From assembly GCF_016906305.1 (NCBI RefSeq), contig NZ_JADDOL010000002.1:124001-188000 (forward strand): a stretch of 64,000 bases of DNA, given 5' to 3'. Made by a program: the position numbers and the translations under genes. Below are positions 1-64,000 of the stretch, piece after piece; position 1 is the stretch's first letter; each line of letters begins with the position of its first letter. Origin of the DNA: Alloalcanivorax marinus (GTDB lineage Bacteria; Pseudomonadota; Gammaproteobacteria; Pseudomonadales; Alcanivoracaceae). The notes beneath the pieces are model-generated. The model ran no database searches, was not told the DNA's origin, and saw only the letters and a program-made list of their open reading frames with translations.

Positions 1-2003
1 GCTGCCTATGCGGCAGCAAACCCGGGGCCTCAACAGTTACGCTATTGCATATTTTTCTTAGCTGCCTATGCGGCAGCAAACCAGAGCCAACCCCAGGCGG
101 GCTAACCGCCAGCTTTCTTAGCTGCCTATGCGGCAGCAAACGGTGTCCCGGTCAACGACGACGAGGAGTGCGATTTCTTAGCTGCCTATGCGGCAGCAAA
201 CGCTGCTCGCGCAGGATCCCTACCGGGCCCGCTTTTCTTAGCTGCCTATGCGGCAGCAAACCGCTCAACGCGGATGGCAGCCCGGGCGTCCCATTTCTTA
301 GCTGCCTATGCGGCAGCAAACTCCTGGTCCTCGAACAGGAACTCTTCGATGCCTTTCTTAGCTGCCTATGCGGCAGCAAACGGCGCTCATGGGCATTGAT
401 TGTGAGTGTGCCCTTTCTTAGCTGCCTATGCGGCAGCAAACACGGACTGGTAACGGATTCCGAGCGCGTCGGCTTTCTTAGCTGCCTATGCGGCAGCAAA
501 CTCCAGGAGACCATGACGGCGGTGGCTGAGATTTTTCTTAGCTGCCTATGCGGCAGCAAACGTGGACCCCACCACGGGCGCCGGCGTGGCGGTGTTTCTT
601 AGCTGCCTATGCGGCAGCAAACTGGGCTGGGTCCGGCACGATCACGGCGCCCACTTTCTTAGCTGCCTATGCGGCAGCAAACCGCACCTCCGCCTCCGGC
701 TCCGCGCTCCGCTTTTTCTTAGCTGCCTATGCGGCAGCAAACATGGTGGTGTTATCGTACCCCGCGAACAAAGGTTTCTTAGCTGCCTATGCGGCAGCAA
801 ACGTGCGGGTGCCGTTGCGCAGCTCGACCACGCTTTTCTTAGCTGCCTATGCGGCAGCAAACGGCTATGACTGGACGCCGCTGCACTATCGGCTTTTCTT
901 AGCTGCCTATGCGGCAGCAAACTTCAGCGCCGTATGCTCGGCGCCCTCGTCGTCTTTCTTAGCTGCCTATGCGGCAGCAAACATTGCGGCGACCACGGCG
1001 AGAACGACGGCGTATTTCTTAGCTGCCTATGCGGCAGCAAACATCTTCCAGTGCGCCCAGGTCGGGCATGTGGTTTTCTTAGCTGCCTATGCGGCAGCAA
1101 ACTGCAGGATTCCGCGCCCGTTCCTAAGGATGATTTTCTTAGCTGCCTATGCGGCAGCAAACCGCCACCAGTGCATCGTGGTCGAGCGCGTGGATTTCTT
1201 AGCTGCCTATGCGGCAGCAAACGGGGTTATTCGTCAGGTCCTTTGCCAGTGCTGTTTCTTAGCTGCCTATGCGGCAGCAAACACAACCGCCACTCTGGCC
1301 GCCAAGTTCCCGCTTTTCTTAGCTGCCTATGCGGCAGCAAACGCGACTTGGCGCTATCTGTGCCGTATCTCGATTTTCTTAGCTGCCTATGCGGCAGCAA
1401 ACGCCCGGGCCGATCCGGCACTGATCCAGCCAGATTTCTTAGCTGCCTATGCGGCAGCAAACACACTCACTGAATCCTCACGGAGTGGCCGACATTTCTT
1501 AGCTGCCTATGCGGCAGCAAACAATCTGATGGCGCGCATCCGTACGATTAAACCTTTCTTAGCTGCCTATGCGGCAGCAAACGTCGTAGCCCTCTGCTGT
1601 CTCCGCCGGCCAGTCTTTCTTAGCTGCCTATGCGGCAGCAAACTGGCGGCGCAGGAATGAGATCGACTCGGGCCTTTTCTTAGCTGCCTATGCGGCAGCA
1701 AACAACGGTTTTGACGACCTGCCGCACTTTGAGCTTTTCTTAGCTGCCTATGCGGCAGCAAACGAAACGGGCTTCCATGTCGTCGTAGTCCTCGTTTTCT
1801 TAGCTGCCTATGCGGCAGCAAACTCGGAGTAGACCCGATTTTCCGCGCGCCACGATTTCTTAGCTGCCTATGCGGCAGCAAACGCGCGGAGCTTCTTGTG
1901 GACGCCGCCGCTGGATTTCTTAGCTGCCTATGCGGCAGCAAACTCGTTCGGCCTGGGCCCGGGCTTCTTCCTTGCTTTCTTAGCTGCCTATGCGGCAGCA
2001 AAC
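1..2003 (-). CRISPR. Type I-F CRISPR array, 34 repeats / 33 spacers, incomplete at left edge
   Basis: A 28-bp unit (TTTCTTAGCTGCC at one end, GCGGCAGCAAAC at the other) recurs every 60 bp from the left edge to 2003. The first copy lacks its first 7 bases because of the window edge; the other 33 are identical. Spacers are 32 nt except two of 33 nt (562-594 and 1583-1615). Read on the minus strand the repeat begins GTTTGCTGCC, folds CTGCC/GGCAG around a 5-nt loop and ends CTAAGAAA, the 8-nt 5' crRNA handle of type I-F (Csy/Cas6f) systems. Transcription is therefore leftward and the newest spacers lie near 2003. The canonical I-F repeat starts GTTCACTGCC, so this is a variant. No repeat decay appears, so the distal end lies beyond the window. 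Confidence 0.97.
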
Positions 2004-2160
2004 TAGAACGCCCCGATCATAACTCTTTGAAATATATTCCATAAGTCGCCCATCACAGCGAATCACCCTTTGTTGAGACAGCCTTTTAACTCATTGATAT
2101 TAAATAACTTCTTTTTGTCTTATAAAAAAGGGTTCCCAAGAAGAGATCGATGAAGCGGCC
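2004..2160 (-). promoter_or_regulatory. CRISPR leader
   Basis: This AT-rich stretch abuts the last perfect repeat at the end where the minus-strand crRNA orientation places the leader. It stands out against the GC-rich surroundings. It should hold the pre-crRNA promoter and the signals for spacer integration. It includes a perfect IHF consensus site. No open reading frame of note lies in it. The remainder of the gap to the next gene (about 2161-2243) shows nothing recognisable before a terminator. Confidence 0.8.
2087..2099 (-). promoter_or_regulatory. IHF-binding site in CRISPR leader
   Basis: On the minus strand TATCAATGAGTTA matches WATCAANNNNTTR at every defined position. It lies about 85 bp from the leader-repeat junction. 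IHF bends the leader to guide Cas1-Cas2 integration in type I-E and I-F systems, so site and place fit. Binding here is inferred. Confidence 0.6.
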
Positions 2161-2243
2161 TAATCGCACATAACACGGCGAATCGCGACACAGCACCCCT
2201 GGAGTTAGGCGTCACTTCAGCAAGAAGCGCTTGGCCGGGGACG

Positions 2244-2274
2244 AAAAAAGCGGGCCCGAGGGCCCGCTTCTTTT
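2244..2274. terminator. Rho-independent terminator (fadL-like gene side)
   Basis: A 9-bp perfect stem (AGCGGGCCC 2249-2257 / GGGCCCGCT 2260-2268) is flanked by an A-run on the left and Ts on the right. It can work in both directions, ending the leftward porin transcript and keeping it out of the CRISPR leader. Confidence 0.85.
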
Positions 2275-2296
2275 ATTTCGCCTTGGCGAACGGCGT

Positions 2297-3538
2297 TCAG
2301 AACTGGTAGTTCAGCTGCGCGCCGATGACGTTGGCGTCCAGTTCGTAGGTGCCGGCCAGCGGCGGCTTGGTGCCGTCCTGACGGCGGATATCCGCGTCAT
2401 CCACCCAGATATGGGCGTAGGCCACGTCGATGCTGAGGTTGTCGGTGGGCTGGAAGCCGGCACCGATGGTGGCCCAGACCCGATCAGAGTCGGGAGAGAT
2501 GGCGGAGCGGTTGTCGCTGTCCTGGGTGGACTCTTCCTTGGCCAGCCCCAGACGCAGCACGGTATCGCTGGGCAGGGTGTGGCGCAGGCCGATGGAATAA
2601 CGGGTGGTGTCGTCCCAGTTGAAGTTCTCCACCGCCGGGTTCGGCAACGGTGCCGGACCGGCATGGTCGATCACCAATCGGTCCAGGCTGTGCCAATACA
2701 TGCGCTCCACGCCCAACAGCAGTTGGGTGCGGTCGTTCAAGTCACCCGCGTAGGACAGCTGCAGGGTCGCCGGCAGGTCCAGACTGGTTTTGCCCGCGAA
2801 CTCCAGGGCGACCGGCAAACCGGTAGCCGCCGGCTTGAAGGTGATATCGCCGTCGATGTCGTAGCTGATCTCGGAGCGATAGGCCACGCCGAAGTGGTTG
2901 TTTTCGTTGGGGCTGTAGGTCAGGCCCAGGTTCCAACCGAAGGCGTCGTCGTCACCCTCAAGGCGAGTGGCGGCGTTCTCGATGTCCGCATCAATCTTCT
3001 GATAGCTGACACCAGCGCCAAGGCGCAGGTTATCGGTAACCTGGATGCCCACCGCCGGGTTTACGTTCAGGGTCTTAACGTCGGATTCCTGGGCGTAGAA
3101 GTCGCCGGAGGTCACGCCCGGGGCGACCGCGTTGCCCCAGCCATCCTCGTACTCGATCTTGGTGCCGAAGGGTGCGTTGATGCCCAGGCCGAAGGTGACC
3201 CGGTCGTTGAACGGCACCGCCAGGAACACGCTGCCCACGAAGGGCTCCACGTCCTCGAAGTCGCCGGGGCCGGGGCCGGAGGCACCGTCCGCTTTGAACG
3301 TGGTGTCGATCCAGACCTGATGGGTGGCCACGGAAAACTGGGCGGATGAAAGACCGGCCAGGGTGGCGGGGTTGTACCATTGGTTGGTGGCGTCCTCGCT
3401 GAGCACACCGGAGCCGGCGTAGGCGGTGCCCATGGCGGACACGGACTGGTAGGAAACGCCAAAACCGGAAGCGAGGGCCGTGCCGGAAGCCAGCGACAGC
3501 ACGGAACCCGCGAGCAACGCGCCTCTTCTTTTCATCAT
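2297..3538 (-). CDS. OmpP1/FadL/TodX-family outer-membrane transporter
   Basis: The product is a predicted outer-membrane beta-barrel of the FadL family, which takes up long-chain fatty acids and other hydrophobic compounds. The start is placed at 3538 (MMKRRGALL) because GGAG lies 6 nt upstream; an ATG further upstream lacks such a site. A Sec signal peptide ends near ALA-SGFGV. The mature N-terminus (SGFGVSYQSVSAMGTAYAG, then NQWYNPATLAGL) is the conserved FadL plug/hatch region. The protein ends in NYQF, an outer-membrane C-terminal signature. Its 413 aa is normal for the family. A clear terminator follows and the next gene, an acyl-CoA dehydrogenase, is on the same strand. The exact substrate cannot be read from sequence. 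Confidence 0.9.
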   Translation of the reverse strand: MMKRRGALLAGSVLSLASGTALASGFGVSYQSVSAMGTAYAGSGVLSEDATNQWYNPATLAGLSSAQFSVATHQVWIDTTFKADGASGPGPGDFEDVEPFVGSVFLAVPFNDRVTFGLGINAPFGTKIEYEDGWGNAVAPGVTSGDFYAQESDVKTLNVNPAVGIQVTDNLRLGAGVSYQKIDADIENAATRLEGDDDAFGWNLGLTYSPNENNHFGVAYRSEISYDIDGDITFKPAATGLPVALEFAGKTSLDLPATLQLSYAGDLNDRTQLLLGVERMYWHSLDRLVIDHAGPAPLPNPAVENFNWDDTTRYSIGLRHTLPSDTVLRLGLAKEESTQDSDNRSAISPDSDRVWATIGAGFQPTDNLSIDVAYAHIWVDDADIRRQDGTKPPLAGTYELDANVIGAQLNYQF

Positions 3539-3693
3539 ATTGTTCTCCATCGTATCGAGCCGAAGGCGCCGGGTCGCTTCATCCACACAGACCCGGGCAC
3601 CCGGTAAAAGTCGGTATACACCGACGGAGTAAGAATAAACTTGCAAGACGGGACGGAGAAGCCGGCGAATGTAAAACCGGGCGTTTTTTCGGC

Positions 3694-3718
3694 AAAAAAA
3701 GGCGACCGGTCGGTCGCC
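3694..3718 (-). terminator. Terminator of acyl-CoA dehydrogenase gene
   Basis: GGCGACCG (3701-3708) and CGGTCGCC (3711-3718) form an 8-bp stem followed, in the minus direction, by a run of seven U (3700-3694). It sits just past the stop at 3742. Confidence 0.85.
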
Positions 3719-3741
3719 TTCCGCCGCGTCCCGCGTTCACG

Positions 3742-4887
3742 TCAGTCCGCCAGCACCGCCCGGGCCACGATGGTTTTCATGATCTCGTTGGTGCCGCCGT
3801 AAATGCGCTGCACCCGGGCGTCCGCGAACATGCGGGCGATGGGGTATTCCCACATGTAGCCGTAGCCGCCATGCAATTGCACGCATTCGTCGATGATCTC
3901 GCACTGGAGGTCGGTGACCCAGTACTTGGCGCCGGCGGCGGTGGGGATGTCCAGTTCCTTCTTGAGGTGCAGTTCCAGGCAGCGGTCCACGTAGGCGCGG
4001 GCCACATCCAGCTTGGTGCGCATCTCGGCGAGCTTGAACTGGGTGTTCTGGAAGCCGGCCACGGGCTGGCCGAAGGCCTTGCGTTCCTTGACGTAGTCAA
4101 CGGTGTGCCGGAAGGCGCTCTCGGCCATGGCCAGGCCGTTGATGGCGATGCCCAGGCGCTCCTGGGGCAGTTCCTGCATCAGGTAGACGAAGCCCATGCC
4201 CTCCTGGCCGATCAGGTTTTCGGCGGGCACTTTCACGTCCTGGAAGAACAGCTCGGAGGTGTCCTGGGCCTTCATGCCCACCTTCTTCAGGTTCTTGCCT
4301 TTCTCGAAGCCTTTCATGCCCTCTTCGACGATGATCAGGCTGGTGCCCTTGGCGCCCTTGGACGGGTCGGTCTTGGCCACCACGATCACGATATCGGCGT
4401 TCTGGCCGTTGGTGATGAAGGTCTTGGAGCCGTTCAGAATGTAGTGGTCACCGTCCTTGACCGCGGTGGTCTTGACGCCCTGCAGGTCGGAGCCGGCGCC
4501 GGGCTCGCTCATGGCGATGGCGCCGATCATCTCGCCGCTGACCATTTTCGGCAGGTACTTCTGTTTCAGGGCCTCGGAACCGTAATGCTCGATGTAGGGC
4601 GCCACGATTTCGGTGTGCAGGCCCCAGCCGATGCCGGTGAGGCCGGCCCGGGAGATCTCCTCGCTGATCACCACGCTGTACAGGAAGTCGGTGCCCAGGC
4701 CGCCGTATTCCTCACTGACCATGGGGCACAGAAAGCCCTGTTCGCCGGCCTTGCGCCACAGCGCCTTGGGCACCTGGCCATCCTGCTCCCACTGCTCGTG
4801 GTGGGGTACGGCCTCGTTTTCCAGGAAACGGCGAACGGTGTCGCGGAGCGCTTCGTGGTCGGAACTGAACAGGGTACGGGGGATCAT
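3742..4887 (-). CDS. Acyl-CoA dehydrogenase, long-chain (LCAD-like) type
   Basis: An FAD-dependent acyl-CoA dehydrogenase of 381 aa, catalysing the first step of beta-oxidation. Family motifs include AMSEPGAGSD, LNGSKTFITNG, ERKAFGQP and QLHGGYGYM. The C-terminal YGGTNEI has glycine where short- and medium-chain enzymes carry the catalytic glutamate (YEGT). As in mammalian LCAD, the base is then expected in the ELPQERL motif, which is present. The start has GGAG about 7 nt upstream. It is transcribed alone, with its own terminator, between zapE and the FadL-like porin. Chain-length preference is inferred from the LCAD resemblance. Confidence 0.92.
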   Translation of the reverse strand: MIPRTLFSSDHEALRDTVRRFLENEAVPHHEQWEQDGQVPKALWRKAGEQGFLCPMVSEEYGGLGTDFLYSVVISEEISRAGLTGIGWGLHTEIVAPYIEHYGSEALKQKYLPKMVSGEMIGAIAMSEPGAGSDLQGVKTTAVKDGDHYILNGSKTFITNGQNADIVIVVAKTDPSKGAKGTSLIIVEEGMKGFEKGKNLKKVGMKAQDTSELFFQDVKVPAENLIGQEGMGFVYLMQELPQERLGIAINGLAMAESAFRHTVDYVKERKAFGQPVAGFQNTQFKLAEMRTKLDVARAYVDRCLELHLKKELDIPTAAGAKYWVTDLQCEIIDECVQLHGGYGYMWEYPIARMFADARVQRIYGGTNEIMKTIVARAVLAD

Positions 4888-4908
4888 GGCTGTCTCCGGG
4901 TTGTGTAG

Positions 4909-4931
4909 AACGGGAAACAGAGTGTCCCGTT
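4909..4931. promoter_or_regulatory. Inverted repeat upstream of acyl-CoA dehydrogenase gene
   Basis: AACGGGA and TCCCGTT form a perfect 7-bp inverted repeat separated by 9 bp, 22-44 bp upstream of the dehydrogenase start. It could be an operator for a fatty-acid-responsive repressor or a leader hairpin. It does not clearly match a PsrA or FadR consensus. Confidence 0.3.
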
Positions 4932-4962
4932 ACCCCCACCCGGGGAACAATGACCAAAACGC

Positions 4963-6051
4963 TCAGGCCAGGTGTTCGCGGGCCAGATACTCCTGGGACT
5001 GCATTTCCAGCAGCCGGGAGCGGGTGCGCTCGAACTCGAAACCCAGGCGGTCGCCGGCGTAGAGGTCCTCGATGGGGGTTTCCGCGGTGATCACCAGCTT
5101 CACGCCCCGGTCGTAGAACTCGTCCACCAGGTTGATGAAGCGGCGGGCGCGGTCGTCGCTGCCGGCGCCCATGCGCTGCACATCGGAGACCAGCACGGTG
5201 TGGAACTCCCGGGCGATCTCGATGTAGTCGTTCTGGCTGCGCGGGCCGTCACAGAGCGCGGTGAAATCAAACCAGACCACATCGTCGGTGGATTTCACCG
5301 TGGCGATCTTGCGCCCTTCCACCAGGATATTGCCGTTGGCCCGGTGGCGGCCGTGCTCCGAGGCCAGGGCGGCGAAGCGCTCTTCCATGAACCGGTCCGC
5401 CTCGGCGCCCAACGGGCAATGGAACAGTTCCGCCTGCTCCAGCACCCGCAGCCGGTAATCGTGGCCGCCGTCCACGTTCATCACCCGGGTGTGCTGCTTG
5501 AGCAGTTCGATGGCGGGCAGAAAACGGGCGCGCTGCAGGCCGTCCTTGTAGAGACCGTCCGGCTCGATGTTGGAGGTGGCCACCAGGGTCACGCCCTCGT
5601 CGAACAAGGTCTGCATCAGGGTGGCCAGAATCATGGCGTCGGTGATGTCGGTGACGAAGAACTCGTCGAAACACAGCACCCGGTAGCGCTGGGCGAATTC
5701 CCGGGCGATGCTGGTCAGCGGGTTCTTCTCGCCCTGCCGCTCGCGCATCTGGCGGTGCACTTTCTGCATGAAGCGGTGAAAGTGCATGCGCCGCTTTTCC
5801 TCGAACGGCAGGCACTGGAAGAACACGTCCATCAGGTAGGTCTTGCCGCGCCCCACGCCGCCCCACATATAGAGGCCCTTTTCCGGACGTCGCTTCGATT
5901 TGCGCAGCCGGGCCAACAGGCCGGCGGGCGGGCGCGCCTCGCACAAACGGTGATGGAGATGATCGAGGGCGCGTACCGCCTCTTCCTGGGCGGCATCGTG
6001 CACGAACTCGGGGCGGGCCAGATCGGCCTGATATTTCTCGAGGGGCGTCAT
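4963..6051 (-). CDS. zapE: Cell division protein ZapE (AFG1-like ATPase)
   Basis: P-loop ATPase of the AFG1/ZapE family, which in E. coli acts at the Z-ring during constriction. The Walker A motif is GGVGRGKT (residues 64-71) and Walker B is VLCFDEFFV. The family motifs MHFHRFMQKVH and VATSNIEPDGLYKDGLQR are present. The start is set at 6051 (MTPLEKYQADL), which matches the family N-terminus and gives 362 aa; an upstream in-frame ATG adds an unconserved tail. zapG lies nearby on the opposite strand, as in E. coli, here with a hydrolase gene between them. Confidence 0.93.
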   Translation of the reverse strand: MTPLEKYQADLARPEFVHDAAQEEAVRALDHLHHRLCEARPPAGLLARLRKSKRRPEKGLYMWGGVGRGKTYLMDVFFQCLPFEEKRRMHFHRFMQKVHRQMRERQGEKNPLTSIAREFAQRYRVLCFDEFFVTDITDAMILATLMQTLFDEGVTLVATSNIEPDGLYKDGLQRARFLPAIELLKQHTRVMNVDGGHDYRLRVLEQAELFHCPLGAEADRFMEERFAALASEHGRHRANGNILVEGRKIATVKSTDDVVWFDFTALCDGPRSQNDYIEIAREFHTVLVSDVQRMGAGSDDRARRFINLVDEFYDRGVKLVITAETPIEDLYAGDRLGFEFERTRSRLLEMQSQEYLAREHLA

Positions 6052-6135
6052 GGTGTCCGGTGGTGGTGAACGGCGAGTCAATGTAGCGTTCCGTAAGCGG
6101 GCTGACAACAACGCGCGGGCCGAGCGATCAGTGGG

Positions 6136-6159
6136 GATCGCGGCTGAAGCCGCTCCTAC
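6136..6159. repeat. REP-like palindromic element
   Basis: The sequence contains CGGCTGAAGCCGCTCCTAC, an imperfect stem-loop with the GCTCCTAC tail of Pseudomonas-type REP elements. Two further copies lie at 11694-11754. It sits in the short gap between zapE and the hydrolase gene. Confidence 0.65.
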
Positions 6160-6186
6160 GGTAGTGTGGGGGGCGGGGGTCGCGAG

Positions 6187-6816
6187 TCAGGGCAGACGCG
6201 ACGCCGCCACCTCCTTGAGGTCCACCAGTTTGCCGTGGAAAAAATGACCGCTGTCCGGGAAGCGGATCAGGTCCGGCGTCAGCGGTGTCTGGCCGGCCCA
6301 GCGGAACACCTGCTCGGCGGGCACCACCTCGTCGTCCTCGCCCTGCACCACGGTTACCGGGCAACCGGCGGTCTCGATGCCTTCAAAATCGAAATGGTGC
6401 ACCGGCGGCGCCACCAGCATCAGCGCCTTGGGGGCCTGGCCATTGGCGGCCAGCACCTCTGCGCCGCGGGCGGCCACGAAGCTGCCGAAGGAGAAGCCCG
6501 CCAGCCACAGCGGCCGGTCCGGAAATTCGCGGGTCAGCCAGCGGTGCACGGCGATCAGGTCCTCGGTTTCGCCGATGCCGTCACTGAAGGCACCCTGGCT
6601 GTTGCCGACACCCCGGAAATTGAAGCGCAGCACGGCGGCGCCGGCGTCCCGGGCGGCCCGCGCCAGGGTGGTGACCACCTTGTTGTCCATGGTGCCGCCG
6701 AACAGCGGATGCGGGTGGCAGACGATGGCGATCATCGCCGGATTGTCGGTATCGCCTTCCAGCGCCGCTTCCAGGGTCCCTTCCGGGCCCTCCAGGGCCA
6801 GACGATCACGGCTCAT
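6187..6816 (-). CDS. Alpha/beta hydrolase (COG2945-like)
   Basis: A small cytoplasmic alpha/beta hydrolase of 209 aa. It has the HPHPLFGGTMDNKVV motif typical of this bacterial subgroup, the oxyanion/strand region RFNFRGVGNSQG, and nucleophile Ser109 in GFSFGS. A likely acid lies in GEDDEVVP and the catalytic histidine in SGHFFHG. The start at 6816 is supported by GGGAGGAAAC just before the ATG. No signal peptide is seen. Substrate is unknown; relatives are annotated only as hydrolases. Confidence 0.85.
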   Translation of the reverse strand: MSRDRLALEGPEGTLEAALEGDTDNPAMIAIVCHPHPLFGGTMDNKVVTTLARAARDAGAAVLRFNFRGVGNSQGAFSDGIGETEDLIAVHRWLTREFPDRPLWLAGFSFGSFVAARGAEVLAANGQAPKALMLVAPPVHHFDFEGIETAGCPVTVVQGEDDEVVPAEQVFRWAGQTPLTPDLIRFPDSGHFFHGKLVDLKEVAASRLP

Positions 6817-6903
6817 GTTTCCTCCCGATACAATTTCGCCCCGGGTTCGCTTGGCGTGGCCACGGGGTCTGTGCTGCAATGTGATTCCTTGAGGGAGTAT
6901 GAC

Positions 6904-7425
6904 ATGGATACGCTGACAACCCACCTGCTCACTTTTCTGGCCGGCCTGATCGCGGGCGCCGGCTTGCTGTACTGGCTGATGCCGGCGCGCCGTCAGGCCA
7001 GCCAGGTGATTCGCGAGCGCGACGACGCACGCAACGCCCTCAACCATTATCGCGACCAGGTGGACCGCCATTTTCTCGAAACCGCCGATCTGATCAACGA
7101 GCTGACCCACTCCTACCGGACCGTGCATCAGCATCTGTCCCGGGGCGCCCACGATCTGTGCAGTGAAACCGGCCGCAAGAAAGCCGCCGCGAAAAGTCTG
7201 GACGCCACCTACGAGCCGGAAGCGCCGCTGTCCCAGCCGCTGGACTACGCGCCCAAGGCCCAGGGCACCCTGTCCGAGGATTTCGGTCTGCAGAAGAAGG
7301 CGGACGGTCCCTTCAGCCCGGTGAACGTGGACGAGGACAACAGCCCCTCCACGGTGATGGAGCCGCCCCGCGACTACGCCGACGTGCGCGACGACGACGA
7401 CGACGAGAGCGACCGCCCGCGCTGA
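6904..7425 (+). CDS. zapG: ZapG/YhcB-family (DUF1043) inner-membrane protein
   Basis: A 173-aa protein with an N-terminal transmembrane helix (about residues 7-27), then an amphipathic coiled-coil segment (RERDDARNALNHYRDQVDRHFLETADLINEL) typical of YhcB/ZapG. A low-complexity tail with an Asp run ends the protein. E. coli ZapG links envelope synthesis with division. The adjacency to zapE matches E. coli. The start at 6904 has GAGGGAG six bases upstream. Confidence 0.88.
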   Translation: MDTLTTHLLTFLAGLIAGAGLLYWLMPARRQASQVIRERDDARNALNHYRDQVDRHFLETADLINELTHSYRTVHQHLSRGAHDLCSETGRKKAAAKSLDATYEPEAPLSQPLDYAPKAQGTLSEDFGLQKKADGPFSPVNVDEDNSPSTVMEPPRDYADVRDDDDDESDRPR

Positions 7426-7444
7426 GACCGGCGAATCCACGCAT

Positions 7445-7474
7445 AAAAAAACCCGGGCCAGGCCCGGGTTTTTT
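7445..7474. terminator. Bidirectional terminator between zapG and sat
   Basis: ACCCGGGCC and GGCCCGGGT form a 9-bp stem flanked by A-run and T-run. It serves both converging genes. Confidence 0.9.
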
Positions 7475-7491
7475 ATGTGCGCTGGCGCGGA

Positions 7492-8706
7492 TCAGCGCGC
7501 CGAGTGGCCCTTGAGTTCCACTTTCACTTTCTCGTGGTCCTGCAGGCCTTCGTAGTACTCGCGCAGCACCGCCAGCACTTCCGGGCGGCTGAAGTTGTCC
7601 GGCACGTCGCCGCCTTCGCTGAGCAGCTTGCGCAGTTTGGTGCCGCTGACCAGCACGCGGTCGTCGGCGGTGTGCGGGCAGGTGCGCATGCTGGCCATGG
7701 TGCCGCACTTGTCGCACCAGAACGTCCAGTCGATCTTCAGCGGCTGGGTGATCAGGGCGTCGTCGGCGATCTCATCGAAGATGTGATGGGCGTCGAACGG
7801 ACCATAGTAGTCGCCCACGCCGGCGTGGTCGCGGCCCACGATCAGGTGGGAGCAGCCGTAGTTCTGGCGGAACAGGGCATGCAGCAGCGCCTCGCGGGGG
7901 CCGGCGTAGCGCATGTCCAGCGGGTAGCCGGACTGAACCACGGTGTTGTCCACGAAGTAGTTGTCGATCAGGGTCTTGATGGCTTTCTGGCGCACCTCGG
8001 CGGGAATATCGCCTGGCTTGAGATTGCCGAGCAGGGAATGCACCAGCACGCCGTCGCAGATTTCGATGGCGATCTTGGCCAGGTGCTCGTGGGAGCGGTG
8101 CATGGGGTTGCGGGTCTGGAACGCCGCCACGGTTTTCCAGCCGCGTTCCTCGAACATGGCGCGGGTTTCCGCCGGGGTCAGATAGATGCCGGCGTATTTC
8201 TCCGGAAACTCGCCCTGGCTGAACACCTTCACCGGCCCGGCCAGGTTCACGTCGCCCTGGGCCATCACCATTTTCACGCCCGGGTGCTCTTCGTCGGTGG
8301 TCTTGAACACCTGCTGGCATTCATGGGCCTTGTCGATGGTGTACTTCTCGTTGACCACCATGGAGCCCATGATCTCGCCCTCGGCGTCCACCAGGGCCAC
8401 TTCGGCGCCCTCGGCCAGGCCGTCGGCGGTGGCGGCGTCGGTGGACAGGGTGATCGGGATCGGCCAGAACACGCCGTCGGTGAGCGCCATGTTGTCGCAC
8501 ACGCCCTGCCAGTCGGCCTTGCCCATGAAGCCGTCCAGGGGGGTGAAGCCGCCGATGCCGAGCATGATCAGATCGCCCCGCTCCCGGGAGCTGAGGCGGA
8601 TTTGCGGCAGGTCCCTGGCGGCGGCCAGAGCCTGTTCCCGTTCGGCGCCGTCCAGCAGCAGCGTTTTCAGCGTCTCGCTGCCATGGGGTTTCACCAGTTG
8701 CGACAT
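7492..8706 (-). CDS. sat: Sulfate adenylyltransferase (ATP sulfurylase), single-subunit Sat type
   Basis: Makes adenosine 5'-phosphosulfate from ATP and sulfate. At 404 aa it is the homomeric Sat type, not the CysD/CysN heterodimer. It shows the PUA-like N-terminal part ([15 protein letters not shown]), the nucleotide-binding [12 protein letters not shown] motif and the GRDHAGVG motif. CxxC-type cysteines occur near the C-terminus (CDKCGT). The start is put at ATG 8706, five bases after GGGAG. No APS kinase or APS reductase gene lies beside it, so its role (assimilation or oxidation of reduced sulfur in reverse) cannot be fixed from context. Confidence 0.93.
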
Positions 8707-8745
8707 GTTCACTCCCTAGAAGGTGGTCGTTGGGGTTGGCGGCGG

Positions 8746-8775
8746 ATTATACCGGCGCCGGCGTGGCCGTCTCCA
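8746..8775 (-). promoter_or_regulatory. Predicted sigma-70 promoter of sat
   Basis: On the minus strand a perfect -10 TATAAT (8751-8746) follows a weak -35 TGGAGA at 18 bp. The expected transcript starts about 35 nt before the sat ATG. Confidence 0.45.
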
Positions 8776-8820
8776 GCGCTGCTAAGAACAATCCGTTTGG
8801 GGCTTATGCCCGATCCCTGC

Positions 8821-9684
8821 TCAGGCCCAGGGCACCCGCACCGCCACGGGCTCCGCCTCCAGCTCGATCTCGGCGGGCAGAAAACCGGCCGGGTCGCCGT
8901 CGGTCTGCACCGGCTCCAGGCCCGGCGCGGTCACCGTGACCCGTTCGGCACTCAAGGAGGCGACGCCGTCCACGCGCTCCATGCGGCCAAGCAGCAGCGC
9001 CGCCAGACAGCGCAGCAGAAACAACCGGCCGGGCCGCTGAAACAGCAGCACCTGGACACTGCGCCGGCTCAGGTTGGCCTGGCGGCTGAGAATAAAGCTG
9101 CCGCCGTAATAGCGGCCATTGCTGATCACCGCCGAGAAACAGTCCAGCGGCCGGCCGTCCACGGTGACCCGGTAGCGCACCTCGCCGTAGCGGAATACCT
9201 GGCGCAGCATGCTGACGGCATAGGCCAGCTTGCCGATGCGACGTTTGGCGATCAGGTCCACCTGATCGACCACCCAGGCGTCGTAGCCGACCCCGGCCAT
9301 CACCAGAAAGCGGCGGCCATTGAGCAGCGCCGGCGTGATGTTCAGGGTGCGCCCTTCCAGCACCACCCGGGCGGCCTCCTCCGGCTTGCGCGGCAGATTC
9401 AGCTCGCGGGCCAGCACATTGGCGGTGCCGATCGGGAACAGCGCCAGCGCCACCCCGGGCTTGAGCCCGTTGATCACGTCGTTGGTGGTGCCGTCGCCGC
9501 CGGCGGCCACCACGCACTCGCCCTGGTGTGCCAGAGCATTCAGATAGCGGGTGGCGTCGCCCGGGGCGCGGGTGTGGTACAGCCGCACGCGGGCGCCGCC
9601 CTGTTCCAGCGCGCGCACGAAATGGCGCAGCCGCCGGGCCCTGCCGCCGCCGGCGGTGGGGTTGAATATCACCGTGATGTTCAT
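8821..9684 (-). CDS. Diacylglycerol/sphingosine kinase-family lipid kinase
   Basis: A 287-aa member of the DAGK catalytic-domain family (YegS/BmrU-like). It has the N-terminal FNPTAGGG, the nucleotide-binding GGDGT (residues 62-66) followed by TNDVINGL, and the PIGTANVLARE motif. It probably phosphorylates a lipid such as diacylglycerol at the inner membrane face. The C-terminal half has the beta-rich domain with SNGRYYGGSF and TDGDPAG. AGGA precedes the ATG. Substrate is inferred from family only. Confidence 0.88.
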   Translation of the reverse strand: MNITVIFNPTAGGGRARRLRHFVRALEQGGARVRLYHTRAPGDATRYLNALAHQGECVVAAGGDGTTNDVINGLKPGVALALFPIGTANVLARELNLPRKPEEAARVVLEGRTLNITPALLNGRRFLVMAGVGYDAWVVDQVDLIAKRRIGKLAYAVSMLRQVFRYGEVRYRVTVDGRPLDCFSAVISNGRYYGGSFILSRQANLSRRSVQVLLFQRPGRLFLLRCLAALLLGRMERVDGVASLSAERVTVTAPGLEPVQTDGDPAGFLPAEIELEAEPVAVRVPWA

Positions 9685-9697
9685 GGAATTCCTGAAG

Positions 9698-9732
9698 TCG
9701 CGCCGCCCGGGGCTCCGGCCCCGGCGGCGCGA
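9698..9732. other. Long GC-rich hairpin between nif3-like and lipid kinase genes
   Basis: TCGCGCCGCC..GGGGC pairs with GCCCCGG..CGGCGCGA with one bulge around a short loop. No T-run follows on either side, so it is not a classical terminator. It sits 14 bp before the kinase start and could be an intercistronic stabiliser or part of a repeat family. Confidence 0.4.
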
Positions 9733-9751
9733 TACTGCTCCGAACGGCGGG

Positions 9752-10510
9752 TTACACCGGGTTGTCGATGTCGATGAAGACGTGCTCCACCCCGTACTCG
9801 TTGGCCAGCCACTCGCCCACCGCCTGCACGCCGTAGCGCTCGGTGGCGTGATGCCCGCAGGCGAAGTAGTGGATGCCGGTTTCGCGGGCGAAATGGGTGG
9901 TCGGCTCGGAAATCTCGCCGCTCAGGTAGGCGTCCACCCCCAGGGCCTGGGCCCGCTCGATAAAGCCCTGGGCGGCGCCGGTGCACCAGGCCAGGGTCTC
10001 GATCTCGTCCTGGCTGTCGCCGATGTGCAACGCCTGGCGGCCCAGCACCGCCTCCACGTGGGCGGCGAAGTCCTCGGCGCTCATCGGTTCGTCCAGGCGC
10101 CCCACGTTGCCGATGGACAGCGAGTTGTCCGGCTCAAGGCCACCTTCCACATGCAGCCCCAGGCGCCGCGCCAGCTGGGCATTGTTGCCCATCTGCGGAT
10201 GCGCATCCAGCGGCAGGTGGTAGGCGAACAGACTGATGTCGTGACGCAGCAGGCTCTGCAGCCGCTGCTTCTTCATGCCGCGCACCCGCTGATCCTCGTT
10301 TTTCCAGAAATAGCCGTGGTGCACCAGGATGGCGTCCGCTTCCTCGACGATGGCGGCGTCGATCAGTGCCTGACAGGCGGTCACCCCGGTGACCAGACGG
10401 CGCACCTGTTCGCGGCCCTCCACCTGTAATCCATTGGGACAATAGTCCTGGAAACGATGGGTTTGCAGCGCCTCGTCGAGCACCCGCAGCAAGTGGTCGC
10501 GCTTCAGCAT
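9752..10510 (-). CDS. Nif3-like dinuclear metal-centre protein (YbgI/DUF34)
   Basis: A 252-aa protein of the NIF3/YbgI family, toroidal hexamers with a two-metal site. Metal-binding histidines are visible in ILVHHGYFWK and in CGHHATERYG near the C-terminus. DYCPNGLQVEG is the family N-terminal motif. The start at 10510 (MLKRDHLL) follows GGGGAG. The family is often labelled GTP cyclohydrolase I type 2, but its reaction is not settled. It is divergent from algW, as in Pseudomonas aeruginosa. Confidence 0.9.
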   Translation of the reverse strand: MLKRDHLLRVLDEALQTHRFQDYCPNGLQVEGREQVRRLVTGVTACQALIDAAIVEEADAILVHHGYFWKNEDQRVRGMKKQRLQSLLRHDISLFAYHLPLDAHPQMGNNAQLARRLGLHVEGGLEPDNSLSIGNVGRLDEPMSAEDFAAHVEAVLGRQALHIGDSQDEIETLAWCTGAAQGFIERAQALGVDAYLSGEISEPTTHFARETGIHYFACGHHATERYGVQAVGEWLANEYGVEHVFIDIDNPV

Positions 10511-10570
10511 CGGCGTTCTCCCCTGTGCTAACATTGCGCGCAGTTTACATGATTCGTGGGGGCAAACTCA

Positions 10571-11680
10571 GTGCTGAAGAAGCTGCTTCGCTTTCTGGCG
10601 CCGCCGGTGCTGGCCGGCCTGGCCGTGGGCCTGGGCGTGCTGTGGTGGTACCAGCAGGGCCCCGGCGCGCAACGCCAGAATGCCGGCGGCGCGGCGCCGG
10701 CGGTGGAAAGCTACGCCAGCGCGGTGACCCGGGCGGCGCCGGCGGTGGTCAACGTCTACACCACCCAGATCGTCACCCGCGGCGACAGTGTCAGCGACAA
10801 TCCCCTGTTCGACCGCTTCATGGAGCGCCCCCGCCGGGAACGGGCCCTGGCCAGCCTGGGCTCCGGCGTGATCGTCTCGCCGGACGGCTACGTAATGACC
10901 AGCTACCACGTGATCCGCGACGCCGACGAAATTCTGGTGGCCCTGCGCGACGGCCGCGACGCGCCGGCGCGGGTGGTGGGCACCGACCCGGAAACCGACC
11001 TGGCGCTGCTGCAGATCGCCCTGGAGAATCTGCCGGTGATCGACCTGAACGGCCCCCAGCCGGTTAACGTGGGCGACGTGGTACTGGCCATCGGCAACCC
11101 CCTGGGCGTGGGCCAGACCGTCTCCATGGGCATTGTCAGCGCCACCGGCCGCACCCACCTGGGCATCGCCACCTTCGAGAATTTCATTCAGACCGACGCG
11201 GCCATCAACCGGGGCAACTCCGGCGGCGCCCTGGTGGACACCCGCGGTCACCTGATCGGCATCAACACCGCCATCCTCTCCCAGGACGGCAACTGGCAGG
11301 GCATCGGCTTCGCCACGCCGGCCTCCATCGCCCGCGAGGTGATGAGCGACCTGATCGAACACGGTCGCGTGATCCGCGGCTACCTGGGCGTCAGCGTCCA
11401 GGACATCAACCCGACCCTGGCGGAAACCTTCGGCATGGAGGAGGTGCGTGGCGGCGTGGTCACCGAGGTGGTGTCCGGCAGCCCCGCCCAGCAGGCCGGC
11501 CTGCAGGCCGAGGACGTGCTGGTGGGCATCAACGGCGAGACCATGAGCGACGGCTACGAAGCCATGAACCGCATCGCCGGCACCCAACCCGGCACCAAGC
11601 TCACTCTCAACGTGCTGCGCAACGGCCAGCGCCTGAATCTGGAAGTGACCATCGGCACCCGCCCGCCGGCCCGGCAATAG
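10571..11680 (+). CDS. algW: Periplasmic serine protease DegS/AlgW
   Basis: Site-1 protease that senses misfolded outer-membrane proteins and cleaves the anti-sigma factor (RseA/MucA) to release the sigma-E/AlgU response. An N-terminal membrane anchor (residues about 9-27) is followed by the trypsin fold with His113 (SYHVI), Asp143 (TDLALLQ) and Ser217 (GNSGGA). One PDZ domain follows, the DegS rather than DegP layout. The GTG start at 10571 has GGGGG upstream; GTG 10556 is an alternative. The gene is divergent from nif3-like, and hisC-hisD-hisG-murA lies beyond the large lipoprotein gene. Confidence 0.93.
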   Translation: MLKKLLRFLAPPVLAGLAVGLGVLWWYQQGPGAQRQNAGGAAPAVESYASAVTRAAPAVVNVYTTQIVTRGDSVSDNPLFDRFMERPRRERALASLGSGVIVSPDGYVMTSYHVIRDADEILVALRDGRDAPARVVGTDPETDLALLQIALENLPVIDLNGPQPVNVGDVVLAIGNPLGVGQTVSMGIVSATGRTHLGIATFENFIQTDAAINRGNSGGALVDTRGHLIGINTAILSQDGNWQGIGFATPASIAREVMSDLIEHGRVIRGYLGVSVQDINPTLAETFGMEEVRGGVVTEVVSGSPAQQAGLQAEDVLVGINGETMSDGYEAMNRIAGTQPGTKLTLNVLRNGQRLNLEVTIGTRPPARQ

Positions 11681-11693
11681 ATCAAACGTAGCC

Positions 11694-11754
11694 GATCGCG
11701 GCTAAAGCCGCTCCTACAATCGGATGACGATGTAGGAGCGGCTTCAGCCGCGAG
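11694..11754. repeat. Inverted pair of REP elements (BIME-like)
   Basis: Two REP copies face each other: 11694-11717 contains CGGCTAAAGCCGCTCCTAC, and 11732-11753 is the inverted copy (GTAGGAGCGGCTTCAGCCG). They fill the gap between the converging algW and lipoprotein genes and could fold into a long hairpin ending both transcripts. The single copy at 6136 has the same sequence family. Confidence 0.75.
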
Positions 11755-11763
11755 GGCCCTGAT

Positions 11764-14700
11764 TTATTTCAGCCGCACCAGCGCGTAGCGAGCGTCCTCG
11801 CCACCCACCGGGTTGGTGTTGAATTCCAGCATCACGCTGCCGCCCGCCGCCACCGAGAAGCGCAGGTACAAGGCTCCACCGGCCCCCGCCAGGTTCAGGC
11901 TTCTGCCAGAGCCGACGGTGAGCGGCTGAACAGTGAGTGGCAGACCGCCAAGGCCGCCGTAGACCGAGCTGAAGTTCCAGCTCTCCATGCGGTAGGGGCG
12001 GCTCGCCGAATAGCCGGCGACGGGCGAGCCGGCCAGGCCATCCAGATACACCGCCAGGAGAAAGTCTCGCAGCCAATCGCCAGTGGCACCGCTGGTGATA
12101 CCGTCCAGGGTGTCCCAACCGTCCTGGCCGCTGCCGGCCAGTTGATAGGCCACCGCGTCCGCCGCCGAGACCAGCGGAGGATCGTTGCTGGCCACCGCCT
12201 GACGGTCGGAGACGTAGCGCAGGAACGCCCAGGCCAGACCGCGCGACCGGGTATCCCGCTCCGAGGTGCTGATCAGGCCGGTACGCCAGGGGTTCTGCAA
12301 CCAGCCTCGCCACTCACCGAACATCAGATTCTGGTAGGTGTTGAACGCCGCCACCCGCCGGGACGCGTTAGTGCCGGTGGTCAGGTCGCTCAGACCGATA
12401 CGGTATAGTGGCGCCAGGCCATAGGACGTCTGATAGAACAGGCTGCCGCTGGCCAGCGTCGCCAGCCCGTTGTCCAGCCACCCTTCCGGCAGCAGTGAGC
12501 CGGCCTGGAGCTGACGGTCGTCGGCGATCATCAACGCCATCTCCATGCCCGCCTGTCGGCTGGTACCGCCCATGACGGAGCTGACGGTGCGCACATTGCT
12601 GTTCACCGCGCCGGTGGGGTCCGGCACCTGCATATAGAGCACTTCGCCGTCGTTACTGGTCGGACATTCCGTCGGCGACAGCCGGTCGCGTACCAGGTAG
12701 CGGCCCAAGCTGCTTATGGACGAGGCCGGCGGGTCCAGTTCGTTGATGGCGCGGGTGTAGAACAATACCACCCGCCCGTTGCCGTCCCGGTCCGGCGTGT
12801 CGCCAAGCAAGTCGGTCACCGCCGGGTACACGGTGGCATCGAAGATGGAAGCAATTTCGGTGTAATCGTAGTTGTTCTGACCGTTGTCCACGGGGAAACC
12901 ACCGGCGGGGTTGTCCACGTCCGCCAGAATCACCGCATGGGTGCTCACCACCTTCACCTCGGCGTTGCGCACAACGGCGGCGTCGCAGGTGTCGGTAAGA
13001 TTCACGTTCATCTGCCAGATGTCACCCACCTGCGGTACGCCGGCGGGGATACCGGCGCCGCCGGGCAACGGCGTGCCGGCGCCGACGGTGCCCAGGCGGG
13101 CCAGGGCGTCGGCTTTCTGCGCCGCCCGCTCGTTGATGGCACCATTCAGGGTGGCATCGCTCAGCGACGTGACGCCCGGTGCCGTTTCGCCATCGGTGAG
13201 GCTCACGCTGATCGGCAGTGCCTGATCGCTGCGAGTCAGGTTCATGGGCATCAGCAGATACTCCGCCGCTTCGGTGCCGCTGTTCAGAATCCTCTGTTCA
13301 CCGGTGGCGAGCGCCGCGAAGTATTTTTCATCGACCGCCAGTTCCAGACCCTCGCGAGCGAACTGCGCGGTGACGCTGAGACTGGCGGTGACGCCGGTAT
13401 CGGTGCGCGGATTCTCGGTGACGCCGTCGCTCCACTGCTCGAAGTGATAGCCGGTGTCCGCCACCGCGGTGACTTCACTGCCGTCCTCGCCGTGGGTCAC
13501 GGTCTGCGGGGACACCCCGCTTACCGTGCCGCCGGTGGACGCCGCATAGGTCAGGGTGTACTGGTTGATCGCGAACTGCGCCTGCACCGTCAGATCCGCG
13601 CCGACGTCGGCGTCGGTGCGCGGGTTGGCGGTGCCGCCGTCGCTCCACTGCACAAAGTGGTAACCAGTGTCGGCCACCGCCAGCACCGCGCTGCCGTCGC
13701 TACCGTGGTCCACGGTCTGGCTGGCGCTGCCGCTGAGGCTGCCACCGGTGCCGGCGCTGTAGCTCAACGCGTACTGCAGCACCGTGAATTGCGCCTGCAC
13801 CGTCAGGTTGGCGGTGACATTGCCGTCGGTACGCGGGTTGGCGCTGCCACCGTCGCTCCAGCCGCTGAAGGCGTAGCCGGTATCCGGGACCGCTTCCACC
13901 GCCGTGCCGTCGTCTCCGTAAGCCACCGTCTGAACGGCGGTGCCGTTCAGCGCGCCGCCGGTGGCGGCGCTGTAGGTGAGGGTGAATTCGAGCCGCTCGA
14001 ACTCCGCCAGCACATTCAGGTCCGCGCTGACATTGCTGTCGGTACGCGGATTGGCGGTGACGCCATCGCTCCACTTGACGAACTGGTAGCCGGTATCCGG
14101 GACCGCCTGTACCGCGCTGCCGGCGCCACCGTGGTCCACGGTCTGGGCGGCGTCCCCGCTCAGGTTGCCTCCGGTGCCGGCACCGTAGGTCAAGGCGTAC
14201 TGGCGAAGGGAGAATTGCGCGCTGACGGTCAGGTCGGCGACCACATTGGTGTCGGTACGGGGGTTGGCGGTGACGCCATCACTCCACTGCGCAAATTCGT
14301 AGCCGGTCTCCGGAAGCGCCGTCACCGCGCTGCCGTCGCCACCATGGGACACGGTCTGCTCCGTTTGCCCCTGGACGGACCCGTGGCCCTGGCTGCCGTA
14401 GGTGAGGCTGTATTCCTTGAGGCCGAAGGTGGCGTGCAGGGTACGCGCGGCGGTGATGCCGGTGTCGGTCCGCGTCGCCAGGCTGTAACCGTCGCTCCAG
14501 TAGAGGAACCGATAACCGGTGTCGGGCACCGCCGTCACCGTGCTGGCGTCCCCGCCATGATCCACGGTCTGGGTCGCCTCACCGTCGATGGTCCCGCCCG
14601 CGCTGGCGGTATAGGACATCGAGTACTGATTGATGGCGAAGGTGGCGGTGACCGTGAGCGGACCGGTAACGCCGCTGTCCTGGCGCGTGGCGGTGGTCAC

Positions 14701-16584
14701 GCCGTCACTCCATTGCACGAAGTGGTAGCCGGTGTCCGCGGTGGCGGTGACCGCGCTGCCGTCGGCACCGTGGTCCACGGTCTGCGCCGGGTTTCCGGTG
14801 AGGCTGCCGCCGTTGCCAGCGCTGTAGCTCAGCGCGTACTGCAGAATCGTGAATCGAGCGCTGACCGTCAGATCGGCGGTGACGCCGGTATCGGTGCGGG
14901 GGTTGGCGGTGCCGCCGTCGCTCCACTCCACGAACTCATAGCCGGTGTCCGGTTGCGCGGTAACGGCGCTCCCGTCGCTGCCATGGGAGACGGTCTGGCT
15001 GGTCTGTCCCTGCAAAGTGCCGTTGCCCTGGCTGCTGTAGCTCAGGCTGTATTGCTTGAGCTCGAAACGGGCTTGCAGCTGGAAGGCCTGGGTGACGCCG
15101 CTATCGGTGCGCGGGTTGTCAGTGCGGCCGTCACTCCAGTCCACGAACCGGTAGCCTTCATCGGGCACCGCCGTGACCGCCGACGTATTACCGCCATGGG
15201 CCACGGTTTGCGTGATGGTGCCGCTCACCGTGCCGCCGGAGCCGGCGCTGTAGGTCGCTTGATATTCATTGATGGCGAACTGCGCGGTGACGGTGATATC
15301 GCCGGTTACCGGGCCGTCGGTGCGCGGGTTCTCGACACGGTTGTCGGACCAGCGCACGAAGTGGTAACCGGTGTCGGGAATCGCCAGTACCGCGCCGCCG
15401 GTCTGGCCGTGATCAAGCTGCTGGCTGGTCGGACCGGACAGGCTGCCGTTGGCGCCGGCGCCGTAGCTGAGATCGTACCGGTTGATGGCGAAGCTGGCGG
15501 TGACGGTCAGATCACCGGTCAGGGCCAGATCCTGGCGGGGATTGTTGGTGGCGCCGTCGCTCCACTGCACGAAATGGTAGCCGCTGGCCGCCACCGCCGT
15601 GACCGGCGTGCCGTCGGCGCCATGATCCACGCGCTGCGTGGCGGAACCGGATAGGGAACCGTTGGCGCCGGCGCCATAGGTCAGGTCGTAGCGGTTGATT
15701 TCGAAGTCGGCGCTGACCGCGCAGGCGCCGGTGATCATACCGGTGGTGAAGGTTCCGGCGTCGGCGTCGTATTCACCGTCACAGCCGCTGATCGTCAGCA
15801 GATGGTAGCCCTCCGCGGGCTGCACCTGGAAGGTAGCCACATCGCCACGCGCCACCGCCCGGGTGGCCGGATCCAGACTGCCCCCGGCGCTGACCTGGGG
15901 CGTGAGGGTGATGCGAGGCACCCCCACCGGCGAGGCGGCCGGGTCCGGGGCCGCCAGCCACTGGCTCATGGCGGTCAGCCATTGGTCCAGGCCATCCGGC
16001 GTGGCCATCAGCGTCAGCACCGCGTCCACATCGAAGCGGCCCGGCTCAAGCTCGCCGTCACGGTACAGCAGGAACGGATCCTGGCCCTCTTCCAGATCGA
16101 AGGCCGGCGAAGCGTACAGCCGGGCGGCGATGCCCGCCGGGCTGTCGCCGCTGTCCTCGGCGGCGCGGGCGATCAGCGATGTCCAGGGGGTGATGTCACA
16201 ATGCACGGTGCCGCGGCCGTCGCACACCGCCACCAGCGGTACGTCGTTGGCCTCGGAGGCCGCCTCGATGCGAAACGGGGCCTGGCCCTGCAGGGTGCGC
16301 CGGTAGCTGCCGTCCGCCGTCGTGGACCAGCGATCCAGACGATTGCCGCGCCGGTCATAGGCGGTCAGCTGATAGGCGGTGGAGGCAGCGGAGGCCGTGC
16401 TGAAGCCGACCGCGTCGTTCTGCGCCACCACCCGGCCTTCCACGCGGGTCCCCTCGCCCCCCGGCACCGGCACCTCGCCGCCCCCACAGCCGGCCAGCAC
16501 CAGTGCCAGAATAGCGCCCACCAGCCAGCGCCACGGACGGGCACGGACAGCCGCGCCGGTCAAACCCGCGTGATCGAACATCAT
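11764..16584 (-). CDS. Giant surface lipoprotein with InlB-type repeats and degenerate M30-like peptidase domain
   Basis: A 1606-aa protein. The start at 16584 (MMFDHAG) follows GGGGGA by 6 nt. A lipobox LVLAGC places the lipidated cysteine at about residue 33, then a GGG tether. Residues about 50-230 resemble the N-terminal region of secreted lipoproteins. One divergent repeat and eleven tandem InlB B-type repeats of about 71 aa follow (residues 296-1076; core xxYxLxYxAGxGGSLSGxxxQTVDHG...GYHFVQWSDG). The C-terminal 500 aa resemble hyicolysin-like M30 metallopeptidases (FDATVYPAVTDLLG, DRDGNGRVVLFYT). The zinc motif HExxH is replaced by MEMAL (1347-1351), and the WLNEG motif by WLDNG (1369-1373). 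It is probably a surface adhesin or binding protein rather than an active protease. Confidence 0.8.
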   Translation of the reverse strand: MMFDHAGLTGAAVRARPWRWLVGAILALVLAGCGGGEVPVPGGEGTRVEGRVVAQNDAVGFSTASAASTAYQLTAYDRRGNRLDRWSTTADGSYRRTLQGQAPFRIEAASEANDVPLVAVCDGRGTVHCDITPWTSLIARAAEDSGDSPAGIAARLYASPAFDLEEGQDPFLLYRDGELEPGRFDVDAVLTLMATPDGLDQWLTAMSQWLAAPDPAASPVGVPRITLTPQVSAGGSLDPATRAVARGDVATFQVQPAEGYHLLTISGCDGEYDADAGTFTTGMITGACAVSADFEINRYDLTYGAGANGSLSGSATQRVDHGADGTPVTAVAASGYHFVQWSDGATNNPRQDLALTGDLTVTASFAINRYDLSYGAGANGSLSGPTSQQLDHGQTGGAVLAIPDTGYHFVRWSDNRVENPRTDGPVTGDITVTAQFAINEYQATYSAGSGGTVSGTITQTVAHGGNTSAVTAVPDEGYRFVDWSDGRTDNPRTDSGVTQAFQLQARFELKQYSLSYSSQGNGTLQGQTSQTVSHGSDGSAVTAQPDTGYEFVEWSDGGTANPRTDTGVTADLTVSARFTILQYALSYSAGNGGSLTGNPAQTVDHGADGSAVTATADTGYHFVQWSDGVTTATRQDSGVTGPLTVTATFAINQYSMSYTASAGGTIDGEATQTVDHGGDASTVTAVPDTGYRFLYWSDGYSLATRTDTGITAARTLHATFGLKEYSLTYGSQGHGSVQGQTEQTVSHGGDGSAVTALPETGYEFAQWSDGVTANPRTDTNVVADLTVSAQFSLRQYALTYGAGTGGNLSGDAAQTVDHGGAGSAVQAVPDTGYQFVKWSDGVTANPRTDSNVSADLNVLAEFERLEFTLTYSAATGGALNGTAVQTVAYGDDGTAVEAVPDTGYAFSGWSDGGSANPRTDGNVTANLTVQAQFTVLQYALSYSAGTGGSLSGSASQTVDHGSDGSAVLAVADTGYHFVQWSDGGTANPRTDADVGADLTVQAQFAINQYTLTYAASTGGTVSGVSPQTVTHGEDGSEVTAVADTGYHFEQWSDGVTENPRTDTGVTASLSVTAQFAREGLELAVDEKYFAALATGEQRILNSGTEAAEYLLMPMNLTRSDQALPISVSLTDGETAPGVTSLSDATLNGAINERAAQKADALARLGTVGAGTPLPGGAGIPAGVPQVGDIWQMNVNLTDTCDAAVVRNAEVKVVSTHAVILADVDNPAGGFPVDNGQNNYDYTEIASIFDATVYPAVTDLLGDTPDRDGNGRVVLFYTRAINELDPPASSISSLGRYLVRDRLSPTECPTSNDGEVLYMQVPDPTGAVNSNVRTVSSVMGGTSRQAGMEMALMIADDRQLQAGSLLPEGWLDNGLATLASGSLFYQTSYGLAPLYRIGLSDLTTGTNASRRVAAFNTYQNLMFGEWRGWLQNPWRTGLISTSERDTRSRGLAWAFLRYVSDRQAVASNDPPLVSAADAVAYQLAGSGQDGWDTLDGITSGATGDWLRDFLLAVYLDGLAGSPVAGYSASRPYRMESWNFSSVYGGLGGLPLTVQPLTVGSGRSLNLAGAGGALYLRFSVAAGGSVMLEFNTNPVGGEDARYALVRLK
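13358..15699 (-). repeat. Eleven tandem ~213-bp repeats coding InlB-type domains
   Basis: In-frame units of about 71 codons encode the eleven copies. Units start with (I/L)xxYxLxY and end in LTVxAxFA. Copies differ clearly at the DNA level but keep blocks around QTVDHG and GYHFVQWSDG. Neighbouring copies could recombine and change domain number. Confidence 0.85.
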
Positions 16585-16700
16585 GAAATTTCCCCCGAGA
16601 GATCCCTTCACCGACGGCGGTGCACCGTCGCTCTAAGCCGCCCGGCGCCGCGTTGCCGGCGCCGATATCAGAGCGGCATTATTCTTACCGGGGTAGATAC

Positions 16701-16710
16701 CACAATTGTG
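16701..16710. promoter_or_regulatory. Palindrome in AT-rich upstream region of the giant lipoprotein gene
   Basis: CACAATTGTG is a perfect 10-bp palindrome in the AT-rich 16670-16760 stretch between hisC and the lipoprotein start. It may be an operator. No known regulator consensus is assigned. Confidence 0.25.
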
Positions 16711-16740
16711 AAAAAGCGCAAAGAAATGTTTTGTTTTGTT

Positions 16741-17802
16741 CTATTTGCAAATGCAACAAAGTGCATCAACCAGACTCCGGTTCTGGTCCGGGCGCCCCAC
16801 GGTGATGCGCAGGTGGTCGCGGATGCGCTCCGGTTTGCCGAAGTGGCGCACGATGATGCCCTGCTCGCGCAGGGCCGCCGCCAGGTCGGCGCCGGCGCGA
16901 TCCGGGTGGCGGCAGAACAGGAAGTTGGCCGCCGAGGGCAACACCTGGAAGCCCAGCCCTTCCAGAGCGTGGCGCAGGGTTTCGCGCTCTTCGATGACCA
17001 GTTCGCGGCCACGCTGGAACCAGTCGTCGTCCTCGAAGGCGGCCTTGCCGGCGGCGATGGCCAGACGGTCCAGGGGGTAGGAATTGAAGCTGTTCTTGAT
17101 CCGTTCCAGGCCCTCGATCAGCGCCGCGTCGCCCACCGCGAAGCCGATCCGCACGCCGGCCAGGGCGCGGGATTTGGACAGGGTCTGGGTGACCAGCAGA
17201 TTGGGGTAACGGTCCACCAGGGCGATGGCGGTGTCGCCGCCGAAGTCCACGTAGGCCTCGTCCACCACCACCACCGAATCCGGGTTGGCGGCGAGAACGG
17301 TCTCGATGGCGTCCAGCGGCAGCAGGCGGCCGGTGGGCGCGTTCGGGTTGGGGAAGATGATGCCACCGTTGGGGGCTGAATAGTCCGCCGGGTCGATGGC
17401 CAGGTCGTCATCCAGGGGCACCGGCCGGTAGTCGATGTCGTAGAGCCCGCAATAGACCTTGTAGAAGCTGTAGGTGATGTCCGGGAACAGCAGCGGCCGG
17501 TCCTGTTTGAACAGGCCGAAGAAAATGTGCGCCAGCACTTCGTCGGAGCCGTTGCCGACGAACACCTGGTCGGTCTTCACCCGGTAATAGGTGGCGATGG
17601 CGTCCTTCAGCTCGAGAGCGTCCGGGTCCGGGTAGAGGCGCAGCCGCTCGTCGGCGGCGGCGTGGATCGCCTCGATCACCTTCGCCGAGGGGCCCAGCGG
17701 GTGTTCGTTGGTGTTGAGCTTGACCAGCCGGGCCATTTTCGGCTGTTCGCCGGGCACGTAGGGTTCCAGGTCGCGGACGAACGGGCTCCAGAATTTGCTC
17801 AT
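16741..17802 (-). CDS. hisC: Histidinol-phosphate aminotransferase
   Basis: PLP enzyme of histidine synthesis that turns imidazole acetol phosphate into histidinol phosphate. It is 353 aa and a fold-type I class II aminotransferase. Visible motifs are [40 protein letters not shown] and the PLP lysine region [16 protein letters not shown]. It lies 6 bp after hisD in the order hisG-hisD-hisC. The stop falls in a locally AT-rich sequence bordering the inserted lipoprotein gene, and the last residues (LCCICK) look unlike the usual HisC end. Confidence 0.95.
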
Positions 17803-17808
17803 AAGGCC

Positions 17809-19110
17809 TCAGTCTTTCTTGATTCTCAGCTCCGCGCTGCGGGCGTGGGCGGTAAGTCGCTCGCCCCGGGCCAGCACCGAGGCCACCCGCCCCAGGGCGC
17901 TGGCGCCTTCCGGGGAGCAGCCGATCAGCGAGCTGCGCTTCTGAAAATCATAGACGCCCAGCGGCGAGGAGAAGCGCGCCGTGGCGCTGGTGGGCAGCAC
18001 GTGATTGGGGCCGGCGCAGTAATCACCCAGGGCCTCCGGCGTGTGCCGGCCCAGGAAGATGGCGCCGGCGTGGCGCACTTTTTTCGCCCAGCGGCCGGCG
18101 TCGTCCATGGACAGCTCCAGGTGCTCCGGGCTGATCCGGTTGACCACCTCGAAGGCGTCATCCAGATCCCGGGCCAGGATCAGCGCCCCCCGGTTGGCCA
18201 TGGAGGTGCGAATAATGGCTTCCCGTTCCAGGGTCGGCGCCAGCCGCTCCATGGTCTCCAGTACCGTGTCCAGGAAGGCCGCATCCGGACTGACCAGAAT
18301 CGCCTGGGCCTCCTCGTCGTGCTCCGCCTGGGAGAACAGGTCCATGGCGATCCATTCCGGGTCGGTGTGACCGTCGCAGACCACCAGGATTTCCGAAGGG
18401 CCGGCGATCATGTCGATGCCCACCTTGCCGAACACCTGGCGCTTGGCCTCGGCCACGTAGATGTTGCCGGGGCCGACGATCTTGTCCACCGCCGGGATCG
18501 ACTCGGTGCCGAACGCCAGCGCCGCCACCGCCTGGGCGCCGCCCACGGTGAAGAAGCGCTCCACCCCGGCCACCGCCGCGGCGGCCAGCACCATGTCGTC
18601 CAGTTCCCCGTCCGGCGCCGGGCTGACCATGACGATCTCGCCGACCCCGGCCACATGGGCGGGCAGCGCGTTCATCAGCACCGAGCTGGGGTAGGCGGCC
18701 TTGCCGCCGGGTACATAGATGCCGGCCCGGTCCAGGGCGGTGACCTGCTGGCCCAGCAGGGTGCCGTCCGCGTCCCGATAGCTCCAGGAATCCTGCTTCT
18801 GACGCTCGTGGTAGTCGCGCACCCGGGCGGCGGCGGCTTCCAGGGCCTGGCGCTGCTCGTCGGACAGCCGCGCCAGGGCCGCTTCCAGCTCCGGCCGTTC
18901 CACGGTGAGATCCGCCAGGGTGGCGGCGTCGCGGCGGTCGAAGCGGTTGGTGTATTCCACCACCGCCGCGTCGCCGCGCTTAGCCACGTCGCGAAGAATG
19001 GCGCGCACCCGCTCGCCGACCTCCTCGTCACGCTCCTCGCTCCAGGCGGTCAGGGCGTTCAGGCGTTCGGTGAAATCGCTGTCACGGGTGTCGAGGCGGG
19101 TGGTTTTCAT
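17809..19110 (-). CDS. hisD: Histidinol dehydrogenase
   Basis: Zinc enzyme for the last two oxidations of histidine synthesis (histidinol to histidine, NAD-dependent). It is 433 aa, full length. Family motifs include [57 protein letters not shown] and [17 protein letters not shown]. The start overlaps the hisG stop by 4 bp (ATGA), indicating translational coupling. Confidence 0.97.
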
Positions 19111-19760
19111 GCCGGGGTCCGTCGTTTTGCTACCGCTTGTTCCAGTTTATCCAGAATACCCTGAATGTCGGCGTGACGGGTCTTCATGCTGGCCCGATTG
19201 ACCACCACCCGGGAGGAAATGTCGTCGGCGATGATCTCGGTGGGCTCCAGGCCGTTGGCGCGCAGGGTGTTGCCGGTGTCGACGATGTCGACGATGCGGT
19301 CCGCCAGCCCCACCAGCGGCGCCAGTTCCATGGCGCCGTAGAGCTTGATGATCTCGGCCTGCTTGCCCTGGCGGGCGAAATAAGCCCGCGCCACGTTGAC
19401 GAATTTGGTGGCCACCCGCACCCGGCCGCTCACCGGCGGCGCGTCCTTGAGCGCGGCCACCATCAACTTGCAGCGGGCGATTTCCAGATCCAGGGGTTCG
19501 AACAGTCCCTCGGCGCCGTGCTCCATGAGCACGTCCTTGCCGGCCACGCCCAGATCGGCGCCGCCGTGCTGCACGTAGGGCGGCACGTCGGTGGCGCGGA
19601 TCACGATGATGCGCACGTCCGCCCGGGTGGTGTCGAAAATCAGCTTGCGCGACGCGGACGGATCCTCCAGCAGCTCGATGCCGGCTTCCTTGAGCAGCGG
19701 CAGCGTCTCCTGGAGGATACGGCCCTTGGACAGGGCGATGGTCAGCGGTGTCTCGGTCAT
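19107..19760 (-). CDS. hisG: ATP phosphoribosyltransferase, short form
   Basis: First enzyme of histidine synthesis. At 217 aa it is the short HisG(S) form that lacks the C-terminal regulatory domain. This form needs HisZ, which is not in this window. Motifs: [27 protein letters not shown], and the PRPP loop region [16 protein letters not shown]. The start is set at 19760 ([13 protein letters not shown]); longer in-frame upstream sequence is not conserved. It sits 18 bp after murA, forming a murA-hisG-hisD-hisC operon. Confidence 0.96.
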
Positions 19761-19777
19761 GTCAGGCGCGGTCCCAC

Positions 19778-21064
<1,287 letters not shown>

Positions 21065-21319
21065 TCAGGCGATGCCCATCTTCTGGGCTTTGTCCCACTC
21101 GGCGCGGGTGAAGGTTTTGAGGGACACGGCGTGGATGCTGTTGTCCTTGATGCGATCGTTGATGCAGGCGTAGATCAGCTGCTGGCGTTTTACCGGCATC
21201 AGCCCTTCGAAGGCATCGGACACCACGCGGATCAGGAAGCGGTCACCTTCGCCTTCCACCGCCACATCGGCGCCGTCGAAACCGGCTTCCACCAGTGCCT
21301 TCACGTCATCGGGATTCAT
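21065..21319 (-). CDS. ibaG: BolA-family protein IbaG
   Basis: An 84-aa BolA-family protein. It has the conserved FEGLMPVKRQQLIYACINDRI helix and the C-terminal SLKTFTRAEWDK. IbaG partners with monothiol glutaredoxins in iron-sulfur handling and acid stress. The position directly before murA is the usual one. mlaB, which normally precedes it, is absent; only 92 bp separate it from mlaC. Confidence 0.93.
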   Translation of the reverse strand: MNPDDVKALVEAGFDGADVAVEGEGDRFLIRVVSDAFEGLMPVKRQQLIYACINDRIKDNSIHAVSLKTFTRAEWDKAQKMGIA

Positions 21320-21411
21320 GGTCGCTCCTTATTGCTGAGGGGCGAATGATACGCGAGGGCCACCGGGGTTGTCATGCCGGGACCGGCGGGCGCCGGCCCC
21401 GGAGGGCGGGA

Positions 21412-22068
21412 TCATTGAGGGCTTTGCGGGGCGCTCTCGATGTCCACCTTTTCTTCCACGTCGGCGTTCTGGGCGGACCAGTTGTCGATGGCCTGGTCCA
21501 GGTCCCCGTACTGCTGCATGGACTGGGCGAACTGAGCCTGGTAGACGGCGCGCAGGTCCAGGCCGTTGACGAACACGTTCACCACCTTCCACTGGTCGCC
21601 GTCCTGGAACAGGGTGAAGTACACCGGAATCACCTTGCCGTCGTCGGTGGTGCCCTGCACGCGCACCCGGGCGTAGTTGCCCTTGCGGTCTTCCTCGCGC
21701 ATCGGCAGCACCTCGATCTTCTGACCCTGGTAGAGGGTCACGCCGGAGGCATAGGTGTTGATCAGGCTGTTCTTGAACACATCCAGGAAGCGGTACTTCT
21801 GGTCGCGGCTGGCGTCGTCGAAGTAATCGCCCATCACCATGCGGGTGATGCGCTTGAAGTCCACCAGAGGCACCAGTTCCTCACGGACCAGCTGGCGGGC
21901 GTACTCCGGGTCCTTGTTGAGCTGGTCCCGGTTCTGGTCGATCAGCGAGGTCATGCGGTCCAGCGTATCCTGCACCAGCTGGCGCGGGTCCTGGGCCGCC
22001 TGGGCGAGGCCGGCCATGGCCACCAGGATCAGCGCCATTACCGCCGCGAAAGGTTGTTTAAAGGTCAT
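21412..22068 (-). CDS. mlaC: Periplasmic phospholipid-binding protein MlaC
   Basis: A 218-aa MlaC/Ttg2D family protein. It has a Sec signal peptide cleaved near AQAA-QDPRQL and the family core MVMGDYFDDASRDQKYRFLDVFKNSLINTYA plus VPVYFTLFQDGDQWKVVNVFVNGLDL. It ferries phospholipids between the outer-membrane MlaA complex and the inner-membrane MlaFEDB ABC transporter. In relatives it is the fourth gene of mlaFEDCB. Here mlaF, mlaE and mlaD are missing upstream, where divergent kdsD begins after 195 bp, and mlaB is missing downstream. Confidence 0.94.
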   Translation of the reverse strand: MTFKQPFAAVMALILVAMAGLAQAAQDPRQLVQDTLDRMTSLIDQNRDQLNKDPEYARQLVREELVPLVDFKRITRMVMGDYFDDASRDQKYRFLDVFKNSLINTYASGVTLYQGQKIEVLPMREEDRKGNYARVRVQGTTDDGKVIPVYFTLFQDGDQWKVVNVFVNGLDLRAVYQAQFAQSMQQYGDLDQAIDNWSAQNADVEEKVDIESAPQSPQ

Positions 22069-22206
22069 AGATCACTCCCTGTCATTGCTTGATGCCCGGT
22101 TGTACGGCTTTCCCTACGGGGTGTCCAGGCGTTTGTTATTGGAACACGGGGCGCCGGCGGGGTTCCGTGAAGCGCCGGCGCCGGGAACGCCGACGGCCAC
22201 CGCGGG

Positions 22207-22235
22207 GTCTCAGGGCGGGCGCGCCAGTGTATAAT
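22207..22235 (+). promoter_or_regulatory. Predicted sigma-70 promoter of the kds-lpt operon
   Basis: A perfect -10 TATAAT (22230-22235) lies 17 bp after a weak -35 (GTCTCA). The predicted transcript starts about 20 nt before kdsD. Confidence 0.45.
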
Positions 22236-22263
22236 CGCCGCCAGCGAGGAGACACGAGAGACC

Positions 22264-23232
22264 ATGAGCAATCACCACATCGCCACCGCCCGCCGCGTTC
22301 TCGATGAAGAAGCGCGCGCCGTGGCCGCGCTGAGCCAGCGTGTCAGCGACGATTTCGTGCGCGCCTGCGAGCGCATTCTCGAATGTCCCGGCCGCGTGAT
22401 CGTCACCGGCATGGGCAAAAGTGGCCATATCGGCAGCAAGGTGGCCGCCACCCTGGCCAGCACCGGCACCCCTTCCTTTTTCGTGCATCCGGGCGAGGCC
22501 TCCCACGGCGACCTGGGCATGATCACCGGCGCCGACGTGGTGCTGGCGCTGTCCAACTCCGGCGAGACCGGCGAGATCCTCACCATCCTGCCGGTGATCA
22601 AGCGCAAGGGCGCCGGCCTGATCAGCATGACCGGCCGCCCGGAGTCGTCCCTGGCGCGGCTGTCCGACGTGCATCTGGACGTGGCCGTGAAGGAAGAGGC
22701 CTGCCCGCACAATCTGGCGCCCACCTCCTCCACCACCGCCACCCTGGCGATGGGCGACGCCCTGGCCATCGCCCTGCTGGAAGCGCGCGGCTTCACCGCC
22801 GAGGATTTCGCCCTCAGCCACCCGGGCGGCAGCCTGGGCCGGCGCCTGCTGTTGAAGGTGGATGACATCATGCACACCGAGGAGCGCCTGCCCAAGGTGC
22901 CCCGCGACGCCAGTCTGTCCGACGCCTTGCTGGAAATGACCCGCAAGGGCCTGGGCATGACCACGGTGGTGGACGAGGACGGCCGCCTGATCGGGCTGTT
23001 CACCGACGGCGACCTGCGCCGCACCCTGGAGAAGGGCCTGGATATCCGCCAGGCCGGCATCGCCGAGGTAATGTCCAGCCACCCGGTGACCATGGCGCCG
23101 GGCCTGCTCGCCGCCGAGGCGCTGCAGATCATGGAAACGCGCAAGATCAACGGGCTGATCGTCTGTGACGATCAGCGCCGCCCGATCGGCGCCCTCAACA
23201 CCCAGGACCTGCTGCGCGCCGGAGTGATGTGA
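22264..23232 (+). CDS. kdsD: Arabinose-5-phosphate isomerase
   Basis: Converts ribulose-5-phosphate to arabinose-5-phosphate, the first step of Kdo synthesis for LPS. It is 322 aa. The N-terminal SIS domain (VTGMGKSGHIGSKVAATLASTGTPSFFVHPGEASHGDLG) is followed by two CBS domains from about residue 205. It is divergent from mlaC and first of the co-linear kdsD-kdsC-lptC-lptA-lptB set, whose genes touch or overlap. Confidence 0.96.
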   Translation: MSNHHIATARRVLDEEARAVAALSQRVSDDFVRACERILECPGRVIVTGMGKSGHIGSKVAATLASTGTPSFFVHPGEASHGDLGMITGADVVLALSNSGETGEILTILPVIKRKGAGLISMTGRPESSLARLSDVHLDVAVKEEACPHNLAPTSSTTATLAMGDALAIALLEARGFTAEDFALSHPGGSLGRRLLLKVDDIMHTEERLPKVPRDASLSDALLEMTRKGLGMTTVVDEDGRLIGLFTDGDLRRTLEKGLDIRQAGIAEVMSSHPVTMAPGLLAAEALQIMETRKINGLIVCDDQRRPIGALNTQDLLRAGVM

Positions 23233-23735
23233 TGGCCTTTTCCATTTCCACCGCCGACGCCCGCGCCCTGCGCCTGATGGCGTTCGACGTGGACGGCGTG
23301 ATGACCGACGGCCGCCTGCATTACGGACCGGACGGCGAAACCCTCAAGGTGTTCCACGTACACGACGGCCACGGCCTCAAGAAGCTGGCCGCCAGCGGCG
23401 TGACCCTGGCCATCATCACCGGCCGCGACACCCCGATGGTGGCGCGCCGTGCCCGGGAACTGGGCATCGAGCACGTCATTCAGGGGCGCGAGGACAAGGC
23501 CGTGGCGCTCGCCGACCTGGCCGGGCGCCTGGGCGTCGGCGCCCGTGAAACCGGCTATGCCGGCGACGACGAACCGGATGTGGGGGCTCTGCAGTGGGCC
23601 CAGATCGCGTTCGCCCCGGCCAACGCCCACGCCTGCGCCCGGCAGGCCGCCGATCACGTCACCCGGGCCCGCGGCGGCGAAGGCGCGGTCCGTGAGATCT
23701 GCGACGCCCTGCTGGCGTTGCGGGAGGCGCCGTGA
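23232..23735 (+). CDS. kdsC: 3-deoxy-D-manno-octulosonate 8-phosphate phosphatase
   Basis: HAD phosphatase releasing Kdo from Kdo-8-phosphate. It is 167 aa. The catalytic aspartates are Asp19 and Asp21 in FDVDGVMTDG. Further motifs are IITGRDTPMV, the lysine in QGREDKAVAL, and YAGDDEPDVG. The ATG at 23232 overlaps the kdsD stop by one base; a GTG at 23229 is also possible. No cap domain, as expected for this tetrameric family. Confidence 0.95.
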   Translation: MAFSISTADARALRLMAFDVDGVMTDGRLHYGPDGETLKVFHVHDGHGLKKLAASGVTLAIITGRDTPMVARRARELGIEHVIQGREDKAVALADLAGRLGVGARETGYAGDDEPDVGALQWAQIAFAPANAHACARQAADHVTRARGGEGAVREICDALLALREAP

Positions 23736-24286
23736 GACGCCAGGGTCTGCTCAGCGCCTCCGGCATCCTCCTGCTCGGTCTGATCGTGCTGATGACCCTG
23801 CACGAGTGGGACAATCCTCTGGAGGACGACCGGGAGGCCTTTCTCAGCGCGCCGCTGATCATCGCCGACACCATCACCGCCAAGGCCTACGACCGGGAAA
23901 CCGGCAAGGTCAGCTACGAGCTCAAGGCCGACCATCTGGAGCAGTTTCAGCGCGAGGCCCTGACCACGCTCACCGAGCCGGACCTGCGCATGGAAAACGA
24001 CAACGGCGTCTGGACCATCCGTTCCCGCCGTGGTGAAGTGCGCGACAACGGCGACCTGATCGTGTTCATGGATGAGGTCAAGGCACGCAGCGAGACCAAC
24101 GGGGTCACGCTCAGCACCGACCAACTGGAGTACCTGAACGACGCCGGCCAGGTCCGCTCGCCGGGCGCGCTGACCCTGGAGCACCGCGACGGCAATACCC
24201 GCGCCGGCAGCATGCAGTCGGACCTGAACAGCGGCGAAATGACCCTTGGACAAGGAGTGGTAAGTGAATTCACGGGCAGCAATTAA
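23732..24286 (+). CDS. lptC: LPS export protein LptC
   Basis: Bitopic inner-membrane protein that passes LPS from LptB2FG to LptA. It is 184 aa with one N-terminal transmembrane helix (about residues 7-23) and a periplasmic beta-jellyroll. The GTG start overlaps the kdsC stop by 4 bp (GTGA). Sequence similarity in this family is low, but position, size and topology agree. Confidence 0.92.
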   Translation: MRRQGLLSASGILLLGLIVLMTLHEWDNPLEDDREAFLSAPLIIADTITAKAYDRETGKVSYELKADHLEQFQREALTTLTEPDLRMENDNGVWTIRSRRGEVRDNGDLIVFMDEVKARSETNGVTLSTDQLEYLNDAGQVRSPGALTLEHRDGNTRAGSMQSDLNSGEMTLGQGVVSEFTGSN

Positions 24287-24833
24287 AGGGCTCGGCCTGC
24301 TCGGGCTGCTGTTCGCCGGCCTGGCCGGCGCCGCCCAGCCCCCCGGCGGCCAGCCCGTGGAGGTGAGCGCCAACAGCGCCACCTTCGAGCAAAGCGCCGG
24401 CACCGGGGTGTACCGGGGCGACGCGGAGCTGATCCAGGGCAACCGGCGCCTGAACGCCGACGTGATCCGGCTGTTCACCGAGAACAACCAACTGGTGCGC
24501 GTGGAGGCCACCGGCAATCCGGTGCGCATGCGCGAGGGCGATGACCTGCAGGCGCGGGCCAAAAACCTGGTGTACGACCTGCGGGCCCGGCGGCTGGTGC
24601 TCACCGGCGACGCCCATGTGGACCACCAGGGCAACACCTTCGAGGGCGCCCGGGTGCAGTACAACCTGGATTCACGGCGGGTGGACGCCAGCGGTGAAGG
24701 CGACAAGCGCGTGCGGCTGGTGATCCCGGCCAAAAACACCGACCCGTCCGGCGAAAGCGGCGCCGGCGGCAACGACGACACCAGCGACACCGGCAATGGC
24801 GGCGCCGACGGCGGCAAGGCGGAGACCCCCTGA
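24264..24833 (+). CDS. lptA: LPS transport periplasmic protein LptA
   Basis: Forms the periplasmic LPS bridge between LptC and LptD. It is 189 aa with a signal peptide ending near AGAAQ and the OstA core (VSANSATFEQSAGTGVYRGDAELIQGNRRLNADVIRLF). The C-terminal tail after about residue 155 is low-complexity, rich in Gly, Asp, Asn and Ser, and probably disordered. The GTG start at 24264 follows AAGGAG and overlaps lptC by 23 bp. Confidence 0.94.
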   Translation: MNSRAAIKGLGLLGLLFAGLAGAAQPPGGQPVEVSANSATFEQSAGTGVYRGDAELIQGNRRLNADVIRLFTENNQLVRVEATGNPVRMREGDDLQARAKNLVYDLRARRLVLTGDAHVDHQGNTFEGARVQYNLDSRRVDASGEGDKRVRLVIPAKNTDPSGESGAGGNDDTSDTGNGGADGGKAETP

Positions 24834-25559
24834 ATGGCACATCTGAGCGCCCATAACCTGGCCAAGAGCTACAAAAGCACCCGCGTCATCGAGGACGTGT
24901 CCCTGGAAGTGGAGGCCGGCCAGATCGTCGGCCTGCTGGGCCCCAACGGCGCCGGCAAGACCACCTGCTTCTATATGATCGTGGGCCTGGTGGCCGCCGA
25001 CGCCGGCCGCATCGAGATCAACGGCGACGACATCACCCACCTGCCCATGCACGGCCGCGCCCGCCGGGGCATCGGCTATCTGCCCCAGGAAGCCAGCATT
25101 TTCCGCCGGCTCACCGTGGAGCAGAACATCATGGCGATCCTGGAAACGCGCAAGGAAATGACCAAGGCCCAGCGCGAGGAACAACTGGAAAGCCTGCTCA
25201 ACGAGTTCCACATCGACCACATCCGCGACTCCATGGGCATGAGCCTGTCCGGCGGCGAACGCCGGCGGGCGGAAATCGCCCGCGGGCTGGCCACCAACCC
25301 GGACTTCATCCTCCTGGATGAGCCCTTCGCCGGCGTGGACCCGATCTCGGTGAACGACATCAAGGGCATCATCCGCCACCTGAAGGAACGGGGCATCGGC
25401 GTGCTGATCACCGACCACAATGTGCGCGAAACCCTGGACATCTGCGACACGGCCTATATTGTCAGTACCGGCCACATCATCGCCGAAGGCGACGCCAACA
25501 CCATTCTCGGCAACCAGCAGGTGCGCGACGTCTACCTGGGGGCGGACTTCCGGCTGTAA
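24834..25559 (+). CDS. lptB: LPS export ABC transporter ATPase LptB
   Basis: ATPase of the LptB2FG complex that extracts LPS from the inner membrane. It is 241 aa. Walker A GPNGAGKT (36-43), signature LSGGERRR, Walker B FILLDEPF, and H-loop ITDHNVRE are intact. It starts directly after the lptA stop. lptF and lptG are not in this window, as usual. Confidence 0.97.
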
Positions 25560-25617
25560 CCGGAACCGGCCCGCTCACCGGCCGGCCCTACACCCTCGCC
25601 CAGGGAAAAGCAATACT

Positions 25618-25633
25618 TGGCATGATTATTGCT
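25618..25633 (+). promoter_or_regulatory. Sigma-54 (-24/-12) promoter in front of rpoN
   Basis: TGGCATGATTATTGC matches TGGCACG-N4-TTGC with one change (T for C). The GG and GC pairs are exactly 10 bp apart. The start site would be about 47 nt before the rpoN ATG. No other gene lies between, so it can only drive rpoN and the genes after it. Confidence 0.7.
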
Positions 25634-25690
25634 TAATTCAAATTAATGCTGCTATGCTGCCCCACTTCGGGAACCAGCGACCCCAGTAGC

Positions 25691-27142
25691 ATGAAACCCA
25701 CTCTACAACTGCAAATCGGCCAGCAGCTGACCATGACGCCCCAGTTGCAACAGGCAATCCGCCTGCTGCAACTGTCGACGCTGGACCTGCGCATGGAGAT
25801 CCAGCAGGCGGTGGAAAACAACCCGCTGCTGGAGCTGGAAGACGGCGCCGAGGATTTCTCCGCGGACGACCTGGACGGCGACGCCGACGGCGACATGGAG
25901 CTGGAGCGCGACGACGCCCTGGACGACCTGGTCGAAGGCACCGTGGAAACCGACAGCGAGTGGGACGACCTCTACGTGGGCCAGAGCAGCGCCGGCGCCG
26001 GTGAAGGTGACGATGCGGACGCCTGGCAACAGCGCCACGCCAACCCGGACACCCTGCTCGACCACCTGGAGTGGCAGCTCAATCTGACCCCCATGAGCGA
26101 CCGCGACCGGGTGATTGCCCAGATCATCCTGGAAGCCTTGGACGAGCGCGGCTACGTGACCGTTCCCCTGGAGCAGCTGGTCAGCACCGCCGAAGCCCAG
26201 ATCGCCGACCCGGACGACCCGCTGGAAGACGACGAAGTGGTGGCGGTGCTGCACCGCCTGCAGCAGTTCGACCCGGTGGGCGTGGCCAGCCGCGATCTGG
26301 CCGAATGCCTGGGCGTGCAGCTCGCGCAGTTGGCCGCCGACACGCCCCATCTGGGCACCGCCCGCGCCCTGCTGGCCCACCAGGACCTGCTGGAAAAACA
26401 CGACTACGCCGGCCTGCGCCGCGCCCTGTCGGTGAGCGAGGCGGACCTGGTGGCGGCACTGGGGCTGCTGCGCACCCTGGACCCGGCGCCGGGCCAGCAG
26501 ATCGGCGGCGAGACCGCCGACTACGCGGTGCCCGACGTGGTGGTCCGCGCCCACCGGGGCGGCTGGCGGGTGGAGCTGAACGAGGAAGTGCTGCCCAAGG
26601 TCAATCTGCAGGCCCAGTACGCGCAGATGGCGCGCCAGGTGGGCGGCGACGACGGCCAGTACCTGCGCAACTGCATGCAGGAGGCCAAGTGGTTCCTGAA
26701 AAGCCTGCAGAGCCGCAACGACACGCTGCTCAAGGTGGCCAGCCGCATCGTCGAGGTGCAGCAGGACTTCTTCAATTACGGCGAGGAAGCAATGAAGCCG
26801 CTGGTGCTGGCCGATATCGCCGAGGCGGTGGAGATGCACGAGTCCACCATCAGCCGGGTCACCAACCAGAAATTCATGCTCACGCCCCGGGGCGTGTTCG
26901 AGCTCAAATACTTCTTCTCCAGCCACGTGGACACGGACGGTGGCGGTGAGTGTTCCTCCACCGCCATTCGTGCCATCATTAAGAAGCTGGTCGCCGCCGA
27001 GAACCCTCGCAAGCCGCTCAGCGACAACAAGCTGGCAAGCCTGCTCAACGACCAGGGCATCAAGGTGGCGCGCCGCACCGTCGCCAAGTACCGCGAGGCG
27101 ATGCGAATCCCGTCCTCCAGCGCGCGCAAGCGGCTGGTCTAG
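25691..27142 (+). CDS. rpoN: RNA polymerase sigma-54 factor
   Basis: Sigma factor for -24/-12 promoters that need AAA+ activators. It is 483 aa. The N-terminal region I is Gln/Leu-rich (MKPTLQLQIGQQLTMTPQLQ). An acidic region II spans about residues 50-105. The core-binding and HTH regions follow, and the RpoN box (ARRTVAKYRE) lies near the C-terminus. The start is at ATG 25691, the conserved family N-terminus; upstream in-frame sequence to 25646 is not conserved. hpf, ptsN, rapZ and npr follow in the standard order. Confidence 0.97.
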   Translation: MKPTLQLQIGQQLTMTPQLQQAIRLLQLSTLDLRMEIQQAVENNPLLELEDGAEDFSADDLDGDADGDMELERDDALDDLVEGTVETDSEWDDLYVGQSSAGAGEGDDADAWQQRHANPDTLLDHLEWQLNLTPMSDRDRVIAQIILEALDERGYVTVPLEQLVSTAEAQIADPDDPLEDDEVVAVLHRLQQFDPVGVASRDLAECLGVQLAQLAADTPHLGTARALLAHQDLLEKHDYAGLRRALSVSEADLVAALGLLRTLDPAPGQQIGGETADYAVPDVVVRAHRGGWRVELNEEVLPKVNLQAQYAQMARQVGGDDGQYLRNCMQEAKWFLKSLQSRNDTLLKVASRIVEVQQDFFNYGEEAMKPLVLADIAEAVEMHESTISRVTNQKFMLTPRGVFELKYFFSSHVDTDGGGECSSTAIRAIIKKLVAAENPRKPLSDNKLASLLNDQGIKVARRTVAKYREAMRIPSSSARKRLV

Positions 27143-27189
27143 GCCGGACCGGAACGGATATCTCCTCGACGAGAGAGAAGGAGCCAGCT

Positions 27190-27489
27190 ATGCAGATCAA
27201 CCTCAGTGGCCACCATCTGGACATCACCGACGCCCTGCGTGACTACGTGGACGAAAAATTCGCCAAACTGGAGCGCCACTCCGACCAGATCACCAGCGTT
27301 CAGGTGATCCTTTCCCCGGAGCCCAAGAGCCACAAGGCGGAATCCACCATTCATATATCCGGAGCGGACCTGTTCGCCACCGCCCAGGCGGACGACATGT
27401 ACGCGGCCATTGATGCGCTGACCAGCAAGCTGGACCGGCAAATTCTCAAACACAAGGAAAAGACCGTGGGCCGCAAGCACGGCCACTAG
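27190..27489 (+). CDS. hpf: Ribosome hibernation promoting factor (short form)
   Basis: A 99-aa HPF/YfiA-type protein that binds the 30S decoding region in stationary phase and promotes 100S dimers. It has the fold start MQINLSGHHLDITDALRDYVDEKF and the core ADDMYAAIDALTSKLDRQILKHKEK. The short form lacks the C-terminal dimerisation domain of long HPF. A good ribosome site (GAAGGAG) precedes it. Confidence 0.95.
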   Translation: MQINLSGHHLDITDALRDYVDEKFAKLERHSDQITSVQVILSPEPKSHKAESTIHISGADLFATAQADDMYAAIDALTSKLDRQILKHKEKTVGRKHGH

Positions 27490-27507
27490 GTCACCCAGAA
27501 CCCGATT

Positions 27508-27981
27508 ATGCGAGTACGCGAACTGCTCACCGAAGACCGCACCTACGACGACGTGGCGGTCACCAGTAAGAAACGGTTGCTCGACCAAATCGCCCAGCTG
27601 GCCGCGGCCAGCTGTGGCGGTCTCAACGAGCAGGAAGTCTTCGACGCCCTGGTGGCCCGGGAAAAACTGGGCTCCACCGGCATTGGCGAGGGCATCGCCA
27701 TCCCCCATTGCCGGCTCGGGCACTGCGACGCCGCCATCGGCCTGCTGCTGAAGCTGTCCGAACCGGTGGACTTCGACGCGGTGGACGGTCGTCCGGTGGA
27801 CCTGGTGTTCGTGCTGCTGGTACCGGAACAGAACCCGGAACAGCATCTCAAGACCCTCAGCCACCTGGCCAATCTGTTCAACGACGACGACTACCGCAGC
27901 GACCTGCGCCACGCCCACGGCAACCAGCGTTTGTATCAGACCGCGGTGGAATCGGAGGCCGAAATTCGCCTGGCATCCTGA
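27508..27981 (+). CDS. ptsN: PTS IIA-like nitrogen regulatory protein
   Basis: EIIA-Ntr, the end acceptor of the nitrogen phosphotransferase chain (PtsP, NPr, PtsN). It regulates potassium uptake and other targets and transports no sugar. It is 157 aa. The phosphorylated residue is His67 in GIAIPHCRL. The partner npr lies two genes downstream. Confidence 0.95.
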   Translation: MRVRELLTEDRTYDDVAVTSKKRLLDQIAQLAAASCGGLNEQEVFDALVAREKLGSTGIGEGIAIPHCRLGHCDAAIGLLLKLSEPVDFDAVDGRPVDLVFVLLVPEQNPEQHLKTLSHLANLFNDDDYRSDLRHAHGNQRLYQTAVESEAEIRLAS

Positions 27982-28003
27982 GCCGGTCGGCCGGACCATC
28001 GCT

Positions 28004-28858
28004 ATGAAACTGACCATCCTCAGCGGACGATCGGGCTCGGGCAAGACCACCGCCCTCCAGGCCCTGGAAGACCACGGCTATTATTGCGTGGACAATCTTC
28101 CCCTGGGCCTGCTGCCCACCCTGGCCGCGCAATTACAGAACGAGGACCACGCCCCGCAGCGCGTGGCGGTGGGCGTGGACGCCCGCAACCTGCCCCGTCA
28201 GTTGCTGGCCTTCAATCGCATCATCGAGGAACTGCGCCAGCAACCCCTGGACACCGAGATCATCTTTCTGGAGGCGGAACCGGCCACGCTGCTGAAGCGG
28301 TTCAGCGCCACCCGCCGCCGCCACCCCCTGAGCGGCGACGAACGCACCCTGGCCGACGCCATCGAGCTGGAAGCCAAACTGCTGGCCGATATCCGCCAGC
28401 TCGCCGACCTGGTGATCGACACCAGCAACCTGGACGTGCACACCCTGCGCAATATGATCCGCCAGCGGGTGGCGCGCCGGGACGTGCGGCTGTCCCTGCT
28501 GATCCAGTCGTTCGGCTACAAGAACGGCCTGCCCCACGACGCCGACCTGGTGTTCGACGTGCGCGCCCTGCCCAACCCGCACTGGCAGGGCGATCTGCGC
28601 CCGCTCACTGGCCGTGACGAAAAGGTGGCCGAGTTTCTGCGCGGCCACCCGGAAAGCGGCACCATGCTCGACGACATTTTCCACTTCCTGGACCGCTGGC
28701 TGCCCGCCTACGGCGCCAACGATCGCAGCTACGTGACCGTGGCGGTGGGCTGCACCGGCGGCCGCCACCGCTCCGTCTACATCACCGAACAGCTGGCCCA
28801 CCGGCTGCGCGAGAAGGGCGTGCCCCTGCACGTGCGCCACCGGGAGCTGGACGGATGA
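28004..28858 (+). CDS. rapZ: RNase adapter protein RapZ
   Basis: A 284-aa P-loop protein that in E. coli senses glucosamine-6-phosphate and presents small RNA GlmZ to RNase E. Walker A is GRSGSGKT (8-15). VDNLPLGLLP and CTGGRHRSVYI are family signatures. Whether GlmZ-like RNAs exist here is unknown. It overlaps npr by 4 bp. Confidence 0.95.
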   Translation: MKLTILSGRSGSGKTTALQALEDHGYYCVDNLPLGLLPTLAAQLQNEDHAPQRVAVGVDARNLPRQLLAFNRIIEELRQQPLDTEIIFLEAEPATLLKRFSATRRRHPLSGDERTLADAIELEAKLLADIRQLADLVIDTSNLDVHTLRNMIRQRVARRDVRLSLLIQSFGYKNGLPHDADLVFDVRALPNPHWQGDLRPLTGRDEKVAEFLRGHPESGTMLDDIFHFLDRWLPAYGANDRSYVTVAVGCTGGRHRSVYITEQLAHRLREKGVPLHVRHRELDG

Positions 28859-29124
28859 TTGAACGGAATCTGACGGTCACCAACAAGCTCGGTCTGCACG
28901 CCCGCGCCGCCGCCAAGGTGGTCAGTGTCTCCTGCCGCTACAGCTGCACCATCCAGGTGCTGCAGGGCGAGCGAGCCATTGATGCCAAGAGCATCATGGG
29001 CCTGCTGATGCTCGGCGCCGCCAAGGGCACCACCCTGACCGTGCGCGTGGACGGCGAGGACGAAGTGCCCGCCATGGATGAGCTGGCCGACCTGTTCGAG
29101 CGCAAGTTCGACGAAGGCGAATAG
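28855..29124 (+). CDS. npr: Phosphocarrier protein NPr (HPr family)
   Basis: An 89-aa HPr-like protein of the nitrogen PTS, carrying phosphate from PtsP to PtsN. The active His15 (LGLHARAA) and Ser46 (AKSIMGLL) are present. The ATG overlaps the rapZ stop (ATGA). Confidence 0.95.
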   Translation: MIERNLTVTNKLGLHARAAAKVVSVSCRYSCTIQVLQGERAIDAKSIMGLLMLGAAKGTTLTVRVDGEDEVPAMDELADLFERKFDEGE

Positions 29125-29196
29125 CCACCGCTTTTTCACCCTTTGACCCTTCCCTGGCCGGTACTGGGTTAAACTGGCGCACAGCGAGGAGGGGTC

Positions 29197-30555
29197 ATGT
29201 CCGAACAAAGTCAGCACAAGCGCAATCTCAACGCCGTCAACCGGGCCCTGGCCGGGGGCACCTTTTCCCAGGTGCGCCAGTTGCTCAACAGTCTGCCCGG
29301 CGCCGAGACCGCCCACCTGCTGGAATCCTCGCCGCCCCGGGAACGGGAAATCCTCTGGCGTTTGCTCAGCCAGGAGCAGGAAACCGAGGTGCTGCAGTAC
29401 CTGGGCGAGGAAGTGCGCGTGGAACTGCTGCGCGACCTGCCGCCGGAAGAACTGGTACCGCTGATCGAGGATCTGGACACCGACGACCTGGCCGACCTGC
29501 TGCAGGAATTGCCCGAACAGGTCACCAGCCAGGTACTGGCCGCCCTGGACGCGCAGAACCGGGAGCGCCTGGAACAGGTGATGAGCTACCCGGAGGACAC
29601 CGCCGGCGGCCTGATGAACACCGACGTGATCACGGTGCGCCCGGAGATCACCTTCGGCGTGGTGCAACGCTACCTGCGCCGTCGCGGCGAAATCCCCGAG
29701 ACCACCGACAACCTGCTGGTGGTCAATCGCAGAAACCAGTTTATCGGCGTACTGCCGCTGACCCGGGTGCTGATCTCCGACCCCGGCACCACGGTGCGCG
29801 AAGCCATGCGCACCGACGTGGAAGCGATTCCCGCCGACCGCCCCGCCCACGATGTGGCCAAACTGTTCGAGCGGCTCGACCTGGTGACCGCCGCGGTGGT
29901 GGACGAGAACGGCGTGCTGGTGGGCCGGATCACCATTGATGACGTGGTGGACGTGATCCGCGAGGAAGCGGATCACTCCCTGATGGGCATGGCCGGTCTG
30001 GATGAGGACGAGGACACTTTCGGCTCGGTGTGGCACACGGTGCGGCGCCGTTCCCTGTGGCTGGGCATCAACCTGCTTACCGCCCTGGCCGCCTCGGCGG
30101 TGATCAGCCTGTTCGAGAACACCCTGGAAAAAGTGGTGGCCCTGGCGGTGCTGATGCCGATCGTGGCCAGCATGGGCGGCATCGCCGGCAGCCAGACCCT
30201 GACCCTGGTGATCCGCGCCATGGCGCTGGGCCAGGTGCAGGAAGGCAACACCCGTTATCTGTTCACCAAGGAACTGGCGGTGGGCGCGCTCAACGGCCTG
30301 CTCTGGGCGCTGGTGATCGGCGCCACCGCCGCGCTCTGGTTCGACGACACCAGCCTGGGCATGATCATCGCCTCGGCCATGGTGCTCAATCTGGTGGTGG
30401 CCGCCGGGGCCGGGGCCCTGATCCCCATCGCCATGAAACGCATGGGCATCGACCCGGCGCTGGCCGGGTCGGTGGTGCTCACCACGATTACGGATGTGGT
30501 CGGGTTCTTCGCGTTTCTGGGGCTGGCGACGATTCTCTACGCGAGCCTGCTCTAG
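29197..30555 (+). CDS. mgtE: Magnesium transporter MgtE
   Basis: A 452-aa MgtE channel. It has the N-terminal superhelical Mg-sensing domain (LLRDLPPEELVPLIEDLDTDDLADLLQ), two CBS domains (about 135-255), and five C-terminal transmembrane helices from about residue 285 with [27 protein letters not shown] precedes the ATG. It stands after npr with a 72-bp gap too short for a known magnesium riboswitch. Confidence 0.95.
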   Translation: MSEQSQHKRNLNAVNRALAGGTFSQVRQLLNSLPGAETAHLLESSPPREREILWRLLSQEQETEVLQYLGEEVRVELLRDLPPEELVPLIEDLDTDDLADLLQELPEQVTSQVLAALDAQNRERLEQVMSYPEDTAGGLMNTDVITVRPEITFGVVQRYLRRRGEIPETTDNLLVVNRRNQFIGVLPLTRVLISDPGTTVREAMRTDVEAIPADRPAHDVAKLFERLDLVTAAVVDENGVLVGRITIDDVVDVIREEADHSLMGMAGLDEDEDTFGSVWHTVRRRSLWLGINLLTALAASAVISLFENTLEKVVALAVLMPIVASMGGIAGSQTLTLVIRAMALGQVQEGNTRYLFTKELAVGALNGLLWALVIGATAALWFDDTSLGMIIASAMVLNLVVAAGAGALIPIAMKRMGIDPALAGSVVLTTITDVVGFFAFLGLATILYASLL

Positions 30556-30569
30556 CGGCCTTCGGCCGC
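30555..30569. terminator. Hairpin in the convergent gap after mgtE
   Basis: GCGGCC and GGCCGC form a 6-bp stem with a 3-nt loop inside the 18-bp gap between converging stops. There is no T-run, so termination is only a guess. Confidence 0.3.
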
Positions 30570-30573
30570 CTCC

Positions 30574-31515
30574 TCACAGATCCGGCGTGGCGTCCGGTTC
30601 GTCGTCGCCGACGCCGAAGATATCCCGGAACGAGGCGTAGACGGACACCGTGGTCAGGGCCAGCAAGAACAATGCGAACACCAGGGACAGGAAACCGCTG
30701 AACAGGCCCACCAGCAGCATGGCCAGGCTGTCCGCGCCGAACAGCATGTTCGCCCCTGCCAGCAGCACACCGAGCAACGCCGCCAGCAGCAGCAGGAACA
30801 GCATCGGCACCAGGCCGTACCAGAGCATCGGCAGCCAGTTGCGCAGCACCGCCGTCAGACTTTCGCCGAGTGCCGCCAAGGGCCGGCGGTCGCCAAAGAA
30901 CACCAGCGGTACCTGGAACCAGATCATCGCCATGTAGGGGATCGATATCGCCACCATGATCAGCGTGAGCAGCGCCACCTTGATCATGCCCATCTGCCCG
31001 AACGCCGCGGCGGAGGTCGGGTCCAGGGGTTCGCCCTGGAAGCCGGCGGTGAACAGGGCGGCGATTTCCGGCCCGAACAGCAGCAATACCGCCACCACCA
31101 TCAGCAGCGTGAACAGAACCTGCAGCCCCACCTGGGTCAGACCGGTCAGAAACAGGGGCCCGGTGCGCTGGGAAAAACCGACGAACAGCTGACCGAAATC
31201 GAACTCTTCATCGTGCCAGCGCCGCCAGGCCAGCTGATGCAGCCCGGCCACCAGCACCGGCCCGATCAGCGTCGGCGCGAAGTTGCCAAGCACCGGCACG
31301 AACAGACCAAGCAGACTGATGCCCATGATCACCGCCATGAACACCAGCAGGGCCAGGCACCAGAGCACCCGGTTGGCGGCGGTGAGCGCCCACGCCCGCC
31401 GCCACCACAGCCAGCCATGGCCGATCGGCCGGCGCCGGGCGGCGCCGACCCGCTCGGGGCCGGGACCGACGGGACCGCCCAGGTCCGCTTCCGGCCCCTG
31501 GTAGGGATTGATCAT
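30574..31515 (-). CDS. BPSS1780-like membrane protein (paralogue 1)
   Basis: A 313-aa polytopic inner-membrane protein with about six hydrophobic segments. It begins MINPYQGPEADL, a short cytoplasmic motif shared with the gene just upstream, and carries FVGFSQRTGPL in the middle. This matches proteins annotated as the BPSS1780 family, function unknown. Its ATG overlaps the upstream stop by 4 bp. No catalytic motif is visible. Confidence 0.75.
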   Translation of the reverse strand: MINPYQGPEADLGGPVGPGPERVGAARRRPIGHGWLWWRRAWALTAANRVLWCLALLVFMAVIMGISLLGLFVPVLGNFAPTLIGPVLVAGLHQLAWRRWHDEEFDFGQLFVGFSQRTGPLFLTGLTQVGLQVLFTLLMVVAVLLLFGPEIAALFTAGFQGEPLDPTSAAAFGQMGMIKVALLTLIMVAISIPYMAMIWFQVPLVFFGDRRPLAALGESLTAVLRNWLPMLWYGLVPMLFLLLLAALLGVLLAGANMLFGADSLAMLLVGLFSGFLSLVFALFLLALTTVSVYASFRDIFGVGDDEPDATPDL

Positions 31516-32300
31516 GACTCGGTCAGAACCTGTTTAAAGGACAGATAGAAGGCACCCGCCAGGATCGGCATCACGAACAGCCAGCCCAGCAGCGCCGGTA
31601 GCGCCGCCAGCGCCACGATCACGGTGGCCACCAGACCGTAGACGACCATCGGGATCAGGTTCTTGAGGCAGGCCTGGAAACTGAGTTTCAGGGCCCGGCC
31701 CGGGCCGGTGTCGGTGAGCATCACCAGCGGCACGGTGAAGTAGAACAGAAACGCCACCAAGGTGACCACGACCACCGCCACCAACATCAACACCAGGAAC
31801 AGCCCGCCACTCAGGCTGCCACCGGTTGCTCCCGGATCCATACCCGACAGCGCGCCGGCGCCCAGCGTCATGACCATCAGGCCACCGACCAGCAAACCGA
31901 TGGCCAGGAACACGCCCAGCTGGGCCAGTGACAACAGCAGCAGCGGACCGGTGCGCTGGGAAAAGCCGGCGAACAGATCGGTGAAATCGGACTGGCCGGT
32001 GGTGTCGATGCGATGAAACATCTTCACCAGGCCGCCGTACAGCAGCGTCATCAGAAACGGCTGCGCCAGCGGGCCGATCAACGGAATGAACTGCAACACG
32101 GTGGTGATCAAGAAGATCAACACCAGGGCCCCGATCACCACGCCCCAGTGGCCGGACAGCAGCTTCATGCCGTCACCGATCCAGGCCAGCGCTTCGCCCA
32201 CGGTCACCTTGCGGGGCTCGCTCAGTTGCATGTCCCCCGGGGCCGTCGCGCGGCCAACGACATCAGCTTCCGGTTGTTGATACGGATTAACATCACTCAT
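31512..32300 (-). CDS. BPSS1780-like membrane protein (paralogue 2)
   Basis: A 262-aa membrane protein starting MSDVNPYQQPEADV, with several transmembrane segments and FAGFSQRTGPLLLL. It is a clear tandem paralogue of the next gene, with the same N-terminal NPYQ-PEAD motif and central GFSQRTGPL. It lies 41 bp downstream of pmbA on the same strand and may share its transcript. Function unknown. Confidence 0.75.
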   Translation of the reverse strand: MSDVNPYQQPEADVVGRATAPGDMQLSEPRKVTVGEALAWIGDGMKLLSGHWGVVIGALVLIFLITTVLQFIPLIGPLAQPFLMTLLYGGLVKMFHRIDTTGQSDFTDLFAGFSQRTGPLLLLSLAQLGVFLAIGLLVGGLMVMTLGAGALSGMDPGATGGSLSGGLFLVLMLVAVVVVTLVAFLFYFTVPLVMLTDTGPGRALKLSFQACLKNLIPMVVYGLVATVIVALAALPALLGWLFVMPILAGAFYLSFKQVLTES

Positions 32301-32341
32301 GGGTAGCTTCCCTTGCTTTCAGCAAATAAAAAAATAACGAC

Positions 32342-33697
32342 TCAAACGCCGGCCACTTTCATCGGGGCCAGCAAAAGGGAGCCGGAGGCAATGTTGCCGC
32401 GACGGTCCACATTGGTCCCGCTCCCCTGAATGCCGGCAAACATGTCCCCCAGATTTCCGGCAATGGTAAACTCTTGAAGCGGCTTCTGTATGACACCGTT
32501 CTCAATCCAGAAACCGGCGGCGCCCCGCGAATAATCCCCGGTCACCAGATTGACGCCCTGCCCCATCACCTCGGTGACCAGCACGCCGGTGCCCAGGCGC
32601 CGGATCAGCGCCGCCTCGTCCTCGCCGGTGTCGGTGATGGACAGATTACGCACGCCGCCGCCGTTGCCGGTGGGCGCCATCTCCAGACGCCGGGCCGCGT
32701 ACAGGCCCAGCGCGTAACGCTTGAGCACGCCGTCCTCCACGAACGCCTGGGCGCGGGTGGGCAGGCCGTCCGCGTCGAACCCGGCGGAGCCGTTGCCGCC
32801 CACCTGCAGCGGGTCCTCACGAATGTCGATGCCGGCGGGAAAGAGACGCTCGCCGAGCCGGTCGCGCAGGAAGGAAGCGCGCCGGTACAGGGTGCCGCCG
32901 CTGATCGCCGACACGAAATGCGCCAGCAGAGTGGCGGCGATTTCCGGCGACAGCAGCACCGGCCACTGGCCGGTGGCCGGCACCTCGGCGCCCAGCCGCG
33001 CCAGGGTGCGGCGGCGCGCTTCCTCGCCCACCTGCTCCGGCCCGGCCATGCGGTCGGCCTGGCGGTTGCCGTCGTACCAGTAGTTGCGCTGCATGCCGTT
33101 GGCGTCCTCCGCCACCACCGCGCAGCTGCGCGAATGGAAGGTGCCGGCGTGGCCCTGCAAAAAGCCGGCGCTGGTGCCCAGCACCTGCACGCTGACGCCG
33201 GTGCTCACCGACGCCCCTTCAGAATTGACGATGCGGGCATCGTCCCGGGCCACGTTTTCACAGCGCAGTGCTTCCTCGATGGCCTGTTCGGTGGTCAGCG
33301 CCCAGGGATGGTACAGCCCCAACTCCGGCTCCGGGCCGGCCAGCTGATCCGGTTCGGCGAGCCCGGCGAAGGGGTCCTCCTCGGTGTGGCGGGCGATGGC
33401 GCAGGCGGCGGCCACCGCGTCGCGCAGGCTTTCCGGGCTGTCGTCGGAGGTGCTGGCGTGGCCCTTGCGCTGGCCGAAGAACACGGTCACGCCCAGGCCG
33501 CGGTCGCGGTGGAACTCCACCGTCTCCACCTCGCCCAGGCGCACGTCCACGGACAGGCCCTGGGCCAGATTCAGGCGCGCTTCGGCGGCGCTGGCGCCCT
33601 GCCGTTTGGCTTCCTCGAGCACGCGGGCGACGACGTCGCGGGCGGCGGCGAGGGAATGAGGACCGAGATCAACTGTCGCGCTGGCGTTTTCGGACAT
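32342..33697 (-). CDS. pmbA: Metalloprotease subunit PmbA (TldE)
   Basis: Subunit of the TldD/TldE (PmbA) protease that unfolds and degrades peptides, including microcin B17 precursor and CcdA in E. coli. It is 451 aa. Family motifs include VFFGQRKGHASTSD, NSEGASVSTG, LGLYAARRLEMAPTGNGGG and GYGxxxTGDYSRGAAGFWIENG-type sequence. TldE lacks the metal-binding histidines carried by TldD. Its partner tldD is 13 kb away in this window. Divergent from darP with only 31 bp between starts. Confidence 0.94.
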   Translation of the reverse strand: MSENASATVDLGPHSLAAARDVVARVLEEAKRQGASAAEARLNLAQGLSVDVRLGEVETVEFHRDRGLGVTVFFGQRKGHASTSDDSPESLRDAVAAACAIARHTEEDPFAGLAEPDQLAGPEPELGLYHPWALTTEQAIEEALRCENVARDDARIVNSEGASVSTGVSVQVLGTSAGFLQGHAGTFHSRSCAVVAEDANGMQRNYWYDGNRQADRMAGPEQVGEEARRRTLARLGAEVPATGQWPVLLSPEIAATLLAHFVSAISGGTLYRRASFLRDRLGERLFPAGIDIREDPLQVGGNGSAGFDADGLPTRAQAFVEDGVLKRYALGLYAARRLEMAPTGNGGGVRNLSITDTGEDEAALIRRLGTGVLVTEVMGQGVNLVTGDYSRGAAGFWIENGVIQKPLQEFTIAGNLGDMFAGIQGSGTNVDRRGNIASGSLLLAPMKVAGV

Positions 33698-33728
33698 AAA
33701 CTAAGGCTTTCTCTTCCGCGTTGACGAT

Positions 33729-34268
33729 ATGACCGAGTATAACGATCCCCTGCCGAGCAAGACACGCCGCAAACTGGAAATGCAGGAACTGCAGGAGGTG
33801 GGCCTGGAGCTGATGGCGCTCAAGGCCGGCCAGCAGGCGCGTCTGCCCCTCAATGACCCGCTGCGCGCGGCCCTGGAGGAAGCGCGCCGCATCCAGCATC
33901 CGGACGCGCGCCGCCGCCACGCGCTGTACGTGGGCCGGCTGATCAGCGATTCCGACCCGGACACGCTGCTGGCCGCCCTGGCCGCGCTCACCGACCCGGT
34001 GCGCCAGCAACGGCTGCAGCAATGGACCGAGCAGGTACTGGCCTGCGAGGGCCCCCGCGACGCCGAGCCCATCGTGCAGCAGATTCTTCAGTACTATCCG
34101 GAGGGCGACCGCCAGGCGCTGCGCAATCAGGTGCGCAATCTGATCAAGGCGCGCCCGGCCGGCGAACTGCACGAAGCGGACGCGGAACAACGCGCCCGCC
34201 TGAAGCGCGAGCGCAAGCGCTTCGTGGGCCTGCTCAACGAGCTGGACAAGAACAGTCCGCTTTACTGA
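33729..34268 (+). CDS. darP: Ribosome biogenesis factor DarP (YjgA)
   Basis: A 179-aa YjgA/DarP protein that helps 50S subunit maturation. It is highly charged and helical, with the family motifs LPSKTRRKLEMQELQEVGLELMALK and RKRFVGLLNEL near the end. It is divergent from pmbA and overlaps the end of the convergent outer-membrane factor gene by 7 bp. Confidence 0.93.
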   Translation: MTEYNDPLPSKTRRKLEMQELQEVGLELMALKAGQQARLPLNDPLRAALEEARRIQHPDARRRHALYVGRLISDSDPDTLLAALAALTDPVRQQRLQQWTEQVLACEGPRDAEPIVQQILQYYPEGDRQALRNQVRNLIKARPAGELHEADAEQRARLKRERKRFVGLLNELDKNSPLY

Positions 34269-35746
34269 GCCTGGTCTTCCCAGGGGCGCGGCGGTTCCAC
34301 CACCGTTTGCACCACCGGGTCGTCCAGATCCCAGCCGCCGCCGATGGCGGCGGCCAGGCGGATCGAGGCGTTCAGCCGGTCGGCCAGAATCCGCAGTTGG
34401 GCGCGCTGGGCCTCCAGCGCCAGATCCTGGGCGCTGGCCACCTCCAGAAAGGTGACCATGCCGGCCCGGTAGCGGTTGGTGACCACCCGCAGATTGTCCC
34501 GGGCCAGGGCCAGCAGCGCGTCCTGCTGCTCGCTTTGCCGGGTCAGAAAGCGCAGCGCCGCCAGGGCGTCCTCCACTTCCTGCAGACTTTCCAGCACCGT
34601 TTGCCGGTACAGCGCCACCTGCTCGTCGTACTCGGCCAGGGCCAGGTCGTTGGCGGCCCGGCGGGCGCCGCCGTCGAACAGGGTCTGGGCCAGGGACGGT
34701 CCCACCGACCAGACCCGCACCGGCGCGTCGAGCAAATCGCCGAAGCGGTCCGCCTCCACGCCATAGGACGCGGACAGCGTCAGCTCCGGCAGCCAGGCGG
34801 CCCGCGCCACGCCGATGCGGGCGTTGGCGGCGGCCACCTGCCGTTCCGCCACCACCACATCCGGGCGGCGGCTGATCAGTACCCCGGGCAGGGTCGCCGG
34901 CAGGGCCGGCACCGTGGGCAGCCGGTCCGCCGGTGCCAGGGCGAACTCCGAGGGCGCCCGGCCAATCAGCACGGCGATGGCGTTCTCCTCGGCGGCGCGC
35001 TGATTGCGCAGGTCGGACAGTTCGGTGCGCAGGGACTGGCTCTGGGTCTGGGCCTGGATCACATCCGAGCGCGCCACGATGCCGGCGTTGTATTGATTAC
35101 GGGTCAGTTCCAGCGAGCGGTCGTAGGCCTCCATGGTCTGCCGCAACAGCGCCATTTGCCGGTCCAGGGCACGCAAGCGCACATAGCTCTGCGCCAGCGA
35201 GACACGCATGCTCAGCCGCACCGCCGCCAGGTCGGCGGCGCTGGCCTGCAGACCGGCCCGGTCCGCTTCCACCTGGCGCCGCACCCGGCCCCACAGATCC
35301 GGCACCCAGTTGAGATTGAACCCGGCGCTGTAGGACTCGGTGATGCGACCGCTACGCACGGTGCTGCCGGTGACCACGCTGCGCGACTCATCGCTGCCGC
35401 GCCGCTGCCCCTCCACCGAGGCACTCAGCACCGGGCTGTAACCGCTGCGGGCATCGGCCCAGCGCGCCTCGGCGGCGCGGAAACGGGCCTGAGCCTGGGC
35501 CAGGGTCTGGTTGGCGGCGGCGGCCTGATCCAGCAGCCCGGTGAGCACCGGGTCGTCGAACGCCCGCCACCACTCGCCACTGGCGGCCCAGCTTTGTGGC
35601 GGCACCGTGCGCCAGCCCTGCTCGTGTTTGAAGTCCGCCGGCAGCGGCGCCGCCGGACGTTGATAGTCGGGCCCCACGGTGCAGGCGGCCAGCAGCAGGC
35701 CGGCGGCGAGAAGCGAAACGGTGGGCAGGGATCGGCAAAGACTCAT
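34262..35746 (-). CDS. RND efflux outer-membrane lipoprotein (NodT/OprM family)
   Basis: Outer-membrane exit channel of the adjacent RND pump. It is 494 aa. The start is at 35746, overlapping the upstream pump stop by 4 bp. A lipobox LLLAAC lies near residue 21, then TVGPDYQRP, the classic OprM-type mature N-terminus. Two outer-membrane efflux repeats with long coiled-coil helices follow. It is last in the four-gene operon, like OpmB of MuxABC-OpmB. Confidence 0.93.
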   Translation of the reverse strand: MSLCRSLPTVSLLAAGLLLAACTVGPDYQRPAAPLPADFKHEQGWRTVPPQSWAASGEWWRAFDDPVLTGLLDQAAAANQTLAQAQARFRAAEARWADARSGYSPVLSASVEGQRRGSDESRSVVTGSTVRSGRITESYSAGFNLNWVPDLWGRVRRQVEADRAGLQASAADLAAVRLSMRVSLAQSYVRLRALDRQMALLRQTMEAYDRSLELTRNQYNAGIVARSDVIQAQTQSQSLRTELSDLRNQRAAEENAIAVLIGRAPSEFALAPADRLPTVPALPATLPGVLISRRPDVVVAERQVAAANARIGVARAAWLPELTLSASYGVEADRFGDLLDAPVRVWSVGPSLAQTLFDGGARRAANDLALAEYDEQVALYRQTVLESLQEVEDALAALRFLTRQSEQQDALLALARDNLRVVTNRYRAGMVTFLEVASAQDLALEAQRAQLRILADRLNASIRLAAAIGGGWDLDDPVVQTVVEPPRPWEDQAQ

Positions 35747-38700
35747 GGGGCGGCATTCACGGTGTCGGAGGAACCGGCGCGGCGCAGGGACCACTGCCGC
35801 AGCCGTTCCAGATACAGGTAGACCACCGGCGTGGTGTACAGCGTCAACAACTGGCTGAAGGCCAGTCCGCCGATGATGGTGATGCCCAGCGGGCGACGCA
35901 ACTCCGAGCCTTCCGCCAGCCCCAGCACCAGCGGCACGGCGCCGAGCAGGCCGGCCAGGTTGGTCATCAGGATCGGGCGCAGGCGCAGCAGCGCCGCCTG
36001 GCGGATCGCCGCCGGCGGCGCCAGCCCCTGGCGGCGCTGGGCGGCCAGGGCGAAGTCGATCATCAGAATGGCGTTCTTCATCACGATACCGATCAGCAGG
36101 AACAGACCGAGCAGCGCGATCAGGCTGAATGGCGTGCCGCTGAAGCGCAACGCCAGCAGCGCGCCGACCCCCGCCGAGGGCAGCGTGGACAGAATGGTCA
36201 GCGGATGCAGGGTGCTTTCATACAGCACGCCGAGCACCAGATAGACCGCCACCAGCACCGCCAGAATCAGCATCGGCTGGCTCAGTTCGCCGGTCAGCTT
36301 GGGCCCGCTGTCCTCCGGGGCCACGTGCACCTCGGTGGGCAGCATCACCCGGTTGAGCATGGCGTCGATGGCGGCCTGGGCCTCGGACAGCACCACCCCC
36401 GGCGCCAGCGCGTAGCCGATGCCCTGGGAGGCGAACTGGCCCTCGTGGCGGATGCGGTCCGGCGCCATGCCGTACCGCCAGGTGGCGAAGGTGGACAGCG
36501 GCACCCGCTGGCCGTCGTCGGTGAGCACCTGCAGCTGGGCCAGCACCGAGGGGTCGGCGGTGTAGCGCGGGTCCAGCTCCATCACCACCCGGTACTGGTT
36601 CAGCTCGTCGTAGAGGGTGGCCACCTGGCGCTGGGAAAACGAATTGTTGAGCACCGAGGCCACCGTTTGCATGTCCACGCCGTAGCGGCGCGCCACCTCC
36701 CGGTCGATGTCCAGGGTGATCTGCCGGGTTTCCTCGTTGCCGGCGTCGTCCACGTCGGTGAGCTCCGGCAGTTGCTGCATGGCGGTGGCCACCTTGCGGC
36801 CCCAGGTGTCCAGGGCTTCCAGGGAATCGGAACGCAGGATCAGTTCGTGCTCGCTGCGGCTGAACGGGCTGGACAGCATGATGTCCTGGTCCACCATCAG
36901 GAACAGGAAACCGCCGGGCACCGGCGGCGCCGTGGCGCGCAGCCGGTCCACCACCTGCTGCGCGGACACGCCCCGTTCCGCCCGTGGCTTGAGGCGGATG
37001 GTGAGCTGGGCGTTGGTCAGGCCCCGGTCGCCGCCGGAGGTGCCGGTGACGTCCGCCACCGCCGGATCGTCCAGGATCTGTTGCCGGAACGCCTCGATCT
37101 TGGGCTGCATCACCTGGAACGAGAAGCCGTCGTCGCCGCGCACGAAGCCGCGGATCTGCCCGGTGTCCTGCTGCGGCAAGGTGGTCTTGGGAATCGCCAC
37201 GTACAAATACAGGTTGCCGCCGATCACCGCCGCCAGCACCAGCATCGTCAGCACGCCATGGCGCAACGCCCAGTCCAGGCTGGTGGCGTAGGCGTCGCGC
37301 AGATCGTCGAACAGGGCGGCGCTGCGCCGCGCCAGCCGTCCCGGCGCCCGGCGGCTTTGATCGGTGAGCCAGCGCGCGCACAGGCTGGGCGTCAGGGTCA
37401 GCGACAGGGCCAGGGAAATCAGCATGGCCGCCGCCAGGGTCAGGGAAAATTCCCGGAACAGTTTTTCCACCACCCCGCCCATGAACAGGATGGAGACGAA
37501 CACCACCACCAGCGCCAGATTCATGGCCAGCAGCGTGAAACCCACCTCGCGGGCGCCGGTGATCGCCGCCTGCATCGGCGGCAGGCCCGCCTCGCGATGG
37601 CGCTGCACGTTCTCCAACACCACGATGGCGTCGTCCACCACCAGACCGGCGGCGACGATCAGCGCCATCAGCGACAGGTTGTTCAGGGAGAAGCCGTAGA
37701 AGTACATCACCGCGAAGGTGCCGATCAGCGACACCGGAATCGCCACCGACGGAATCAGCGCGGTGCGCACGCTGCCCAGGAACAGCCACACCACCAGCAC
37801 CACCAGCAGCACCGCGATCAGCAGGGTGGTCTGCGCCTCGCTCAACGAGGCGCGGATGCCCGGCGAGCGGTCCATCACCACGGTGAGCTGACTGTCCGCC
37901 GGCATCAGCGCGCGCAGCGCCGGCAGCTCCTGGCGAATGGCGTCGATGGTACTGACGATGTTGGCGCCGGGCTGGCGGCTGATTTCCACGATCACCGCCG
38001 GGCGCTGATTGTGGAAGCCGCTGGTGTAGCGGTTCTCCACCGAGTCGGTGACGGTGGCCACGTCGTCCAGCCGGGTGATGGCGCCGCCGTCGGCGCGCAG
38101 CACCAGGGGCCGGTACTCATCCGCCCGGTCCAGGGCCCGGCTCAGGGTCAGGTCCCAGTGGCGCTCGCCCTGCTCCACCGCGCCCAGGGGCTGCAGGGCG
38201 TTGGCGGCGCCGATGGCGTCGCTGACCTGATCCAGGGCGATGCCCCGGGACACCAGCGCGCCGGGATTGAGCTGCACCCGCACCGCCGGCAGCGAGGCGC
38301 CGTCCACCCGTACCTCGCCGACGCCGCGGATCTGCGCGATCTTCTGTGCCAGCACCGTGGAGGCGGCGTCGTAGAGTTGCGCCGGGGACAGATTCGGCGA
38401 ACTCAGCGCCAGCCCCATGATCGGCGCCTGGGACGGATTGATCTTGCGGTACTGGGGGTTGCCGGGCATGCCGGCGGGCAGCTGGCCGCGCACCGCGTTG
38501 ATGGCCGCCTGCACATCGCGGGCCGCCTCGTTCAGGTCCCGGTCCAGCTCGAAGATCAGGGCGATCTCGGTGGAGCCCTGGCCGCTGCGCGAGGAAATCG
38601 AGGTGACCCCGGAGATGCTGCCCAGGGAACGCTCCAGGGGCGTGGCCACGCTGGCGGCCATGTTCTCCGGGCTGGCGCCGGGCAGATTGGCGCTCACCGT

Positions 38701-38835
38701 GATCACCGGCAGGTCCACCTGCGGCAACGGCGCCACCGGCAGCATCCGCCAGGCCAGCAAGCCGCCCAGCACCACCGCCAGCGCGATCAGCACGCTGGCG
38801 ATGGGCCGGGCAATGAACAGCGCCGCCGGGTTCAC
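35743..38835 (-). CDS. RND efflux permease, MdtC/MuxC-like
   Basis: A 1030-aa HAE1-family proton-driven permease with twelve transmembrane helices and two large periplasmic loops. It starts [17 protein letters not shown] and has the AcrB-like GRSGxGS-type loop [16 protein letters not shown]. The TM4 region [17 protein letters not shown] carries the proton-relay aspartates. The GTG start overlaps the preceding pump stop by 4 bp (GTGA). Two different permease genes in a row show the MdtBC/MuxBC heteromeric layout. Substrates cannot be read from sequence. Confidence 0.93.
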
Positions 38836-41800
38836 CGCGCCGGCTCCGCCCGGCGCCGCGACAGCCGGTCAAAGAACAGATACACCACCGGCGTGGTGAA
38901 CAGGGTCAGCACCTGGCTCACCAGCAGGCCGCCCACCATCACCAGCCCCAGCGGCTGGCGCAGCTCGGCGCCGGAGCCGCCGGCCAGCATCAGCGGGATG
39001 GCGCCGAACAGCGCCGCCAGGGTGGTCATCAGGATCGGCCGGAAACGCAGCAGCGCGGCCCGGTGGATCGCCTCCCGGGGCGCCAGCCCTTCGTGACGCT
39101 GCGCGTCCAGGGCGAAATCCACCATCATGATGCCGTTCTTCTTGACCAGCCCGATCAGCAGCACCACCCCGACCACCGCGATCAGGTCCAGGGGCCGGCC
39201 GGTAAGCAGCAGCGCCAGCAGCGCGCCCACCGCCGCCGACGGCAGCGTGGACAGGATGGTGATGGGATGAATAAAGCTCTCATAAAGCACCCCCAGCACG
39301 ATGTACATCACCACCACCGCCGCCAGGATCAGCCACAGGGTATTGGCCAGGGAGGCGCGGAACGCCTCGGCGGCGCCCTGGAAGCGGCTGTCCACCTGGG
39401 CGGGCAGCCCGATGTCGCGCTGCACCTCCTGAATCGCGTCCACCGCCTCGCCCAGGGACGCGCCGGGCGCCAGATTGAACGACAGGGTGGCGGACGGAAA
39501 CTGACCCTGGTGGTTGATCTGCAGGGCGCCGTGGCGCTGGGTGACCCGCGCCAGGGTGGCCAGCGGCACCGGCTCGCCGTCGGCGTTGCTCACATAGGTG
39601 CGCTCCAGCGCCGGCAGCCCTTGGGCGAAACGGGGATCCGCTTCCAGGATCACCCGGTACTGGTTGGACTGGGTGAACAGGGTCGCCACCTGACGCTGGC
39701 CGTAGGCGTTCTGCAGGGCGTCGGCGATGTCCGCCACGCGGATGCCGAGCCGGGCGGCCCGGTCCCGGTCGATGTCGATGTAGGCCTGGGCGGCGCGCTG
39801 CTGCAGATCGCTGGCCACGTCGCGCAGTTCCGGTCGTTCGGCCAGCGCCGCCACCAGCAGCGGCACCCATTCCTCCAGCAGGTCGCTGTCCGGCGTGGTC
39901 ACGGAAAACTGATACTGGGTGCGGCTGACCCGGTCCTCGATGCTGAGCTCCTGGACCGGCTGGAACCAGGCGCGGATGCCCTCCACCCCGGCGGCCCGTT
40001 CGGCCAGACGCGCCATCACCGTTTGCACCGATTCGTCCCGGTCGCCGTGGGCGGGCAGATTGATCAGCATGCGGCCGCTGTTGAGCGCCGTGTTGGTGCC
40101 GTCCACGCCGATAAAGGACGACAGGCTGGCCACGCCCGGGTCCGCCAGCAGCGCCGAGGCCAGCCGCTGCTGGCGCTCGCCCATGGCCTGGAACGACACG
40201 CTTTGCGGCGCCTCGGTGATCACCTGGATCACGCCACTGTCCTGCACCGGGAAGAAATCCTTCTTCACCGCCAGGTACAGCAAGCCGGTGAGCGCGATGG
40301 TCGCCAGCATCACCATCAGGGCGGCGGTCTGCCGCGCCAGCACCCAGGTCAGCGCCCGGTCGTAGCGGTCCAGCACCCGGTTCATCAGCGACGGCGCGTC
40401 CGGGTCGTGCCCCGGCGGCCGGCGCAGCATGCGCGCGCTCATCATCGGCGTCAGCGTCAGCGAGATCAGCAGCGACAGGCCGATGGCCACCGCCAGGGTC
40501 ACCGCGAATTCATGGAACAGGCGCCCCACCACGTCGCCCATGAACAGCAGCGGAATCAGCACCGCGATCAGTGACAGGGTCAGCGACACCAGCGTGAAGC
40601 CGATTTCCGAGGCGCCGCGCAGGGCCGCCTCCAACGGCGACGCGCCACGCTCCCGGTGGCGGGCGATGTTCTCCAGCATGACGATGGCGTCGTCGATCAC
40701 GAAGCCGGTGGCGATGGTCAGCGCCATCAACGTCAGGTTGTTGATCGAGTAACCGGCCAGGTACATGAACACGAAGGTGCCCACCAGCGACAGCGGCACC
40801 GCCACGCTGGGAATGATGGTGGCCGGCACGCTGCGCAGAAACGCGAAGGTGACCAGCACCACCAGGCCGATGGCGAACAGCAGCTCGGTCTGGGTGGCGC
40901 GCACCGAGGCGCGAATGCTTTCGGTGCGGTCGGTGAGCACCGCCACGTCCACCGCCGCCGGCAAGGTGGCGGTAAGCTGCGGCAGCAAGTCCCGCACGCT
41001 GTCCGCCACCTCGATCACATTGGCGCCGGGCTGGCGCTGGATGTTCACCAGCACCGCCGGTTGCGCGCCGGCCCAGGCGGCCAGAAAGCGATTCTCGGCG
41101 CCGTCCACGATGGTCGCCACGTCACCGAGACGCAGCGGCACGCCGTCCCGCCAGGCGACGATCAGATCGCGGTATTCCGCCACCGAGCGGATCTGGTCGT
41201 TGGCTTCCAGCATGGTGCTGCGGAACGGTCCGTCGAAGCTGCCCTTGGGCTGGTTCACGTTGGTGGCGGCGATGGCGGCGCGCACCTCCTCCAGGCTGAC
41301 GCCGTAGGCCGCCAGCGCCATGGGGTTGGTCTGCACCCGCAGGGCCGGCCGCTGGCCGCCGGCCAGACTCACCAGGCCGACCCCGGACAGCTGTGCCAGC
41401 TTCTGGGCGATGCGCGTGTCCACCAGGTCATGGACCTCGGGCAACGGCAGGGTGGCGGAGCTGATCGCCAGGGTCAGAATGGGCGCGTCCGCCGGGTTCA
41501 CCTTGCGATAGATGGGTGGCGTGGGCAGGTCCGTGGGCAGCAGGTTGCTGGCGGTGTTCATGGCCGCCTGCACCTCCTGCTCGGCCACCCCCAGGTCCAT
41601 GGCCAGATCGAACTGCAGCGTGATCACCGAGGCGCCGGCGGCGCTGGTGGAGGACATCTGTTTGAGGCCGGGGATGCGCCCGAGCTGGCGCTCCAGGGGC
41701 GCGGTGATGGTGCGCGCGGTGACCTCCGGCCCGGCGCCGGGCTGGAAGGTAAAGACCTGGATCACCGGGTAGTCCACCTGCGGCAGCGCCGCCACCGGCA

Positions 41801-41894
41801 GCAGCCGCCAGGCCAGCAGGCCGGCCATCAGCAAGGCCGCCATCAGCAGCGAGGTGGCCACCGGACGCAGGATGAACGGGCGCGACAGACTCAT
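38832..41894 (-). CDS. RND efflux permease, MdtB/MuxB-like
   Basis: A 1020-aa HAE1-family permease. The start is set at 41894 ([23 protein letters not shown]), the conserved MdtB-type N-terminus; an upstream ATG adds six extra residues. The relay aspartates are in [15 protein letters not shown]. It pairs with the following permease, as MdtB with MdtC, in a heterotrimer. It lies 58 bp after the adaptor gene. Confidence 0.93.
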
Positions 41895-41952
41895 GGGCGC
41901 GTCTCCGCCCACCGCGCGCCGCGCCGCCGCCGGTTCTCCGGGCGCCGTGCGC

Positions 41953-43125
41953 TCACGGTTGCGCGTCCGCTTCCGTCACCACCTCACGGCCTTCGCGCAG
42001 CCGGTCCAGCCCTTCCAGCACCACCTGTTCGCCGCCCTCGAGCCCGGACTCCACCGCCACCCGCTCGCCCTCCGTGGGCCCCAGGGTCAGGGTGCGCAGG
42101 GTCGCCTTGCCGTCCTCCACCAGATACACGTAGGTGCCCTGGGAGCCGTACTGCACCGCGTCGGTGGGAATCACCACCGCCTCGTCCAGGGCGCGCAGTT
42201 TCAGGCGCACATTGACGAACTGGTTGGGGAACAGCACGCCGTCGGCGTTCTCGAAACGGGCCTTGAGGCGCAGGGTGCCGGTGGCGGTGTCGATGCGGTT
42301 GTCCACGGTGGTCAGTTCGCCGGTGGCCAGCACCCGGCTTTCGTCCCGGTCCAGCGCTTCCACGGTGAGCGGGCGGTCGTCGCCCCGGGCCTCCAGCAGT
42401 TCCTGCAGGCGGGTTTCCGGAATGGTGAATTCCACCGCGATGGGCGCCATCTGGGTGATCGTGACCAGGCCCTCGGTGTCGGCGCTGCTCACCAGGTTGC
42501 CGGGGTCCACCGCGCGCAGCCCCAGGCGTCCGGAAATCGGCGCCTCGATGCGCGTCCAGGACAGCTGCAGCTCCGCGTCGGCCACCGCCGCCCGGTCGGT
42601 GGCCACGGTGCCTTCCAATTGCTCCACCAGGGCCTTCTGCTGGTTGAGCTGCTGGCCGGCGATGGAATCCTGGCGGTCCAGCAATTGGTACAGCTCCAGG
42701 TCTTCCCGGGCGCCCTTCAGTTCCGCCAGGTCCCGCTGGTACTGGCCGCGGGCCTGGTCCAGCGCCACCTGATAGGGGCGCGGGTCGATGCGCGCCAGCA
42801 GGTCGCCTTTCTCCACCCGGGCCCCTTCCTCGAAGTCCGCCTCCAGCAGCAGGCCGTCCACCCGACTGCGCACCACCGCCGTATTCAGCGAGGTCACCGT
42901 GCCGATGGCGAGCACCTCCACGGTGAGCCGGCCGGTTTCGGCGCGCACCGTGCTGACCGCCACCGGACCGTCCCAGGCGGCACCCCGATGGCCGCCCGGC
43001 ACGCCACTGCCGGGAGAGCGGCCCAACAGCCACCACAGGCCGAGCACCACCAGCAGAAAAACGAGCGCGAGCACCCAGCGACGCCGGGGGACGCCCGGCC
43101 GGGAAGGACGAGAGGATTCAGACAT
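41953..43125 (-). CDS. RND efflux periplasmic adaptor, MdtA/MuxA-like
   Basis: Membrane-fusion protein of the pump, 390 aa. One N-terminal hydrophobic anchor (about residues 14-32) is followed by a beta-barrel and lipoyl halves split by a coiled-coil hairpin. [44 protein letters not shown] and [24 protein letters not shown]-type motifs are the adaptor signatures. The start at 43125 (MSESSRPS) removes a non-conserved upstream extension. First gene of the efflux operon. Confidence 0.93.
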
Positions 43126-43214
43126 GAAATCGGACCAGCTCGGGAGCGGTCGGCCCAGCGGCCGGCCCACCCTTCAACGTTTTAGCGACGCACGGACCCC
43201 GGCGCCCCCGCAAA

Positions 43215-43259
43215 AATGATAATGAGTTGCATTTTAGGAACGCCCGCCGCCCACGGCAA
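43215..43259 (-). promoter_or_regulatory. Predicted efflux-operon promoter overlapped by a Fur-box-like site
   Basis: On the minus strand -35 TTGCCG (43259-43254) and -10 TAAAAT (43236-43231) are 17 bp apart. AATGCAACTCATTATCATT (43233-43215) overlaps the -10 and start region and resembles the 19-bp Fur box (13 of 19 positions against the palindromic consensus). It lies about 90 bp before the adaptor gene start. Confidence 0.5.
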
Positions 43260-43315
43260 CCGCGTCCTGACAACCTGTACAATCACCTTATACGATCACG
43301 AAAACGCCGTCCGGT

Positions 43316-44542
43316 TCAGCGCTCCGCCGAAGCGGTGGCGCCATCGGCCTGGATCGGCGGCCCCTCGGCCACGCGGACGCCCGCCACCGCCTGGGTCACG
43401 GTGACCCCCATCAGCAGCCACATGGGCAGCAGCCAGTCGCCGGACAGGTCATAGAGCGCGCCCAGGGTCACCGGGCCGGTGGCCGCCAGCAGATAGCCCA
43501 GCGACTGGCACATGCCGGACAGCCCGGCGGAGACCCGGGCGTCGGCGCCGCGCACGCCCATCAGGGTCAGGCCCAGGGCGATCATGCAGCCCTGCCCGAA
43601 GCCCAGCAGCACCACCCACAGCACCGGCGCGGTGAGCGGCGCCGCCAGCAGCCCCACCATGCCGATCAGCGGTGGCAGCTGCAGCAGCCCCACCGCCAGC
43701 CGGCGGCGCCGGCGCAGCAGCGCGAACAGCAGCGGCGCCAGAAAGTTGGCCGGCATGCCGGTGATGGTGAACAGGGTCAGCAGGCGGCCGGCTTCGGCTT
43801 CGCTGACGCCGGTGTCCACATAGAATTTGGCCAGCCAGGCGGTGAGCGTATAGAACAGCAGGCTCTGGGAGCCGAAGAACAGGCTCAAAATCCAGGCGTC
43901 CCGCTGCCGCCACAGAGAGGGACGGGGCAGCGCCACGGTGGCCCGTGACGGTTTGAAACGCAGCATCGGCAACCAGGCCAGGGCGCCGACCAGGGCCACC
44001 ACGCCGCTGGCCGCCAGGGGCCAGCGCCAGTCGCCCTGGAACAGGTCGCGCACCGGCACCGCCAGCGCCGCCGCCGCGGAGGCGCCGCAGGACATGGTCA
44101 CCGAATAGAGCGCGGTAACCGCCGCCACCCGATGGGGGAAACGCTGCCGCACCAGCCCCGGGGTGAGCACGTTCATCACCGCGATGGCGGCGCCCATCAC
44201 CAGGGTGCCCGCCACCATCAGCCAGTAGAAACCGAAGGCCCGGGCGATCAGACCCGCCAGCAGCAGCCACAACACCATCAGCAGCGCCCGCTCCAGACCC
44301 AGCCGGTCGCCCAGGCGCGGCGCGAACAGCGACAGCACCGCGAAGCACAGCAGCGGCAGGGTGGTCAGCAGCCCGAGGGCGGCGGCGTCCAGGTTCAGAT
44401 CCTGGCCGATGCCATCGGCCAGCGGCCCCAGCACCACGATGCCGGTGCGCATATTGGCCGCCAGCAGCATCAGGGCGGCGAGAAAACCCAGCAAGGGCCC
44501 GCTGCGGCGCAGGGCGCCGGGGGCCCGGGAGGAAGGCGACAT
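43316..44542 (-). CDS. MFS transporter, CynX/NimT-like
   Basis: A 408-aa major facilitator with about twelve transmembrane helices. The N-terminal AANMRTGIVVLGPL and FAPRLGDRLGLERALL follow the CynX/NimT (cyanate / nitroimidazole) subgroup. It is transcribed toward the efflux operon but separated by 190 bp holding that operon's promoter. Substrate is unknown. The upstream gap 44543-44721 shows no gene. Confidence 0.82.
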   Translation of the reverse strand: MSPSSRAPGALRRSGPLLGFLAALMLLAANMRTGIVVLGPLADGIGQDLNLDAAALGLLTTLPLLCFAVLSLFAPRLGDRLGLERALLMVLWLLLAGLIARAFGFYWLMVAGTLVMGAAIAVMNVLTPGLVRQRFPHRVAAVTALYSVTMSCGASAAAALAVPVRDLFQGDWRWPLAASGVVALVGALAWLPMLRFKPSRATVALPRPSLWRQRDAWILSLFFGSQSLLFYTLTAWLAKFYVDTGVSEAEAGRLLTLFTITGMPANFLAPLLFALLRRRRRLAVGLLQLPPLIGMVGLLAAPLTAPVLWVVLLGFGQGCMIALGLTLMGVRGADARVSAGLSGMCQSLGYLLAATGPVTLGALYDLSGDWLLPMWLLMGVTVTQAVAGVRVAEGPPIQADGATASAER

Positions 44543-44721
44543 GCAAGGCCTCGAACGGGATGTAGTAAATACTTAAAAGTGCGAGGCGCAAGGATAACGC
44601 AAAACGGTTGACGCTTGCCTCCCGATTGCGGTTTTTCTGGCGATCCGTCCCGTTCAGCGGCTGCGCGCGGTACTGGATATTGGTGTGCGGGTAGGGGGCG
44701 GCGCCGCGCCGGGCGACCGGA

Positions 44722-46215
44722 TCAGGGCCGGCGCCACCAGTCCAGGAACGCCTTGCCCAGGTACACGTCGGGCCGGGACCGTTGATCCTCTTCGATGCCC
44801 TGCTCGGCCTCCAGGGCGGCCACCTGGTCGCTGGCCGCCTGAAACAGGGCCTCCGGGTCGTCCGGCCCGCGCTGCTCCAGGGCCTCGCCGTAGAGCGCCT
44901 CACTGAACCAGGTGCGGTCGGAGTGGTCGCCACAACCGAACGAGGTGCGGTCCGCCGCCGCCGCGGTGAAGATCAACCGGCGCCGGTCCGCCAACGGCTC
45001 GATCCACTGGCCGGAATAGCAAGCCGACACCACCAGCCACAGCCAGCGCGGCCGCAGGTCGTCCAGCCATTGCGCCAGGTCCGCCGGGCCGATGTCGTTG
45101 AGACGCAGCCCGGGCTGGTTCAGCACCAGGGCGCCGTCCCGGCCACCGTGGCTGACCAGATGCACGAACACCAGATCCTCGTCCGGGTCGGCGATGGCGT
45201 CCAGGGCGGCCAGCGCCTCCCGCAGGCTGGTGCGGGTGGCGAGCGGGAAGCCGCCATGATCACCGTTGGCCAGGGTCAGCACATGGCCCTGGGGCTGCCA
45301 GCGCGCGCCCAGCCGTTCGGCCACCCACTCCACTTCTTTCTGAAAAACGGTCTGGCGGCCGTCACCGCCCACCAGCAGCACATAGATATCGCGCTGCCCC
45401 GGCTTTTGCGGCACCAGCGCGGTGAGCGCCCGCTGCAGACGCCGTTCCTCGGAGTACAGACGCTGCTCCACACGCTCGGCGCGCTGCCGGCGACGTTGCT
45501 GGTCGCCATCCGGCGCGGTAAAGAAGTCGCCGTTGACGAAGAACCCCTGCCGGCTGTTCTCCTCGCCGTCGTCGTTCACCGTGATCAGGCGCCCGGGCCC
45601 GTCGAGGGTGCCGTGGCGGAAGGGGCCGCGCCGCCGTTCGCCGTCGGCCAGGAACAGTTCGCCGTCGCCGTGAAACAGTCCGTCCTGGAATTCACCCTGG
45701 TACACCCGCTGATCGTTCAGGCGGTATTCCCCCTGAACGATCTCCCCGTCGGCGAAGGTGCCGCGGTAGACGCCGCCGTCCGGCGCGGTCCAGGTGCCCT
45801 CGCCTTGCGGCTGCCAGTCACGCAGTTCGCCTTCATAGACGCCGCTTTCCGCATAGGTCACCCGGGCGCGCACCGGCTGCCCGCCGGCGAAGGTGCCTTC
45901 ATAGACGGTGTCCTGGCATTGATAGCGGCCTTCGCCCTCGGGCTGGCCGTTGACGAAGGCGCCTTCGTACACACAGCCGTCCGCGTCCTGGCGGCGCCCC
46001 TGCCCCTGCATCACCCCGCCCACGAAGCCGCCCTCGTAACGGCGTCCGTCGGGCCAGGTGAGCGTGCCCTGGCCGTGGAAAAGGTCGTCGCGGAGTTCCC
46101 CCTGGTAGACGGCGCCATCGGGCAGGCGGTAGTCGCCGGGCAGCTGCTCGGGCCCGCAGGCGGCCAGCAGCGCCACGCCGATACCCAACATGGCGACAAT
46201 AAAACGGCGGTTCAT
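44722..46215 (-). CDS. MORN-repeat lipoprotein with C13 (caspase-like) peptidase domain
   Basis: A 497-aa lipoprotein. The lipobox LLAAC puts the lipidated Cys at about residue 20. About seven MORN repeats (residues 37-190; YxGELRDDLFHGQGTLTWPDG pattern) are followed by a short charged helical segment (about 235-265). A C13/legumain-like domain follows (about 270-430), with catalytic His356 in LVSHGGRDG and Cys399 in VVSACYSG. Both catalytic residues are intact, so an active cysteine protease at the envelope is likely. It lies 31 bp after the cyclic-nucleotide-binding gene on the same strand. Substrate unknown. Confidence 0.82.
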   Translation of the reverse strand: MNRRFIVAMLGIGVALLAACGPEQLPGDYRLPDGAVYQGELRDDLFHGQGTLTWPDGRRYEGGFVGGVMQGQGRRQDADGCVYEGAFVNGQPEGEGRYQCQDTVYEGTFAGGQPVRARVTYAESGVYEGELRDWQPQGEGTWTAPDGGVYRGTFADGEIVQGEYRLNDQRVYQGEFQDGLFHGDGELFLADGERRRGPFRHGTLDGPGRLITVNDDGEENSRQGFFVNGDFFTAPDGDQQRRRQRAERVEQRLYSEERRLQRALTALVPQKPGQRDIYVLLVGGDGRQTVFQKEVEWVAERLGARWQPQGHVLTLANGDHGGFPLATRTSLREALAALDAIADPDEDLVFVHLVSHGGRDGALVLNQPGLRLNDIGPADLAQWLDDLRPRWLWLVVSACYSGQWIEPLADRRRLIFTAAAADRTSFGCGDHSDRTWFSEALYGEALEQRGPDDPEALFQAASDQVAALEAEQGIEEDQRSRPDVYLGKAFLDWWRRP

Positions 46216-46246
46216 GGTGCCCCCTGTTTATTCTCGTTCGGGTCGG

Positions 46247-46726
46247 TCAGCCCAGCGGCAACAGAACGCTGGCCAGTCGCGCGGAGGTCTGACGCAGGTT
46301 TTCGCACAGCAGGCGCGCGATGTTTTCCATCATCAGCGCGGCGGCGTGGGGTTGCCGCCGGCGCAGTTGTTCAAAGCCCTTGCGGGTGAGCACCACCAGG
46401 GTGGCGTCCTCGGCGGCACGCACCGTGGCCGAGCGGGGCTGGTGGTCGACCAGCGCCATTTCGCCCAGGGAATCGCCGGGGGACAGATGGGCGATCACCG
46501 CCGCGGTGTCCGGGTCGGCGCCACCGGCGCCCTGGGCTTTCAGAATATCCAGACGCCCGCGCACCACGAAACACATGAAGTCGCTGCGGTCCCCTTCCCG
46601 GCACACGGTGTCGCCGGCGGCCACCCGATTAACGAACACCAGTTTCTCGGCGGCGGCCAGTTGCTCGGCGTCGAGCCCCTGGAACAGACGCATGCGCGCC
46701 AGCACCTCGACCACCGATACGCTCAT
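46247..46726 (-). CDS. Stand-alone cyclic-nucleotide-binding domain protein
   Basis: A 159-aa protein that is almost only a cNMP-binding domain. FVVRGRLDILKA leads to the phosphate-binding cassette GEMALVDHQPRSATVRA, with the Arg and Ala/Thr typical of the fold. There is no DNA-binding helix-turn-helix, so it is not a CRP-type regulator. The ATG shares one base with the tldD stop (TGATG), and the MORN-C13 gene follows. It may sense a nucleotide and act through protein contacts. Confidence 0.82.
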   Translation of the reverse strand: MSVSVVEVLARMRLFQGLDAEQLAAAEKLVFVNRVAAGDTVCREGDRSDFMCFVVRGRLDILKAQGAGGADPDTAAVIAHLSPGDSLGEMALVDHQPRSATVRAAEDATLVVLTRKGFEQLRRRQPHAAALMMENIARLLCENLRQTSARLASVLLPLG

Positions 46727-48210
46727 CAGGCGGTGCCACCCACCGTCAGGGCGTCCACGCGCAGGGTCGGCTGGCCAACGCCCACCGGCACCGACTGGCC
46801 GTCCTTGCCGCACACACCGATGCCGGTGTCCAGGGCCAGGTCGTTGCCGACCATGGAGATCTTGTTCATGACTTCCACGCCGCTGCCGATCAGGGTGGCG
46901 CCCTTCACCGGGCAGACGATTTTGCCTTTCTCCACCAGATAGGCCTCGCTGGTGGAAAACACGAAGCGCCCGGAGGTGATGTCCACCTGGCCACCGCCGA
47001 AGTTCACCGCGTAGAGGCCCCGGTCCAGGCTGGCCAGAATCTCCTCGGGCTCGGAGTCGCCGGGCAGCATGTAGGTGTTGGTCATGCGCGGCATCGGCAG
47101 GTGCGCGTAGGACTCGCGGCGGCCGTTGCCGGTGGGCGCCACGCCCATCAGGCGGGCGTTGGTCTTGTCCTGCATATGGCCGACCAGGCGACCTTTTTCG
47201 ATCAGCACGTTGTAGCCGCTGGGGGTGCCTTCGTCATCCACGTTCAGGGAACCGCGCCGGTCCGGCAGGGTGCCGTCGTCGACCACGGTGCACAGGCTGG
47301 AGGCCACCGGCTCGCCCATCTTCTTGCTGAACATGGAGGTGCCCTTGCGGTTGAAGTCGCCTTCCAGGCCGTGGCCCACCGCCTCGTGGAGCAGCACGCC
47401 GGGCCAGCCGGGGCCGAGCACCACCGGCATGGTGCCCGCCGGCGCCGGTTCCGCGTCCAGGTTGAGCAGCGCCTGGCGCACCGCGTCCCGGGTCCAGGCT
47501 TCCAGTTTGCCGTCCTCGCGCAGCCAGTCGTAGGCCACCCGGCCGCCGCCGCCGGCACTGCCCCGTTCGCGGCGGCCGTCCCGTTCGGCGATCACGGAAA
47601 TATTGAAGCGGATCAGCGGTCGCACGTCGGCGGCCAGGGTGCCGTCGGTGGCGGCCACCAGCACCACGTCCTGCTCGCCGCTGAGGCTCACCGTCACTTC
47701 CTTCACCGCCGGGTCCAGGGAGCGGGCCAGGCGGTCCATCTCGCGCAGCAGCGCCACCTTCATCTCGCTGCTCCAGCCGGGCAGCGGGTCCAGCGCCTGG
47801 TAGCGGGCCGGCACCGGGCGGGCGGCGCCGATGCGCACCGCCTTGTCGCCACCGGCGCGGCCGATGGCGGCGGCGGCGCCGCCGGCCTGCTTCAGGGTGT
47901 CCAGGGAAATGTCGTCGCTGTAGGCGAACCCGGTCTTGTCGCCGCTGACGATGCGCACCCCGGCGCCGCGCTCCAGGTTGAAGCTGGCATCGCGCACCAG
48001 CCCGTCTTCCAGCACCCAGGCCTCATGGCGGCTGTGCTGGAAGTAGATGTCGGCGTAGTCGGCGCTGCCCGCCAGCTTGCCGCCCAGCAGCGTCTGCAAC
48101 TGGTCGGTGCCCAGATCGGCGGGCGCCAGCAGGATGTCGGAGGCCAGGGAAAGGCGTTCTTTGTCAGAGATCCGTTCTTGGTCAGAGATCCGTTCTTTGT
48201 CAAAGATCAT
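46726..48210 (-). CDS. tldD: Metalloprotease TldD
   Basis: Catalytic metal-binding subunit of TldD/TldE. It is 494 aa, about a dozen longer than E. coli TldD. Motifs include [21 protein letters not shown] and the metal motif [11 protein letters not shown] with [12 protein letters not shown]. Its N-terminus carries three copies of a six-residue unit (I-F/S-D-K/Q-E-R) absent from the usual family start, coded by 18-bp DNA repeats. The start overlaps the nitrilase stop by 11 bp. The partner pmbA is displaced to 32.3-33.7 kb. Confidence 0.95.
48154..48207 (-). repeat. Three 18-bp tandem repeats at the tldD start
   Basis: Directly after the ATG, units 48207-48190, 48189-48172 and 48171-48154 each encode (I)(F/S)D(K/Q)ER. 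They differ by a few bases. The length is a multiple of three, so copy change would not shift the frame. Confidence 0.85.
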
Positions 48211-49060
48211 AGGGACCGCTCACTTGAAATCGTTGATGGGTATGCACCGGCAGGCCGGCGCGTACGTTTTGCAGTACCGCCGGGTCCACCGGACCCAGCA
48301 CCACGCCGGGCGCGTCGCCGCCCTCGGCCACCACCCGGCCCCAGGGGTCGATCAACTGGGAATGTCCGTAGCTGGCGCGTTTGTCACTGTGCCGCCCGCA
48401 CTGGTTGGCACCCAGCACGTAGCAGCCGCTCTGGATGGCGGCGGCGCGCAGCAGCACCGTCCAGTGGGCGGCGCCGGTGGTGGCGGTGAAGGCGCTGGGG
48501 TAGACGATCAGGTCGGCGCCGGCGTCGGCCAGGGCCCGGGTCAGCAGCGGAAAGCGCAGGTCGTAGCAGATCGCCAGGCCCACCCGCAGGCCGGCCACGT
48601 CCGCCACCACCACCTGGTCTCCGCCCTCGAACACGTCGGATTCCCGGTACCGGCCCTGGGCATCGGCCACGTCGGCGTCGAACAGGTGCAGCTTGTCGTA
48701 GCGGGCGGCGACGGTGCCATCCGGCGCCGCCAGCACCGCCCGGGGGCGCACCCGGGGCGCCGGCACCGGGCTGCCGTCCGGCCGGGTCAGCGCCGGCAGG
48801 CTGCCACCCAGCACCCACAGGCCCAGGGCGCGGGCGCGCTCGCCCAGCCATTGGCACAGCGCCTCGTGGCGCTCGCCCAGGGCCCGGTAATCGACGCCGT
48901 AACCGGCGAAGTTTTCCGGCAGCACCGCCAGCTCGGCGCCGCCTTCGGCGGCCCGTGCCAGGGCGTCGCCGGCGGCGGCCAGGTTGGCGTCCGTGTCGGT
49001 GCCGCTGGTCATCTGCACGGCGGCCACCTGGATCGCTTTGTTCAGCACGTCGTTACTCAA
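48200..49060 (-). CDS. Carbon-nitrogen hydrolase (nitrilase superfamily, Nit-like)
   Basis: A 286-aa omega-amidase/Nit1-type hydrolase. The triad is Glu49 (LPEN), Lys123 (YDKLHLFD) and Cys165 (ICYDLRF). Relatives in this locus repair deaminated glutathione. The TTG start at 49060 has GGAGGGG upstream and overlaps the yhdP stop by 8 bp; GTG 49048 is an alternative. It sits between yhdP and tldD as in Pseudomonas. Confidence 0.9.
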
Positions 49061-52000
49061 GAAACCCCTCCGTCTCCTTCACCGAGGGCTCGCGCCACGG
49101 GCCGGAGACCTGGTACTTCATGGTGGTGGTCTTGTCCAGCTTATCACCCCAAAGCCGCTCCACCACAAAGATGCCGGCGCACACCGCCGGGCCGGCCAGG
49201 CAGCCGGCGTAAAGATTGCTGGACAGTGGCAGGGTCATGGCCACCTCCATATCCAGGGTGCGCTCGGCGAGCTGCGCCTGCCCGGTCACCTCGAAGGCCG
49301 CCGACGGCGACGCGATGGCCAGCTTGCGGGTGGTCAGCAGCGGCCCCTTGAATTGAAAGTCCCCGTCGATGCCGTCACAGGACAGCCCCTCGCGGTACAG
49401 GTCGGAAAAGTCCAGCCGCAGCCGGCGCTGCAGGTTGGCCAGGTTGACGATGCCCAGCACCTTCAGCACCGAGGTGCGCCCCTCCGGGTCCGGCAGCTGA
49501 CATTCGCCGATGTCGAGGGTGGCGGTACCGTTCAGATCCAGATAATCCGGGCGCAGCGGCCAGTCGTTCCAGGCCAGGTCCACGGTGGCGCGGGCGTCGT
49601 CGGTGACTACCAGGGCGGGCATGTCCAGCGCCGTCAGGGCGGCCTTGAGGTCGTCGGAGGCGATGCTGCCCTGGTAGCGGCTGCGCTGGCCCCGGGCGGT
49701 TTCCGTCCAGGTCAGCTGGCCGGCCAGGTTAAGGTGATTCCACTGGCCACGCAGGTCGTCCACGCGCACGCCCTGTTCCACCGGCCGCAGGCGGCCGGAC
49801 CAGGCACCCAGGGCCTGGCCGCCCAGGCGCAGGTCATGGAGATCCACGTCCATGATCGGTACCCGGGTGGGGGCGATGGGCGGCGCGCTCTTGGTCTCCG
49901 CGCCGGCGTCATCGGCGTCGCCGCCGCCAAGCGGATTCGCCGGCAGCCGCAGCCGGTTCACCGTCAGCGTCAGCGGTTTGTCGCCCCGGGGCCGGTAGCC
50001 CTCGGGCAGGCGCACGGTGCCGGCCACCGCCGGGCTGGCCAGACCCAGCTCCCAGTCCCGCCCGCGCGGCGCGGCGCTGAATCGGGTGGAAGCCAGTTCG
50101 CTGCCGAACAAATCCAACCGGTCGATGGAGAGGGACACCCGATTGATCAGGTCGCGGGTGCCGGCGGCCCCCGCTTTGCTGCGGGGCTTACCCGGATCGT
50201 CCACCGGCGTCAGGTTGCCGATGAAGTCCAGCCAGTCCGCCGCCGAGGCCCGCGCCACCCGGCCCTCGATGGTCAACCCGCGGGCGGGCAGCGGCGGCAG
50301 TTCGCCGGCGCCGAAGCGCAGCGCCCCGGCCAGCGGATCGCCGAGCCGGAAACGCCCCTCGCCCACCTGGCCATAAAACACCGATACGTCCTTGCGCTGG
50401 CCCTGCTGGCGCCACACCAGGCGGCTGCCGCGGGCCTCGTCCGCCGGCTTGCCCAGGGGCGCCGGCGCGTCCACCTTGACACCCTGCAGGGTGGAGCGGG
50501 CCTCCAGGCGGAACGGACGCCCCTGCCAGGGCATGGCCAGATCCAGCTCCAGAGGCAGGGTCCCGGAGGCCGGCGCCAGCCAGTCCGCGTCCAGCCAGTC
50601 GCGCAGGCGCTTCACGTCCACCTTGCCGGTCAATTGCATCTGGCTGTCCGGCCCCCGGGTCAGCCAGCTGCCCTGAAAGCGAGCGCCCAGAGCCCGGCCT
50701 TCCAGACTGCGCAGGGTGATGCCGCGCTTGAGGTGGAAATACACCGGCGCCGTCACCTCGGTGAGCGTCAGGTTCAGGGGATCGCTGCGCAGGGTCAGCC
50801 CTTCGCCCCGGCCGTCCACGATCACCATGGGGGCCGGCCCCGGCCGCGCCAGCGGCAGGTCCAGCAGCAGATGGCCGTTGACCCGGCCGTCGCGGAAACG
50901 CCAGTCCAACAGGCCCTCGGGCAGTTGCTTGCTCAGCGGGGTGTCGTGGAACAGCCGATCCAGGTCGGCGGCGGGGCCGTCGGCGCGCCCCTGGATCACG
51001 ATGTGGCGCTCGTTGGCCGCCGACACCTCCGGCAGGTCCACGCTCACGTCGGTCACCTCGGTATTGAACAGGCGGCCGCGACGGGCCTGGCCGGTGACCC
51101 GGCGACCGTCGATCAGCACCCGGGCGTCCACATCGGTGGCCGCCGGCCAGTCGGGCAGGAACGACAGGGTCAGGTCGCGGGCCTGGAACAGCATCTGGAA
51201 GGTGCGGTCCTGCTGCCGGTCCGGCTCGATCTTCACCGGGCCCTGGTACAGAAAGCGCCCGCGATCCAGGTGGCCGCCCTGGAACGCCTGGCCCAGCCAG
51301 TCGCCCAGCGGGTCCTTGAGCTTTTCCAGGGGAATATAGTGCGCCGCCCGGGCGCCATTACCGTCGGCCACGTCGGCGAGCAGGCGCAGTTCCGGCACCG
51401 GCCGCTGCTCGCCGCCGTCCACGCGCAGCATGGCCACGCCCCGGGCGTCGGCGTTGGCGGCGCGCAGCACGCCGGTTTCCACCCACCAGCGTTGGTCGTC
51501 GGTGTGCCAGCGCAACGGCCCGTTGAAGGCGGCGCTGAGCGGATGGTCGTAGAGGCGGGGCACGGTCAGTTCAAGCGGCTCGCCGTTGATCCGCGCCACC
51601 CCTTCGGTGGGTGTGCCGGCCAGCCAGCCGCTCAGCCCGGCGACTCCGGGCACCCGGTCCAGGGCGTCGCTGGCCAGGCCGGCGAAGCGCGCCTGCAGGG
51701 TCTCCACCCGCTGTTCCTCGCCCTGCAGATAGACCGCCTCCAGCACGCCACGGGGCTCATGCTCGCGCAGCCGGTCGCGCACCGTGTCCAGCCCCTCGGG
51801 GAGCGCGAACGGCCACTGGGCCAGTTGCCGGGTGAGCGCGTGGATGGCCAGGTCGCGGCCCTCGAACCGCCAGCGTCGGTGCTCGCCCTCGCTGCGCCAG
51901 CGCAGCGCCACCGGCCCCGGCGCCACCGCCCCGGCCGGGGTTTCACCGGTGAGGGACGTTACCGACAGCTGGCTTTCCCCGTCGCTGCCGTGGCGCCACA

Positions 52001-52904
52001 GGGCGTCCAGATTCAGGTCGCTGAGCGGCCATTGATGGGTGCCGTCGGTGAGGGTGGCGTCCGGCGCGGTCAGGCGCACCTGGCCGTCGCTCAGTTCGCC
52101 GCCACGGACCCGGCCCCAGGCGCGCACCCGGCCGTCCAGGGTGGCCAGGTCCAGGGGCCAGTCCCGGCCTTCCGGCAGCCATTCCTGGAGCCGCTCGCCC
52201 TGCACGTCCAGGTAGCCACGGGCGTCGAGCTGCTTCAGGGCCAGCGGCTCGCCTTCCACGCTCAGCCGGGCGTCCACCGAGAACGGCCGGTCCCGGGCTT
52301 CCACGCGCACCGACAGATCGTGCTGGTCGCCGTCGTTGACCATCGCCAGGGTCAGCGACGAGGCCGCCAGGGGCGGCAGGCCGGGCCAGTCCAGGGAAAA
52401 GCGCGCGTCCTCGATCAGGATGCGGTCCTGGCGGTACAGGGTCCTCAGCGTGTCGCGGGGATCGCCGCCGTCACGGCGCAGGGCCTCCAGGCCGCGCAAA
52501 TGGATGCCGCCGTCCGGGTCGCGCACCAGATGCAGGTCCACGCCGCGCACGCTCAGCTCGCGCAGATAGGGTTGGCGGTGCCACAGGGTAGGCAGCACCT
52601 TGACGCTCACCGCCACCTGGTCCAGACGCAGGGAGGGCTCGCCGTCGGCGTCCGGCAGCGTCAGCCCGCGCAGCTGGAACCGGGGCGACAGGCCGTCCAT
52701 CTCGCCGCGCAGGTCCTCGATCTCGATGGGAAAACCCAGGCGCTGTTCCAGCAGCGCTTCCAGGTCCTGGCGGTAGTCCGGCACCAGCAGCATCAGCTGC
52801 CGGGCCACCACCACGTAGGCGGCGAGCAGCAATACCGGCACCGCCACCAGCCACCAGAGCTGGCGGCGCAGGGTGTTACGCCAGCGCGCGCTGCGGTTCG
52901 TCAC
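49053..52904 (-). CDS. yhdP: YhdP-family AsmA-like phospholipid transport protein
   Basis: A 1283-aa AsmA-like protein (DUF3971) that forms a periplasm-spanning channel for phospholipid movement to the outer membrane, partly redundant with TamB and YdbH. One N-terminal transmembrane helix (about residues 17-37) is followed by a long beta-rich periplasmic part and an AsmA-like C-terminus (GDFQFKGPLLTTRKLAIASPSAAFEVTGQ). The GTG start at 52904 overlaps the maf stop by 4 bp; ATG 52928 is possible. rng (cafA), normally between maf and yhdP, is missing. Confidence 0.92.
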   Translation of the reverse strand: MTNRSARWRNTLRRQLWWLVAVPVLLLAAYVVVARQLMLLVPDYRQDLEALLEQRLGFPIEIEDLRGEMDGLSPRFQLRGLTLPDADGEPSLRLDQVAVSVKVLPTLWHRQPYLRELSVRGVDLHLVRDPDGGIHLRGLEALRRDGGDPRDTLRTLYRQDRILIEDARFSLDWPGLPPLAASSLTLAMVNDGDQHDLSVRVEARDRPFSVDARLSVEGEPLALKQLDARGYLDVQGERLQEWLPEGRDWPLDLATLDGRVRAWGRVRGGELSDGQVRLTAPDATLTDGTHQWPLSDLNLDALWRHGSDGESQLSVTSLTGETPAGAVAPGPVALRWRSEGEHRRWRFEGRDLAIHALTRQLAQWPFALPEGLDTVRDRLREHEPRGVLEAVYLQGEEQRVETLQARFAGLASDALDRVPGVAGLSGWLAGTPTEGVARINGEPLELTVPRLYDHPLSAAFNGPLRWHTDDQRWWVETGVLRAANADARGVAMLRVDGGEQRPVPELRLLADVADGNGARAAHYIPLEKLKDPLGDWLGQAFQGGHLDRGRFLYQGPVKIEPDRQQDRTFQMLFQARDLTLSFLPDWPAATDVDARVLIDGRRVTGQARRGRLFNTEVTDVSVDLPEVSAANERHIVIQGRADGPAADLDRLFHDTPLSKQLPEGLLDWRFRDGRVNGHLLLDLPLARPGPAPMVIVDGRGEGLTLRSDPLNLTLTEVTAPVYFHLKRGITLRSLEGRALGARFQGSWLTRGPDSQMQLTGKVDVKRLRDWLDADWLAPASGTLPLELDLAMPWQGRPFRLEARSTLQGVKVDAPAPLGKPADEARGSRLVWRQQGQRKDVSVFYGQVGEGRFRLGDPLAGALRFGAGELPPLPARGLTIEGRVARASAADWLDFIGNLTPVDDPGKPRSKAGAAGTRDLINRVSLSIDRLDLFGSELASTRFSAAPRGRDWELGLASPAVAGTVRLPEGYRPRGDKPLTLTVNRLRLPANPLGGGDADDAGAETKSAPPIAPTRVPIMDVDLHDLRLGGQALGAWSGRLRPVEQGVRVDDLRGQWNHLNLAGQLTWTETARGQRSRYQGSIASDDLKAALTALDMPALVVTDDARATVDLAWNDWPLRPDYLDLNGTATLDIGECQLPDPEGRTSVLKVLGIVNLANLQRRLRLDFSDLYREGLSCDGIDGDFQFKGPLLTTRKLAIASPSAAFEVTGQAQLAERTLDMEVAMTLPLSSNLYAGCLAGPAVCAGIFVVERLWGDKLDKTTTMKYQVSGPWREPSVKETEGFLE

Positions 52905-53497
52905 TGCCAATAGGGAACTCCGGCCCATTCGAGAAGCGCCACGGTCTCCGCCAGGGGCAGACCGACCACTCCACTGTAACTGCCCGTTATGGTGGCCACC
53001 AGTGCCGCCCCGCGGCCCTGGATGCCGTAGGCGCCGGCCTTGTCCAGGCCCTCGCCGGTGGCGGCGTAGGCGGCCAGGGTGGCGGGGTCCAGATCGCGCA
53101 GCCGTACGCGGGTTTCCGAAACGTTCAATCGCCAGACGTCACCGCGCATCAGGCAGACCGCCGAAATCACCCGGTGTTCCCGGCCGTTGAGAAGGGTCAG
53201 GGTGGTCAGGGCGTCGTCCGCGTCGTCGGGCTTGCCGAGAATCCGCTCGCCCAGCACCACGGCGGTGTCGGCGCCGAGCACCGGCGCGCCGGCCGGCGCC
53301 CGGGCGCGGCCGGCGGCGGCTTTCTCCCGGGCCATGCGTTCCACATAGGCCCGGGGCGCCTCGCCGGGCGCCGGGGTCTCGTCGATGTCGGGGGCGCGCA
53401 ACACCTCGAACGGCACGCCGATCTGCGCCAGCAGTTCCGCCCGGCGCGGCGAGCCGGACGCCAGGTAAAGCCGGGAAGGGGCGCGGGCGTCCGCCAT
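52901..53497 (-). CDS. maf: Maf-like nucleoside triphosphate pyrophosphatase
   Basis: House-cleaning dTTP/UTP (YhdE-type) pyrophosphatase linked with septum control, 198 aa. Motifs: YLASGSPRRAELLAQIG, VLGADTAVVL, KPDDADDA and the C-terminal GKAGAYGIQG-like sequence, here DKAGAYGIQGRG. The ATG at 53497 shares one base with the mreD stop. It follows mreBCD as in most gammaproteobacteria. Confidence 0.94.
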   Translation of the reverse strand: MADARAPSRLYLASGSPRRAELLAQIGVPFEVLRAPDIDETPAPGEAPRAYVERMAREKAAAGRARAPAGAPVLGADTAVVLGERILGKPDDADDALTTLTLLNGREHRVISAVCLMRGDVWRLNVSETRVRLRDLDPATLAAYAATGEGLDKAGAYGIQGRGAALVATITGSYSGVVGLPLAETVALLEWAGVPYWQ

Positions 53498-53994
53498 CAG
53501 CGCACCAGGAAGCGCAGCTGCACCCAGCGCAGCACGCCGCACAGGGGGCGCCAGATCACCGCGCTGGCGGCGGTGGAATAGAGAATGGTGTAAGGGGGAT
53601 AGAAGGTGCGGCCCACGGATTCCTGGATCAGGAAGGCGAGCAACTGGGCGGACCCCACCAGTAGGAACACCACGGCACTCTGCTGCAGCAGCGGAAACAC
53701 CCGCATGCGCTTGTAGGCGGCCTGCATGAAATAGGCGCCCAGGGCATAGGCCAGAGCCCACTGGCCGAGCGTGGTGCCCACCAGCACGTCCTGGTAAAGG
53801 CCCACCATGAAGCCCCACAGCACGCCGATGCGGTGCGGCAGGGACAGCACCCAGTACAGCAGCACCAGCAGCATCCATTCCGGGCGCACCCAATTGAACG
53901 TGTCGCTGAGCGGCACCACTTCCAGCAGCGCCGCCACCACCAGGGTCACCAGGATCACGCCGGTGCCGGCGGGCCGCTCGCTATTCAGTCGCAT
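53497..53994 (-). CDS. mreD: Rod shape-determining protein MreD
   Basis: A 165-aa inner-membrane protein with about five transmembrane helices, part of the elongasome with MreC, RodA and PBP2. VRPEWMLLVLLYWVLSLPHRIGVLWGF is the family signature. The start is at 53994 (MRLNSERP), aligned with other MreD N-termini and overlapping mreC by 14 bp. Confidence 0.93.
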   Translation of the reverse strand: MRLNSERPAGTGVILVTLVVAALLEVVPLSDTFNWVRPEWMLLVLLYWVLSLPHRIGVLWGFMVGLYQDVLVGTTLGQWALAYALGAYFMQAAYKRMRVFPLLQQSAVVFLLVGSAQLLAFLIQESVGRTFYPPYTILYSTAASAVIWRPLCGVLRWVQLRFLVR

Positions 53995-54880
53995 CGGCGT
54001 CCTCCGTGTCCGCTTCATCGGCGGGCCCGGCACCGGCGTCGCCGCCGTCGGTTTCCATGTCCGGGGCGCTCACCGGCTCCATGGACTGCACCAGCAGCAC
54101 ATGGCTGACCCGGTCCAGATGGGCGGTGGGCCGTGCCTCGATGTCCGAGAACGAGGCGCCGGACTGATGGTTCACGCTGACCACCCGGGCCACCGGATAG
54201 CCGCGCGGATACAGTTTGCCCAGGCCGGTGCTCACCAGCAGGTCCCCTTCACGGATGTCGGCGGTATCGGGCACGTACAGCAGCCGCAGCCGGCTGCCCT
54301 GCCCGGTGCCCGCCAGGATGGCGCGCACCCCGTTGCGGTTCACCTGCACGCTCATGGCGTGGCTGGCGTCGGTGATCAGCAGCACCCGGGCGGACAGCGG
54401 CCCGGTCTCCACCACCTGCCCGATCAGCCCTTCGGAATCCAGCACCGCCTGGCCCTGGGACACCTCGTCTCGGAGGCCCTTGTTGATCACCAGCTCCTGG
54501 CGGTTGGGGTCCGGGTCCACGCCGATGATCTCGGCCACCAGCACCGAGGCATCCAGATTGGCGGAGGAATTGAGCAGCTCGCGCAGGCGGGTGTTCTCCG
54601 CCTGCAGCACCGCCAGGCGCTGCACCTTCTGCTCCAGGATCAGCACCTGCCGTTCCAGCCGTTCCCGGGATTCCATCAGCCGGGTGCGGGTTTCAGTGAG
54701 GCGCATGACACCATTGGCGGCGTCCACGGGCAGGTGCGCCAGATATTGCACCGGCGCGGTCAGGTAGCCGAGGACGTAACGCAGCGGGTCCACCCAGCGG
54801 CTGCGCTGATCAAGGGCGATCAGCACAACCGCCAGGACCAGAGCGATCAGCAGGCGGTAGGTGGGGTTGGCGGAGGACAT
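53981..54880 (-). CDS. mreC: Rod shape-determining protein MreC
   Basis: A 299-aa bitopic protein: one transmembrane helix (about 8-25), a coiled coil (about 60-100) and a periplasmic beta domain that activates PBP2. The motifs VLDSEGLIGQV and SVNHQSGASFSDIEA fit the family. The C-terminal tail is acidic and low-complexity. It lies 18 bp after mreB. Confidence 0.95.
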   Translation of the reverse strand: MSSANPTYRLLIALVLAVVLIALDQRSRWVDPLRYVLGYLTAPVQYLAHLPVDAANGVMRLTETRTRLMESRERLERQVLILEQKVQRLAVLQAENTRLRELLNSSANLDASVLVAEIIGVDPDPNRQELVINKGLRDEVSQGQAVLDSEGLIGQVVETGPLSARVLLITDASHAMSVQVNRNGVRAILAGTGQGSRLRLLYVPDTADIREGDLLVSTGLGKLYPRGYPVARVVSVNHQSGASFSDIEARPTAHLDRVSHVLLVQSMEPVSAPDMETDGGDAGAGPADEADTEDADATE

Positions 54881-54898
54881 GGCGTCAGGGCTACAACC

Positions 54899-56445
<1,547 letters not shown>

Positions 56446-56450
56446 CCGCC

Positions 56451-57905
56451 ATGCATGACAAGACCCTGACCGAACTGAAAGCCGGCCTGCAGGCGAAGGA
56501 CTTTTCCGCCCGCGAGCTGACCGAGCACTTTCTGGACCGCATCGAGGCCCGGGACGGTGAGCTGAACAGCTTTATCACCGTGACCCGCGAGCAGGCCCTG
56601 CGGCAGGCGGACGCCGCCGACCAGGCCATCGCCGCCGGCGATCACCGCCTGCTCACCGGCCTGCCCATCGCCCACAAGGACATCTTTTGCACCGAGGGCG
56701 TGCGCACCAGCTGCGGCTCGCGGATGCTGGACAACTTCGTGGCCCCCTACACCGCCACGGTGGTGGAAAACATGGCCCGCGAAGGCGCCATCATGCTGGG
56801 CAAGACCAATATGGACGAGTTCGCCATGGGCTCCTCCAACGAAACCAGTTTCTACGGCCCGGTGCGCAACCCCTGGGACACCGAGCGGGTGCCCGGCGGC
56901 TCCTCCGGCGGCGCCGCCGCCTGCCTGGCGGCGCGGCTGGCCCCCGCCGCCACCGGCACCGACACCGGCGGCTCGATCCGCCAGCCGGCGGCCCTGAACG
57001 GCGTCACCGGCCTCAAGCCCACCTACGGCCGGGTGTCCCGCTGGGGCATGATCGCCTTCGCCTCCAGCCTGGATCAGGCCGGCCCGCTGGGCCTGAGCGC
57101 CGCCGATTGCGCGCTGATGCTGCAGGCCATGGCCGGCCACGACGCCAAGGACTCCACCTGCCTCAACGAACCGGTGGACGATTACCTGGGCGGCCTGGAT
57201 CAGGGCCTGGACGGCCTGCGCATCGGCGTGCCCGAGGAATTCTTCCCGGACAACCTGGACGGCGCCATCGCCGACAACGCCCGCGAGGCCCTGCGCGAGC
57301 TGGAAAAACAGGGCGCCAAACTGGTCAAGGTGTCGCTGCCCAGCATCAAGCTGTCGGTGCCCGCCTACTACGTGATCGCCCCGGCGGAGGCCAGCTCCAA
57401 CCTTTCGCGTTTCGACGGCGTGCGCTTCGGTTACCGCTGTGAGGCCCCCAAGGATCTGGAAGACCTGTACAAGCGCTCCCGTTCCGAGGGTTTCGGCGCG
57501 GAAGTGAAACGCCGCATTCTGGTCGGCACCTACGCCCTGTCCGCCGGCTACTACGACGCCTACTACAAGCGCGCCCAGAAAGTCCGCCGGCTGATCCGCG
57601 ACGACTTCGCCCGCGCCTTCAAGGAAGTGGACGTGCTGATGGGCCCCACCAGCCCGGAGACCGCCTTCAAACTGGGTGCCAAGGCCGACGACCCGGTCAA
57701 CATGTACATGGCGGACGTGTTCACCATCGCCGTGAACCTGGCCGGCCTGCCGGCACTGTCCATGCCCAGCGGCTTTATCGACGGCCTGCCCGCCGGCACC
57801 CAGGTGATCGGCAACTACTTCCAGGAAGGCCGCGTCCTCAATGTGGCGCACCGCTACCAACTGGCCACCGACTGGCACCTTCGGATTCCGGGAGCGTTTC
57901 AATGA
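56451..57905 (+). CDS. gatA: Asp-tRNA(Asn)/Glu-tRNA(Gln) amidotransferase subunit A
   Basis: Amidase that releases ammonia from glutamine for GatB. It is 484 aa from ATG 56451; a GTG at 56442 (overlapping the gatC stop) would add three residues. The amidase triad is Lys76 (AHKDIF), cis-Ser151 (GGSSGG) and nucleophile Ser175 (TDTGGSIR), all intact. It overlaps gatB by 4 bp. Confidence 0.97.
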
Positions 57906-59362
57906 GTTCCTCTCTCTTTAACGGCTGGGAAGTGGTGATCGGGCTGGAAGTGCACGTGCAGCTGGCCACCCGCTCCAAGATCTTCTCCGGCGCCAGCACC
58001 GCCACCGGCGACGAGCCCAACCGCCACGCCAGCCTGATCGACCTGGGCATGCCCGGCACCCTGCCGGTGGTCAACAAGGAAGCGATCCGCAACGCGGTGC
58101 GCTTCGGTCTGGCGATCAACGCGGAGATCGGCCGCCGCTCCGTGTTCGAACGGAAAAATTATTTTTATCCTGACCTGCCCAAGGGCTACCAGACCACCCA
58201 GCTGGCGGAGCCCATCGTCGGCGCCGGCGAGGTGGTGATCCGCCTGGAGGACGGCACCGAAAAAACCGTGCGCATTCACCATGCGCATCTGGAGGAAGAC
58301 GCCGGCAAATCCCTCCATGAAGACTTTCATGGCCAGACCGGCATCGACCTGAACCGGGCCGGCACGCCGCTGATCGAGATCGTCTCCGAGCCGGACATGG
58401 GCAACGCCGAGGAAGCAGTGGCCTTTGCCCGCCAGCTGCACGCCATCGTCACCTCCCTGGGCATCTGCGACGGCGACATGTCCCAGGGCAACATGCGCTT
58501 CGATGTGAACATTTCCGTGCGCCGCCCCGGCGAGCCCCTGGGCACCCGCACCGAGACCAAGAACCTGAACTCCTTCCGCTTCATGGAAAAAGCCATCAAG
58601 CTGGAAGTGGAGCGTCAGATCGATGTGCTCGAGGACGGCGGCAAGATCGTTCAGGAAACCCGGCTCTACAACGGCGACACCAATACGGCGCGCTCCATGC
58701 GCACCAAGGAAGACGCCAACGACTACCGCTATTTCCCCTGCCCGGACCTGCTGCCGGTGCTGGTCAGCGAAGAGGACATCGAGGCCCTGCGCGCGGAGAT
58801 GCCGGAGCTGCCGGACGCCCGCAAGGCGCGCTTCATGGACGCCTACCAGCTGTCCGATTACGACGCCGACCTGCTGGCCGCCTCCATCGCCACGGCACGC
58901 TATTTCGAAACCGCCGCCGACCACGGCGGCGACGCCAAGCTGGCCGCCAACTGGGTGATGGGCGACCTGGCCGCCAAGCTCAACGCCGAGGACCTGGACA
59001 TCGCCCACTGCCCGGTACCCGCCGAGCACCTGGGGCAACTGATCCAGCGCATCAAGGACGGCACCATCAGCTCGAAAATCGCCAAGCAGGTGTTCGAGGC
59101 CTGCTGGGCCGGCGACGGCAGCCCGGATCAGATCATCGAATCCCGGGGCCTCAAGCAGATGAGCGACAGCGGCGAGTTGGAAAAAATCATCGACCAGATC
59201 ATCGCCGACAGCCCCGCCCAGGTGGAGGACTACCGCGGCGCCGACGAGGCCAAGCGCAAGAAGAAGATCGGCTTCTTCGTCGGCCAGGTGATGAAAGCCA
59301 CCCAGGGCAAGGCCAACCCGCAGCAGGTGAATCAGCTGCTGCAGGAGAAGCTGACCCCATGA
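57902..59362 (+). CDS. gatB: Asp-tRNA(Asn)/Glu-tRNA(Gln) amidotransferase subunit B
   Basis: tRNA-binding kinase-like subunit, 486 aa. It starts with the signature [24 protein letters not shown] and has [28 protein letters not shown] and [18 protein letters not shown] YqeY-like tail domain lies at the C-terminus. The ATGA overlap with the next gene suggests that the crotonase gene is in the same operon. Confidence 0.97.
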
Positions 59363-60165
59363 GCGAATCCCGCGTCACGCTGTCCATCGAAAACCACATC
59401 GCCACCGTCACCCTGAACCGGCCGGACAAGTACAACGGGCTGGACCTGGAAACGCTGACGGCGCTGGTGAAAACCGCCCGTGCTCTGAAGAAGAACCGGG
59501 ACGTGCGGGTGGTGATTCTGCGCGGCGCGGGCAAGGCGTTCTGCGCCGGCCTGGACTTCGGCACCGTCACCAAAACGCCGATGAAAATGCTGCTGGCGTT
59601 CACCAAATTCGGGGTGCGCAAAACCAACCTGTTCCAGAAAGCCTGCTGGGCCTGGCGGCAACTGCCGGTGCCGGTGATCGCCGAGCTGCACGGCTATTGT
59701 TATGGCGGTGGCCTGCAACTGGCGCTGGCGGCGGACTTCCGCGTCGCCGCGCCGGACTGCGAACTGTCGGTGATGGAAATCAAATGGGGCCTGATCCCGG
59801 ACATGACCGGCACCGTCACGCTCCGTGAACTGGTGCCCCTGGACGTGGCCAAGGAACTGGCCATGACCGGCCGCCGCTTCGACGCCCGCGAAGCCAAACA
59901 ACTCAACCTGGTGACCCGGGTCGCCGACGAGCCGCGCGCCGAAAGCCAGGCCCTGGCCCACGCCCTGCTGGAACGCTCCCCGGACGCCATCAGCGCCACC
60001 AAGGCCCTGTTCCAGCGCACCTGGAACCAGTCCGAGGACCAGGCCTTCCACGAGGAATCGCGGCTGCAGTTCAAGCTGCTGCGCGGCAAGAACCAGGGCG
60101 AAGCCATGGCCGCCAACTTCAAGAAACGGGCGCCCGACTTCCGCAACCGGCAGCGGGATTACTGA
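59359..60165 (+). CDS. Crotonase-family enoyl-CoA hydratase/isomerase, ECH1-like
   Basis: A 268-aa crotonase. The oxyanion-hole motifs FCAGLDF and [10 protein letters not shown] are present. The usual first hydratase glutamate is Gln120, while Glu140 (VMEIKWG) and Asp148 (IPDMTG) match the Glu/Asp pair of delta3,5-delta2,4-dienoyl-CoA isomerase (ECH1). An isomerase role in unsaturated fatty-acid oxidation is therefore more likely than simple hydration; this is inference from alignment by eye. It overlaps the gatB stop by 4 bp. Confidence 0.85.
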
Positions 60166-60184
60166 GCCCAAGTTCCCCTTCCGT

Positions 60185-60221
60185 GGCCGTATTTTCCAAA
60201 TACGGCCAATATACGGCCAAT
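60185..60221. repeat. Inverted plus direct repeats after the crotonase gene
   Basis: GGCCGTATTT (60185-60194) and AAATACGGCC (60198-60207) form a perfect 10-bp stem with a 3-nt loop. ATACGGCCAAT is then directly duplicated (60200-60210, 60211-60221). No T-run follows. The remaining gap to 60401 has a short broken frame (ATG 60228 region, MSRGDNEEHIL..., stop within 30 codons) and no gene that can be called. Confidence 0.6.
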
Positions 60222-60401
60222 CACCATGTCCAGGGGCGATAACGAGGAACACATTCTGAGCGCCCTCCGGGAGCCGTGGCCCCGCCAGCCAGCAGGACAT
60301 TCTTGAACGCCTGGCCGCCCGGGTCCTGAGCCGCCTCCGCCGGATCACACCGAACACGACGTGCAAATCGTGGGCACCGGCCGGGGGTCGCGGTCCGACG
60401 T

Positions 60402-61910
60402 CTAAAAGCGCCACTCGAACTTCAGACTGGCGGTGTTTTCCTCATAGCTGTAGAGCCAGTCCACATTGCTGCGTACCCGGGTGTGCTCCAGATTAAGGCT
60501 GGGCACCAGGCCGGCCAGGGACCAGCGCGGCGCACTGAGTACCGCCATGTAACGCTGCTCCCGATCCTCGCGGCGCGCGTCCAGCAGAGCGCTGTAGGCG
60601 TCGTAGCGCTTCTCGCGAAGCGATGCGAACACGGTCAGATCCATGCCCGGCAGCAGCGGCTTCGCCACGCCCAGGCGCACGCCGTACTGCCGGTAGGAAC
60701 TGATGGCCTCGCGGGTGTCACGATCCAGGCCGTCGAGCCCGCCGAACAGGGTCCAGTCCGTTCCCAGGCGATGCCAAAGCGTGGCGTACAACGCCCGTGA
60801 AGCCCCATCGAAACGGGCATGGGCGTCCTGGTCATAGCGCAGATGCTTGTGCTCGGCTTCCAGCTTGAAGGCGGTGCGTGGCGAGCGGTAATGCATCCAT
60901 TCCGCGCGCCCGCCCCAGGCCTGGTAGAGCGCATCGTTGCCGTAATCGGTGTATTCGAACAGCGGCGACAGCGCGTAGCGGTTGCGCGCGTTCCGATACT
61001 GATAACCGGCGGCCAGACTGTAGGTGCTCTGATTGTAGATGCTGTGATCCCGATAGCGGTCGCCGTAGGCCAGCCCGCGCAGGAACAGGCCGTGGTGGCC
61101 CGGCAGAAAGAGCGTTTTTTCCACCGCCGCCTCGAAGCCCAGACTTTCGGTTTCGATGGCTTCCGGCGCCGACCGGCGGATGAAGCAGGCGCCGTTGCTG
61201 AACATCAGCAGACAGGTCTCGCTTTCGGAACTCAGGTTCACGTTGTCACTGTAGCCCGGGCCCGCCGCCAGCCTGCCCTGCCAGCTGCCCCGCTCGGCGA
61301 TGGCTTGCAGAAACGCGGTGACCGTAGCACGCACGCCCTCCACCCGAGGATCGCCGTCGGGCAGTTGCTCCCGTATCGCTCGGAATCGGCGGCGCGCCTC
61401 CCAGGTCTCATGGTTCTCGAACAGCACCCGGGCCAGTTCCAGCCGGCCCGGCAGAAAGTCCGGTTTCAGAGCCAGCAAGGTACGGAACTCCGCCTCCGCG
61501 GTGTCCAACTCGCCGCGCAGGCGCGCCAGTTTGCCCCGGGCGTAATGCAGCAGCAGTGGATCCGGATTTTCCAGCGCCCGGTAGACCTCCAGGAAACGGG
61601 CCGCCGCCGACCAGTTGCGATTGCGTAACGCCACGTACAGCGCCCGCCCCAGATCGTCGCGGTTGTTTTGCACCGGGTAGGTCCGACCGTTAATGATCAA
61701 ATCGGGCAGTGGCCGGTCCTTGGCGCGCTCCTCCTCCAGCAGGTCCTGTTCCCGTTCCCGGGCGGAACGTTCCAGGCCCTGGTTCAAGCGAAGCTCGGTG
61801 TCCTGGTCCGCGCCATGGACAGCCGGAACAGGAAGGATAAAAAGCAAAAAAACGAGGCCGTAAACGCCACGCACTTTGTAGCCCAACGAGGAGCGGAAAA
61901 GAAAAGCCAT
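60402..61910 (-). CDS. Slam-type outer-membrane translocon (DUF560, type XI secretion)
   Basis: A 502-aa protein. A signal peptide (VFLLFILPVPAVHG) is followed by a periplasmic TPR-like helical domain (about 75-190; ALYVALRNRNWSAAARFLEVY, ARGKLARLRGELDTAEAEFRTLLALKPDFLPGRLELARVLFE). A 14-strand-type beta-barrel follows and ends in FEWRF. This is the layout of Slam proteins, which move TbpB-like lipoproteins or hemophilin-like proteins across the outer membrane. The gene just upstream encodes a TbpB-barrel-like secreted protein, its likely client. Confidence 0.88.
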   Translation of the reverse strand: MAFLFRSSLGYKVRGVYGLVFLLFILPVPAVHGADQDTELRLNQGLERSAREREQDLLEEERAKDRPLPDLIINGRTYPVQNNRDDLGRALYVALRNRNWSAAARFLEVYRALENPDPLLLHYARGKLARLRGELDTAEAEFRTLLALKPDFLPGRLELARVLFENHETWEARRRFRAIREQLPDGDPRVEGVRATVTAFLQAIAERGSWQGRLAAGPGYSDNVNLSSESETCLLMFSNGACFIRRSAPEAIETESLGFEAAVEKTLFLPGHHGLFLRGLAYGDRYRDHSIYNQSTYSLAAGYQYRNARNRYALSPLFEYTDYGNDALYQAWGGRAEWMHYRSPRTAFKLEAEHKHLRYDQDAHARFDGASRALYATLWHRLGTDWTLFGGLDGLDRDTREAISSYRQYGVRLGVAKPLLPGMDLTVFASLREKRYDAYSALLDARREDREQRYMAVLSAPRWSLAGLVPSLNLEHTRVRSNVDWLYSYEENTASLKFEWRF

Positions 61911-61985
61911 GGGGCAGCGGAATCCTTGCGGCGGGAAGGCCGGTCGGTGTCCTTTCCGAAACCGGCCCAGCGAACAAACGAGAAC

Positions 61986-62738
61986 TTAACGTGCACCACC
62001 AAAGGCGGTGTCGTAGTCGCTGTTGCCGCTGAAGGTGGCCATGCCGGCCAGGGCGGCGGCGTTGCTGCCGTAGAACTCGCCCACGCTGACGCCGGTCTCG
62101 GTACCCGCGCCACCAATGGCGATAGCGTCCCCAGAGAACGAGGAGCCACTAATAGTGGCGTCAACGCCGATGGAAAGCGCGCTGCTGCTAAAACTACCGG
62201 TTACGGTGTTGCCGCTGAAGTCCGCGGTCAGAGTCCCGCTGAGCGCGCCACCGGCGGTATGTTGGTTAATCCCGGTCACGGTGTAATCCACCTGGCCGGT
62301 AGTCGGCATGGTGGCATCCACATTGCCCTTCTCACCCACGTAGTACACGGCCCGGTGCTCGAAGTTCGGACCGCCGGCTTCGGACCATTCGCCGAACCAG
62401 ACGTCCTCGCTGCCGGCCTGGGCGAAGCTGAACACGCCCATGCCGCTGTGATCGGGATCGTCCACGTCAATCGGCGAGCTCAGGGTATGCACTCCGTCGA
62501 TATCAGAGGGGGAAAAGACGGACAGGAACTGGAAGTCCACCTTGTCATCGATGTTCATGGAGTTGGTTTCCACGCCAATGCCGGCCAGGCCGGATGTGTG
62601 CGGCCCGGCGTCCACCGTGGAGGTGCCGGCCTCGACATAGGTGTTGTCGCTCTCGCCGCCGACCACGGCCGCCTGGGTCAGTGAAGCGGCGGACAGCGCC
62701 GCCACGGCCAGCGCCGCTTTGAAGGTCATCTCTTTCAT
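61986..62738 (-). CDS. Slam-dependent secreted/surface protein (TbpB-barrel type)
   Basis: A 250-aa protein with a signal peptide ending LTQAA-VVGG and no lipobox cysteine, so it is probably secreted rather than lipid-anchored, like hemophilins. The C-terminal GVSVGEFYGSNAAALAGMATFSG matches the end of the eight-stranded TbpB-like barrel recognised by Slam. Gly, Ser and Thr are common in the barrel half. The start at 62738 has AGGAG seven bases upstream. It is followed after 75 bp by the Slam gene. The ligand (haem, metal or other) is unknown. Confidence 0.82.
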   Translation of the reverse strand: MKEMTFKAALAVAALSAASLTQAAVVGGESDNTYVEAGTSTVDAGPHTSGLAGIGVETNSMNIDDKVDFQFLSVFSPSDIDGVHTLSSPIDVDDPDHSGMGVFSFAQAGSEDVWFGEWSEAGGPNFEHRAVYYVGEKGNVDATMPTTGQVDYTVTGINQHTAGGALSGTLTADFSGNTVTGSFSSSALSIGVDATISGSSFSGDAIAIGGAGTETGVSVGEFYGSNAAALAGMATFSGNSDYDTAFGGAR

Positions 62739-62778
62739 TGCTCGACTCCTTGATCCGTTATTGATAAATCCCAAAGAG

Positions 62779-62795
62779 ATGCGAAGAATTCGCAT
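62779..62795. promoter_or_regulatory. Inverted repeat upstream of the Slam client gene
   Basis: ATGCGAA-GAA-TTCGCAT is a 7-3-7 perfect inverted repeat about 40 bp before the client start, in an AT-rich promoter-like stretch. It may be the operator of a metal-responsive regulator such as Fur or Zur, but does not match either consensus closely. Confidence 0.35.
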
Positions 62796-62864
62796 TCTCA
62801 TATGGATAACGAGAGCGGAGACGCGCTTTTTCATTGCCGGCCGAAAATTTTAGTGGTCCATCGC

Positions 62865-62892
62865 AAAAAAACCGGGCCCGAAGGCCCGGTTT
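62865..62892 (-). terminator. Terminator of the partial secreted-protein gene
   Basis: ACCGGGCC and GGCCCGGT form an 8-bp stem with a 4-nt loop, followed in the minus direction by a U-run (62870-62865). Confidence 0.85.
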
Positions 62893-62917
62893 GTCATACA
62901 CCGAAAAAAGTAAGGGA

Positions 62918-64000
62918 TTAATAACCTTCGATTGTTACCGTCCAGCCCGGCCTCTCCTGCACACTGAAGCTGCCCCGGATATTGGCAGACCGCAAACGTT
63001 GCAGAATCTGAAAGGCTTCACCAAAGCTGGAAGGTGGTGTCTCCCCCGTGATCTCCACTTTATAGACAAGCTCCACGGTTTCCCCCTCGGCAATGAGATA
63101 GCCATTACCCACGGTTTCACCGGTGGCCGTATCCAGGAACAAGGAACTGTAATTCATGTTCTCGGACCCGGTTTCCACGTTCATCAGCGTGTAGTCACCG
63201 CCGAAGGCGGTGAACCGGAAACGTTGCACTTCAATTTCCGGACCTTTCCAGGGGAAGACGTGCGAGGCACCAAACGCATTGCCTATGGTAAGCGGAAAAA
63301 AAGTCTGCACATCAACACTGGACGGCTCCGCCGCTAGATTTTTTGAAGGGACTTCCATCAGCAACGTCGGGTAATTCGCCCGCTCCACGGCATGTACCGT
63401 GGCCGTGAACGGTCCGGCGAACTCACTGCCGTCGTAGACCTGATACTCGAAGACATAGACGCCCGGCTCGGTCGGCGACAACGCGGGCTTTGAACAGGGC
63501 CATTCCGTGTACGCCTCAATACGTTCCCTGAAGGCCTGCCAGGTCTCCTCGCTCACCGGCGTCCAGGCTTCCACACAGGTATTATCGCCAAAGACGCCGT
63601 CCATGCCGGAGGACCCGTTTACCTGCATCCGATTGCCCGCTGGCGCGCTGACCAGGGTCCAGAGGTGACTGAGCGTATCGCCGTCCGGATCGGTGCTGTC
63701 CGCTTCCAGTTTGAATTGGTCGGCCCGGAACTCGTTTCGGTCACCCTCAAGCCACTGGTTCGTGATGACGAAGGGTTGCGCCGCATCGTAGTGCGGATGT
63801 TGCGGCCCCGGATTGGCGTGATTCTCATAGTCGGCAATGCCCGCGGTGGCTTTGTATATCCGGGTGATGGGCGCGTTGTTTTCGGTTTTGGCAAGCACCG
63901 TGACTTCGTACAGGCTGTTACCCGGTACATAGTTGCTGGTGGCCCCATGTTCATCGGTGACCATCAGGGCCACCACATAGGCGCCGGCCCGATCCGGGGT
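62918..64000 (-). CDS. Large secreted protein with PKD/Ig-like domains, partial (5' end outside window)
   Basis: The last 361 codons are in the window; the frame stays open to the right edge, reading TPDRAGAYVVALMVTDEHGATSN at the edge, so the start lies beyond it. That sequence and the later LEADSTDPDGDTLSHLWTLVSAPAGN and GVYVFEYQVYDGSEFAGPFTATV are PKD/cadherin-like repeats of calcium-rich surface proteins. The final 130 aa are beta-rich and unrecognised. Two cysteines (NTCVEAW and WPCSK) may form a disulfide. It has its own terminator and precedes the Slam pair on the same strand. Confidence 0.75.
   Translation of the reverse strand, partial: TPDRAGAYVVALMVTDEHGATSNYVPGNSLYEVTVLAKTENNAPITRIYKATAGIADYENHANPGPQHPHYDAAQPFVITNQWLEGDRNEFRADQFKLEADSTDPDGDTLSHLWTLVSAPAGNRMQVNGSSGMDGVFGDNTCVEAWTPVSEETWQAFRERIEAYTEWPCSKPALSPTEPGVYVFEYQVYDGSEFAGPFTATVHAVERANYPTLLMEVPSKNLAAEPSSVDVQTFFPLTIGNAFGASHVFPWKGPEIEVQRFRFTAFGGDYTLMNVETGSENMNYSSLFLDTATGETVGNGYLIAEGETVELVYKVEITGETPPSSFGEAFQILQRLRSANIRGSFSVQERPGWTVTIEGY

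Follow-up and report, generated by a model that had tools for sequence, protein, structure and literature searches.

A type I-F CRISPR spacer of Alloalcanivorax marinus matches the start of a phage replication-initiation gene

The closest described relatives of the locus considered here are the type I-F1 (Csy) systems of Pseudomonas, Pectobacterium and Aggregatibacter, in which cas1, cas2-3 and the cas8f-cas5f-cas7f-cas6f genes are flanked by two arrays of 28-nt repeats with a hairpin and of 32-nt spacers, and in which a 5'-CC PAM is used. In the literature the canonical I-F PAM is given as CC (PMC8482600), a C at -1 alone is described as sufficient in the Aggregatibacter system (PMC7296934), and primed uptake in Pectobacterium is described as drawing new spacers from near the priming protospacer, from the displaced strand and mostly 5' of it (PMC5059440). 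The locus of Alloalcanivorax marinus lies at the left end of, and to the left of, the 64,000-nucleotide stretch of DNA that was analysed (the window). It has the same repeat and spacer format, the same cas genes between two arrays and the same PAM, and we found no departure from type I-F1; a WYL-domain gene stands beside cas1. We see it as a case of ordinary bacterial CRISPR immunity and not of a novel kind. The initial annotation, made from the sequence, had proposed that one of its spacers spells the start of a phage gene, and our reading, to which we give a probability of about 0.93, is that this spacer (A1_29) is a type I-F spacer derived from a temperate tailed phage, namely from the 5' end of its replication-initiation gene. 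The relevant features of the window are these, with spacers numbered from 0 at the left end of an array, away from the presumed leader:

1-2003, minus strand: in-window part of array 1, with 33 CRISPR-DR4 matches (Rfam)
442-473, minus strand: spacer A1_11, 3 mismatches to the second phage contig discussed below (IMG/VR, record of L209), CC PAM
983-1014, minus strand: spacer A1_20, 2 mismatches to the same contig (locus L216), CC PAM
1043-1074, minus strand: spacer A1_21, sharing a core of 19 bases, in opposite orientation, with A2_5 of array 2; match in L206 with CC PAM
1463-1494, minus strand: spacer A1_28, older neighbour of A1_29, same phage gene with 2 mismatches, CC PAM
1523-1554, minus strand (crRNA sense): spacer A1_29, eighth counted from the leader end, CC PAM at an identical phage protospacer
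1583-1615, minus strand: spacer A1_30, newer neighbour of A1_29, 33 nt, phage site 4.5 kb away, CC in the 32-nt register
2004-2200, minus strand: probable leader of array 1, A+T 58% against 33% in the window, its right-hand limit being arbitrary

Array 1 spans C12:123754 to 126003, its right end being window position 2003; it extends 247 bases beyond the left edge of the window, where four of its spacers lie, and counts 38 repeats of 28 nt, all identical, and 37 spacers when the window and the flanking genome are taken together. Array 2, with 26 repeats and 25 spacers, lies left of the window at C12:112372-113899, and its repeat differs from that of array 1 at two positions, one end repeat being degenerate. 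Spacer length is 32 nt in 60 of the 62 spacers of both arrays and 33 nt in the other two (window positions 1583-1615, which is A1_30, and 562-594), and the repeat folds into a hairpin (-12.1 kcal/mol, z -2.64), so that the 28-nt repeat with a short stem-loop and the spacers of about 32 nt are those of type I-F1. The leader side of array 1 is probably the right one, judging by the crRNA strand and the A+T-rich flank; the two leaders have a common stretch of only 14 bases.

Between the arrays Cas6f, Cas7f, Cas5f, Cas8f, Cas2-3f and Cas1f are encoded as one block together with the WYL regulator, and all seven scanned proteins, the latter included, matched the expected families of the PADLOC profiles. 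The matches are near full-length (Cas8f, 4.8e-132; Cas5f, 1.9e-97; Cas7f, 5e-146; Cas6f, 3e-60; Cas1f, 1.4e-152), and that of Cas2-3f has an E-value of 0 over residues 31-1150 of 1154. The signature set of type I-F1, with cas8f, cas5f, cas7f, cas6f, the fused cas2-3 and cas1, is present in full, and by its gene content the locus qualifies as a complete type I-F system, as had been proposed at the outset. The gene of the WYL-domain protein (L149, 18461-19423, left of the window) adjoins cas1 before array 1, and a role as regulator of the CRISPR system is possible for it.

The preceding repeat ends at 1522 and the next one starts at 1555, so the coordinates of the 32-nt spacer A1_29 are exact. 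Its full sequence, read on the plus strand, is AATCTGATGGCGCGCATCCGTACGATTAAACC: six non-coding bases (AATCTG) precede an ATG, the codons from ATG to AAA encode MARIRTIK, and the closing CC is the first two bases of a Pro codon. The nine residues MARIRTIKP named by the initial annotation are thus correct, the last codon being incomplete within the spacer. A first scan of IMG/VR with the coding part only gave at least 120 MARIRTIKP stretches, and the fewest mismatches to A1_29 among the 120 genes listed were four. A second scan, with the upstream AATCTG required and the wobble bases left free, gave three stretches, one of which is identical to A1_29 in all 32 positions, the six bases before the ATG included. 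It is found on the contig IMGVR_UViG_3300045738_002462 (G046, 45,490 nt), where the protospacer covers the start of a gene that reads MARIRTIKPEFWADEDL (in fuller form MARIRTIKPEFWADEDLSALP) and is directly followed by GGAGTTCT, whose GG is CC on the crRNA side. The proposed phage match with its flanking bases was therefore obtained in the stated frame. No match of A1_29 beyond 18 of 32 bases was found among the 50,697 phage records of INPHARED, where the 18-base match occurs in three Vibrio phage records. More distant matches by DNA pattern came from Klebsiella pneumoniae ATCC 13883 (5 mismatches) and Pseudomonas fluorescens PS723 (7 mismatches), both without GG, and the string MARIRTIKP did not occur in the literature searched.

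The product of the target gene is predicted, by family match, to be a replication initiation protein, in line with the replication-type family that had been proposed for it. Its best match in PHROGs, a curated collection in which ten G046 proteins were scanned, is phrog_270 (replication initiation protein, 1.2e-39), followed by phrog_16167, phrog_1408 and phrog_2149 (replication initiation) and phrog_1701 (DnaD-like helicase loader), the E-values ranging from 1.2e-39 to 1.5e-20, and the MARIRTIKP start aligns to position 1 of several of these profiles. In a scan of nine G046 proteins against Pfam it had no family match at E 0.001. Other products of the contig match NinB, an S24-type repressor (phrog_4, 1.5e-44), an Erf-like annealing protein, an integrase (phrog_1, 1e-42), a major head protein (phrog_247, 5.9e-86) and a tape measure protein (8.2e-82). 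Because integrase, repressor, tape measure and head genes are present on one contig, G046 is most likely a temperate tailed phage, which agrees with the phage or prophage target foreseen, and it is likely to be a siphophage. G046 is linked to a presumed host through the spacers described here only.

A part of the earlier proposal concerned the PAM itself, and there the GG was indeed present after the protospacer, on the crRNA-sense side as CC, but it does not follow from the next codons of the gene. The CC of the Pro codon precedes its wobble base, and GG requires CCG with a following G; it was found in only 20 of the 120 MARIRTIKP genes listed, which rules out that the protein sequence forces it. 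The GG at the true target is evidence, yet it is not predictable from the protein. A wider survey comprised 180 loci fetched (1.58 Mb outside the own genome, overlapping copies included), with 32 nt taken per spacer; 13 of the 62 spacers had a match at no more than 4 mismatches and 49 had none. GG stood at the 3' side (window sense) of the best match in 11 of the 13, which is the 5'-CC PAM of type I-F1, and on the opposite flank in 1 of 13. Against the GG frequency of two G046 stretches (0.089) as background, the binomial P for 11 of 13 is about 2e-10, the 13 points being partly dependent: five come from one contig, and two of the GGs stand in conserved codons. These are the GG of A2_22, a Gly codon in 14 of 14 genes, and that of A2_11, an apparent Trp codon in 4 of 4 loci, both largely fixed by the conserved residue. 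The two best matches without GG belong to A1_9 and A2_7. The former comes from a Pseudomonas phage and has AC as its flank, with mismatches at positions 2, 3 and 9; the latter is a copy with 3 mismatches in the genome of a congener (L154, genome G018, contig C37), where the flank is GA, or 5'-TC on the crRNA side. The copy matched by A2_7 might still be a target, since in the Aggregatibacter system C at -1 alone sufficed (PMC7296934).

All 62 spacers were searched against the whole G046 record; five of the matches are full-length, and two further ones are short and at chance level. Besides A1_29, four spacers match, two of them in the same gene, and the CC PAM stands at all five protospacers, which are given here in crRNA sense:

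33353-33384, minus strand: A1_28, 2 mismatches, at positions 3 and 21 from the PAM, CC 5'
33424-33455, plus strand: A2_22, 3 mismatches, at positions 16, 22 and 24, CC 5'
33512-33543, plus strand: A1_29, 0 mismatches, CC 5'
33742-33773, plus strand: A2_19, 1 mismatch, at position 5, CC 5'
37875-37906, plus strand: A1_30, 1 mismatch over 32 nt, at position 11, CC 5'

The protospacers of A1_28, A2_22 and A1_29 fall within the gene at 32728-33537 or straddle its start, and that of A2_19 lies in the preceding gene, which has no PHROGs match. In the 33-nt spacer A1_30 the additional base, which adjoins the repeat, is mismatched to the target; a one-base slip into the PAM would give G, so a simple slip does not account for it.

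We infer that A1_29 came from the G046 lineage or from a near relative of it. It is quite conceivable, at odds not far below even, that the source was another phage, plasmid or prophage with the same replication module and that G046 is its mosaic relative. Four of the five protospacers fall within 421 bases (chance 2e-5 under uniform placement), as would be expected of one common module, and the cluster may reflect only such a module shared by G046 and the true source; three of the four other matches are imperfect, with 1 to 3 mismatches, which also suggests a relative, and a contig of a Proteobacteria MAG (L200) carries the gene start with 3 mismatches and a GG flank. Against this stand the match of A1_30, 4.5 kb beyond the cluster, and the complete identity of A1_29, and in either case the CRISPR system and the class of the target would be unchanged.

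Other phages have been sampled by the same arrays. A second phage contig, G047 (IMGVR_UViG_3300030106_008187), is matched by five spacers, A1_30, A2_17, A1_20, A1_11 and A2_11, and a 64% identical gene relates it to G046. On a third contig, G048 (record of L206), the matches of A2_5 and A1_21 overlap, each with GG, and these two spacers represent one phage site sampled twice independently. In a shuffled control for common spacer cores of at least 11 bases the maximum was 13 in 20 sets. The spacers A1_1 (left of the window) and A1_9 (window 322-353) have 13 bases in common on the same strand, which is possibly chance, because a core of 13 occurred once in the 20 shuffled sets. Matches of the 62 spacers were found in 79 INPHARED records; the useful ones among the matches listed (60 of the 79 records) are those of A2_11 in the ssb genes of F116-kind Pseudomonas phages and of A1_9 in Komp_PAO1_1.

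Returning to G046 as the source or a near relative of it, the order of the spacers may also be read as a history. The three array-1 spacers that match G046 are consecutive (chance of such placement 0.0045, for 3 among 37). A1_29 is directly preceded in age by A1_28, whose G046 protospacer is mismatched at position 3, which we take to be inside the seed. If A1_28 is regarded as the primer, a choice made post hoc, the four other protospacers all lie 5' of it on the displaced strand, at distances of 39, 127, 357 and 4490 bases. In both respects this resembles primed acquisition in Pectobacterium as presented in PMC5059440, where neighbouring spacers come from one phage and the first primed spacer comes from the displaced strand, 5' of the primer. 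Contrary to the rule given there, A1_30 does not follow from A1_29, because both protospacers are on the same strand, and the comparison is one of five points chosen afterwards. The arrangement plausibly fits primed acquisition. More tentatively, and with the odds leaning somewhat against it, both arrays could preserve legible traces of a single arms race, converging by primed uptake on one gene start. In this scenario a phage that had escaped A1_28 by mutation at position 3 of the seed would have provoked primed uptake; A1_29 would have been gained first, 127 bases off on the displaced strand, and A1_30 next. Array 2 would have drawn A2_19 and A2_22 out of the same replication region of 421 bases, and uptake by both arrays would thus converge on a gene start which the phage can hardly change.

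By analogy with known I-F biology, which is our ground for supposing transcription, processing by Cas6f and interference, the crRNA of A1_29 would direct the Csy complex to phage DNA beside the 5'-CC PAM, and the complex would recruit Cas2-3, with degradation of the phage DNA. That the array is instead a relic or has a regulatory use, without present immunity, we consider improbable: the cas set is complete with near full-length profile matches, all 38 repeats of array 1 are identical, and the own genome contains no targets at the sensitivity used, which is that of the A1_29 pattern and of the search with 32 of the 62 spacers. The degenerate pattern of A1_29, with one further mismatch allowed, was found in one of the 46 family genomes, where it is the own array only, and at the sensitivity of this pattern search A1_29 does not target its own genome. 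Under looser conditions 32 of the 62 spacers were compared with the own genome, and apart from the arrays themselves nothing close to a full-length match appeared. For the remaining 30 the only coverage came from the search of the family genomes, which scored few candidates and is not exhaustive, because at most 6 per genome were scored; its weak matches for A2_1, A2_4 and A2_15 (11 to 14 mismatches) and for A2_2 (6 mismatches) were discarded. No relative of the MARIRTIKP phage protein was found in the 46 family genomes by a search run without a positive control, nor among the 88 pattern matches of a protein scan of genome contigs.

Across 153 loci with 1.42 Mb in total, 41 matches at no more than 6 mismatches were obtained with the real spacers, mostly in related copies of two targets, a number that is not a rate because the loci were partly fetched by searching for the A1_29 sequence itself; in the same loci reversed spacers and three shuffled spacer sets gave none. 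The notion that a GC-rich spacer mimics MARIRTIKP by chance, with a GG expected from codon use, can draw on the 20 of 120 listed genes that have GG without CRISPR selection, and it is refuted, to a negligible residual probability, by the 32 of 32 identity that includes non-coding bases, by the four further spacers on G046 and by the empty controls.

Five spacers from two arrays tie an uncultivated phage contig without host label to a bacterial lineage, for whose family 46 genomes were analysed, and the PAM of the present system is fixed. The neighbouring spacers and the geometry of their protospacers offer a concrete natural case that fits primed acquisition. The start of a phage gene within a spacer can be recognised from raw sequence, the weak point of such recognition being the wobble base before the PAM.
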